DNA of 39,473 nt from Clostridia bacterium (GTDB taxonomy: Bacteria; Bacillota; Clostridia; Christensenellales; Aristaeellaceae): positions 1 through 39,473 of the forward strand of contig JAGBFR010000023.1 in NCBI GenBank assembly GCA_017936375.1, given 5' to 3'. Shown here piece by piece: positions 1 to 39,473 of the stretch; positions within the stretch are counted from its first letter, which is position 1, and the number at the start of each line of letters is the position of its first letter. A program made the translations under genes and the position numbers. The notes under the pieces were generated by a model, which saw nothing but the letters and a program-made list of their open reading frames with translations, did no database searches and was not told the DNA's origin.

Positions 1-1107
1 GTGCTCTTTGAGGAGAGCGCCGTCGCCATGATGTGCGCGCGCACGGACGCGAGCGAGCTGCCCTACAGCGTGATGAATGCGCTGGCGCACGACCTTGAGG
101 TGCTGGGCCGCCTTGCGACGATCGAGCCTGCGATGTTCCTGCTGCTCTGCGAGCGCGCGGGTATGGACGGCAAGCACGCCGCCCGCCTGCCGATGTGGGA
201 GCCGGCGATGCGCTTTGAGAGCCTAGACCCGCGCCTTGACGCGGGCATGCTCACCCGCGAGGGCGCAAAGCGCGTGGCGGCCTTCTTCCGCAAGCATGGC
301 AGCGGCTTGTTCGCCAGCTGCCCGGGCAGCACGTGGGTCGGCGTCAGCGAGCGCTACCCGCTTGGCCTGCGCGGCATCCGTGAACCCGACCCGATCCGCC
401 TGGAGGACATGATCCTCTATGAGCGGGAGCGCGGCGCGCTCGTGGAGAACACGGAGCGCCTGCTCGCCGGCAGGCAGGCGGGCAACGTGCTGCTCTACGG
501 CGACAAGGGCACCGGCAAGTCCGCAACCGTCAAGGCGCTGCTCTCCAGCCTCTGGCTCGAGGGTCTGCGCATCGTCGAGGTGCCGCTGGCGCACCTGACC
601 AATCTGCCCACGATCTTTGCCACGCTGCGCGAGCAGCCGGGCAAGTTCATCGTCTTTGTTGACGACCTCGCCTTCAACGACTCCTGCCCGGAGTACACCG
701 CGCTCAAGACGGTGCTCGAGGGCGGGCTGGAGGCGCGGCCGGCGAACGTCGTCGTCTACGCGACGAGCAACCGGCGCAACATCGTGCGCCAGCGCTTCTC
801 CGAGCGGCAGGACGACGTCAACGAGCGCGACACGCTGGAGGAGAAGTTCTCCCTTGCGGATCGCTTCGACCTGCGGCTGACCTTCCTCGCGCCGTCTCAG
901 GATGAGTACTTCACCATCGTGCGCGCCCTGCTGGACGCCCGCGGCGTCGAGTACGACTGGGAGGCGCTCATGCCCCGCGCGCGCCAGTGGACCGTCAGCC
1001 ACAACGGCTGCTCCCCGCGCATCGCGCGCCAGTTCGCCGATCTGATCCTCGGCGAGATCGGCCCGCAGGAGGAAGCGGCGGAGGAAGAAGAGGAATTTGA
1101 GGAGTGA
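1..1107 (+). CDS. DUF815-family AAA ATPase, 5' end cut by window edge
   Basis: The frame is open from base 1 and ends in TGA at 1105-1107, so the true start is probably upstream. The visible 368 residues carry a P-loop (GDKGTGKSA, about residue 165) and a Walker B-like segment (FIVFVDDLAF, about residue 214), followed by a sensor-like ATSNRRN stretch. This arrangement, with the RFSERQDDVNERD segment after the sensor, is characteristic of the DUF815 family of predicted ATP-binding proteins. The C-terminus is a run of glutamates. The family is common in Clostridia but its cellular role is not established, so none is assigned. The gene is followed by about 100 bases with no recognisable terminator beyond a short GC-rich palindrome just after the stop. 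Confidence 0.85.
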   Translation: MLFEESAVAMMCARTDASELPYSVMNALAHDLEVLGRLATIEPAMFLLLCERAGMDGKHAARLPMWEPAMRFESLDPRLDAGMLTREGAKRVAAFFRKHGSGLFASCPGSTWVGVSERYPLGLRGIREPDPIRLEDMILYERERGALVENTERLLAGRQAGNVLLYGDKGTGKSATVKALLSSLWLEGLRIVEVPLAHLTNLPTIFATLREQPGKFIVFVDDLAFNDSCPEYTALKTVLEGGLEARPANVVVYATSNRRNIVRQRFSERQDDVNERDTLEEKFSLADRFDLRLTFLAPSQDEYFTIVRALLDARGVEYDWEALMPRARQWTVSHNGCSPRIARQFADLILGEIGPQEEAAEEEEEFEE

Positions 1108-1209
1108 GCGGGGGATATCCCGCGCGCAAAGCCATGACAATCGGGCCGCTGCGGGGATTCGCGGCGGCCTGTTTTGATTCGTGACAGAGAAAAGGAACGG
1201 AGGAAGCAT

Positions 1210-1674
1210 ATGCAGATGAACAAATGTGTGATGGGGCCGTTTGTGGTCATCGGAAAGGAAGGATCGACAAGCGACGGCCCGGGCTTTATTGAGAGGCTCT
1301 GGGCAGACGCCAATGCGCATTTTGATCAGGTGCAGCATCTCGCCAAGCGGGACGAGGACGGGAAGCTGCTTGGCGTCTGGGGCGCAATGTCGGATTTCTC
1401 GCGCTCCTTTATGCCGTGGGAGAACCAGTTCAGTCAGGGGCTGTATCTGGCGGGCGTGGAATGCCGCGAGGATGCGCAGCCGCCCGCGGGATGGACGAAA
1501 TGGGTGATCCCCGGGTATGAGTACGTCTACACAGAGGCGGAGGAAGAGGACACCTTTGCAAAGATGCTGGCGCTGCTTGCGCAGGAGGGGCTGGAGCTGG
1601 CCGGCGCGGTGCACGACTTCCATTGCCCGCAGACCGGGAAGCAATTCATGTTCTTTCCGATCAGGAAGATTTGA
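1210..1674 (+). CDS. GyrI-like / effector-binding domain protein
   Basis: This 154-residue protein starts at ATG 1210, chosen because GGAGGAA lies 6 bases upstream; an in-frame upstream start at 1174 has no ribosome site. The sequence fits the GyrI-like small-molecule-binding fold found in SbmC/GyrI, Rob and BmrR C-termini. Typical elements are the N-terminal strand GPFVVIGKEG, a central LLGVWGAMSD, and the acidic PGYEYVYTEAEEED strand. There is no DNA-binding domain attached, so it is a stand-alone effector-binding protein. Such proteins bind hydrophobic or cationic ligands, and some protect against toxins or hydrolyse cyclopropanoids; the specific role here cannot be read from the sequence. 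Confidence 0.8.
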   Translation: MQMNKCVMGPFVVIGKEGSTSDGPGFIERLWADANAHFDQVQHLAKRDEDGKLLGVWGAMSDFSRSFMPWENQFSQGLYLAGVECREDAQPPAGWTKWVIPGYEYVYTEAEEEDTFAKMLALLAQEGLELAGAVHDFHCPQTGKQFMFFPIRKI

Positions 1675-1731
1675 GCGGGGGAGAAACGCCATGTGAGCAG
1701 ATAGATACACATCGGTTTTCTTGCGGAGATA

Positions 1732-1785
1732 AAGCCTCCCTTGTGCAAAGGGAGGTGGCACGGCGTGAGCCGTGACGGAGGGATT
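1732..1785 (-). repeat. left inverted hairpin repeat of DUF559 unit
   Basis: Two-hairpin palindromic repeat in reverse orientation relative to the copy at 2134-2182. The outer stem is CTCCCTT/AAGGGAG and the inner stem is CACGGC/GCCGTG. It ends immediately before the ATG of the DUF559 gene. Confidence 0.75.
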
Positions 1786-1787
1786 GT

Positions 1788-2156
1788 ATGCAGTCCAAGC
1801 ATAATAAACAACTGGTTCCATTGGCGAAACAACTGCGTAAAGAGATGACAAAGGAAGAACGGCATCTCTGGTACGACTTTCTTCGTGGCTATCCTATTCG
1901 GTTTTCCCGACAGAAGGTATTGGGAAAGTATATCGCAGATTTCTATTGTGCTGAAGCTAAACTGGTGATTGAATTGGATGGATCGCAGCATTATGAAGCT
2001 GAGAATATGAAAAGGGATGCGGATCGTACTGAATTCCTGAAAGGATATGGGTTATCGGTTCTTCGTATTGCCAATATAGATGTGTGCAGGAATTTTGAAG
2101 GGGTATGTATATATATTGATGAGGCAGTGAAGCAATCCCTCAGTCAGCTTCGCTGA
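1788..2156 (+). CDS. DUF559-domain endonuclease-like protein
   Basis: A 122-residue protein with the DUF559 core: N-terminal basic helix (LAKQLRKEMTKEERHLWYD), then FSRQKVLGKYIADFYC, then LVIELDGSQHYE. DUF559 belongs to the restriction-endonuclease-like superfamily and is related to the Vsr mismatch endonuclease. The D of IADFYC and the E and D of VIELDG are the likely metal ligands. The start at 1788 follows GGAGGG inside the left repeat, and the C-terminus KQSLSQLR and stop codon lie in the right repeat. Base composition is markedly lower in GC than flanking genes, consistent with transfer. It may nick DNA; whether it mobilises the surrounding repeats is untested. Confidence 0.85.
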   Translation: MQSKHNKQLVPLAKQLRKEMTKEERHLWYDFLRGYPIRFSRQKVLGKYIADFYCAEAKLVIELDGSQHYEAENMKRDADRTEFLKGYGLSVLRIANIDVCRNFEGVCIYIDEAVKQSLSQLR

Positions 2157-2182
2157 CAGCTCCCTTTGCACAAGGGAGCCTT
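2134..2182 (+). repeat. right inverted hairpin repeat of DUF559 unit
   Basis: Two-hairpin repeat in forward orientation with inner stem GTCAGC/GCTGAC and outer stem CTCCCTT/AAGGGAG. The stop codon of the DUF559 gene falls in the inner hairpin. Related copies lie at 9457, 9565, 21780, 21889 and 31141. Confidence 0.75.
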
Positions 2183-2240
2183 GGGGTTGGGCGCAGGAAC
2201 GACAAGCCGCACGATGACGATGCGTCGTCGTGTTTTTTCT

Positions 2241-2269
2241 TTGCTTTCTCCCTGCCAAAGCGGTATAAT
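2241..2269 (+). promoter_or_regulatory. sigma-A-type promoter for MATE gene
   Basis: The -35 TTGCTT (2241-2246) and -10 TATAAT (2264-2269) are separated by 17 bases. Transcription would begin near 2276 and give a leader of about 130 nt that contains the structured element at 2288-2381. Confidence 0.75.
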
Positions 2270-2287
2270 GGACAAGTTAAGTGAAAC

Positions 2288-2381
2288 AAACCGGCATGCT
2301 GCCGGCGGCATCACCGACAAACTGCTGTAAATCTTGCTGCTCTGTGGCCAAGGCCGAAGCCTAAAGATTTGCATAACAAAC
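2288..2381 (+). ncRNA. riboswitch-like leader, candidate guanidine-IV (mepA motif)
   Basis: This leader shares a 31-base identity (2288-2318 with the reverse complement of 8492-8522) with the leader of the PNPOx gene. Both leaders then show the same order of parts. First comes hairpin CCGGCA-TGC-TGCCGG, then a CGG/CCG mini-stem around CATCA. Next is a long stem closed here by AAATCTT (2329-2335) with AAGATTT (2364-2370) enclosing GGCCGAAGCC, then a conserved ATAACAAAC just before the coding start. The intervening loops differ, so this is conserved RNA rather than a recent duplication. Position before a MATE pump and a PNPOx gene recalls the guanidine-IV class; that class name is from memory of its gene associations and needs a covariance-model check. 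Confidence 0.6.
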
Positions 2382-2408
2382 CATACGAAAACGAAAGCAG
2401 AGGGTATC

Positions 2409-3764
2409 ATGCAGCGCACACACATCAGAGATTTCACGACGGGCAGCATCCCGCGCCAGCTGATCGAGTTCTCATGGCCGCTCTTCCTGTCCAATCTTCT
2501 TCAGGTCGTCTACAACATGGTCGACATGATCATCGTCGGGCGCGCGCTGGGCAAGGCAGGCATCTCGGCGGTCTCCGTCGGCGGCGACGTCTCCCACTTC
2601 CTGACCTTCATCGCCATGGGCTTTGCCAGCGCGGGGCAGGTGCTGATCGCCCGCTACATCGGCGCGGGGCAGCAGGATAAGCTGGGCCGCTTCGTCGGCA
2701 CGATGAGCGGCTTCCTGATGGCGGTCGCGGCGGTCATCAGCGCGGCGGCGCTCTCCTGTCAGGAGGTTATCCTGCGGCTGATGAATACGCCGGCGGAGGC
2801 TTTCGCCGGGGCGGCGGCGTACGCGATGATCTGCATGGTGGGCCTCGTGTTCATCTACGGCTACAACATCGTCAGCGCAATCCTGCGCGGCATGGGCGAT
2901 TCGCGCCATCCGTTCATCTTCATCTCGATTGCGGCGGTGCTCAATCTGGTGCTGGACGTCGTGTTTGTGCTCTTCATGGGCATGGGACCGGGCGGCGCGG
3001 CGCTGGCGACGGTCATCAGCCAGGCGGTGAGCTTCGTCGCCTGCACGGTGCTGCTGGTGCGCCGCAGGGAGGCGTTCGGCCTGAACACACAGCTGGCGGA
3101 CTTCATCCGCTGGGACAGGGACATGCTCATGGCGCTCGTCAAGCTCGGCACGCCGATGGCGATCAAGTCCGCGTCGATCCAGATTTCCAAGCTGTTCGTC
3201 AATTCGTTCATCAATTCCTACGGCGTGGCGGTTTCGGCCTTTGCGGGCATCGCCAACAAGCTGGCGAGCATCTCCAACCTCGTCTCCAACGCGCTCAACA
3301 CCGCGGGCTCCACGATGGTCGGGCAGAATATCGCCGCCGGGCAGTATGCGCGCGTGAAGAAGGTGATGCTCTCCATCGCGGCGATCGCGCTGACGATGGC
3401 GGCGCTCATCTCGCTGGTGATCATCCTCTTCCCGGAGATGGTCTTCGGCGTGTTTACCGATGACCCGGCGATCATGGAGATCGCCTATCCGTACATCCCG
3501 ATTGCCGTCATGCTCTTCTTCGGCGCGGCGATGCGCTCGATCATGAACGCGCTGATCAACGGCAGCGGCCATACCAAAGTCAATTTTGCGACGGCGATCC
3601 TCGACGGCATCGTCATGCGCATCGGGCTCGCGCTGCTCTTCGGCCTGGCGCTGAATATGAAGCACTACGGCTTCTGGCTGGGCGACGCGCTGGCAGGCTT
3701 CACGCCGTTCTTCATCGGTCTGGTGTTCTATAAGTCCGGCCGATGGAAGCGGGAAGGGGTATAA
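2409..3764 (+). CDS. MATE-family multidrug/cation efflux transporter
   Basis: A 451-residue integral membrane protein of the usual MATE length, with about twelve hydrophobic segments in two homologous halves. The N-terminus MQRTHIRDFTTGSIPRQLIEFSWP and the first helix with VVYNMVDMIIVGRALG are standard for the NorM/DinF/MepA superfamily. These pumps export cationic compounds in exchange for Na+ or H+. The start at 2409 has AGAGGG upstream; a further upstream in-frame start lies inside the structured leader and was rejected. It has its own promoter and ends at a strong bidirectional terminator. If the leader is a guanidine-IV riboswitch, the likely substrate is guanidinium or a related cation, which would make it MepA-like. 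Confidence 0.92.
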   Translation: MQRTHIRDFTTGSIPRQLIEFSWPLFLSNLLQVVYNMVDMIIVGRALGKAGISAVSVGGDVSHFLTFIAMGFASAGQVLIARYIGAGQQDKLGRFVGTMSGFLMAVAAVISAAALSCQEVILRLMNTPAEAFAGAAAYAMICMVGLVFIYGYNIVSAILRGMGDSRHPFIFISIAAVLNLVLDVVFVLFMGMGPGGAALATVISQAVSFVACTVLLVRRREAFGLNTQLADFIRWDRDMLMALVKLGTPMAIKSASIQISKLFVNSFINSYGVAVSAFAGIANKLASISNLVSNALNTAGSTMVGQNIAAGQYARVKKVMLSIAAIALTMAALISLVIILFPEMVFGVFTDDPAIMEIAYPYIPIAVMLFFGAAMRSIMNALINGSGHTKVNFATAILDGIVMRIGLALLFGLALNMKHYGFWLGDALAGFTPFFIGLVFYKSGRWKREGV

Positions 3765-3775
3765 GCACACAGACA

Positions 3776-3807
3776 AAAAGGCTGACGGCAGAAACCGTCA
3801 GCCTTTT
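3776..3807. terminator. bidirectional rho-independent terminator
   Basis: A 13-bp stem (AAAAGGCTGACGG with CCGTCAGCCTTTT) with loop CAGAAA lies between the convergent MATE gene and ABC permease. The A and T tracts at both feet let it work in both directions. Confidence 0.9.
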
Positions 3808-3822
3808 CAAATCTCTGTGGAA

Positions 3823-5484
3823 TCAGACGACCTTGACCTTGCCCTTGGTCAGGCGGAAGACGAGCAGGAGCGAGACGACCGTGGAGACGGAGAGAATCGT
3901 CGCCAGCGCGCCCGCCGTGCCGTCGCTCATGCGCACGACCTCCTGATAGATCGCAACCGCGATGGTCGAGGTCTTGCCGGAGTAGAGCATGATGGAGCTG
4001 GAGAGCTCATTGATGCAGGTGATCCAGCTGAGCACGGCGCCGGACATGACGCCCGGGAGCATCATGCGCGCGGTCATGGTGAAGAAGGTCTTCATGGGTG
4101 AGACGCCGAGGTTGATGGACGCCTCCTCGACGGAGGGATCCATCTGATAGAGGAAGGCGCTGCCCGAGCGCACGGTATAGGGCAGCTTGCGCACGATGTA
4201 GGAGATGATCATGATCGCTGCAGTGCCGACCAGCACGACCGGCGGCTTATTGAAGGCGACGATCAGGCCGATGCCCAGCACGGAGCCGGGGATGACATAG
4301 GGGAACATGATCAGCGTGTCGATGACGCTGGCGGCCTTGCCCTTCTTGCGCACGAGCACATAGGAGACGAGGATGCCGATGATCACGATGAAAATGATCG
4401 CGATGACGGAGAAGAAATAGGTGTTGAAGATGTTGCTGCCAAGGCGGCTGAGGATGGCGCGGTAGTTGTTGAGGTTGATGCCCTGCACCATGCCGGAGAA
4501 GCTGCGCTCGACGAAGGACTGGCAGACGACAACGATCTGCGGCAGAAGCGCGAGGAAGATGATCACGAACACGGGCAGGGAAGCGAAGAAGCGCTTCGCG
4601 CCGGTGAGCTTTGTCTCCTGCGGCGGGCGCAGGGTGGACATGGTGTAATTCTTCTTATCCACGACGAACTTCTGGAAGGCGAGCATGAGCATCGAGCAGG
4701 CGACGATGATGACCGACAGGGTCGAGGCCATGTATGGGTCGGTCGCGCTCTCGGACATGTATTCGTTATACACGAGCACGGGCAGCACGGTATAGCCCTC
4801 GCCCAGGAGCATCGGCGTGCCGAAATCGGCCAGGCAGGTCATGAAGACCATGATGCAGCCAGCGAGAATGGAGGGCAGGACGACGGGCAGCGTGATGGTC
4901 CAGATGCGGCGCAGCTTGTTCATGCCCAGATTCTCGGCCGCCTCCTCAAGGGACGCGTCGATGCTGTTCATCGCGCCGGAGGTGTAGAGATAGACATAGG
5001 GGAACAGATGCAGCGTGAAGACGAAGATGATGCCGTTCCTGCCGTAGATGGTCGGCGCGGTCAGGCCGATGGCGGAGAATGCTCTGGCGACGATGCCGTT
5101 GCGGCCGAGCAGGATGATCCAGGAATACGCGCCGATGAACGGCGGACTCATCAGCGAGAGGATGATGAGCACATGCAGGAAGGTCTTGCCCGGGATGTTG
5201 AAGCGCGTCATCACATAAGCCACGAACACGCCCACGATGCAGGAGAAGAGCGTCGTCAGCGAGCAGATGACCAGCGAGCGCAGGAGCGTGCGGTAATAAT
5301 ACGGCTTGGTGAAGAATCGGTTGAAGTTATAGAGGGTGACGCCCTCCACCTTGCTGGAGAAGATGCTCTTGGTCAGGATCGTGTAGAAGGGATAGATGAT
5401 GAACAGACACAGCGCGATGAGCACGAACGCCTTGACGAAGAACCAGAAATCCAGCTTGATTTTCCGGTTTGTGCGGCCCGTCAC
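3823..5484 (-). CDS. iron(III)-type ABC transporter permease, two fused domains
   Basis: A 553-residue permease with two BPD_transp_1 domains in one chain (roughly residues 60-270 and 330-550), as in FbpB/AfuB/SfuB permeases. Each half carries the cytoplasmic EAA loop ([16 protein letters not shown] around residue 182 and [16 protein letters not shown] around residue 457). About twelve membrane segments are present. Translation starts at GTG 5484, which overlaps the TGA of the upstream ATPase gene by four bases (GTGA), indicating translational coupling. With the ATPase and binding protein it forms an importer most likely for ferric iron, though 2-aminoethylphosphonate or thiamine importers share this architecture. 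Confidence 0.9.
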
Positions 5485-6578
5485 TTGGAAAGCACCTCCC
5501 CGTTCTCATCGTAGAGGCTGATGCGCGCGGCGTCGAAGCGGATATGCACGCGCTCGCCGAGCTCATGGACGGCGTTGGTGTCCTTGGTGTATTCGTTGAT
5601 GACGAGGGTCTGCCCATCGTCAAGCTCCACCTCGTACTCGATGAAGTCGCCAAGGAAGGTGGAGAAGAGCACCTTGCCGGGCATGCCGGTCTCGGAGAAG
5701 AAGAGCTGCTCCGGGCGGGCGGAGATCTGCGCCTTGCCGGTGTAGCTGCGGCGCACGGGCACGCGCACGTCAGCCTCGCCGCGGATGGACACGGCCGCCT
5801 CGCCGCGGATGGACACGGCCGCCTCGCCGCCCGCGCAGGAGACGACCTCGCAGCTGAGGAAATTGCTCACGCCGATGAAGCCCGCGACAAAGGGATTCTC
5901 CGGCTTGGCATAGATCTCGCGCGGGGTGCCGATCTGCATGATGTTGCCCTGATTCATGACGGCAATGCGGTCGGAGATGGCTAGCGCCTCCTCCTGATCA
6001 TGCGTGACATAGATGGTGGTGATGCCCAGGCGGCGCTGGAGCTTCTTGATGATGGAGCGCATCTGCACGCGCAGCTTGGCGTCCAGATTGGACAGCGGCT
6101 CATCCATCAGCAGCACGCCCGGCTCGATGACGAACGCGCGGGCCAGCGCGACGCGCTGCTGCTGACCGCCGGAGAGCTCGCTGGGCTTGCGCTTGGCCAG
6201 CGGCAGGATCTGCACCAGCTCCAGCGCCTCGGCCACGCGCTTGGCCGTCTCGGCCTTGCCCACGCCGCGGGCCTTGAGGCCGTAGGCGACGTTCTCCTCG
6301 ACGGTCAGATGGGGGAAGATGGCGTAATTCTGGAAGACCATGCCGATGTCGCGCTTATGCGCCGGGACGTCGTTGATCCGCTTTTCGCCAAAATAGAAAT
6401 CGCCGCCCTCGATGGAGTTAAAGCCGGCGATCATGCGCAGCAGTGTGGTCTTGCCGCAGCCGGAAGGGCCAAGCAGGGTGAAGAACTCGCCCTCGCGGAT
6501 GGTGAGGGAGACGTCGTGCAGGGCGGTGAAATCGCCGTAGCGCTTGACGGCGTTTTTGATGATGACTTCGTTGCTCAT
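5481..6578 (-). CDS. ABC transporter ATP-binding protein (FbpC/PotA type)
   Basis: A 365-residue ATPase. It shows Walker [10 protein letters not shown] (37-45), the Q-loop VFQNYA (81-86), signature LSGGQQQR (135-142), Walker B VLLMDEP (155-161) and the switch histidine THDQEEA. A C-terminal TOBE/OB domain follows about residue 235. This is the length and layout of FbpC/AfuC and PotA-type importers. The start has a GGAGGAACC-like site just upstream (reverse complement of 6580-6590). Within the regulatory domain an eight-residue segment (EAAVSIRG) is tandemly repeated by an exact 24-bp duplication (5773-5820). It is the second gene of the binding protein-ATPase-permease set, separated from the binding protein gene by a hairpin terminator. 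Confidence 0.92.
5773..5830 (-). repeat. 24-bp in-frame tandem repeat inside ABC ATPase gene
   Basis: Two exact 24-base units (5773-5796 and 5797-5820) plus a 10-base partial third copy. The unit encodes EAAVSIRG in the ATPase, so changes in copy number would stay in frame. Confidence 0.95.
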
Positions 6579-6713
6579 TGTCCGGTTCCTCCGTGGTCAA
6601 TCAATCTTGGGGCTGCGGCGGCTTTCCGGCAGCTGTGTCAGACGCCGCATTCGGCGGCAGACAGAAATGCCGGCGCGGGACGCAGGCGGGAGAATTCCGC
6701 TGAATCAGAAAAG

Positions 6714-6741
6714 AAAGGGGGACATGTGCATGTCCCCCTTT
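6714..6741 (-). terminator. intra-operon hairpin terminator
   Basis: A perfect 13-bp stem AAAGGGGGACATG / CATGTCCCCCTTT with a TG loop lies 14 bases after the binding-protein stop. Its location before the ATPase gene suggests partial termination, so that more binding protein than transporter is made. Confidence 0.8.
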
Positions 6742-6754
6742 GGTCGTCAAGCGA

Positions 6755-7744
6755 TTACTCAGCGGCGTCGATGGTCAGATCGTTCCACTTTTCAACGATA
6801 TCAGCCTTGTTGTTGGCGGCATAGGCGAAGTCATAGTCGCCCAGGTCGAGGGTATCCAGGCCAACCAGGCCGACCGGGGTGATGTCGCTGCGGACGGGGC
6901 GGCGGGCCCAGTCGGCGTTCTGCGCGGTCTGGCACTCGAGGCCGGTGACGAAGTCGATGAAGAGCTTCGCGTTGTCCGGGTTCGGGCAGTTCTTGATGAG
7001 CGCGACGCCATCCGGCACGGCGGAGTTCTTCGCCGGGTAGACATAGCCGATATCCGGGTTGTCGTTGTAGAGGACGGCGGACTTCTCGATGGTCACGCCC
7101 ACGGCATATTCGCCGGCGGCGACGAGCTTATGGCAGTTGCCGGAGGAATCCTGCACCTTGCCGTCGAGATTCTTGAGGAAGTTGAACGCCAGCTCCCAGC
7201 CCTCGTCGATGGTGGGCTTGGAGAAGAGCATGGTGCACAGCTGGGTGTAGGCAGAGCCGGACTTCGCCGGGGAGGCGTAGGCGATCTTGCCCTTCAGGTT
7301 CTCATTGCACAGGTCGTCCCAGGTCTTGGGCACGTCTTCCTCGGCGATGAGGGTCTTGTTGTAGATGAAGACCATCGGCAGCGGGGACTCGCCGATCCAC
7401 ATGTCGGCCGCATCCTTGTAGGCCTCGCCGATGACGGCGTCATTGGCGCAGACATACGGCTCGAAGTAATCGACATAGCCGGCCAGGGTGTCGGCTCCGC
7501 CGCCCCAGAACACGTCGCCCTGCGGATTGGCGGCCTCGGCGACGACGCGCTGCGCGAGCTCGCCGGTGCCGGCGGCGATCACCTGCACGTCGATGTCGGG
7601 ATAGGCTTCCATGAACATGGCGACGCCGGCATTGAGCGGATCAGCGTCGTGCGGGGAATAGACGACGAGGCTGCCGGCGGCCATCGCGGTGCTCATCGCA
7701 CAGAGCATGATCGCGGCCAGAACGAGCGCAAGGAACTTCTTCAT
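6755..7744 (-). CDS. extracellular solute-binding protein, ferric-iron type
   Basis: A 329-residue exported protein. The start at 7744 is chosen because AAGGAGG lies 9 bases upstream; a longer in-frame start at 7843 falls on the promoter. The N-terminus MKKFLALVLAAIMLCAMS with AMA/A is a Sec signal peptide of about 22 residues. The mature protein begins GSLVVYSPHDADPLN and contains VIAAGTGELAQRVVAEA, resembling FbpA/FutA-type family 1 binding proteins. The only signal-region cysteine is preceded by IML, which does not fit a lipobox, so the usual Gram-positive lipid anchor is not evident. It heads the importer operon and has its own promoter at 7815-7843. The ligand is inferred from the permease type; phosphonate is an alternative. 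Confidence 0.85.
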   Translation of the reverse strand: MKKFLALVLAAIMLCAMSTAMAAGSLVVYSPHDADPLNAGVAMFMEAYPDIDVQVIAAGTGELAQRVVAEAANPQGDVFWGGGADTLAGYVDYFEPYVCANDAVIGEAYKDAADMWIGESPLPMVFIYNKTLIAEEDVPKTWDDLCNENLKGKIAYASPAKSGSAYTQLCTMLFSKPTIDEGWELAFNFLKNLDGKVQDSSGNCHKLVAAGEYAVGVTIEKSAVLYNDNPDIGYVYPAKNSAVPDGVALIKNCPNPDNAKLFIDFVTGLECQTAQNADWARRPVRSDITPVGLVGLDTLDLGDYDFAYAANNKADIVEKWNDLTIDAAE

Positions 7745-7814
7745 AAATGAAACCTCCTTATTTATGGCGTCCGGCTCCCGAGTCGAGGAAAAACCGAACA
7801 AAATACCTATTTCC

Positions 7815-7843
7815 ATTTTATAGGATATGGACGATGAAGTCAA
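7815..7843 (-). promoter_or_regulatory. promoter of ABC importer operon
   Basis: On the minus strand the -35 is TTGACT (7838-7843) and the -10 is TAAAAT within TATAAAAT (7815-7820), with a 17-base spacer. No obvious Fur-type palindrome was recognised around it. Confidence 0.65.
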
Positions 7844-7873
7844 GGCAAAATTGCTGATGAGCGGCTGCGGGGC

Positions 7874-7909
7874 AAAAAAAACGGGCCCGCCGGAGGACGG
7901 CGGACCCGC
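7874..7909 (-). terminator. rho-independent terminator of PNPOx gene
   Basis: On the minus strand a GC-rich stem (GGGTCCGCCG paired with CGGCGGGCCC, loop TCCT) is followed by eight T residues. It sits 9 bases after the stop of the PNPOx gene. Confidence 0.92.
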
Positions 7910-7917
7910 ATGAACGG

Positions 7918-8412
7918 TTATTTCCTGTCAGGATTGTCGTACTGCTTGTACTCGACGGTCCTGGTGTCAAAGTGGATGAAGATCTGGAAGGCGTAGTTCT
8001 CCTCGCTGGTGTCCCAGATTTCCACGAAGGTCGGGGTCACCTCGATGAGGATCTCCGTGTCCTCGTGGGAGTAGCGGTTGTAGCTGCCCCAGAGGAACTT
8101 CTTGTACAGCGCCTCAAAGCGCCTGCCCGGCTCGTCGACGACGAGGCCGGTATTGCGCGCCGTGCCCTCGACGGACACGCCGCTCCAGCACATGGCGACG
8201 TTGGGGTTCTGATAGAGCTGCTGGGTCTTGCGGAAGTTCTTATCCGTCTTGAACCAGATCTTGTTGTCATAGAAGAGGCAGCTGACGTTGCGCACCATGA
8301 CATGCTCGTCGACCGCGCTGGCGAGGGCCATGATCTTGAAATCGCCGAGCTTTTTGAACATCAGCTCGACGGCCTGTTCAAAGGTGAGATTCTTGCCGTT
8401 GGTGAATTCCAT
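7918..8412 (-). CDS. pyridoxamine 5'-phosphate oxidase-fold flavoprotein
   Basis: A 164-residue protein of the PNPOx-like split-barrel family. Conserved segments are the helix plus strand FEQAVELMFKKLGDFKIMALASA, then VMVRNVSCLFYDNKIWFKTD and KTQQLYQNPNVAMCW, which form the usual flavin-binding barrel. Many such proteins bind FMN or F420 and reduce or sense small molecules; a true vitamin B6 biosynthetic role is unlikely because the PdxH C-terminal motif is missing. The ATG at 8412 has AGGAGGT 9 bases upstream. Its leader contains the same structured RNA as the MATE gene. It lies downstream of ribU in the same direction and could be partly co-transcribed with it. Confidence 0.85.
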   Translation of the reverse strand: MEFTNGKNLTFEQAVELMFKKLGDFKIMALASAVDEHVMVRNVSCLFYDNKIWFKTDKNFRKTQQLYQNPNVAMCWSGVSVEGTARNTGLVVDEPGRRFEALYKKFLWGSYNRYSHEDTEILIEVTPTFVEIWDTSEENYAFQIFIHFDTRTVEYKQYDNPDRK

Positions 8413-8427
8413 GGGAAGTTACCTCCT

Positions 8428-8522
8428 GTTTGTTATGTAAATCTGAAAAGCATCGGCCTCGTTCGCAAAGGAAAGAGATTTGCGGTACTTGGTCGGTGAT
8501 GCCGCCGGCAGCATGCCGGTTT
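8428..8522 (-). ncRNA. riboswitch-like leader, second candidate guanidine-IV
   Basis: Minus-strand leader of the PNPOx gene. It begins with the 31-base block identical to 2288-2318. It continues with a stem closed by AAATCT (8476-8481) and AGATTT (8439-8444) that encloses GAGGCCGATGC, and ends with ATAACAAAC (8428-8436) directly before AGGAGGT. Compared with the MATE leader the loop sequences have changed but the pairings and spacing are kept, supporting a ligand-binding RNA. The distance to the ribosome site suggests control of translation or of a short terminator. Confidence 0.6.
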
Positions 8523-8563
8523 TGAATGAAAACCATATCGGGTGAGGACGGCCGTGCGGGCGA

Positions 8564-9163
8564 TCAGTCCATGATGAGCTTCTTGAGCGGCACGCTGATG
8601 CGCTTATAGAGCAGGATGGTCAGGACGGAGGTCAGCGCGCGGGAGAGGAGATTGAAGGGGATGATGGAGTAGAGGACCATGGTCAGCTTGCTGTTGATGG
8701 CCGGGATCAGCTCGGAGCACATGCCGATGATCGCATCCCACTGCATGCCAAACGCATTCATGAAGAACGGGAAGATGATGTAGAGATTGGTGAAGACGCT
8801 GGTGATGACGGTGACGATGGTGCCGATGACGATGCCGGTGAGCGCGCCCTTCTTGGTGCGGTGCTTTCTGTACCAGAGGACGGCGGGCAGCACATACGCC
8901 ACGGAGAGCAGGAAGGCCTGCAGTTCGCCGGTGAAGGCGGTGGAGGTCGGCTTGAAGATGAGCTTTAAGAGAATCTTGACGGTGATGATCTCCATCGCGC
9001 CGGCCGGGCCGAGGATGAAGCCGCCGATGAGCTCCGGCAGGGCGGAGAAGTCAAGCTCCGCGAACGGGGAGAGCGGCGTGGGGAAGCTGAGGAACATCAG
9101 CACGAAGGCGATGGCGCCCATCATGGCGGCGAGGGTGAGGCGGCGGATGCTGTTTCTTTTCAT
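8564..9163 (-). CDS. ribU: ECF transporter S component, riboflavin-specific RibU
   Basis: A 199-residue membrane protein with about six hydrophobic segments, the size of ECF S components. The N-terminal RLTLAAMMGAIAFVLMF contains the A-x-x-x-A helix that docks to the ECF T component. FPTPLSPFAELDFSALPELIGGF is typical of RibU, as is the later KILLKLIFKPTSTAFTGELQ segment. It captures riboflavin or related flavins at the membrane and needs the shared EcfA/A'/T module, which is not in this window. Assignment is strengthened by the FMN riboswitch directly upstream. The ATG at 9163 follows CAGGAGGAAAGAAC. Confidence 0.93.
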   Translation of the reverse strand: MKRNSIRRLTLAAMMGAIAFVLMFLSFPTPLSPFAELDFSALPELIGGFILGPAGAMEIITVKILLKLIFKPTSTAFTGELQAFLLSVAYVLPAVLWYRKHRTKKGALTGIVIGTIVTVITSVFTNLYIIFPFFMNAFGMQWDAIIGMCSELIPAINSKLTMVLYSIIPFNLLSRALTSVLTILLYKRISVPLKKLIMD

Positions 9164-9183
9164 GTTCTTTCCTCCTGAAAAGC

Positions 9184-9216
9184 AAAAATTCCCGAAGCCA
9201 AAAAGGAGATGGCCTC
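9184..9216 (-). terminator. expression-platform hairpin of FMN riboswitch
   Basis: On the minus strand GAGGCCA pairs with TGGCTTC across a short loop, followed by GGGAATTTTT. It lies between the FMN aptamer and ribU and is a plausible regulated terminator. Confidence 0.55.
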
Positions 9217-9256
9217 AGGAAACCCGCCGGCTGCGCCCGCAGCCGATACACAAAAA

Positions 9257-9370
9257 GTCTTTTCCCATCCGGACTGTACCGTCGGTTCCGGAATTGCACC
9301 GGATCGGCCTCCGCAAGCGGAGGTTCATGGACTATACCATCGGTCGGGATTTTCACCCTGCCCCAAAGAC
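9257..9370 (-). ncRNA. FMN riboswitch (RFN element)
   Basis: The minus strand shows the classic RFN sequence order. It starts with GTCTTTGGGGCAGGGTG and AAAATCCCGACCG, then GGTATAGTCC, a variable GC-rich arm, and CCGATCCGGTGCAATTCCGG. It finishes with ACGGTACAGTCCGGATGGG and the closing AAAGAC. It would repress ribU expression when FMN is plentiful. Confidence 0.97.
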
Positions 9371-9394
9371 CATTCAATTTTCACTTCTGAGTCT

Positions 9395-9423
9395 ATAATA
9401 GGGCATTGAGGAAGATTTGTCAA
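9395..9423 (-). promoter_or_regulatory. promoter of the FMN riboswitch-ribU transcript
   Basis: Minus-strand TTGACA (9418-9423), 17-base spacer and TATTAT (9395-9400), placing the start a few bases before the aptamer. Confidence 0.8.
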
Positions 9424-9456
9424 TAGGGAATGATGCGCGCGCTGCAGCGCGGGGTA

Positions 9457-9610
9457 CTCCTTCCACCAGCCTGACGGCTGGTCCCCCTCCCTCCCGGAGG
9501 GAGGCTTGTCGCGTGCTGCTTGGGCAGATCAGCGATGCAGATTTGCTGAGCGACGCCTCTTCAGGGCTCCCTCCGGGAGGGAGCTGTCGGCGCAGCCGAC
9601 TGAGGGAGCC
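9457..9610. mobile_element. composite hairpin MITE-like element, copy 1
   Basis: A 154-bp noncoding unit: a forward two-hairpin repeat (9457-9508, stems CCAGCC/GGCTGG and CTCCCTCC/GGAGGGAG), a 56-base core, and a reverse two-hairpin repeat (9565-9610, stems CTCCCTCC/GGAGGGAG and GTCGGC/GCCGAC). The core contains GCAGATCAGCGATGCAGAT, which matches the core of the element at 21780-21941 at most positions. No protein is encoded. Confidence 0.6.
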
Positions 9611-9665
9611 TGCGGGAGGAAGCGCCTTGGAAACCAAGACAGATGGGCCTTGTGCGCGGCGCTGC

Positions 9666-9695
9666 AGGAGGGGCAGAGCCCCTCCCCTACAGGGG
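9666..9695 (+). repeat. GC-rich hairpin repeat (family D), copy 1
   Basis: AGGGGC-AGA-GCCCCT hairpin followed by CCCCTACAGGGG. A near-identical 30-base copy lies at 26612-26641. Confidence 0.7.
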
Positions 9696-9720
9696 TGACG
9701 ATTCTGAAATCGATGTGCGC

Positions 9721-9747
9721 AAAAAGAGAGCCGCCCGGAGGCGGCTC
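9721..9747 (-). terminator. terminator of Tat-exported FAD reductase gene
   Basis: On the minus strand GAGCCGCC-TCCG-GGCGGCTC is followed by TCTTTTT, 28 bases after the stop. Confidence 0.88.
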
Positions 9748-9774
9748 CCATAGAGGTTATTCGGTGATGGAGAA

Positions 9775-11667
9775 TCAGCCCTCGGCGCCGACGGTCTCGC
9801 CCAGGATGTAGCCATAGGCCAGCGCAGCGTCGAAGCCCATGCCGTACTTCTTGCCGTCCTTCTCCTCGATGGAGCCGACGACGTCGCCGCCCGCGTACAG
9901 GCCAGCGATCTTGGAGCCGTCCTCCTTGAGCACGTGGCCTTCGGTGTCGATGGCCAGGCCGCCGGTGGTCAGGTAGAAGGTCGGATCGACGCGCAGGACC
10001 CACACGCCGTCACGGGTCTCGATGTACGGGAGATTCTTGCGGCCCCAGGCGTCGGCTTCGCCGGCGAGGGAGGCAGCGTTGTTGGTCTCGATGGAAGCCT
10101 GCAGGTTGGCAAGGCCCAGGGCCTCGGCGGCGGCGGCAACGCTGTCATAGCGGACAGCCTCGCCCTTCTCGACGATGGCCTTGTAGGTGTTCATGCCGTA
10201 GGACTCGAAGTCGTTGTTGGTGATGCAGGCGGCATCGTCAAAGACATAGTACAGCGCGCCGCCGTGCTCGGTGTCGAGCGCCAGCTTCGCAGCGGCCATC
10301 TTGTAGTGGTTGTCGGAGACGATGTTGCCGATGTTGTCGCCCTTCGCGTTGACCATGATGCCCGGGGTGGAGTGATGGATCAGCGCGATCTCGAACTTGG
10401 AGGCGTAGGTGGACAGGTAAGCCGGCAGCGCGCGGCCGGTGCACTCGACGTAGCCGCCCGCGGCAAGGCCCATCTTGATGCCGTCGCCGGTGGAGGCGGA
10501 GGCGCAGTTGAAGAACTGGCCGACGTACTCCGGATAGTACTGGGCGATCATCTCGGCATTGCGCATGAAGCCGCCGGAGGCGAGGATCACGGACTTGCCG
10601 GTGATGGTCCAGTTCGCGCCGTCGCCGCTCTTGGCCTTGACGCCGGTGACGACGCCGTCGGTCATGACCAGCTCGGTGGCCTCGGTATCGTACAGGATGG
10701 TGCCGCCCAGGCCCTTGATGCGCTGCTCGAGGAACATCATCGCGTAGCCGGCGCCGCCCTCATAGCAGCCCGGGGCGAGGTACGGGGTGTAGCCGGTCTG
10801 CAGGCCGCCCTCGTAGGTGCCGATCGGGTTGAAGCCAAGGCCGATCTTCACGAACCAGTCGACGAGCTTGCCGATGTTCTCATACTGAGCGGTCATGTAC
10901 GGCATCGCCTTGTCGAAGCGGTCATACTCCGGATTGAGGAACGGATGCGCACGCCAGAAGCCCATCATGTTCTCGACGGAGCCGTAGTAGCTGTTCTTCA
11001 GCGCGCCGGTGACGTCGTAGTTGTCATACATCTCGCAGCCCGCGATGGCAACGCCGCCGTAGGCCATGGGGCCGGAGCCGCCCGGGATGTCGCGCTTCTC
11101 GATGAGGATGACCTTCTTGCCCTTCTCGAGCAGGCGGGCGCCCGCAACGAGGCCGACGGTGCCGGCGCCGACGATCACGACGTCCGCCTCAGCGGCTTCA
11201 TCGCGCTCGTTGACTTCCTTGACGACCGGGGTGGAGAAGTCGGCCACGTCGTAGCCGGCCAGCTCGATGGCTTCCTTGACGGCCTTCTTGATGGCCATGG
11301 AGGTGATGGAGCAGCCGCGGACGTTCGGGACCTCGACGCTCTGGTTGGCGACGATCGCCTTCGGGATGCGGGCGCAGGCGAAGTTGCCGATGCCCATGGT
11401 CTCCTCGTGCGCGAGGACCTGGCAGGCGGTGATCTTGCCGTCGAAGATGGTGGTGGCGACGTAGACGAAGGACTCGTGGCCGATCGCCTTGGTCACGTAC
11501 TTGCCGTCAACCTTGCCCTCCGGGCGGTTGGCAGCGGCCTCGGCGGTCGCGGCGACGGCGGCCTCAGCGGCGGCGAACTTCGGGTTGATGATGCTGGCGG
11601 CAGCGATGCCCGCGCCGGCAGCAGCGGCGCCCTTGATGAAAGAGCGGCGGCTGATGTTCTTGTTCAT
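9775..11667 (-). CDS. Tat-exported FMN/FAD-dependent reductase (fumarate/urocanate reductase type)
   Basis: A 630-residue flavoprotein. The N-terminus holds a twin-arginine signal (SRRSFIKGA, followed by an alanine-rich hydrophobic stretch to about residue 35). An FMN-binding domain follows (about 50-135), then a FAD_binding_2 domain (about 158-625) with ADVVIVGAGTVGLVAGARLL and the conserved GGSGPMAYGGVA. Such proteins transfer electrons to an organic acceptor such as fumarate, urocanate or another enoate, outside the membrane. In the FMN domain the usual SGAT flavinylation motif reads RGCS (VRGCSITSMAI), which may weaken or change covalent FMN attachment. The ATG at 11667 has CAGGAGGAG upstream. 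A Sec-exported relative lies at 32727. Confidence 0.88.
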   Translation of the reverse strand: MNKNISRRSFIKGAAAAGAGIAAASIINPKFAAAEAAVAATAEAAANRPEGKVDGKYVTKAIGHESFVYVATTIFDGKITACQVLAHEETMGIGNFACARIPKAIVANQSVEVPNVRGCSITSMAIKKAVKEAIELAGYDVADFSTPVVKEVNERDEAAEADVVIVGAGTVGLVAGARLLEKGKKVILIEKRDIPGGSGPMAYGGVAIAGCEMYDNYDVTGALKNSYYGSVENMMGFWRAHPFLNPEYDRFDKAMPYMTAQYENIGKLVDWFVKIGLGFNPIGTYEGGLQTGYTPYLAPGCYEGGAGYAMMFLEQRIKGLGGTILYDTEATELVMTDGVVTGVKAKSGDGANWTITGKSVILASGGFMRNAEMIAQYYPEYVGQFFNCASASTGDGIKMGLAAGGYVECTGRALPAYLSTYASKFEIALIHHSTPGIMVNAKGDNIGNIVSDNHYKMAAAKLALDTEHGGALYYVFDDAACITNNDFESYGMNTYKAIVEKGEAVRYDSVAAAAEALGLANLQASIETNNAASLAGEADAWGRKNLPYIETRDGVWVLRVDPTFYLTTGGLAIDTEGHVLKEDGSKIAGLYAGGDVVGSIEEKDGKKYGMGFDAALAYGYILGETVGAEG

Positions 11668-11729
11668 AGTAAATCTCCTCCTGACTTTTTGCGCTCAATC
11701 GCACGGTGTGCGAGAGCACGGTTGCCTAT

Positions 11730-11758
11730 ATTATAATGGAACATGGTCAGAATGAAAA
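11730..11758 (-). promoter_or_regulatory. probable promoter of Tat-exported reductase gene
   Basis: Minus-strand -10 TATAAT (11730-11735) with a poor -35 TTTTCA (11753-11758) at 17 bases. The -10 is convincing, the -35 is not. Confidence 0.5.
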
Positions 11759-11909
11759 GGGTAAATTGATAAATTGTGTACAAAATTGACAATTTTCTCT
11801 TAAAAAGAGAGGAATTGGACCGGACGACGAGGGCGAAAACAGGGCGCGCTGAAGGAGGAGGATTAACAGGATTTTGATGAAATCGGGCTGTTCTTAACGC
11901 ACGCATGAA

Positions 11910-11938
11910 TTGTCCGCCGGGAAGGGGAATGCTAGAAT
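11910..11938 (+). promoter_or_regulatory. promoter of P-type ATPase gene with extended -10
   Basis: TTGTCC (11910-11915), 17 bases, then TGCTAGAAT with -10 TAGAAT (11933-11938). The leader that follows is about 165 nt and contains three consecutive short hairpins: GCGTAC/GTACGC, GGAGG/CCTCC and GCATC/GATGC. Confidence 0.6.
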
Positions 11939-12108
11939 TCTGAGTTAATCGGGCTTTTATGCCGGGTGCATGCGTACGGTGCGTACGCGGCGCATGGCAG
12001 GCGAGGAGGATCCCTCCCAAGGCCTTCGGAATCTCGTTCATGCATCCCCGATGCAGCGATTTGCCGCCTAAAAAACCACAGGGAAAGACAAGGAAAGAAG
12101 GATTGACG

Positions 12109-14751
12109 ATGAACAAGACCTATACGCAGTCGGCTCAGGATGTGCTCCGCGAGCTTGGCGTGGGCGCGGAGGGCCTGACGAGCGCGCAGGCGCAGGATCG
12201 TCTGGCCAAGTACGGCCCCAACAAGCTCAAGGACGCCGAGAAGCCGACGCTGCTCCAGCGCTTCCTCGAGCAGCTCAAGGATCCGATGCTGATCATCCTG
12301 ATGATCGCCGCGGCCATCTCCGCCGTGACCAACATCATCGCCGGCGAGAGCCTGATGGAGGTATTCATCATCCTCGTCGTCGTGCTGCTCAATGCCGTGC
12401 TCGGCGTCTTTCAGGAGAGCAAGGCAGAGGCCGCCATCGAGGCCCTGCAGACCATGACCGCCGCCACCTGCAAGGTGCTGCGCGACGGCAGGCAGACGAC
12501 CATGCACTCCGACGAGCTCGTCCCGGGCGACGTGGTGCTGCTGGAGGCGGGCGACAGCGTCCCGGCCGACGGCCGCCTGCTCGAGAGCGCGAGCCTGAAG
12601 ATCGAGGAGGCCGCGCTGACCGGCGAGAGCGTCCCGGTCAATAAGATCATCGAGGCGCTCGGCCTCGCGCCCAATCAGGACGAGATCCCGCTGGGCGACC
12701 GCAAGAACATGTGCTACATGGGCTCCACCGTCGTCTATGGCCGCGGCAAGGCGCTGATCACCAAGACCGGCATGGAGACCGAGATGGGCAAGATCGCCGG
12801 CGCGCTGGCCGCGACCGAGGAGGAGGAGACCCCGCTTCAGAAGCGCCTTGACGAGCTGGGCAAGACCCTGAGCAAGCTGGTGCTGGGCATCTGCGTGTTC
12901 ATCTTCATCTTTAACCTCGTGATGGCTGGCTCCTTCACGCTCACCAGCATTCTGGAGACGTTCATGGTCGCCGTATCCCTGGCTGTCGCCGCGATCCCGG
13001 AGGGCCTGGCCACGGTCGTGACCGTCGTTCTCTCCATCGGCGTCACCAATATGTCCAGGCGCAGCGCCGTCATCCGCCGCCTGACCGCCGTCGAGACCCT
13101 CGGCTGCACGCAGGTCATCTGCTCGGATAAGACCGGCACCCTCACCCAGAACAGGATGACCGTCGTGGAGCACATGGGCTCTGCGAAGCTGGTCGCCACC
13201 GCGATGGCGCTCTGCTCCGACGCGATCCTCAACAGCGAGGGCGTTGCCGAGGGCGAGCCGACCGAGGCCGCGCTGGTTGCCTTCGCCGCGAAGGAAGGCC
13301 TGCCCAAAGGCGCGCTGGAGGCCAACACCCCGCGCGTGGACGAGGCCCCGTTCGATTCCTCCCGCAAGATGATGTCCACCGTGCACGCCGTGCAGGGCGG
13401 CTTCGTGCAGTACACCAAGGGCGCGCCGGACGAGGTCCTCAAGCGCTGCACCGCCTATGAGGAGAATGGCAGGACCCTTCCGATGACCGACGCCAAGCGC
13501 GTCGAGATCCTCGCCGCGAACAAGGCCATGGCCGACAAGGCGCTGCGCGTGCTGGCCGCCGCCATGCGCGTGTGGGAGAAGAAGCCGGAGGACAACGCCC
13601 CTGAGTTCCTGGAGCAGGAGCTCGTCTTCATCGGCCTGACCGGCATGATCGACCCGGTTCGCCCGGAGGTCAAGCCCGCCATCGACGAGTGCCGCTCCGC
13701 CGGCATCCGCGCGGTCATGATCACCGGCGACCACAAGGACACCGCCGTCGCCATCGCCAAGGAGCTGGGCATCATCACCGACGCCTCTCAGGCGATCACC
13801 GGCGCGGAGCTCAACGACATCCCGGATGATCAGATCGGCGAGGCCGTGCGCAAGTATGGCGTCTACGCCCGCGTGCAGCCGGAGCACAAGGTCCGCATCG
13901 TCAACGCGTGGAAGCAGAACGGCTCCATCACCGCGATGACCGGCGACGGCGTCAACGACGCGCCGTCCATCAAGTCCGCCGACATCGGCGTGGGTATGGG
14001 CATCACCGGCACCGACGTCACCAAGAACGTCGCCGACATGGTGCTCGCCGACGATAACTTCGCGACGATCGTCTCCGCCGTGGGCGAGGGCCGCCGCATC
14101 TACGACAACATCCGCAAGGCCATCCAGTTCCTGCTGGCCTCCAACATGAGCGAGGTGCTCGGCGTGTTCTTCTCCACGCTGCTGGGCTTCACCCTGCTCA
14201 ACCCGGTCCACCTGCTGTTCATCAACCTGATCACCGACTGCTTCCCGGCGCTCGCGCTGGGCATGGAGTCCGCCGAGCCGGACACCATGAAGCGCCCGCC
14301 GCGCAACTCCAACGACGGCATCTTCGCCGGCGGTCTGGCGTTTGACATCGCCTATCAGGGCGTTCTCATCACCGCGATCACCCTCGCCTCCTACATCATC
14401 GGCCACTGCTTCGAGGTCGGCGCGCTGTCCATGCCCAAGGGCGTTTCCACCCACGGCATGACCATGGCCTTCCTGACCATGAGCATGTGCGAGATCTTCC
14501 ACAGCTTCAACATGCGCAGCCAGCGCAAGAGCATGTTCTCCCTCCACAGCCACAACAAGATCCTGTGGCTGGCGATGGTGGGCAGCCTGCTGCTGACCAC
14601 GCTTGTGCTGGAGATCCCGGCTGTCGCCGCGGCCTTCGGCTTCACGCCGGTCGGCCTGACCGAGTATGTCGTCGCCCTGCTGCTGGCGCTGCTGGTCATC
14701 CCGGTCGTCGAACTGGTGAAGTTCATCCAGCGCGGCGGCAGGAAGGCGTAA
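12109..14751 (+). CDS. calcium-transporting P-type ATPase (P2, PMCA/SERCA-like)
   Basis: An 880-residue P2-type ATPase. Seen in order: N-terminal cation_ATPase_N region, actuator motif TGES (about residue 171), and membrane helix 4 motif AAIPEGL typical of Ca2+ pumps. Next come the phosphorylation site DKTGTLT (Asp about 340), the nucleotide-binding KGAPDEVL, the hinge TGDGVNDAPS (about 611), and the C-terminal four-helix cation_ATPase_C block. The enzyme exports Ca2+, or possibly Mn2+, at the cost of ATP. The start at 12109 was chosen over an upstream frame start because the MNKTYTQSAQDVL N-terminus aligns with the family and AAGAAGGA lies nearby; the upstream extension covers the leader. 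It is monocistronic with its own promoter and terminator. Confidence 0.94.
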   Translation: MNKTYTQSAQDVLRELGVGAEGLTSAQAQDRLAKYGPNKLKDAEKPTLLQRFLEQLKDPMLIILMIAAAISAVTNIIAGESLMEVFIILVVVLLNAVLGVFQESKAEAAIEALQTMTAATCKVLRDGRQTTMHSDELVPGDVVLLEAGDSVPADGRLLESASLKIEEAALTGESVPVNKIIEALGLAPNQDEIPLGDRKNMCYMGSTVVYGRGKALITKTGMETEMGKIAGALAATEEEETPLQKRLDELGKTLSKLVLGICVFIFIFNLVMAGSFTLTSILETFMVAVSLAVAAIPEGLATVVTVVLSIGVTNMSRRSAVIRRLTAVETLGCTQVICSDKTGTLTQNRMTVVEHMGSAKLVATAMALCSDAILNSEGVAEGEPTEAALVAFAAKEGLPKGALEANTPRVDEAPFDSSRKMMSTVHAVQGGFVQYTKGAPDEVLKRCTAYEENGRTLPMTDAKRVEILAANKAMADKALRVLAAAMRVWEKKPEDNAPEFLEQELVFIGLTGMIDPVRPEVKPAIDECRSAGIRAVMITGDHKDTAVAIAKELGIITDASQAITGAELNDIPDDQIGEAVRKYGVYARVQPEHKVRIVNAWKQNGSITAMTGDGVNDAPSIKSADIGVGMGITGTDVTKNVADMVLADDNFATIVSAVGEGRRIYDNIRKAIQFLLASNMSEVLGVFFSTLLGFTLLNPVHLLFINLITDCFPALALGMESAEPDTMKRPPRNSNDGIFAGGLAFDIAYQGVLITAITLASYIIGHCFEVGALSMPKGVSTHGMTMAFLTMSMCEIFHSFNMRSQRKSMFSLHSHNKILWLAMVGSLLLTTLVLEIPAVAAAFGFTPVGLTEYVVALLLALLVIPVVELVKFIQRGGRKA

Positions 14752-14784
14752 GGCTTTCCCCGCAGAACTGCATCGCAAAAAAAC

Positions 14785-14814
14785 CAGCCCCGACTTGTGC
14801 CGGGGCTGATTTTG
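14785..14814 (+). terminator. terminator of P-type ATPase gene
   Basis: CAGCCCCG-ACTTGTGC-CGGGGCTG followed by ATTTTG, 33 bases after the stop. Confidence 0.85.
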
Positions 14815-14865
14815 TATGCGTCGTCTGCGGCGCGGGAACCTCATCCGTCAGCCCGGCGCCGGAAA

Positions 14866-15029
14866 GGCGCAGAGGTATGAGGGCGGGGTGGGCACCGTAG
14901 CCGAGCGCGCCCGGTGGGCGATGAAGCGAGGCGGAGCGTGGGAAACCGCAAGGAGCGGCAGGATGCCGCGACTATGCGGGCTTCCCGGAGGGGCCTATAA
15001 AGGCTGCCTGCGAAGCAGGCTGTAACCCT
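14866..15029 (+). repeat. 160-bp intergenic repeat (family B), copy 1
   Basis: The 107-base core (14890-14996) matches 29267-29373 at about nine bases in ten, including GCCGAGCGCGCCCGGTGGGC and CCCGGAGGGGCCT. It ends with a hairpin GCCTGC-GAA-GCAGGC and GTAACCCT. A truncated family C hairpin repeat start (GGGAACCTCATCCGTC) lies just before it at 14834-14850. The rest of the 344-base gap up to 15095 shows nothing else recognisable. Confidence 0.75.
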
Positions 15030-15095
15030 TCTTGCAGAGGCTGACAATACGCTGCTGCAGTTGATTTTGCTTCTAAGCCGCTCTTCAAGAGGGGC

Positions 15096-15665
15096 TCACA
15101 CAGCGCTGTTCCTCAGCGCCTCGCGCACCTCCATGAGCGCGAAGCCGAGCAGGTTTTCGCCCTGCCAGAGGCGCGGGTCGCTGATCTCCGGCGCATCAAT
15201 GGGCAGGCGCACGCCCCAGATGCCGTCGTACGGGCTGGCCTCCACGAGCACAGCGTCGCCCGTGGAGAGCAGGTACTCAAGCAGCGCCGGCTGCTGGGAG
15301 AATTTCTGGCGGTTGCCCGTGCAGACGATGTCAAACTTGGCCTCGTCCCAGACCTCGGGGACAAAGCCCCGCACCTTCCGGCCGAGGGCCTTGATCGTCG
15401 CCTGATCGCGGGCGGCCATGATCTCCTGCAGCGTCTCCCCGTCGCCGAAGAGGCGCGCCTTGGAGGCCATCATGTACTGCTCCATGCAGCAGTAGGTCAC
15501 GCCGTCGACGATGAAATCGCCCAGCCACCACTGGCTCAGGCAGCTCTTGGTGATGCGCCCGCTCTTGTGGGGCGTGTGCCCCCAGAAGGGGATAAAGGTC
15601 ATGCTTTCGCCCGCATCCATGGCGCTGCACAGGCGCCGGAGCATCAGCTTGGGTGTATCGCGCAT
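15096..15665 (-). CDS. NADAR family protein (YbiA-like N-glycosidase)
   Basis: A 189-residue protein of the NADAR/DUF1768 family. Conserved segments are LSQWWLGDFIVDGVTYCCMEQYMMASKARLF, then GRKVRGF, GNRQKFSQQPALLEYLLSTGD and VEASPYDGIWGVRL. The family hydrolyses N-glycosidic bonds, including early riboflavin intermediates (YbiA), or removes ADP-ribose from nucleobases, usually to clear damaged metabolites. The start at 15665 follows GGAGGGACGCCT. Upstream in-frame extension overlaps the neighbouring peptidase gene in another frame and is discarded. It is the last gene downstream of the peptidase gene, with about 100 bases between them. Confidence 0.88.
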   Translation of the reverse strand: MRDTPKLMLRRLCSAMDAGESMTFIPFWGHTPHKSGRITKSCLSQWWLGDFIVDGVTYCCMEQYMMASKARLFGDGETLQEIMAARDQATIKALGRKVRGFVPEVWDEAKFDIVCTGNRQKFSQQPALLEYLLSTGDAVLVEASPYDGIWGVRLPIDAPEISDPRLWQGENLLGFALMEVREALRNSAV

Positions 15666-15762
15666 AGGCGTCCCTCCTTTGGGATTGGATTGCGGCGGAG
15701 GCTCCGCCGTTATCGGCATGATACCACGGCGGGCGGGGCAAGGCTTTACCCCGGGTAGAGAA

Positions 15763-16728
15763 TCACAGGAAGCTCTGCGCGGACTTGTAGCCGTAGATTT
15801 CCTTCGTCTCCAGCACGGCGCGGTTGATGGCCTTCGCCATGACATGCGCAGCGAGCGTACCCACGACGTCCGCGCTGGTCTTGACCTTGCCCGTGCACAG
15901 GGCGTAGATGGAGTCGCCGTCCATCGAGGTATTGACCGGGCGGATGGTGCGGGCGACGCCATTGGAGGCCATGGCGGCGACCTTGTTCATCGCGGCTTTG
16001 TCAAGGTTCGCGTTAGTGATGATCGCGCCGATGGTCGTATTGAGGGAGAGCATGCTGGCCAGCTGCAGCAGGCGCACGGCCTCCTGTTCGCTGGAGATCA
16101 TGCCGTCGCGCTTTTTATTGAGCAGGCCTGCGAGCTGGCGGGTGGAGTCCATCTCAAAGACGTCGCCGATGGCGTTGACCGAGACGATCGCGCCGACCTG
16201 CAGGCTGCCGGCCTGCACCGCATAGCAGCCAAGGCCGGACTTCATGGCAAACTGATCGCCGTGGAGCTTGCCCACGGTCGCCCCCATGCCCGCGCCGACA
16301 TTGCCGTTGCGCTCGATGCTTTGCTCGCTGTCCTTGCAGGCGGCGTAGCCCATCGCCGCGTCCGGGCGGACGGAGCCGTCCACGCAGCCAAGATCGAAGA
16401 TACAGGAGCCCACGACGATCGGCACAATGGAATTGCCGACCTTCACGCCGCGGCCTTTCTCCTCAAGGTATTTCATCACGCCGCCCGCCGCGTCCAGGCC
16501 GTAGGCGCTGCCGCCGGAGAGGAGCACGGCGTTGACGCCGTCGTTGGACATGAGGGGGTTTAGCAGCTGGTTTTCGCGCGAGGCCGGGCCGCCGCCGCGC
16601 ACGTCCACGCCGCAGACGGCCTTCTTTTCGCACACGATGACCGTGCAGCCGGTGGCGTGCTGCTCGTCCTGCGCGTGGCCGATGCGGACGTCCTTGATGT
16701 CATGCAGGCTGATTTCCTTCCAGCTCAT
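15763..16728 (-). CDS. P1 family peptidase (DmpA-like aminopeptidase)
   Basis: A 321-residue protein of the DmpA/BapA (peptidase family S58/P1) fold. It has the N-terminal HDIKDVRIGHAQDEQHATGCTV and VCGVDVRGGGPASRE motifs, and the LSGGSAYGLDAAGGVMKYLEE stretch. The conserved C-terminal ITNANLDKAAMNKVAAMA plus GVARTIRPVNTSMDGDS is also present. Family members are N-terminal-nucleophile hydrolases that self-cleave ahead of a Ser/Thr and act as L-aminopeptidases, D-esterases or amidases. The start at 16728 has CGGAGGTATATCCC before it. No signal peptide is seen, so it is cytoplasmic. It is transcribed toward the NADAR gene. Confidence 0.9.
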   Translation of the reverse strand: MSWKEISLHDIKDVRIGHAQDEQHATGCTVIVCEKKAVCGVDVRGGGPASRENQLLNPLMSNDGVNAVLLSGGSAYGLDAAGGVMKYLEEKGRGVKVGNSIVPIVVGSCIFDLGCVDGSVRPDAAMGYAACKDSEQSIERNGNVGAGMGATVGKLHGDQFAMKSGLGCYAVQAGSLQVGAIVSVNAIGDVFEMDSTRQLAGLLNKKRDGMISSEQEAVRLLQLASMLSLNTTIGAIITNANLDKAAMNKVAAMASNGVARTIRPVNTSMDGDSIYALCTGKVKTSADVVGTLAAHVMAKAINRAVLETKEIYGYKSAQSFL

Positions 16729-16817
16729 GGGATATACCTCCGGGGAATCAATGATGGATAGGGATATTATAGCATGGATCGGTATAGATAGAAAGGAGAA
16801 TGCGTCGCCTGCGGGCG

Positions 16818-16864
16818 GGAACCTCATCCGTCTCGCCTTTGGCGATCCACCTTCTCCGGGGAAC
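16818..16864 (+). repeat. two-hairpin repeat (family C), truncated
   Basis: Contains ACCTCATCCGTC, then TCGCC-TTT-GGCGA, then CCACCTTCTCCGGGGAA with an incomplete second stem. Confidence 0.65.
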
Positions 16865-16899
16865 TCGCATAATCGCCTGACGGCTCAGCCCGCTGCGGC

Positions 16900-16953
16900 G
16901 GGGACCTCATCCGTCTGCCCTTCGGGCAGCCACCTTCCCCATAGGGGAAGGCA
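16900..16953 (+). repeat. two-hairpin repeat (family C)
   Basis: Contains ACCTCATCCGTC, hairpin TGCCC-TTC-GGGCA, then CCACCTTCCCC-ATA-GGGGAAGG. Between here and 17050 is a reverse fragment of family B (16972-16990) and a family C tail (17018-17039). Confidence 0.7.
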
Positions 16954-17049
16954 ATGATTCCCCACGCTCCGCCCGCTCTCATCCGCCACAGGCGGCGCGG
17001 GCTCCAGTGCCTCTCAGGGGAAGGCTTTTGGGTGACGGACATCGCAAAC

Positions 17050-17100
17050 CAAAAGCCCTCCCCTGGGAGGGGAGGGTGCCCCGAAGGGGCGGGTGAGGTC
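17050..17100 (-). repeat. two-hairpin repeat (family C), reverse copy
   Basis: Reverse orientation: GCCCTCCCCT/AGGGGAGGG outer stem, GCCCC-GAA-GGGGC inner stem, then GGTGAGGTC. Together with the forward copies it fills most of the 435-base gap 16729-17163. Confidence 0.65.
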
Positions 17101-17163
17101 GCCGCGAAGCGGCGCAAATAACGATCCTACAAGCTCTCTTGATGGGAAGTTGTGACGGAGCAA

Positions 17164-18339
17164 TTACACCATCAGCTTATAGATATTGGCGACGTCCTCT
17201 TCATTCAGGGACACAAAGCCGCCGAGGGAGCCGGTGCGCACGTCGCCGTAGCAGGCATTGTGCGCGAGGGTCGGGATGTCCTCCTCCTTCGCGCCGAGCT
17301 CGGCGAAGTTCTTCGGCATGCCGATGGAGATGAGGAAGCGGCGCAGCGCCTCGATGCCGGCCTTCGCGGTGTTCTCCGGGTTGGCGAAGTCCATTTCGCA
17401 GCCCCACACGCGGACGGCGGCCTGCGCAAAGCGCATCACGTCGTGCTTCATCACATAGGTGAAGACGGCGGGCATCACGACGGCCAGACCCGCGCCGTGC
17501 GCGCAGTCATAGATGGCGGAGAGCTCGTGCTCCACGTCGTGGCTCGTCCAGTCCTGCGAGCGGCCGACGCCGCAGCAGTTGTTGTGGGCGAGCATGCCGG
17601 CCCACATGATGTTGGCGCGGGCCTCGTAGTTGTCCGGATTCTCGATGACGCGCGGGCCCTCGTGGATCATGGTCTTGAGCAGCGCCTCGATGACGCGGTC
17701 GGTCACCTCGACCTCCTTGGTGTTGGTCAGGTAGCGCTCGTAGAGGTGGGCCATGATGTCGGTGATGCCGCAGGCCGTCTGATAGGGCGGGAGGGTCTGC
17801 GTGAGCGCGGGATTGAGGATGGAGAAGGCCGGGCGCAGGGCCTCGCCGGAGGCGCCGCGCTTGTACATGCCGTCCTCATAGGTGATGACGGAGTCCGGGG
17901 AGCCCTCGCTGCCCGCGGCGGCGATGGTCAGCACGGTGCCGATGGGCAGCGCCTTTACGACCGGCTTGCCCTGATAGAAGTCCCAGAAATCGCCCTCATA
18001 GACCGTGCCGGCGGCGATGGCCTTGGCCGAGTCGATGGAGGAGCCGCCGCCCACGGCGAGGACAAAGTCGACGCCCTCGCGGCGGCAGAGCTCGATGCCC
18101 TCGTAGACGAGGCCGCTGCGCGGATTCGGCTTGACGCCGCCCAGCTCCACGTAGCCGAGGCCCTCGGCCTCAAGGGACGCCTTCACGCGGCCCAGCAGGC
18201 CGGAGCGCACGACGCTGCCGCCGCCGTAGTGGATGAGCACCTTCGTGCCGCCGAAGCGGCGGACGTACTTGCCGGCGTCGTTCTCGGCATCCTTGCCGAA
18301 GGCGAAATAGGTCGGGGAGTAGAAGGTAAAGTTGTTCAT
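17164..18339 (-). CDS. iron-containing alcohol dehydrogenase
   Basis: A 391-residue group III (Fe-dependent) alcohol dehydrogenase of the BdhA/YqhD branch. The N-terminus FYSPTYFAFGKDAEN and the NAD(P)-binding GGGSSIDSAKAIA are diagnostic. The C-terminal half carries metal-binding histidines in SHDVEHELSAIYDCAHGAGL. It would reduce aldehydes to alcohols (or oxidise alcohols) with NAD(P)H in fermentation or detoxification. MNNFTFYSP at 18339 was chosen because GGATGG precedes it at a suitable distance; an alternative ATG four codons earlier has no room for a ribosome site. Confidence 0.92.
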   Translation of the reverse strand: MNNFTFYSPTYFAFGKDAENDAGKYVRRFGGTKVLIHYGGGSVVRSGLLGRVKASLEAEGLGYVELGGVKPNPRSGLVYEGIELCRREGVDFVLAVGGGSSIDSAKAIAAGTVYEGDFWDFYQGKPVVKALPIGTVLTIAAAGSEGSPDSVITYEDGMYKRGASGEALRPAFSILNPALTQTLPPYQTACGITDIMAHLYERYLTNTKEVEVTDRVIEALLKTMIHEGPRVIENPDNYEARANIMWAGMLAHNNCCGVGRSQDWTSHDVEHELSAIYDCAHGAGLAVVMPAVFTYVMKHDVMRFAQAAVRVWGCEMDFANPENTAKAGIEALRRFLISIGMPKNFAELGAKEEDIPTLAHNACYGDVRTGSLGGFVSLNEEDVANIYKLMV

Positions 18340-18389
18340 AGAGCGGACCATCCTTTCGATGTTGTTCTGTGGAATTGTGGATAAATTGA

Positions 18390-19649
18390 TTACAGTTTCT
18401 TCGTTCCGGAAGAGAATCTCTCGGCGTCGTCCATCGACACCGCGTGATCGCTGTATCGCGCCTGTTCATAGAGCGCGGCGGCGGTCTCCGGCAGGTTTTC
18501 CCGCGCGGTGGAGCTCTGCGCCCAGTCCGCATGGCGGCGGAGGAGCCGCGCATACGTCAGCCGGATGCGCCCTATCGGGGTCTTCGGGTCATGCTCGGGC
18601 CGCCTGCGGGCAAAGCCGGGCAGCACGCGCCTGCGCTCGCCGCCCTCCTCGCGGGTGTCGGTGATCTCGTCCTCTTCGCCTGCGGCGGCGGCGACATAGC
18701 GCTGCAGCTGGGCGAAGAGATACGCCGCAAGGGCGCGCAGCTTTCGCCAGACGACGCGCGCGGCGAGGGCGAGCAGCACAAGCAGCACCCCGAAGGAGAG
18801 CGCCATGACGACGCGCTCGAGGATCACGGCGAAGAGGCTGGGCTCAGCCGCCTCATAGGGGATAAACGGCATGCCGCCCTCCGGCGCGCCGCCGCCGGGG
18901 CCCATCGGCGCGGAGGCGGGCATGAGCGAGGCGAGCCATGCGATCACCCGCCCGACGGCGGAGACGAGCAGATCCCATGCGCGCACGATCATGCGGGCGA
19001 CGGCGGGAACGGCGGCCAGCGCCAGCGACACGCCCATGAACAGCAGGACGAGCACCGTATTGAAGCGGCGCATCGACGCGGGCGCGTTGTGGCGGGCCAT
19101 GGTGGCGTTAGTCAGGCTGTGCCGGTTGAGCGCGAAGAGGCACAGCAGCAGATAGACGATGAAGACAGCCGTCATCGCGGGGATCACGGCGGTGTACTGC
19201 GGGCGGGGCATGCGCTCGGAGAGCTGCGCGACGATGTGCGCGCCCAGCTGGATGAAGAGGCCTGCGGTATACAGCGCAGACACGCGCGCCTGCGCATGGC
19301 CTGCGGCGAGGGGCAGCGACGCAAACAGCACCGCGCACGCGCCGAGCGGCAGCAGGACGAGGCCGGGCGTCTGACCCAGCGGCAGGGAATACGCGCCGAG
19401 GGCGAGGATCGCCGCGGCGCTCAGCACGGCGGCGAGCAGGCGCCGCCAAGCCGACAGGGACATGCACAGCGCCGTGAGCAGCACGGCGGCGGCGGGGAAG
19501 CGCCAGAGCACGGGGAGCGCATCCGGCGCATACTGGACAAGGAGCATCATCGCGGGGGCGCTTGCGGCGAGGCTGAGCATGAGCGCGGCCTGCATGCGCC
19601 CGCCGAGGCGGGACAGGGAGCGGAAAAGGGCGGGGAAAAGGGCCGTCAC
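18390..19649 (-). CDS. DUF4129-domain membrane protein
   Basis: A 419-residue protein. Residues 1-190 and about 255-305 contain some seven hydrophobic membrane segments. The soluble C-terminal part includes TPIGRIRLTYARLLRRHADW and ALYEQARYSDHAVS, matching DUF4129, which usually follows the transglutaminase domain of TgpA-like proteins. No transglutaminase Cys-His-Asp core is present here. The GTG start at 19649 overlaps the TGA of the DUF58 gene (GTGA) and follows GGGAGGGAG; an in-frame TTG at 19676 is less likely. It is the last gene of the moxR-DUF58-DUF4129 operon. Its role, probably envelope-related, is unknown. Confidence 0.82.
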   Translation of the reverse strand: MTALFPALFRSLSRLGGRMQAALMLSLAASAPAMMLLVQYAPDALPVLWRFPAAAVLLTALCMSLSAWRRLLAAVLSAAAILALGAYSLPLGQTPGLVLLPLGACAVLFASLPLAAGHAQARVSALYTAGLFIQLGAHIVAQLSERMPRPQYTAVIPAMTAVFIVYLLLCLFALNRHSLTNATMARHNAPASMRRFNTVLVLLFMGVSLALAAVPAVARMIVRAWDLLVSAVGRVIAWLASLMPASAPMGPGGGAPEGGMPFIPYEAAEPSLFAVILERVVMALSFGVLLVLLALAARVVWRKLRALAAYLFAQLQRYVAAAAGEEDEITDTREEGGERRRVLPGFARRRPEHDPKTPIGRIRLTYARLLRRHADWAQSSTARENLPETAAALYEQARYSDHAVSMDDAERFSSGTKKL

Positions 19650-20725
19650 GAGGCGCTCCCTCCCTTCACGACGCAAAGCTGCACCTGATTGCCCGCGCGC
19701 CGAAGGCGGGCCATGGCGGCCTCGATATCCTCGTCGTCGTAGAGCGAGATGAGCAGCATATCCAGCCCGGAGCAGCGGGTGAGGGTATTAAGAAAGGTGG
19801 GGAAGGTCAGCACGCGGCGCAGGCGCAGGCGCGCCATGCCGGAGAGGACGGCCTCCCTCGCCGCGGGGCCCGCAGCGGGCGCGACGAAGGCGCAGGTCTC
19901 CTCCTCGCCCAGCGGCATATTCGCCGCAAAGCCGGCGGACAGCCCCGCGCCGAGCGCGCGGACGCAGAGCGTAGCGGCGATGGAGATGAGGCGCTCGATC
20001 TCGCCCTCCTCGTAGTCCATCAGCCGGTCGCCCCACTCGTGGCGCGAGCGCTGAAAATTGACGACCACCAGCAGGCGGCTCATCGCGGTATAGTCGTGCT
20101 GGCGCAGCTGCGTCTCCTGCATGCGCGCGGAGGCCGGCCAGTGGATGTCGCGCACGGGGTCGCCCGGGCGGTAGGGGCGGATACCGCGCACGAGGAAGGG
20201 ATCCTGCTGCAGCGTCCGCCGGGAGACGATCTCGCTGATCATGCGGGAAAAGGGCGCGGGCAGCTCGTCCTCGCCCAGCAGGCGCGGATAGACGAGCACC
20301 GGCACGTCCATCTCCTGCTCGCGGTGCGCCTCGTTGAGGCCGAAGAGATCGCCCGCCGTCAGCGAGGCGTTGCCCAGATTATACGCGCCCCGGCGCAGAA
20401 AGCGCACCCTGTGCCGCCGCCGGATCTGCTGATAGGGCAGGAGGGTGAAGAGTGAGCAGTAATGCGTGCCGGCGGAGACGTTGAGGTTATCCTGCCGGCC
20501 GAGGAGGATGTGCGGGGAGGTTCGGCTCTCCACGCGTAGCCACGGGATGAGCATGGGCCTGTCGTTGCGCACGACCTCGATCATCTCGCCCTCGTCGCCC
20601 TCGTGATACGCGGGCTGCGGGAAGGCGCGCGTGCAGACCAGCCCGCGCAGCGCGTAATGGCGCAGGAGCAGCGCGAAGAGCATATACAGCGCGGCGACGA
20701 CGGCCATGAGGATGAGCGCGTTCAT
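19646..20725 (-). CDS. DUF58-domain membrane-associated protein
   Basis: A 359-residue protein that begins with two hydrophobic segments (MNALILMAVVAALYMLFALL) and continues with the DUF58 core. VRGIRPYRPGDPVRDIHWPASAR (about residues 185-207) is the family hallmark, followed by a von Willebrand A-like region (SRLLVVVNFQ). DUF58 proteins are encoded next to MoxR ATPases and are thought to be their partners. The ATG at 20725 overlaps the moxR stop by four bases (ATGA), showing tight coupling. Longer in-frame extension to 20980 runs antiparallel to nothing useful and simply lies within moxR, so it was rejected. Confidence 0.9.
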   Translation of the reverse strand: MNALILMAVVAALYMLFALLLRHYALRGLVCTRAFPQPAYHEGDEGEMIEVVRNDRPMLIPWLRVESRTSPHILLGRQDNLNVSAGTHYCSLFTLLPYQQIRRRHRVRFLRRGAYNLGNASLTAGDLFGLNEAHREQEMDVPVLVYPRLLGEDELPAPFSRMISEIVSRRTLQQDPFLVRGIRPYRPGDPVRDIHWPASARMQETQLRQHDYTAMSRLLVVVNFQRSRHEWGDRLMDYEEGEIERLISIAATLCVRALGAGLSAGFAANMPLGEEETCAFVAPAAGPAAREAVLSGMARLRLRRVLTFPTFLNTLTRCSGLDMLLISLYDDEDIEAAMARLRRAGNQVQLCVVKGGSAS

Positions 20726-21672
20726 CAGCGCTCCTCCGTCGGGGAGGGGATGCGCTCGACGAGGGAGGCGATGAAGGCCTCGCCCGTCGTGTCGTGCGCC
20801 ATGCCGCGCAGGATGACGCGATGCGCGAGCACCGGCACGGCGAGGGTCTTGACGTCGTCGGGGATGACATAATCGCGCCCGCGCAGCGCGGCGAGCGCCT
20901 GACAGATGCGCATGAGCGCGAGCAGCGCGCGGGGGGACGGGCCGAGGAGCACCTTCTGCGGGTCGCGCGCGGCCTCGCACAGGGCGGCCATGTAGCGCAT
21001 GATGTCCTCGCTGACATGGCAGCTGCGGATGCGCAGCGCGGCGGCGGCGACGTCCTCGCCCGTTGCGACAGGGGAAAGGGCGGCAAGCGGCTCATCCGCG
21101 ATGAAGCGGCGCAGGAGCGCGACGGCCTCCTCCGTGGTCGGATGGCCGAGGGAGAGGCGGATCATGAAGCGGTCCAACTGGGCCTCGGGCAGGGGGAATG
21201 TGCCCTGCGTCTCGACCGGATTCTGCGTGGCGATGACGAGGAACGGGCGCTCGAGGGGATAGGTCACGCCGCCCTCGGTCACCTGCCGCTCCTCCATGCA
21301 CTCCAGCAGCGCGGACTGCGTGCGCGGGGTCGCGCGGTTGATCTCGTCCGCCAGGAGGATATGGGTGAAGACCGGGCCGCGGATGAAGGAGAACTCGCCC
21401 GTCTTCTGGCTGTAGACGCGCATACCGGTCACGTCCGCCGGGAGCAGGTCGGGCGTGAACTGCACGCGGGAGAACGAGCAGGAGAGGGACTTGGCCAGCG
21501 ACTTAGCCAGCGTCGTCTTGCCCGTGCCGGGGACGTCCTCCAGCAGCACATGACCGCCCGCAAGCAGCGCGGCGAGGATGAGCTCCGTCTCGCGTTCGCG
21601 CCCGATGATGACGCGGGCGATATTCTGCGAGAGGGACGCGCCGAGGGCGCGGATGTCGTTGTATTTGAGCAT
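20725..21672 (-). CDS. MoxR-family AAA ATPase
   Basis: A 315-residue MoxR ATPase. It has Walker A VPGTGKTT (47-54), Walker B ILLADEINR (105-113), sensor ATQNPVETQGTFPLPEAQLDRF, and the C-terminal lid with SPRALLALMRICQALAALRGRDYV. MoxR proteins are chaperone-like ATPases that load cofactors or assemble complexes, often acting with VWA or DUF58 partners, as encoded immediately downstream. The start at 21672 follows AAAGGA; upstream in-frame sequence enters the hairpin element at 21780 and was discarded. Confidence 0.93.
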   Translation of the reverse strand: MLKYNDIRALGASLSQNIARVIIGRERETELILAALLAGGHVLLEDVPGTGKTTLAKSLAKSLSCSFSRVQFTPDLLPADVTGMRVYSQKTGEFSFIRGPVFTHILLADEINRATPRTQSALLECMEERQVTEGGVTYPLERPFLVIATQNPVETQGTFPLPEAQLDRFMIRLSLGHPTTEEAVALLRRFIADEPLAALSPVATGEDVAAAALRIRSCHVSEDIMRYMAALCEAARDPQKVLLGPSPRALLALMRICQALAALRGRDYVIPDDVKTLAVPVLAHRVILRGMAHDTTGEAFIASLVERIPSPTEER

Positions 21673-21779
21673 GGAGATCGGTCCTTTCTGTGGGTGTTGA
21701 TAAGAAAGGGGAAGGCGTACCGGCAGCCTGGCATGCTGAATGACCCAATTTGGCTGATTCACGCAACGGCAGCGCCCGC

Positions 21780-21941
21780 AGGCTCCCTCAGTCTGCCCTC
21801 CGGGCATCCAGCTCCCTCCCGGAGGGAGCTTCAAATAAGTGACGCATTGCAGATCGGCGCTGCTGATCCATCATGGAATGAGGAGACGAACCTCCCTCCG
21901 GGAGGGAGGTGGCATCGCCAAAGGCGATGACGGAAGGAGCC
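21780..21941. mobile_element. composite hairpin MITE-like element, copy 2
   Basis: A 162-bp noncoding unit arranged like 9457-9610. It consists of a forward arm (21780-21832, stems TGCCC/GGGCA and CTCCCTCC/GGAGGGAG), a 56-base core with GCAGATCGGCGCTGCTGAT, and a reverse arm (21889-21941, stems CTCCCTCC/GGAGGGAG and ATCGCC/GGCGAT). It occupies the middle of the 501-base gap between moxR and glf. The remaining 21942-22092 has no recognised feature. Confidence 0.6.
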
Positions 21942-22092
21942 AGCGGGAGGGAGCCCTACAAGGATTACATGGATTGCACTTGTGCAGAGAGGGAACAACG
22001 CATCAGGCAAAATACACTACCCTAAAGATAACACACGACCGCCGCACATACAAGCCGCAAAACGCAGCGACTGAGCAAAAATGGATTGCGTG

Positions 22093-22121
22093 TTGTGAAT
22101 CGTGCGGGATTGCGGTATAAT
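22093..22121 (+). promoter_or_regulatory. promoter of glf surface-polymer genes
   Basis: TTGTGA (22093-22098), 17 bases, TATAAT (22116-22121), about 50 bases before the glf start. Confidence 0.75.
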
Positions 22122-22173
22122 ATATAAGATATGGAAGGGGCGGAGAGGGCTCCGCCTCCCATGGAGGAGAGCA

Positions 22174-23277
22174 ATGAAGTATGATTTTCTGATCGTCGGC
22201 GCGGGGCTCTACGGCGCATCCGCCGCGCGCGCGCTGACGGATCGGGGCGCGCGGTGCCTGATCATCGACAGGCGCGCGCATATCGCCGGGAACGCCTATA
22301 CCGAGGACGCCGGCGGCGTGACGGTGCATCGCTACGGCGCGCACATCTTCCACACGGACGACGAGGAGGTCTGGGCGTTCGTCAGCCGGTTCGCGCGGAT
22401 GAACGGCTATATCCACCGGGTGCAGGCGGAGTACGGCGGCAGGCGGTACGCGCTGCCCTTTAACATGCACACGTTCCATGCCATGTGGGGCGTCGACACG
22501 CCGGAGGCGGCGCAGGCTGTCATCGCCGCGCAGCGCGTGGTGATCGGCGGCGAGCCGCAGAATCTTGAGGAGCAGGCGGTCGCGCTCGTGGGCAGGGACG
22601 TCTATGAGCGCCTCATCCGCGGCTATACGGAAAAGCAGTGGGGCCGCCCGTGCCGCGAATTGCCGCCGGAGATCATCCGGCGCATCCCGTGCCGGTTCAC
22701 ATGGGACGACCGCTTCTTTTCCGACGCGCATCAGGGCGTGCCCGAGGACGGCTACACGCAGATGATCGCGCGGATGCTGGTGGGGATCGACGTGCGGCTT
22801 TCCTGCGATTACAGGCAGCTCACGGAGCGGGAGCCGGGGATCGCGCGGCGCGTGATCTATTCCGGCTGCATCGATGAATTCTTTGACTACAGGCTCGGCG
22901 CGCTGGCCTACAGGAGCCTGCGCTTTGAGACAGAGATACTGGACAGGGCCGACTATCAGGGCATGGCCGTCGTCAATCACACGGCGGGCGGCGTGCCGTA
23001 TACGCGGGTGATCGAGCACAGGCACTTTACGCCCGAGCGGCCGGCAGCGGGGCATACCGTCGTCACGCGGGAATACCCGCAGGCATGGCAGCCGGGGCTT
23101 GAGCCGTATTACCCCGTGGGCGATAAAGAGAACACGCAGCTCTATGCGGCGTACAAGGCGCTGGCCAAGGCGCGGCCCGACGTGCACTTCGGCGGGCGGC
23201 TGGGCGCATACCGCTATATCGACATGGACGAGGCCGTGCGCGCGGCGCTTGACGACGCGGCGGCGCTCTGGGGCTGA
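22174..23277 (+). CDS. glf: UDP-galactopyranose mutase
   Basis: A 367-residue flavoenzyme that interconverts UDP-galactopyranose and UDP-galactofuranose, providing Galf for surface glycans. It has the FAD-binding MKYDFLIVGAGLYGAS (GAGLYG at 9-14), IDRRAHIAGNAYTE, YGAHIFHTDDEEVW, the LPFNMHTFHAMWG segment and YTEKQWGRPCRELP, all hallmark UGM motifs. The C-terminus has EYPQAWQPGLEPYYPVGD and GRLGAYRYIDMDEAV. Length is normal. The ATG at 22174 follows GGAGGAGAGC. The next gene starts 20 bases after its stop, so they are co-transcribed. Confidence 0.96.
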   Translation: MKYDFLIVGAGLYGASAARALTDRGARCLIIDRRAHIAGNAYTEDAGGVTVHRYGAHIFHTDDEEVWAFVSRFARMNGYIHRVQAEYGGRRYALPFNMHTFHAMWGVDTPEAAQAVIAAQRVVIGGEPQNLEEQAVALVGRDVYERLIRGYTEKQWGRPCRELPPEIIRRIPCRFTWDDRFFSDAHQGVPEDGYTQMIARMLVGIDVRLSCDYRQLTEREPGIARRVIYSGCIDEFFDYRLGALAYRSLRFETEILDRADYQGMAVVNHTAGGVPYTRVIEHRHFTPERPAAGHTVVTREYPQAWQPGLEPYYPVGDKENTQLYAAYKALAKARPDVHFGGRLGAYRYIDMDEAVRAALDDAAALWG

Positions 23278-23297
23278 TTGCAGAAAAGGACGAGGAC

Positions 23298-24308
23298 ATG
23301 GACGGCAGGACGGACGGGCGAATCGACTTTGTGATCGCATGGGTCGACGGCAGCGACCCCGAGTGGCGCGCGCAGAAGGCGCGCTATGCCCCGCAGGATG
23401 GGGCTGGGCGCGGCGCGGACGGCGAGGCGCGATACCGCGACTGGGATTTGCTGCGGTACTGGCTGCGCGGCGCGGAGCGCTTTGCCCCGTGGGTGGGGAC
23501 GATCCACTTCGTGACCTGCGGTCATTTGCCCGCATGGCTCAATACCGCGCACCCGAAGCTGCACATCGTGCGGCACGAGGATTTTATCCCGGCGGAGTAC
23601 CTGCCCACGTTTTCCTCGCACACGATCGAGCTGAACCTGCACAGGATCCCGGGGCTGGCGGAGCGGTTTGTCTACTTCAACGACGACATGTTCCTGACCG
23701 CGCCGGTCAGGGAGACGGACTTTTTCAGGCGCGGGCTGCCGTGCGACGCGGCGATCCTCTATCCCGTGCACATGGTGGACAACGGCATCCGGGCGGAGAT
23801 CAACGACCTGTACGTGATCAACCGGCACTTTCATAAAAACGACGTGATCAGAAAGCATCCGCTGAAGTGGCTGCACCCGTGCTACGGACGGATGCTCGCA
23901 AGGACGCTGTGCATGATGCCGTTCACCCGGTTTTCGGGCTTTTACGTGCATCACCTGCCGTGCGCGTACCTGAGGCGCACATTCCTTGAGGTATGGGACG
24001 CGGAGGGGGATGCGCTTGGCGAGACCTGCTGCCATCGGTTCCGCGACGTGCGGGACGTCAACCAGTGGGTCATGCAGTACTGGCAGTACGCGTCGGGGCG
24101 CTTTATGCCCAGGACGCCTGACATCGGCACGATGGAGGAGGGGCAGGAGGGTCTGCTCCGCCTCGCAGGGGAGATTGAGCGGCAGCGCTACAAGATGGTC
24201 TGCTGCAACGACTCGCCGGAGATCGCGGATTTTGACGGGGTGAAGGCAAGGCTGCAGGCGGCGTTTGCGCGCATCCTGCCGGAGCCGTCGGCGTATGAGC
24301 TTGGCTGA
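23298..24308 (+). CDS. Stealth-family capsular polysaccharide phosphotransferase
   Basis: A 336-residue protein with the four Stealth conserved regions. CR1 is IDFVIAWVDGSDPEWRAQK near residue 11. CR2 spans about 50-150, including LRYWLRGAERFAPWVGTIHF and RFVYFNDDMFL. CR3 is about residues 185-235 (HKNDVIRKHPLKWLHPCYGR) and CR4 near 245-265. Stealth proteins transfer hexose-1-phosphate (for example GlcNAc-1-P) to build phosphodiester-linked polymers such as capsule. It lies 20 bases after glf and the TagF-like fusion follows it, so the three genes probably act on one surface polymer. Confidence 0.93.
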   Translation: MDGRTDGRIDFVIAWVDGSDPEWRAQKARYAPQDGAGRGADGEARYRDWDLLRYWLRGAERFAPWVGTIHFVTCGHLPAWLNTAHPKLHIVRHEDFIPAEYLPTFSSHTIELNLHRIPGLAERFVYFNDDMFLTAPVRETDFFRRGLPCDAAILYPVHMVDNGIRAEINDLYVINRHFHKNDVIRKHPLKWLHPCYGRMLARTLCMMPFTRFSGFYVHHLPCAYLRRTFLEVWDAEGDALGETCCHRFRDVRDVNQWVMQYWQYASGRFMPRTPDIGTMEEGQEGLLRLAGEIERQRYKMVCCNDSPEIADFDGVKARLQAAFARILPEPSAYELG

Positions 24309-24324
24309 GGCCGAGGGAGGACAT

Positions 24325-26586
24325 GTGAGATACATCTGGCTGTTTGGCGAAAACCAGGGACGGACCGCCAACAACAATTCATTTTACTTCTGGCGGCATA
24401 TTGTGGGCCGGCACGACGACCTGGACGCGTACTTCGTGATGGAAAAAAACGAGCAGACGCTCGCCGCGTACAGGGGCTTTACCGACAGGGAAAAGCGATA
24501 TACCGTCTGGCGCAATTCCGCAAAGCACATTGCGCTCTTTCACCGGGCGGACATGCTCTTTGTCTCCCTGAGCTTTACGGATGTGCAGCCCGAGCGCATC
24601 GGCCCCAAATCGTATAAGCCCATGAACACGCAGCCGCTCGTCTACCTGCAGCATGGCACGCTGGCCATGAAGCGGCTGGAATACAGGAATTTCTACGCGA
24701 ACAACAGCCTCTTCCGCTGGGTGTACTACAACCCGAACATCCCGCAGAAGCTGATCGATATCAACGGCTTTAAGCCCTATCAGCTCATGGACGGCATGCA
24801 CCCGCCGCGCTATATGGAGATGATCCGCCGCGCGCGGGAGGCGGCGCCGCACAGGGAGCTGCGCATCCTGTGGTTCATGACGTGGCGCGAGTACTTCGGG
24901 GACAACTGGGAGACGCGCCGGTTCCTGAAGGACGTGCAGCGCGTGCTGACGGATCCGCGGCTGGCCGCCTTCCTGCGGGACAAGCCGGCGAAGATCCACA
25001 TCTGCCTGCACGATAAATTCACCGACGGGCAGACGGCGGCGCTGCGCGAGGCCGTGCGCGGCATCGAGGGCGTGGAACTGACCACGCCCAGGCAGATATC
25101 CGTCATGGACGCGCTGGCGCAGGACGATCTGCTGATCACGGACTATTCCTCGATCGGCTTTGACTTTACCTTCCTCAAAAAGCCGGTCATCCTCTACCAG
25201 AGCGACCTCAAATTCTACAGCGAGAAGCGCGCCTTCTACTGCGATATGGAGGAGATGGAGGCGGCGAGCCTGCACACGGCCGGCGAGCTGGTTTCGGCAA
25301 TCGTGGCCGGGGACTACGGGGTCAATCCGTTCTTCACCCGCAACATGCCCGAGCGGTGGGAGGGGGATGAGGAATTTGTCCTCTCCGGCGGGCATATTGA
25401 AAGGATGTACAGCGCGCTCTGGGAGATCCAGCGGCGCAGCGTCGCCTTCCTCGGCTATGACTTTTCCGGCATCGGCGGCACGGTCTTTGCCACCCGCGCG
25501 CTGGCGGAGGGGCTGCTGGAGGCGGGCTACACGGTGCGCATGATCACCTGCAAGCAGATGAAGGCGTGGCATTTCCCGGCGGGCGCGCCGATGCTGCCGA
25601 TGTACTTTCACTACAACCGGCATCTCATCGACCGGCTGAAGGTGAAGCTCATCCGGGGGAAGAAGCTCTACCGCCACCTCGCCTGCGACCCGGCGGTCCA
25701 TGCGATGGCCCCGGTATCGGGCGTCGGGATGACATACTGGATGAAGCGCATCCACGCGAGGACGGTTATCTCCACCCGCGAGAGCCTGCACTTCTTCTTA
25801 AAAGAGGCAGTCTCGCCGATGATTCAGAATAAGATTTACTTCTTCCACACCTCGGCGGAGGCGGTGGAGGGGCTTTTTCCCGGGGCGATGGCAAAGCTCG
25901 GTGCGCTGGGGCTTGAAAAGGCGGTCTTCGTCACCGAGCGCAACAGGCGGGCGCTCGCCGAGCGCTGCGGCTTTGCGCATGACGGGCCCTCGCTCGTGCT
26001 GGGCAATGCGCTTGACTCCGAGCGCAGCCTCGCGCGGGAGCAGGTCGCCCTGCCGCCCGAGCACGAGGGGACGCGGCTGTGCTGCCTGATGCGCCTTGGC
26101 CCGGAGCGCCGGGACGACGTCGCGCGCATGCTGCAGTTCGCCCGGTACGTAAAGGCGCAGGGGATAGCGGATATCCGCATTGACGTCTACGGCTCGGGCG
26201 AATGCACCGACATGCTGCGCGATGCGATTGAAGATGAAGAATTGGGCGGCGTGCTTGCCTACTGCGGGACGACGGGCAATGCCCGCGCGGTCTACGGCGC
26301 GCACGACGCGGCGGTCGACTTCTCCGCCGTGCAGTCCTTCGGGATGACGTATATCGAGGCGATCCTCTGCGGACGGATGGTCTTCTGCCGGATGAACGAG
26401 GGCAGCGGCGAGGTGCTCGCCGGGATGGACGAATGCTTCTATGAGACGGACGAGGAGCTGCTTGCCGGCGTCCGCGCGCTGAAGGCGCAGCGTCTTGACG
26501 ACCTGCTGCGCCGCTACGACGCGATCGCCGCGCGCTATTCGCGGCATGCGGTGACGAAGAAGTTCGTGGAGTTTATGGAGGGGTAA
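24325..26586 (+). CDS. TagF-like CDP-glycerol phosphotransferase fused to glycosyltransferase
   Basis: A 753-residue two-domain protein. Residues 1 to about 370 match CDP-glycerol:poly(glycerophosphate) glycerophosphotransferases: YLQHGTLAMK with the catalytic-type His, and LLITDYSSIGFDFTFLKKPVIL. Residues about 385-750 resemble a GT-B glycosyltransferase of the family 4 type, with FLGYDFSGIGGTVFATRALAEGLLEAG and a C-terminal SAVQSFGMTYIEAILCG acidic-helix motif. It could both add glycerol-phosphate (or another polyol-phosphate) and decorate it with sugar. The GTG at 24325 after GAGGGAGG is preferred; an ATG at 24295 overlaps the Stealth gene. No membrane segment is seen. Confidence 0.85.
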   Translation: MRYIWLFGENQGRTANNNSFYFWRHIVGRHDDLDAYFVMEKNEQTLAAYRGFTDREKRYTVWRNSAKHIALFHRADMLFVSLSFTDVQPERIGPKSYKPMNTQPLVYLQHGTLAMKRLEYRNFYANNSLFRWVYYNPNIPQKLIDINGFKPYQLMDGMHPPRYMEMIRRAREAAPHRELRILWFMTWREYFGDNWETRRFLKDVQRVLTDPRLAAFLRDKPAKIHICLHDKFTDGQTAALREAVRGIEGVELTTPRQISVMDALAQDDLLITDYSSIGFDFTFLKKPVILYQSDLKFYSEKRAFYCDMEEMEAASLHTAGELVSAIVAGDYGVNPFFTRNMPERWEGDEEFVLSGGHIERMYSALWEIQRRSVAFLGYDFSGIGGTVFATRALAEGLLEAGYTVRMITCKQMKAWHFPAGAPMLPMYFHYNRHLIDRLKVKLIRGKKLYRHLACDPAVHAMAPVSGVGMTYWMKRIHARTVISTRESLHFFLKEAVSPMIQNKIYFFHTSAEAVEGLFPGAMAKLGALGLEKAVFVTERNRRALAERCGFAHDGPSLVLGNALDSERSLAREQVALPPEHEGTRLCCLMRLGPERRDDVARMLQFARYVKAQGIADIRIDVYGSGECTDMLRDAIEDEELGGVLAYCGTTGNARAVYGAHDAAVDFSAVQSFGMTYIEAILCGRMVFCRMNEGSGEVLAGMDECFYETDEELLAGVRALKAQRLDDLLRRYDAIAARYSRHAVTKKFVEFMEG

Positions 26587-26611
26587 GCGCAAGGGAATCC
26601 TGCGCTGAGCC

Positions 26612-26641
26612 GGGAGGAGCAGAGCCCCTCCCCTACAAGGG
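26612..26641 (+). repeat. GC-rich hairpin repeat (family D), copy 2
   Basis: GGGAGGAGCAGAGCCCCTCC followed by CCTACAAGGG, matching 9666-9695 at nearly every base. Confidence 0.7.
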
Positions 26642-26674
26642 AAACAAGAACACCGCCGCAGCCCTGCCGCGCAG

Positions 26675-26743
26675 GAGCGCGGAAGAGACTTGTGCGGGCG
26701 GGTGGGGCCTGACAAAGCAGCCTGCGAAGCAGGCCGTAACCCT
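26675..26743 (+). repeat. family B repeat, internally deleted copy
   Basis: Both ends of family B are present. It starts GAGCGCGGAAG and CTTG-GCGGG, then jumps to GGGGCCTGACAAA, hairpin GCCTGC-GAA-GCAGGC and CGTAACCCT. About 95 internal bases found at 14890 and 29267 are missing. Confidence 0.65.
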
Positions 26744-26795
26744 GAGACGGAGAGTGCTCCGGCTGCAGGCGTGAACAAGAATACGAGGTAATCAT

Positions 26796-28043
26796 ATGAA
26801 AAGAACGATTCGCATTGCCGTGGCGGGCACGGGCTACGTGGGCCTGTCCCTCGCCGTGCTGCTGGCCCAGCGCCACGAGGTGACGGCGGTGGACATCATC
26901 GCCGAAAAGGTCGCGATGATCAACCGCAGGCAGTCGCCCATCGCGGACGCGGAGATCGAGCGCTTCTTCGCGGAGAAGGAACTTCGCCTCACCGCGACGC
27001 TCGACGGCGAGGCGGCCTATGCACAGGCGGACGTCGTCATCATCGCCGCGCCGACCAACTATGACTCCCGCCGCAGCTTCTTTGATACGTCCGCGGTGGA
27101 GAGCGTGATCGACATGGTCACCAGGGTCAACCCGCAGGCGGTCATCGTCATCAAGAGCACGATCCCCGTCGGATACACGCAGGCCGTGCGCGAGCGGACG
27201 GGGAACAAGAACATCCTCTTCAGCCCCGAGTTCCTGCGCGAGGGGCGCGCGCTGCATGACAATCTCTATCCCAGCCGCATCATCGTCGGCACGGACATGG
27301 AGGACGCGCAGCTGACCGCCGCGGCGGAGGATTTCGCCGCGCTGCTCGCCGAGGGCGCGCTGAAGGAGGATGTGCAGACGCTCGTCATGGGCTTTACGGA
27401 GGCGGAGGCGGTCAAGCTCTTTGCCAATACGTATCTGGCGCTGCGGGTGAGCTTCTTCAACGAACTGGACACCTACGCGGAGATCAAGGGCCTTGACACG
27501 CAGAAGATTATCGAGGGCGTATGTCTTGACCCGAGGATCGGAACGCATTATAATAATCCTTCCTTCGGCTACGGCGGGTACTGCCTGCCCAAGGATACCA
27601 AGCAGCTGCTGGCCAATTACGACGATGTGCCGCAGAATCTGATCGCCGCGATCGTCGAGGCGAACAGGACGCGCAAGGACTTCATCGCCGACCGCGTGCT
27701 CCAGAAGGCGGGCTACTACAGCTATTCCGAAAACGAATACGACGGCAGCCGCGAGCGCCATGCGGTCATCGGCGTCTACCGGCTGACGATGAAGGCGGGC
27801 AGCGACAACTTCCGCCAGAGCAGCATCCAGGGCGTGATGAAGCGCATCAAGGCTAAGGGCGCCGAGGTCGTGATCTATGAGCCGGCGCTGGAGGACGGGA
27901 CGACGTTCTTCGGCAGCCTGGTGGTGAATGACCTTGAGCGGTTCAAGGGCATGTGCGACGCGATCATCGCCAACCGCTACGACGCGCGACTTGACGATGT
28001 GCAGGATAAGGTCTATACGAGGGACCTCTTCCGCAGGGATTAA
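26796..28043 (+). CDS. UDP-glucose 6-dehydrogenase family protein
   Basis: A 415-residue nucleotide-sugar dehydrogenase. It has the N-terminal Rossmann motif [12 protein letters not shown] (GTGYVG at 11-16), [40 protein letters not shown], and the catalytic cysteine in [15 protein letters not shown] (Cys263). These fit the shorter bacterial UDP-glucose dehydrogenases that oxidise UDP-glucose to UDP-glucuronate using two NAD+. It probably supplies uronic acid for the surface polymer of the preceding genes. It is separated from them by 209 bases containing family D and B repeats. GAGGT precedes the ATG. Confidence 0.9.
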
Positions 28044-28089
28044 GGGATGCCGCTCAGATCTGCGGCAGAGAAAGGATGACTTGATATTG

Positions 28090-29220
28090 ATGCATAATCA
28101 GAATATGGAAACTGCGCGCAGGCTGCAGCAGATCGGCCGTGCGTTCTGTATAGAGGGCCCGTTCTTCTCCTATGACGAGATCAAGATGGGCAACGTGAAC
28201 CACACCTACAAGGTCAATTACATCCGCGACGACGGCTCCGGCATGGCGAGAATCAAGTCCTATCTGGTGCAGCGAGTCAATACCTACGCCTTCCAGCACC
28301 CGATTGAGCTGATGCAGAACATCGACCGCGTGACGGAGTTCATCCGCAGGAGCTACCCGGACACGCCCTGTCTGCACTTCCATCACACCGCGGACAGGAA
28401 GAATTACCTCATGGACGAGGACGGATTCTGGCGGCTGAGCAATTATGTGCCGTCGGTGACGTTTGACTCCTGCGATGATCCGGCGGTTATCCGCAGCGCG
28501 GGCGAGGCGTTCGGCGATTTCCAGCTGATGCTCTCCGGCTTTGATGCGGAGCAGCTGTATTACACGATCCCCGACTTCCATAACACGCGCAAGCGCTATG
28601 CGCAGCTGCGCGAGGCCATCGAGGCCGACCCCTGCGGGCGCGCCGCCTCGGTGAAGGAGGAGATCGACTGGCTGTTCTCCGTGGAGGACACGGCCTGCAC
28701 GCTCACCGACATGGAGGAACGCGGCGAGCTGCCCCTGCGCGTGACGCACAACGACACGAAGATCAACAACGTGCTCTTTGATGTGGAGACGCATGAGCCG
28801 CTGGTGGTCATCGACCTTGACACCGTCATGCCCGGCCTGATCGGCCATGACTTCGGCGACGCCATCCGCTTCGCCGCCAACTTTGTCGAGGAGGACTGCC
28901 CGGACCCCGCGAAGGCCGGCCTCGATCTCAATGTCTTCTGGGCGTTTGCCGAGGGATTCCTGAGCAAGACCGCGCCCACCCTGACCGCCAATGAGACGGA
29001 TACCCTTGCGCTGAGCAGCTTCTCGCTCGCCTGCGAGCTGTCCACCCGCTTCCTGGCGGACTACATCATGGGCGACAAGTACTTCAAGATCAAGCACCCG
29101 CAGCACAACATCGAGCGCACCCGCTGCCAGATCGCGCTGGCGAAGGACATGCTGCGCAAGATGGACGCGATGAACGCCATCGTCAAGGAATGCGCGGCGA
29201 GGTATAAGGCGAAGGGGTAA
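28090..29220 (+). CDS. APH-fold phosphotransferase, N-acetylhexosamine kinase-like
   Basis: A 376-residue protein of the aminoglycoside-phosphotransferase/choline-kinase fold. The catalytic loop THNDTKINNVLFD and the metal site VIDLDTVMPGLIGHDFGDAIRFAAN resemble N-acetylhexosamine 1-kinase (NahK) and related sugar kinases more than drug-modifying enzymes. The N-terminus IGRAFCIEGPFFSYDEIKMGNVNHTYKV forms the nucleotide lobe. It likely phosphorylates a hexosamine or related sugar at C1. The start is uncertain: ATG 28090 lies 13 bases after AAAGGA, whereas an in-frame TTG at 28081 is only four bases after it. It follows the UDP-glucose dehydrogenase gene by 46 bases. Confidence 0.78.
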   Translation: MHNQNMETARRLQQIGRAFCIEGPFFSYDEIKMGNVNHTYKVNYIRDDGSGMARIKSYLVQRVNTYAFQHPIELMQNIDRVTEFIRRSYPDTPCLHFHHTADRKNYLMDEDGFWRLSNYVPSVTFDSCDDPAVIRSAGEAFGDFQLMLSGFDAEQLYYTIPDFHNTRKRYAQLREAIEADPCGRAASVKEEIDWLFSVEDTACTLTDMEERGELPLRVTHNDTKINNVLFDVETHEPLVVIDLDTVMPGLIGHDFGDAIRFAANFVEEDCPDPAKAGLDLNVFWAFAEGFLSKTAPTLTANETDTLALSSFSLACELSTRFLADYIMGDKYFKIKHPQHNIERTRCQIALAKDMLRKMDAMNAIVKECAARYKAKG

Positions 29221-29240
29221 GGAGACGCCCCGCCTCGGCA

Positions 29241-29405
29241 GAGCGCGGAAGCAGCTTGGGCGGGCTGGGCACCGAAGCCGAGCGCGCCCGGTGGGCGAAG
29301 CAGCGAGGCGGAGCGTGGGGAACTGCAAGGAGCGGTGGAACACCGCGACTATGCAGGCTCCCCGGAGGGGCCTGAACAAGTGGCATCGAAGATGCCGACA
29401 GCCCT
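29241..29405 (+). repeat. family B repeat, copy 3
   Basis: Runs from GAGCGCGGAAG through the 107-base core (29267-29373) to a terminal hairpin GGCATC-GAA-GATGCC and CAGCCCT. The terminal stem differs from that of the other two copies but still pairs. Confidence 0.75.
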
Positions 29406-29433
29406 GTATCGGGGAACGCTCCGCCTGCGGGCG

Positions 29434-29494
29434 GGAACCTCATCCGTCATTGCCTCCGGCAATGCCACCTTCCCCTCACAGGGGAAGGCTTTTG
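29434..29494 (+). repeat. two-hairpin repeat (family C), full copy
   Basis: ACCTCATCCGTC, hairpin ATTGCC-TCC-GGCAAT, then CCACCTTCCCC-TCACA-GGGGAAGGCTTTTGGG. With family B it fills the 317-base gap 29221-29537. Confidence 0.75.
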
Positions 29495-29537
29495 GGCTGA
29501 CGCGCACCCCTGCACTGACAGACAAAGGAGAATCACC

Positions 29538-31085
29538 ATGAGTAATCAACCTAAGTGGCTTGACAACGCCGTCTTCTACGAAATCTATCCCCAGTCGTTC
29601 AACGACACCAATGCCGACGGCATCGGCGATTTCCAGGGCATCATCGAGAAGCTCGACTATATCAAAGAGCTGGGCTGCAACGCCATCTGGATCAATCCGT
29701 GCTTCGCCTCGCCCTTCGGCGACGCGGGCTACGACGTGGCGGACTACTGCACCGCCGCGCCGCGCTACGGCACCAATGAGGACCTGCGCCGCCTCTTTGA
29801 CGAGGCGCACGCGCGCGGCATGCACGTGCTGCTCGACCTGGTGCCGGGCCATACGTCCGTGGAGCACCCGTGGTTCAAGGCGTCCATGAGCCCTGAGCGC
29901 AATGAATACACCGACCGCTATGTCTGGACGGACTCCATCTGGGAGCAGCCGGACGGCATGAACTGCATCCGCGGCATCTCCGACAGGGACGGCAGCTGCG
30001 CGGTCAACTTCTTCTCCAACCAGCCGGCGCTCAACTACGGCTTCTATAAGCCTGAGAAGCCGTGGCAGCAGGGCATGGACGACGAGGGCCCGCGCGCCAC
30101 GCTCGAGGCGCTCAAGGACGTCATGCGCTTCTGGCTGAAGATGGGCTGCGACGGCTTCCGCGTGGACATGGCCGGCTCCCTGGTCAAGAACGACGAGGAC
30201 GGCAAGGGCACCATCCGCCTGTGGCAGAATGTGCGCGAATTCCTCGACCGCGAGTTCCCCGCCGCCGCGATGGTCTCCGAGTGGGGCGAGCCGGACAAGT
30301 CGCTGCAGGGCGGCTTCCACATGGATTTCCTGCTGCACTTCGGCCCCTCGCGCTATAACGACCTCTTCCGCTGCGAGGAGCCGTTCTTCTCCGGCAGGGG
30401 CAAGGGCGATGTCTCCGCGTTTGTGGAAAAGTATCTGGAGAACTACGAGAAGTCCGAGCGCAAGGGTCTGATCTGCATCCCCTCCGGCAATCACGACATG
30501 GACCGCCTCGCGCGCTCCATCCATGGCGATAACCTCAAGGTGGCCTTTGCCTTCCTGCTCTCCATGCCGGGCGCGCCGTTCATCTATGCGGGCGATGAGA
30601 TCGGCATGCGCCATGTCGAGAATCTGGTTTCCGTCGAGGGCGGCTACAACCGCACCGGCGCGCGCTCCCCGATGCAGTGGGACAGCGGCGTGAACGCGGG
30701 CTTCAGCACCGCGGCGAAGGAGAAGCTCTACATCCCGCAGGATGAGAGCGCGGACAGGCCGACCGTCGAGGCGCAGATGGCGGACGAAGGCTCGCTCTGG
30801 CACGAGATTCACAGGCTGATCGGGGTGCGTCAGGCGCATGAGGCGCTGAAGAGCAAGGGCGAAATCGAGTTCGTCTATGCCGAGAAGGACGCCTATCCGC
30901 TGGCCTATGTGCGCAGCAGCGGCGAGGAGAAGATCCTCGTTATCATCAACCCGGCGGCGCGCGAGGTCAGCTTTGACTGCGCGCTCGCGCCGAAGGAGAC
31001 GATCTACCGCTTCGGCGGCGAGATTGCCTGCAAGGACGGGAAGATCACCGTCGCCCCGCAGACGGCGGCCTTCCTCGCGCTGTAA
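29538..31085 (+). CDS. alpha-amylase family glycoside hydrolase (GH13)
   Basis: A 515-residue cytoplasmic GH13 enzyme. It starts AVFYEIYPQSFNDTNADGIGD, the usual first strand of oligo-1,6-glucosidase-like enzymes. Region I is LLDLVPGHTS. The nucleophile is Asp210 in GFRVDMA, the acid/base Glu248 in SEWGEPD, and the transition-state stabiliser Asp320 in SGNHDMDR. A C-terminal beta domain follows about residue 430. There is no signal peptide. It would hydrolyse or transfer alpha-glucosidic linkages of small oligosaccharides; the exact substrate cannot be read. Histidine precedes the last aspartate as in active enzymes. AAAGGAG lies before the ATG and a terminator follows. Confidence 0.92.
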   Translation: MSNQPKWLDNAVFYEIYPQSFNDTNADGIGDFQGIIEKLDYIKELGCNAIWINPCFASPFGDAGYDVADYCTAAPRYGTNEDLRRLFDEAHARGMHVLLDLVPGHTSVEHPWFKASMSPERNEYTDRYVWTDSIWEQPDGMNCIRGISDRDGSCAVNFFSNQPALNYGFYKPEKPWQQGMDDEGPRATLEALKDVMRFWLKMGCDGFRVDMAGSLVKNDEDGKGTIRLWQNVREFLDREFPAAAMVSEWGEPDKSLQGGFHMDFLLHFGPSRYNDLFRCEEPFFSGRGKGDVSAFVEKYLENYEKSERKGLICIPSGNHDMDRLARSIHGDNLKVAFAFLLSMPGAPFIYAGDEIGMRHVENLVSVEGGYNRTGARSPMQWDSGVNAGFSTAAKEKLYIPQDESADRPTVEAQMADEGSLWHEIHRLIGVRQAHEALKSKGEIEFVYAEKDAYPLAYVRSSGEEKILVIINPAAREVSFDCALAPKETIYRFGGEIACKDGKITVAPQTAAFLAL

Positions 31086-31097
31086 AAGAGTATAAGA

Positions 31098-31127
31098 AAC
31101 ACCCGGTCTCATAAGAGGCCGGGTGTT
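31098..31127 (+). terminator. hairpin terminator after GH13 gene
   Basis: Perfect stem AACACCCGGTCTC-ATAA-GAGGCCGGGTGTT (one G-T pair). The following T-run is poor. Confidence 0.65.
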
Positions 31128-31140
31128 ATGCGTATGATGA

Positions 31141-31190
31141 AGCCCTCTCAGTCCCCTTCGGGGACAGCTCCCCCACAGGGGGAGCCAAGA
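31141..31190 (+). repeat. two-hairpin repeat (family A)
   Basis: CCCTCTCA, hairpin GTCCCC-TTCG-GGGAC, then CAGCTCCCCC-ACA-GGGGGAGCC. The stems differ from other family A copies but pair fully. Bases 31191-31339 contain nothing recognised. Confidence 0.65.
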
Positions 31191-31339
31191 GAGATGAAAG
31201 GTGATTCAGATATATGTCAGGATGTCTTTGCGGGCAGAGAAGGGGTGGTGGGGGCGAACGATAAGCCCCTGCCGGGTATGGGCGTGAGAAGCTGATTCCG
31301 GATGGACTGCAGATCAGGGTGGCGGGACAAGTGATGCGC

Positions 31340-31903
31340 TCAGCGCGAGAGCTCCCGGATCTTCTCGGCAATGACCTGCGCGGCCAGCAGCGAACCCACC
31401 TGCGAGGGATGATAATCATCCTCGGTATACAGGCTGAGCAGCCCGCTCACGGCGTCGAAGGCCTGCCCGACCTCCGCGACGGGGATGTCATTTTCCCTTG
31501 CTGCCATGTGATAGCCCTCCGTGAGCGCGATGAGCTGCGCCCGATAGGAAAGCCCCGTGGAGGCGAGGCGCTCGGTGCCGTCCCGATACGCCCACGTAGC
31601 ATAGAGCAGCGGCGTCGCGCCCGCGGCGCGGATGAGCGGGCAGAGCGCGCGCACGCTCGCAAGGAACTCCTCACGGCGCTCGTACGGGGCGCGGCTCTGC
31701 TCCTGCAGGACGACGAAGTCCCATTTTTCATTTGCGAGGGCGGGAAGGGTAATCTGCCCCATCTCCGCCTGCGGGTCGAGGTGCTCGGAAAGATACGCGC
31801 CGCCGCGGGTGTGGGAGACGACCGTCCAGCCGGTCAGCGCGGTGAGGATCATCGGCATGTTGTTGAAGTAGGTGAAGCTGTTGCCGAGCATGAGGATGCG
31901 CAT
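31340..31903 (-). CDS. SGNH/GDSL-type hydrolase
   Basis: A 187-residue protein with the SGNH fold. The N-terminal block is MRILMLGNSFTYFNNMP, with the nucleophilic Ser in GNSFT. The central WDFVVLQEQSRAP supplies the third block. The C-terminal DDYHPSQVGSLLAAQVI carries the Asp-x-x-His catalytic pair. Enzymes of this class deacylate or hydrolyse esters of carbohydrates and lipids; the substrate is unknown. No signal peptide is present. The ATG at 31903 follows AAGGAGG, and the longer in-frame extension to 31978 lacks a ribosome site. Transcribed opposite to its neighbours. Confidence 0.85.
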   Translation of the reverse strand: MRILMLGNSFTYFNNMPMILTALTGWTVVSHTRGGAYLSEHLDPQAEMGQITLPALANEKWDFVVLQEQSRAPYERREEFLASVRALCPLIRAAGATPLLYATWAYRDGTERLASTGLSYRAQLIALTEGYHMAARENDIPVAEVGQAFDAVSGLLSLYTEDDYHPSQVGSLLAAQVIAEKIRELSR

Positions 31904-31991
31904 GGGCGGGACCTCCTTGTCATTTGTCCTTGTGATGCATGTTATGGACATTATACAGGATGGCCGGGAGGGGCGCAAGGGCGAAGGGCGC

Positions 31992-32020
31992 TTGATATTT
32001 GATGCACATATGCGTATAAT
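31992..32020 (+). promoter_or_regulatory. promoter of small DUF4160-linked gene pair
   Basis: TTGATA (31992-31997), 17 bases, TATAAT (32015-32020). The start would fall near 32027, giving a leader of about 16 nt for the gene at 32043. Confidence 0.8.
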
Positions 32021-32042
32021 AGGATTAAGGATGGTGAGAAAA

Positions 32043-32315
32043 ATGATGTATCCGTTTATGACGCTGGATGATCAGACGGAGATTGTGCACTCTGAGATGC
32101 TGGATGATCAGCGCGTAAAGGTGTATCTGGAAAAGCCGGATGAGAAGGACTGCTTCCATTATGCGACGTGCTATCTGCCGGGGTATGAGTGGAAGGATGT
32201 CTTTGGATTTACGCAGGAGGATATCGCGCGGTATCAGGAGGTCATTGAATCCACGGCGCATCTGATTCTTGAGTTCTCCAAAGAGGGAGGCTTTGAGCAT
32301 GCCTCAGGTTTTTAA
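32043..32315 (+). CDS. small acidic protein paired with DUF4160 gene
   Basis: A 90-residue soluble protein without a domain I can name with certainty. It contains YPFMTLDDQTEIVHSEML, VKVYLEKPDEKDCFHYATCYLPG and a helical ESTAHLILEFSKEGG C-terminus. From memory, similar small proteins occur beside DUF4160 genes in other gut Clostridia; the coupling suggests a toxin-antitoxin-like pair, which is inference only. ATG 32043 is preferred because an in-frame ATG at 32031 would leave almost no leader after the promoter. Its 3' end overlaps the start of the DUF4160 gene by 17 bases. Confidence 0.7.
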   Translation: MMYPFMTLDDQTEIVHSEMLDDQRVKVYLEKPDEKDCFHYATCYLPGYEWKDVFGFTQEDIARYQEVIESTAHLILEFSKEGGFEHASGF

Positions 32316-32525
32316 GATCGGCTCATACTGGGTTTATTTCTGGTCGAATGAGAATAAGCCGCTTGAACCCGTGCATGTTCATATCGCGGAAGGCACTCCA
32401 TCCGCAAATGCGACGAAAATATGGATCACGCGCTGCGCAATATGATGAAGATTATTGAGGCGCGGAGCGGAGAAATTCTGCGGAAATGGCATGATTACTT
32501 TGGTGAGACGACGTTTTATTGTTAA
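32299..32525 (+). pseudogene. frameshifted DUF4160 gene
   Basis: The first frame encodes MPQVFKIGSYWVYFWSNENK, then PLEPVHVHIAEGTPSANATKIWIT, the start of a DUF4160 protein, and stops at 32443-32445 after 48 residues. The normal C-terminal half continues in another frame from 32424: DHALRNMMKIIEARSGEIL, then RKWHDYFGETTFYC, ending TAA at 32523-32525. About 15-20 residues that normally join the halves are absent, so this is a deletion with frameshift rather than a single-base error. GGATCAC at the junction (32423-32429) serves both halves, suggesting deletion between short repeats. Function is presumably lost. Confidence 0.82.
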
Positions 32526-32529
32526 TAGG

Positions 32530-32563
32530 AAAGAGGCGAAGCTCATGAGGGCTTCGCCTCTTT
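32530..32563 (+). terminator. terminator after DUF4160 pseudogene
   Basis: AAAGAGGCGAAGC-TCATGAGG-GCTTCGCCTCTTT, a perfect 13-bp stem with A and T feet. Confidence 0.88.
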
Positions 32564-32635
32564 AAATCGATTGAATTCGATGCTGTGCTTTGATTGCGGC
32601 GCGCACTGTTTCATGAGCTGTATCGTGAGTTTTTC

Positions 32636-32663
32636 TTGCTAAATAGCACAGGTGTGTTATAAT
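32636..32663 (+). promoter_or_regulatory. promoter of Sec-exported FMN/FAD reductase gene
   Basis: TTGCTA (32636-32641), 16 bases, TATAAT (32658-32663), about 65 bases before the start codon. Confidence 0.7.
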
Positions 32664-32726
32664 GATGACAAAAGTATCCTTGCGGAAATCCCGCAGGAAA
32701 AACGACACTTACAGGAGGAAACGAGA

Positions 32727-34364
32727 ATGAAGAAACTGTTTTCCATCGTGCTCGCCCTGTGCCTGATGCTGCCGTGCTTCGCGCTGGCTGACGGCGCGAC
32801 GGACGGCGTGTACAGCGCCGTGTGCAAGGGCTTCTACGGCGACTTTAACGTGAACGTCACCATCGCCGACGGCAAGATGGCCGAGATCACCTGGGAGGGC
32901 GCGCAGGAGACCCCCGAGCTGGGCGGCCTCGCGCTGGAGATCATGATGTGGGAGATGCTCGGCGCGAACACCACCGGCGTGGACAACGTCAGCGGCGCGA
33001 CCGTGACCTCCGCCGTCTTCCGCGCGGCGGTCAACGACTGCCTCAAGCAGGCGAATGCGCCTGCCGAGATGATGGCCGCTCCGGCTGCTGCGGAGAAGGT
33101 CGATGTGACGATTGACACCGACGTGCTCGTCATCGGCAGCGGCGTGGCCGGCCTGAGCGCGGCGATCGCGGCGAAGGAAGCCGGCGCCGAGGTTACGATC
33201 GTTGAAAAGCAGGACGTCATGGGCGGCTCCTCCGTCACCAGCGCGGGCATCGTGTATGCGCCGCTGGATGAGACGGACAAGGAGACCATGGTCGACTACT
33301 ACATGGAGCGCGCCGAGGGCAATGCGAACCGCGAGCTGCTCACCTTCTTTGCGGACAACGCGCTGGACACCCTCACCTGGCTGGAAGGCCTTGGCGTGCA
33401 GTGGATGATGCAGGTCCCGGCCGGCACTGCGCCGCAGCCGCGCGCCCGCTTCTCCATGACCGCCGAGGGCGTGGGCATGACCGGCGCCGCGCTGACCAAT
33501 CCGATGATCGCCAAGCTGGGCGAACTGAACGTCCCGATCGTGACCGGCGCTGAGGCGACCGAGCTGCTCGTCAAGGACGGTGCCGTCGTCGGCGCGAAGG
33601 CGTATGACGACTACGCCAACTACACCATCAACGCCAAGGCGGTCGTGCTCGCCACCGGCGGCTTTGACGCCAGCACCGAGATGAAGGCCAAGTATTCCCC
33701 GATCGCCACGACCGACTTCCCGCTGTCCTCCAAGGGTAACACCGGCGACGGCATCAACATGGGCATCGCTGTGGGCGCTGCGACCGAATTCAAGGGCGGC
33801 ATGATCGGCTTTGACTTCGTCAACGGCTCCCTCCCGGCCTCCGGCATGAACGCCGTGGCCATGTACTGCGTGAGCTACACCCAGCCGGACGGCACCTTTG
33901 TCAGCCCGGTCATCGACTACCCGATCACCTATCAGACGATGAAGGAGCTGGGCGTCGACCACTTCTACGGCCTCTACGACGGCACCGGCGCGGACAGCGC
34001 TGAGCAGGCCGTGGCCGTGGGCTTTGGCTGGAAGGGCGAGACCATCGAGGAGCTCGCCGCCGCGACCGGCATGGACGCCGTGAAGCTGGCGGATTCCTTT
34101 GCGCAGAGCGGTCTGTCCACCGCGCCGTACTATGCGGTCATGGTCGCCCCGTGCACCATCGGCTCCATGGGCGGTCTGGTGATCAACACCGACGCGCAGG
34201 TCATGGGCACCGACGGCAATCCGATCGCGGGCCTGTACGCCTCCGGCGAGGTCGCCAACGGCGGCTTCTACTACCAGGTCTATCCGGCCAGCGGCAGCTC
34301 CCTGTCCCTGGCGATGACCTTCGGCCTCGAGGCCGGCCGCAACGCCGCCGCTGCTGCGAAGTAA
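32727..34364 (+). CDS. Sec-exported FMN/FAD-dependent reductase (fumarate reductase type)
   Basis: A 545-residue flavoprotein. A Sec signal peptide (MKKLFSIVLALCLMLPCFALA, cleavage after ALA) precedes an FMN_bind domain (about 25-105) with the standard flavinylation motif VSGATVTS. A FAD_binding_2 domain follows from about residue 130 (DTDVLVIGSGVAGLSAAIAA, then QDVMGGSSVTSAGIVYA). The C-terminus has GGLVINTDAQVMGTDGNPIAGLYASGE. It resembles periplasmic-type flavocytochrome or urocanate/fumarate reductases and probably passes electrons to an organic acceptor outside the membrane. ATG 32727 follows AGGAGGAAACGAG; an upstream in-frame start at 32652 lies in the promoter. Relative of the Tat-exported protein at 9775. 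Confidence 0.9.
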   Translation: MKKLFSIVLALCLMLPCFALADGATDGVYSAVCKGFYGDFNVNVTIADGKMAEITWEGAQETPELGGLALEIMMWEMLGANTTGVDNVSGATVTSAVFRAAVNDCLKQANAPAEMMAAPAAAEKVDVTIDTDVLVIGSGVAGLSAAIAAKEAGAEVTIVEKQDVMGGSSVTSAGIVYAPLDETDKETMVDYYMERAEGNANRELLTFFADNALDTLTWLEGLGVQWMMQVPAGTAPQPRARFSMTAEGVGMTGAALTNPMIAKLGELNVPIVTGAEATELLVKDGAVVGAKAYDDYANYTINAKAVVLATGGFDASTEMKAKYSPIATTDFPLSSKGNTGDGINMGIAVGAATEFKGGMIGFDFVNGSLPASGMNAVAMYCVSYTQPDGTFVSPVIDYPITYQTMKELGVDHFYGLYDGTGADSAEQAVAVGFGWKGETIEELAAATGMDAVKLADSFAQSGLSTAPYYAVMVAPCTIGSMGGLVINTDAQVMGTDGNPIAGLYASGEVANGGFYYQVYPASGSSLSLAMTFGLEAGRNAAAAAK

Positions 34365-34403
34365 TCGCCAAAGCGCGCCGCTTCGTGACAACAGCATAAA
34401 CAG

Positions 34404-34438
34404 AGGCTGTCGGGAAGGATTCTTCCTGACAGCCTATT
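34404..34438. terminator. bidirectional terminator
   Basis: Stem AGGCTGTCGGGAAG-GATT-CTTCCTGACAGCCT with ATTTA following, between convergent genes ending at 34364 and 34460. Confidence 0.82.
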
Positions 34439-34459
34439 TATGTATGGAAAGTATACGCC

Positions 34460-35221
34460 TCACAGCGCGGCCATCACATGCGGGCTGAGCGCCTGAAGGA
34501 AGGCGACGCACTGCTTTTCATCCGGCGCGGTCGCCAGCGCGGCGAAGATGAGCGTGCGGTTTTTGCCGTAGAGGATGCCCGCGTCGTGCGCGATGTCGCT
34601 CAGGCCGCCCGTCTTGTGCGCGGCCCTCTGCGAGGGATCGGCAGCCATGATCAGCTCCTTGTCATGCTGGCGGAGGAGGATGGGCAGCGCCGTCTCGCGG
34701 ATGAACGGGGTCAGTCCCTCGCCCGTGTGCAGGAGGGTGTAGAGGCGGCGCATGTCCGCGGCGGTTGTGTGGTTCTCATTGCCGCGGCGGGCGGCCTCGT
34801 AGTCGAGCATGTGGCGGCGCAGGATGGTTCCCTCAAGGCCGAGGCGGCGGCTGTTTGCATTCACCCTGTCCATGCCCAGCAGGTCGATGAGGACGTTGGT
34901 GGCGCTGTTGTTGCTGAAGGTGATCATGTACTCGAGCAGGATGCGCAGGGGCACGTCGCGCCCGGCGCAGAGCAGGGCTTTTTCGTCGCCGACGCAGCAC
35001 TCGGAGTGCACGGGGATCTTCGTCTCCAGCGTATACAGGCCGTGCTCCACATCGTCAAGGGCGCACAGGAGAATCGGGGTCTTGATCAGGCTGGCGCTCT
35101 TGTAGACCAGCGCCTCGCGATAGGAGACGAGGGCTTCGCCGGTCGCGGCGTCGCAGATGGCGCAGGCGGCTGTCACGCCGTGCTGCGCTTCGAGGGTGCG
35201 GATGCGTTCATTGGACAGCAT
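34460..35221 (-). CDS. cytosolic class A beta-lactamase-like serine hydrolase
   Basis: A 253-residue member of the class A beta-lactamase/transpeptidase superfamily. It has SxxK as SLIK (Ser44, Lys47), SNN in place of SDN (103-105), a possible omega-loop Glu142, and KTG (203-205). No signal peptide is visible, so it should stay in the cytoplasm and is unlikely to be a resistance beta-lactamase. Such cytosolic relatives probably act as amidases or esterases. The start at 35221 follows GAAAGAAGG; an ATG six codons upstream has no ribosome site. Its 5' side is followed closely by the small membrane protein gene reading in the same direction. Confidence 0.85.
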   Translation of the reverse strand: MLSNERIRTLEAQHGVTAACAICDAATGEALVSYREALVYKSASLIKTPILLCALDDVEHGLYTLETKIPVHSECCVGDEKALLCAGRDVPLRILLEYMITFSNNSATNVLIDLLGMDRVNANSRRLGLEGTILRRHMLDYEAARRGNENHTTAADMRRLYTLLHTGEGLTPFIRETALPILLRQHDKELIMAADPSQRAAHKTGGLSDIAHDAGILYGKNRTLIFAALATAPDEKQCVAFLQALSPHVMAAL

Positions 35222-35274
35222 GGGGAGGCCTTCTTTCATAGGTTGATGATGCGGTATGCCAGCAAGCGCGGTGC

Positions 35275-35583
35275 TTACATAACCTCCACAAAGAACCAGA
35301 TCACCGGCATCAGCGGGAGGAACGCGATCTTCATGAGCGCAGAACCATAGTGCCTGATCATCCAGCTGTTGTTCGCCTCGCCGAGGACGTACAGGAGCGG
35401 ACTGAGGAGAAGGAGGCAGACCCAGATGCGCACTGCGGAAAGCCTCCACGGCTGCGGCGCATCGCTGCCCCGGCTGCGGATGGCCTTGATCAGCCGGATG
35501 ACGCTTTTAGCGATGAGGTAAAGGAGGAAGGCGACGATGGGAAGGGTGATCAGATTGACCATCAGATTACCGTTATCGTGCAT
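35275..35583 (-). CDS. small three-helix membrane protein, unknown function
   Basis: A 102-residue protein with three hydrophobic segments (about residues 8-28, 48-66 and 80-100) and a basic loop (IRLIKAIRSRGSD). I do not recognise a family. A good ribosome site (AAAGGAG, 6 bases before ATG 35583) supports expression. It lies 53 bases upstream of the beta-lactamase-like gene in the same direction, so the two may be co-transcribed. Confidence 0.7.
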   Translation of the reverse strand: MHDNGNLMVNLITLPIVAFLLYLIAKSVIRLIKAIRSRGSDAPQPWRLSAVRIWVCLLLLSPLLYVLGEANNSWMIRHYGSALMKIAFLPLMPVIWFFVEVM

Positions 35584-35673
35584 GGGATCGCTCCTTTCTC
35601 TGAGGGATGTTTCTCGGCAGGATCAGTATATCACGAATCATGCGCCGGTGTATATACTGCGGGGAGAGGCGAT

Positions 35674-35704
35674 AAAAAGAAATACCGCCATCCGAAGATG
35701 GCGG
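35674..35704 (-). terminator. terminator of tRNA-Val transcript
   Basis: Minus-strand CCGCCATC-TTCG-GATGGCGG followed by TATTTCTTTTT. Confidence 0.88.
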
Positions 35705-35735
35705 CATCCAGTGTGGCGACTAACTCACACTTAGC

Positions 35736-35812
35736 TGGTGGGGTCTATAGGGCTCGAACCTACGACCTCCACGATGTCAACGTGGCGCTCTGACCAGCTG
35801 AGCTAAGACCCC
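35736..35812 (-). tRNA. tRNA-Val, anticodon GAC, CCA encoded
   Basis: Minus strand folds as a tRNA: acceptor GGGGTCT with AGACCCC, D arm AGCTCAGCTGGTCAGAGC, anticodon stem CCACG-TTGACAT-CGTGG with anticodon GAC (35776-35778), and T arm around GGTTCGAGCC. The CCA end is encoded (35736-35738). It is a single-gene transcript with its own promoter and terminator. Confidence 0.96.
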
Positions 35813-35825
35813 AAGCACAAAAGAA

Positions 35826-35854
35826 ATTATACCAAAGAATGGACGGTGCGTCAA
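35826..35854 (-). promoter_or_regulatory. promoter of tRNA-Val
   Basis: Minus-strand TTGACG (35849-35854), 17 bases, TATAAT (35826-35831), 13 bases before the tRNA 5' end. Confidence 0.88.
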
Positions 35855-35906
35855 GCCCTTTCTTTGGTTTTTCTTCAAAAGCTGACTGAGCGCGCCGGAT
35901 AACCGG

Positions 35907-35935
35907 TTGAGAATCGCTCCGGCATGGGGTATAAT
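35907..35935 (+). promoter_or_regulatory. promoter of the polysaccharide export operon
   Basis: TTGAGA (35907-35912), 17 bases, TATAAT (35930-35935), 37 bases before the DUF4422 start. It is divergent from the tRNA promoter. Confidence 0.8.
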
Positions 35936-35972
35936 AGACGGATGGAATACCTGCGCGGGGGAGGTGAGCGGC

Positions 35973-36731
35973 ATGGAAACGGCATACGGCGGCGTGCGGG
36001 TGATCGTCGCGGCGCACAAGGCATATCCCATGCCGCAGGACGCAGCCTATCTGCCCGTGCATGCGGGCGCGGCGGGGGCGAAGGAGCCGCTGCCGTACGC
36101 AAGCGACGCGCAGGGGGAAACCATCTCCGCGCGCAACGGCCTCTACTGTGAACTGACCGCGCTGTACTGGGCGTGGAAAAACCTGCCCGCCCCGGCGCTG
36201 GGGCTGGCGCACTACCGGCGGCACTTCGCCGGGGCAAGGGACAGGCGCAGCACGATCGCCGGCGGGGAGATCGCTGCGATGCTTGAGCGCGTGCCGGTCA
36301 TCCTGCCGAAGAAGCGGCATTACCTCATCGACACGCGGCGCGGACAGTTCATCCGCGCGCATGGCGCGGCGGCGTATGACGCGCTGCGCACGGTCATGGG
36401 GGAGAGGCAGCCGGGGTACCTGCCCGCGTTTGACCGGAGCATGGCGAGGACGAGCGGGCATTGCTTCAATATGTTCATCATGCGGCGGGAGCAGGCGGAT
36501 GCGTACTGCGCGTGGCTCTTCCCGCTGCTCTTTGAAACGGAGGCGCGCATGCGCGCGGCGGGGCAGGAGATCGCGCCGCGGCTCTTCGGCTTCCTCGCCG
36601 AGCGGATGCTCGACAGCTGGGTGGAGACGAACGGGCTTGACTATGCGGAGCTGCCCGTGATCTATACGGAGGGACAGAATTGGCTGAAGAAAGGAACGGC
36701 GTTCCTGCTGCGCAGGATGAGGCGCGCATGA
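35973..36731 (+). CDS. DUF4422-domain glycosyltransferase
   Basis: A 252-residue protein matching DUF4422, a family of capsule and exopolysaccharide glycosyltransferases. Conserved points are VIVAAHKAYPMP at the N-terminus, NGLYCELTALYWAWKNL, the LGLAHYRRHF motif, and SGHCFNMFIMRR. ATG 35973 follows GGAGGTGAGCGGC, and the upstream in-frame sequence lies on the promoter. It is the first gene of a four-gene operon; its stop overlaps the next ATG by four bases (ATGA). Confidence 0.9.
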   Translation: METAYGGVRVIVAAHKAYPMPQDAAYLPVHAGAAGAKEPLPYASDAQGETISARNGLYCELTALYWAWKNLPAPALGLAHYRRHFAGARDRRSTIAGGEIAAMLERVPVILPKKRHYLIDTRRGQFIRAHGAAAYDALRTVMGERQPGYLPAFDRSMARTSGHCFNMFIMRREQADAYCAWLFPLLFETEARMRAAGQEIAPRLFGFLAERMLDSWVETNGLDYAELPVIYTEGQNWLKKGTAFLLRRMRRA

Positions 36732-37669
36732 GCGGGCGGAGAATTGCCGCCGTTGTGGTGACGCACGAGCGGCTGGCCATGCTGCGCCGGTGCGTGCAGG
36801 CGCTGCTTGACCAAAGCGCGCCGTGCGATATCATCATCGTGGACAACGCCTCGCAGGACGGCGCGGGCGGCTGGGCGCTGGCGCTTGCGGCGAAGGAGCC
36901 GCGCGTCGCGTACATGAACACCGGGGCGAATCTCGGCGGCGCGGGCGGCTTTAACCGGGGCATGCGCCATGCCGTGGAGGCGGGCTATACCCATGTGTGG
37001 GTGATGGACGACGACGCCCTCCCCGAGGCGGACGCACTTGCCCGTCTCATGGAGGCGGATGCGCTCCTCGGCGGGGACTACGGCTTCCTCGCCTCGGCGG
37101 TGCTGTGGACGGACGGGCGCGAATGCCGGATGAACCGGGTGAAGCTGCGCAAGGCGTACTATGAGCGCCTCGAGCTGCTTGGGCACGGGCTGGTCATGGC
37201 GGAGCAGGCGACGTTTGTCTCCTGCCTGTTCCGCGCGGAGGTCATCCGCCGTGCCGGGCTGCCGGTGGCGGATTTCTTCATCTGGGGCGACGACATCGAG
37301 TACACGCGCCGCCTCGCCGTGCGCATGGGGCTGCCGTGCTATCTGGACGGGCGCAGCCGCGTGGTGCATGCGATGAAGGACAACAGCGGCTCAAGCGTCG
37401 CGACGGATGCGGCGGAGCGCATCGCGCGCTACCGCTATGCCTTCCGCAACGAGGCGTACCTCTACCGGCAGGAGGGGCTGCGCGGCATGGCGTATTACTA
37501 TGCCAAGTGCGGCCTGAATCTCTGGCGCGTGCTGCGTCATGCGGGCGATCACCGCGCGGCGCGCTGCGGGGCGATCCTCTCCGGCATGGCGAAGGGGCTC
37601 TTTTTCAGGCCGGAGATCGAGCATATCACGGACGGCGCGCAGGATGCAGCGAAGGAGGGGATGCGATGA
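36728..37669 (+). CDS. family 2 glycosyltransferase, GlfT2-like galactofuranosyltransferase
   Basis: A 313-residue GT2 enzyme. It has AAVVVTHERLAMLRRCVQALL, DIIIVDNASQDG, NLGGAGGFNRGM, the metal-binding triad VMDDDALPE, and the distal FFIWGDDIEYTRR. The DDD and WGDD.E arrangement and NxGGAGGF motif are typical of GlfT2-type galactofuranosyl- or rhamnosyltransferases. UDP-Galf would come from glf at 22174. ATG 36728 overlaps the preceding stop. The last base triplet overlaps the permease ATG in the same manner, showing strong coupling. Confidence 0.88.
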   Translation: MSGRRIAAVVVTHERLAMLRRCVQALLDQSAPCDIIIVDNASQDGAGGWALALAAKEPRVAYMNTGANLGGAGGFNRGMRHAVEAGYTHVWVMDDDALPEADALARLMEADALLGGDYGFLASAVLWTDGRECRMNRVKLRKAYYERLELLGHGLVMAEQATFVSCLFRAEVIRRAGLPVADFFIWGDDIEYTRRLAVRMGLPCYLDGRSRVVHAMKDNSGSSVATDAAERIARYRYAFRNEAYLYRQEGLRGMAYYYAKCGLNLWRVLRHAGDHRAARCGAILSGMAKGLFFRPEIEHITDGAQDAAKEGMR

Positions 37670-38463
37670 GCAGAGCGGCGGACGCGCTGCGCCGCGCGGG
37701 GCAGACCGCGCAGAAGCACCGCTTCCTCTTTGAGGAGCTGGTCAAGCGCGATTTTAAGCAGAAATACAAGCGCACCGTGCTGGGCATGGGCTGGAGCATC
37801 CTCTCGCCCCTGCTCACGCTGCTGGTGATGCGGCTTGTCTTCACCCGGTTCTTTGGCAGGAATCTGCCGCACTACACGACCTACCTCTTTGCGGGCAATC
37901 TGATGTTCTCCTTCTTCCGCGAGTCGACGACCGGCGGCATGAACGCGCTGATGGCCAACCGGCACATCTTCACCCGCATCAACGTGCCCAAGTACATCTT
38001 CCTGCTGACGAAGAACGTCTCGGTGGTCATCAACTTTTTCCTTACGCTGCTGGTGTTTTTCGCCTTTGCGCTGCTGGACGGGGTGACGCCGGGGCTGACG
38101 TGGCTGGCGGCGATCTATCCGATCCTCTGCCTTGCGGCCTTTAACATCGGCGTGGGGCTGGTGCTTTCGGCGCTCTTTGTCTTCTTCCGCGATATCGCGT
38201 ATCTGTACGACGTGTTCATCATGCTGCTGATGTACATGTCCGCCATCTTCTATTCCATCGACGCGTATGCGCCGCACATCCAGCGGCTGTTTTACCTCAA
38301 TCCCGTCTTCTGCGCGATCACCTATGTGCGCAGCGCGGTGATCGATCACGCCGTGCCGGGCGCGGGGCTGCATGGGCTCCTTGCCGTGTATGCGGCGCTT
38401 GCGCTGCTGGTGGGCGCATGGGTCTATAAAAAGAAGAACCACGAATTCCTGTATTATGTGTAA
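37666..38463 (+). CDS. ABC-2 type polysaccharide export permease (Wzm/TagG-like)
   Basis: A 265-residue membrane protein with six hydrophobic segments. The cytoplasmic N-terminus LVKRDFKQKYKRTVLGMGWSILSPL is diagnostic of Wzm/TagG/KpsM permeases. It would move a lipid-linked polymer across the membrane together with the ATPase encoded next. ATG 37666 overlaps the preceding TGA; a much longer in-frame extension upstream lies within the GT2 gene and was discarded. Confidence 0.92.
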   Translation: MSRAADALRRAGQTAQKHRFLFEELVKRDFKQKYKRTVLGMGWSILSPLLTLLVMRLVFTRFFGRNLPHYTTYLFAGNLMFSFFRESTTGGMNALMANRHIFTRINVPKYIFLLTKNVSVVINFFLTLLVFFAFALLDGVTPGLTWLAAIYPILCLAAFNIGVGLVLSALFVFFRDIAYLYDVFIMLLMYMSAIFYSIDAYAPHIQRLFYLNPVFCAITYVRSAVIDHAVPGAGLHGLLAVYAALALLVGAWVYKKKNHEFLYYV

Positions 38464-38476
38464 GGAGGGAGACGGC

Positions 38477-39226
38477 ATGCCGATCATCACAGCAAAGGAC
38501 GTCTCCATCCGCTACATCACAGGCGACTTCCGCGACATCGGGCTGAAGGAGTACGTCGTGCGCCGCCTGCGCGGGGACTACCATGTGACCGAGTTCTGGG
38601 CGGACAGGGACGTCAGCTTTACCCTTGAGCGCGGGGACATGCTGGGCATCGTCGGCGCGAACGGCGCGGGCAAGTCGACCCTCCTTAAGGCTGTCTCCGG
38701 CATCATGAAGCCGACGAAGGGCAGCATTCACGTCGGCGGCACGGTCGCCGCGCTGCTGGAGCTGAGCAGCGGCTTTGACGGCGACCTGACCGTGCGGGAG
38801 AATACCTACCTGCGCGGCGCGCTGCTGGGCTACACGCGGAAGTTTATGGATGAAATGTACGCTCAGATCATCGATTTTGCGGAGCTGCAGGACTTTCAGG
38901 AGCGCCCCTTCAAGCAGCTCTCCAGCGGCATGAAGAGCCGCCTCGCCTTCTCCATCGCCTGCCTCGTGCGCCCGGACGTCCTGATCCTTGACGAGGTGCT
39001 CTCCGTGGGCGACGGCGCGTTCCGCCGGAAGAGCGCGGACAAGATGCGCGAGATTCTGGGCGGCGGCGTGACGGGCATCCTCGTCTCGCACTCGATGGGG
39101 CAGGTGCGCGAGCTGTGCAACAAGGTCCTCTGGCTCGACCATGGCCGGCAGATCGCCTTCGGGGAAACGCGAGCGGTGTGCGATGCGTACGAGCGATTCC
39201 TGAAGGACGGAAAGCTGCCGGAATAA
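38477..39226 (+). CDS. ABC polysaccharide export ATPase (Wzt/TagH-like)
   Basis: A 249-residue ATPase. It has Walker A GANGAGKST (60-68), signature LSSGMKSRLAF, Walker B VLILDEVLSVGD and switch His in LVSHSMGQV. The N-terminal YVVRRLRGDYHVTEFWADRDVSF is characteristic of polysaccharide exporters of the Wzt/TagH family. The carbohydrate-binding C-terminal domain of long Wzt proteins is missing, so it resembles TagH/KpsT forms. ATG 38477 follows AAGGAGGGAG, 13 bases after the permease stop. Confidence 0.93.
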   Translation: MPIITAKDVSIRYITGDFRDIGLKEYVVRRLRGDYHVTEFWADRDVSFTLERGDMLGIVGANGAGKSTLLKAVSGIMKPTKGSIHVGGTVAALLELSSGFDGDLTVRENTYLRGALLGYTRKFMDEMYAQIIDFAELQDFQERPFKQLSSGMKSRLAFSIACLVRPDVLILDEVLSVGDGAFRRKSADKMREILGGGVTGILVSHSMGQVRELCNKVLWLDHGRQIAFGETRAVCDAYERFLKDGKLPE

Positions 39227-39270
39227 AAACAAAGCCGCTCTCCTTAGGGCGGGGTTCGTAAAACAGTTAC

Positions 39271-39302
39271 GGCCAAGCTGCAAAAATGCAGCTTGGCCTT
39301 TA
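39271..39302 (+). terminator. terminator of polysaccharide operon
   Basis: GGCCAAGCTGCA-AAAA-TGCAGCTTGGCC followed by TTTAT, a perfect 12-bp stem. Confidence 0.9.
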
Positions 39303-39473
39303 TCGTTGTTCGCACTACATTGCAGTATGCTATGTATAGAAGTGCGCCCTTAGTATAATTACTAAGGGAATAAGAACGCTCTCTTGAAAGATCCGCAAAA
39401 TCAGTTTCTATTCCTATCAATCAGGCTCCCAACGTAACATCCATTTCCTGAAATTGCAGTATACTTAGAATCA
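39303..39473. other. AT-rich boundary region, no gene seen
   Basis: Base composition drops sharply compared with the rest of the window. It contains a perfect stem CCCTTAGTA-TAAT-TACTAAGGG (39347-39368), a TATAAT within it, and ATTGCAGTAT twice (39319 and 39454). It may be the edge of an acquired element continuing beyond the window. Confidence 0.35.

Follow-up and report, generated by a model that had tools for sequence, protein, structure and literature searches.

A small gene of the DUF559 family (PF04480) is bounded by two inverted, palindromic repeats in the window (the whole stretch of DNA that was analysed, 39,473 nt of contig JAGBFR010000023.1 of a Clostridia bacterium), and together they probably form a mobile unit that resembles a REPtron but has a nuclease of the Vsr type. 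That the repeat, the gene and the inverted repeat constitute a unit is near certain, and comparison of related sequences indicates that it occurs either complete or not at all. On balance, the DUF559 protein is likely to act on its repeats, and we infer that it may cut them and spread them. The unit and its parts are as follows.

1731..2183, + strand: putative mobile unit of 453 bp, homology of related copies ending at about the outer repeat edges
1731..1787, + strand: upstream two-hairpin repeat (covariance model, 64.4 bits), tail facing the gene; consists of hairpin S1 (~1734-1756), hairpin S2 (~1757-1776) and the purine tail GGAGGGATTG (1777-1786)
1788..2156, + strand: DUF559 (PF04480) ORF, 122 aa, Vsr-like fold
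2129..2183, - strand: downstream repeat, inverted relative to the upstream one (covariance model, 59.4 bits), tail facing the gene

The ORF matches the PF04480 profile with an E-value of 2.3e-29 (101.9 bits, against a curated cut-off of 20.6), and residues D51, E62, D64, H68 and D77 are invariant among 32 proteins (A4). Its fold is Vsr-like or homing-endonuclease-like, matching the catalytic domain of I-Bth0305I, and is not that of a RAYT. The upstream repeat, with the 3′ end ...GACGGAGGGATTGT, directly adjoins the ATG at 1788, so that its GGAGG (1777-1781) is the Shine-Dalgarno-like stretch of the ORF, while the downstream repeat overlaps the other end of the gene and supplies the last eight codons (KQSLSQLR) and the TGA stop (2154-2156). 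As single-stranded DNA, each repeat forms two hairpins (z -5.45 and -3.52), with a stability reached by none of 200 shuffles of either. The core of the gene (1800-2120) has a GC content of 40.5%, compared to 62.9% for the whole window. An earlier note on this DNA had described two-hairpin repeats in opposite orientation, a left repeat contributing the Shine-Dalgarno, a right repeat encoding KQSLSQLR and the stop, and a gene of low GC, and all of these are read directly in the sequence.

PF04480 was found in 21/60 relatives, the genome of the window counted in, and 17 of the 21 carry a small DUF559 gene (E 1.5e-22 or better); the remaining four (G012, G014, G048 and G050) have long-frame matches and were scored as negative. 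Thirty loci were fetched, of which 26 were kept after removal of the four long-frame cases. A further 79 loci came from the best 80 of at least 560 confirmed relatives, so they are a sample of close relatives, and they repeat a few of the earlier loci (L024 is identical to L033, and L010 shares its site with L031). When the 200-bp flanks of genes were compared without a repeat model, inverted matches scoring at least 30 were present at 49/77 DUF559 loci against 11/858 control ORFs from the same contigs, two of the 79 loci being too short to include. Direct matches occurred at 23/77 and 17/858, respectively. Among the 11 positive controls, one is another DUF559 gene (L054) and one a GIY-YIG gene (L093).

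A repeat profile, built from the 150 best covariance matches within the tested loci themselves, was applied to 80 loci (the 79 plus the window). A repeat lay within 200 bp of 73/80 DUF559 genes (both sides 45, one side 28, none 7), compared to 68/828 control ORFs (2 with repeats on both sides, 66 on one side, and 760 with none). After thinning to less than 80% protein identity the figure was 56/63 (32 with repeats on both sides, 24 on one side, and 7 with none). The refuting outcome named in the earlier note, DUF559 relatives generally lacking such repeats, is thus not what is seen. The tails point inward at 35 of the 45 two-sided loci, outward at 4 and in the same direction at 6; an inverted flanking pair of the REPtron type is thus found in the window and, overall, at 39/80 loci. 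In the stretch from 60 nt within the gene to 50 nt beyond its edge, 41 repeats lie upstream and 57 downstream, or 4.7 and 6.5 per kb, and beyond 1.6 kb the density is 0.07-0.09 per kb, which places the gene edges at ~60-80 times background. Six of the seven loci missed by the profile (L091, L093, L098, L099, L102 and L103) have covariance matches within ~200 bp, and the seventh (L078) has no repeat among the covariance matches listed. A cruder two-hairpin scan, superseded by the profile, placed a module within 300 bp at 94/105 loci, on both sides at 37. At one locus (L070), just downstream of its position 2062, a second copy of the DUF559 leader and first codons runs into different sequence, as if left by an aborted copying event.

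The arrangement extends beyond the Clostridia. By tblastn, DUF559 was found in 38 plasmid or megaplasmid records, some of them chromosome-sized, and 19 distinct loci from 19 of these records, picked for spread and annotation, were read: 12 at short range and 12 with ~24 kb of context, five being shared and three belonging to one Sphingomonas strain. In the ~24-kb set (Alphaproteobacterial, Deinococcal and Cyanobacterial), inverted flanks scoring at least 30 were present at 11/12 loci against 5/194 control ORFs, so that the link to repeats holds for non-Firmicute loci as well; the sole miss, in Picosynechococcus, has direct flanks with a score of 113. Inverted flanks were found at 7/12 short-range loci (L243, L244, L246, L247, L248, L250 and L251), the Neisseria locus has direct repeats (score 163), and the other four are one-sided by eye. 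The annotated loci occupy different intergenic sites, several units lying between operon neighbours such as sufB/sufC, GatB/YqeY and dnaG, paaD/paaZ, and the NAD(P) transhydrogenase genes; in Deinococcus hpa clusters, units occupy three different places. The recurrence of this build in several phyla suggests that DUF559 is the enzyme that goes with a common class of repeats in genomes. In a separate observation, Azospirillum argentinense has ~1.16 kb more than A. brasilense in the repeat region upstream of its DUF559 gene (L256, ~1460-2622), perhaps an IS in a REP.

The boundaries of the unit were located from copies at different sites, using 89 pairs from 32 loci that are not independent of one another. 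Upstream, the copies lose homology 50-64 nt ahead of the ATG in 59/89 pairs, earlier (short of the repeat edge) in 28/89 and beyond it in 2/89. Downstream, it ends 25-39 nt past the aligned end in 46/89, earlier in 25/89 and beyond in 18/89, nine of these by ~150-160 nt. The equivalent positions in the window are 1731 and 2182/2183, where the two repeats have their outer edges.

Empty sites give the complementary view. In genome G006, a DUF559 gene lies between a membrane-protein-like and an obgE-like gene (both named by eye), and in G011 the same two genes are adjacent and the repeat is absent. The left junction in this comparison is the tail of the outer repeat, the right end is without a repeat, and ~10 host bases have been lost. 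No target duplication was seen at this, the one finely resolved junction, the other empty sites being too diverged. Deinococcus sp. QL22 lacks both the paaD-paaZ unit and its repeats, and Sphingobium V4, TomTYG65 and Novosphingobium humi are without the unit present in Sphingobium RAC03, where the site has additionally gained another gene and a duplicated segment. Exact boundaries and empty sites had been named as checks in the earlier note. For the most part, copies stop being homologous at the outer edges of the repeats, and the three empty sites have neither gene nor repeats, so the repeats and the gene appear to travel together. An empty site for the window's own unit was not found among relatives; the ORF downstream of it, presumably MATE-like, aligns in G005, G016, G003 and G019 without the upstream gene, the G005 locus ending early. 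At a Sinorhizobium mirror repeat, the matched spans differ among strains, at a resolution coarser than the repeat.

A covariance model (R1) built from 34 aligned repeats finds ten repeats in the window: the pair at the gene and eight others, listed below (all by R1).

9451..9508, - strand: gene-less repeat, left member of a tails-outward pair
9562..9614, + strand: gene-less repeat, right member of the tails-outward pair with 9451..9508
16899..16955, - strand: gene-less repeat, left member of a pair
17052..17104, + strand: gene-less repeat, right member of the pair with 16899..16955
21777..21833, - strand: gene-less repeat, left member of a pair
21887..21945, + strand: gene-less repeat, right member of the pair with 21777..21833
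29432..29492, - strand: solo repeat
31137..31189, - strand: solo repeat

The three gene-less pairs have their tails outward (-,+), whereas those of the pair at the gene are inward (+,-). The exact stem of the gene's repeats, CTCCCTTGTGYAAAGGGAG, has only two copies in the window's genome assembly, both at the gene, and the other repeats in the window therefore represent different subfamilies. Similar repeats without the gene, reported earlier at 9457, 21780 and 31141, are real but belong to other subfamilies, and the gene-less pairs are oppositely oriented. An Rfam scan of the repeats at gathering scores gave no match. The window also holds features other than these repeats: a dispersed element of ~97 bp (2284-2380, and 8428-8522 on the - strand), which has matches in many relatives of the genus (among the matches listed) and no Rfam match at gathering scores; a 116-nt direct repeat, 89% identical (14881-14996 and 29258-29373); and an FMN riboswitch (9253-9374, - strand) upstream of the ORF at 8564-9163, which we take to resemble an ECF-type transporter subunit.

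R1 matches with E <= 0.001 are present in 17/17 genomes with a small DUF559 gene and in 10/43 without (p 2e-8). After two repeats per gene are removed, repeats remain in 15/17 of the DUF559 genomes (p 5e-6), and within the genus the figures are 9/9 and 9/20 (p 0.005). By this comparison, gene-less repeats appear to be far commoner in genomes with DUF559 than in those without. With R1 matches counted up to 93 per genome, G000 has at least 93, the repeat family as a whole being dispersed there. Several repeat-rich genomes have no detected small DUF559 gene (G035 with 71 R1 matches, G011 with 54, G008 with 27, G016 with 17 and G018 with 14), and repeats can therefore persist without the gene.

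Individual stems follow the gene to differing extents. The stem CTCCCTTGTGYAAAGGGAG occurs in 7/60 genomes: G000, G033 and G057 hold just two copies, flanking DUF559; G005 and G029 have five and four copies, two in each near DUF559; and G018 (2 copies) and G035 (41) have no DUF559 match. Some of the 41 dispersed copies in G035 form inverted pairs ~145 bp apart (C5:15179-15341, C12:23606-23949). For the stem CTCTCCCTNNGGGAGAG, 12/13 copies are at DUF559 in G003, G010, G013 and G026, which have DUF559 genes of this type, and a further ten genomes, in which DUF559 is of a different type (G005, G006, G009 and G030) or missing (e.g., G011 and G008), have it in dispersed copies. The stem CTCCCTCNNGAGGGAG lies at DUF559 genes in 5/7 G005 sites, at none of the three DUF559 genes of G000 in its 12 sites there, and has 29 sites in G010, where DUF559 is of another type. 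Over the 94/105 loci with repeats, near-duplicates kept, protein and repeat similarity are correlated (Mantel r 0.65, 0/2000 permutations), and the link persists when host 4-mer composition is controlled (partial r 0.665, 68 loci, 0/1000). Repeat type thus appears, from these comparisons, to go with protein type. Ten pairs of DUF559 genes from the same genome (protein similarity 0.40-0.92) have a mean repeat similarity of 0.64, so a host effect is possible.

The tail that follows S2 is the reverse of the 3′ arm of S1, as judged from the 150 best covariance-model repeats. In 39 distinct arm-tail combinations, G is opposite G in 194/205 positions, arm A is opposite A in 54, T in 35 and G in 1, and arm C is opposite tail T in 14/17. 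The mirror match is 7.62/8, against 5.62 with permuted tails (0/5000). When each of the 20 distinct arms was given a single tail, the mirror score exceeded every permutation in 20 samplings (mean z ~7), compared to a mean z of ~3.8 for a direct copy, and an earlier test on a looser hairpin set went in the same direction (0/2000). Among hairpins near DUF559 in other phyla, a mirror that is perfect by the same rule follows after 2-3 nt, in one orientation, in Neisseria, Sinorhizobium, Azospirillum, Deinococcus, Sphingomonas, Qipengyuania, Photobacterium and Pseudanabaena, and 80 hairpin readings on both strands with free offsets gave a mean of 0.714 against 0.657 permuted (0/500). The scan for a perfect mirror after 2-3 nt found none at L242, L244, L249, L260, L263 and L268, four of which (L242, L244, L260 and L268) have, by eye, an S2-like hairpin as linker. 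A strict scan of the window with a 2-3 nt linker also found none, because the linker in its repeats is hairpin S2.

The triplets of the antiparallel purine motif include G.GC, A.AT, T.AT and T.CG, and a tail mirroring the purine arm of the first hairpin is what an intramolecular triplex would require. Such a triplex is conceivable, although we would sooner bet against its formation. A G-quadruplex is the main alternative and could explain much of the symmetry of the G runs; for the present we lean toward the mirror reading, because the A positions match too.

Measured against known systems, the unit shares a build with RAYT genes, which according to PMC2817692 always have two inverted REPs at their flanks. 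The likeness to REPtrons and RAYTs lies in a small nuclease gene between two inverted palindromic repeats and in dispersed gene-less repeats and repeat pairs (PMC2817692 and PMC8266576), as well as in a repeat type matched to the enzyme type. The enzymes differ: RAYT or TnpA_REP proteins are HUH tyrosine transposases, IS200/IS605-like, whereas DUF559 is of the Vsr-like PD-(D/E)XK type and is not an HUH Y1 tyrosine transposase. In place of a GTAG foot, the DUF559 repeats carry a mirror purine tail in addition to their two hairpins (or one); GTAG is absent from both repeats at the window gene and occurs in 2/34 aligned repeats, inside a hairpin. The analogy with RAYTs drawn in the earlier note therefore stands for architecture and fails for descent. 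DUF559 is also patchy, with up to three copies per genome, whereas TnpA_REP is mostly single copy according to PMC8266576. Two other candidate enzymes were rejected. The Y1_Tnp domain (PF01797) is present in 25/60 relatives, with no match in the repeat-rich G006, G009, G010, G030 and G035, and of ten Y1 loci only L144 reached an inverted flank score of 31; small GIY-YIG genes, as partners of the DUF559-type repeats, had inverted flanks at 0/6 of the relatives' loci, with direct flanks (33) at L154. In contrast to DUF559, neither the Vsr very-short-patch repair nucleases nor the homing endonuclease I-Bth0305I is known to sit within a family of inverted repeats of its own. The titles and abstract starts covered, with subscription journals mostly outside, describe no repeats linked to DUF559 or PF04480 (3hrl, NGO0050).

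There is also a partial likeness to CGTC-tagged REPs. By reading, S2 of the type A repeats has, on the other strand, CGTC, a palindrome and (G)CCA, a build absent from types B and C (compared with PMC3733652), and the DUF559 repeats differ from CGTC REPs by the extra, longer S1 hairpin and the mirror tail. That source sorts two super-families, tying GTAG repeats to RAYTs and leaving CGTC repeats apparently without a dedicated transposase (PMC3733652). A second pairing may fill this gap. At 4862-5146 of L093, between recF-like and gyrB-like genes (named by eye), a GIY-YIG gene is bounded by inverted GTCATTGCGAGC repeats. GIY-YIG matches were found in 98/291 genomes of the class, with 14 places at E 2.4e-26 or better, and 12 of these (L269-L280) were fetched: flank matches of at least 30 were inverted at 5, direct at 9 and of either kind at 11/12, with GTCATTC/GTCATTGCGAGC (CGTC-type) repeats. 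Among 18 more distant matches fetched, one (L297) was left out for its long frame, and the other 17, presumably UPF0213-like, had inverted flanks in 0/17 and direct in 0/17 (p 2e-5 for direct flanks against L269-L280). The genes of L093 and L269-L280, which we take to be COG2827-like, may be the missing enzyme for CGTC REPs. No link of GIY-YIG genes with REPs is described in the titles and abstract starts covered, which lie mostly outside subscription journals.

If the unit is REPtron-like, DUF559 would recognise the folded single strand of its own repeat, that is two hairpins, or one, and a purine tail, the tail mirroring the purine arm of the first hairpin and possibly lying in its groove as a purine-motif triplex. 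It would nick or cut at the tail side, and the nicked unit, or a gene-less repeat or pair acting in trans, would enter a new intergenic site by copying or joining, perhaps where the lagging-strand template is exposed. In this view the solo and paired repeats would represent non-autonomous members. The idea that DUF559 is the autonomous partner, in the manner of a RAYT, gains support from the repeat linkage, the empty sites and the unit edges, and its remaining component, the cutting and spreading, is presumed here. Several results count against this reading: repeat-rich genomes without a small DUF559 gene, stems dispersed in genomes whose own DUF559 is of a different type, the one-sided loci (28/80) and those with no repeat by profile (7/80), the occurrence of both tail arrangements with 6/80 pairs in the same direction, homology ends that fall short of the edge (28/89 upstream, 25/89 downstream) or beyond it (2 and 18), the G006/G011 junction with a left repeat only, ~10 bases lost and no duplication, the gene and duplicated segment also gained at the RAC03 site, and the host effect left possible by the ten same-genome pairs. 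The co-occurrence of C5 methyltransferases with DUF559 (a match in 12/17 DUF559 genomes and 14/43 others, p 0.01) is a weaker link and is what a Vsr-repair role predicts.

That co-occurrence is part of the case for DUF559 as a passenger, cargo kept as a Vsr-like mismatch-repair nuclease while another enzyme moves the repeats. In Caulobacter, a DUF559 domain is present in VsrA (CCNA_02930), which cells without the methylase ScmA need for their SOS response (PMC12907096). Five of the 17 DUF559 genomes have no C5 methylase match, however (G000, with three DUF559 genes, G005, G006, G010, 96% complete, and G033, 100% complete), the specificity of repeat type for protein type is unexpected for cargo, and Y1 transposases are without such flanks (1/10 loci at threshold, score 31), all of which makes a passenger role quite improbable. 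An unlikely, though somewhat more credible, possibility is a homing-like selfish gene, in which DUF559 cuts double-stranded targets, recombination or repair copies the unit, and the repeats are mere conserved ends that DUF559 does not spread. Homing enzymes usually stay at one allelic site, whereas the insertion sites here are diverse, with no shared target noticed on reading the loci, and the gene-less repeats that remain in 15/17 DUF559 genomes after subtraction of two per gene also argue against it. Finally, the tail giving a Shine-Dalgarno-like stretch and the hairpins after the stop would suit repeats selected at DUF559 genes as ribosome site and terminator and not as mobility ends. Repeats on both sides are rare at control ORFs (2/828), neither repeats nor gene are present at the empty sites, and at loci with outward tails, for example L103 and L023, the start codon is not preceded by a tail, leaving such a purely expression-related role highly implausible.

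Bacterial genomes commonly contain short palindromic repeats as non-coding elements. If another widespread class of them is linked to a Vsr-like nuclease, this would give DUF559 a role, would imply repeated origins of REP-type selfish DNA from unrelated nucleases, and would make the spreader of these repeats a directly testable question. Speculatively, there may be at least three unrelated REP systems (GTAG with HUH RAYTs, CGTC with COG2827-like GIY-YIG, and mirror-tailed repeats with DUF559), in the last of which the mirror tail would form an intramolecular purine-motif triplex recognised by DUF559. The mirror-tail rule yields a precise structural prediction and, if this scheme is true, the DUF559 system would be a family of mobile DNA addressed by a triplex and not by sequence or a plain hairpin.
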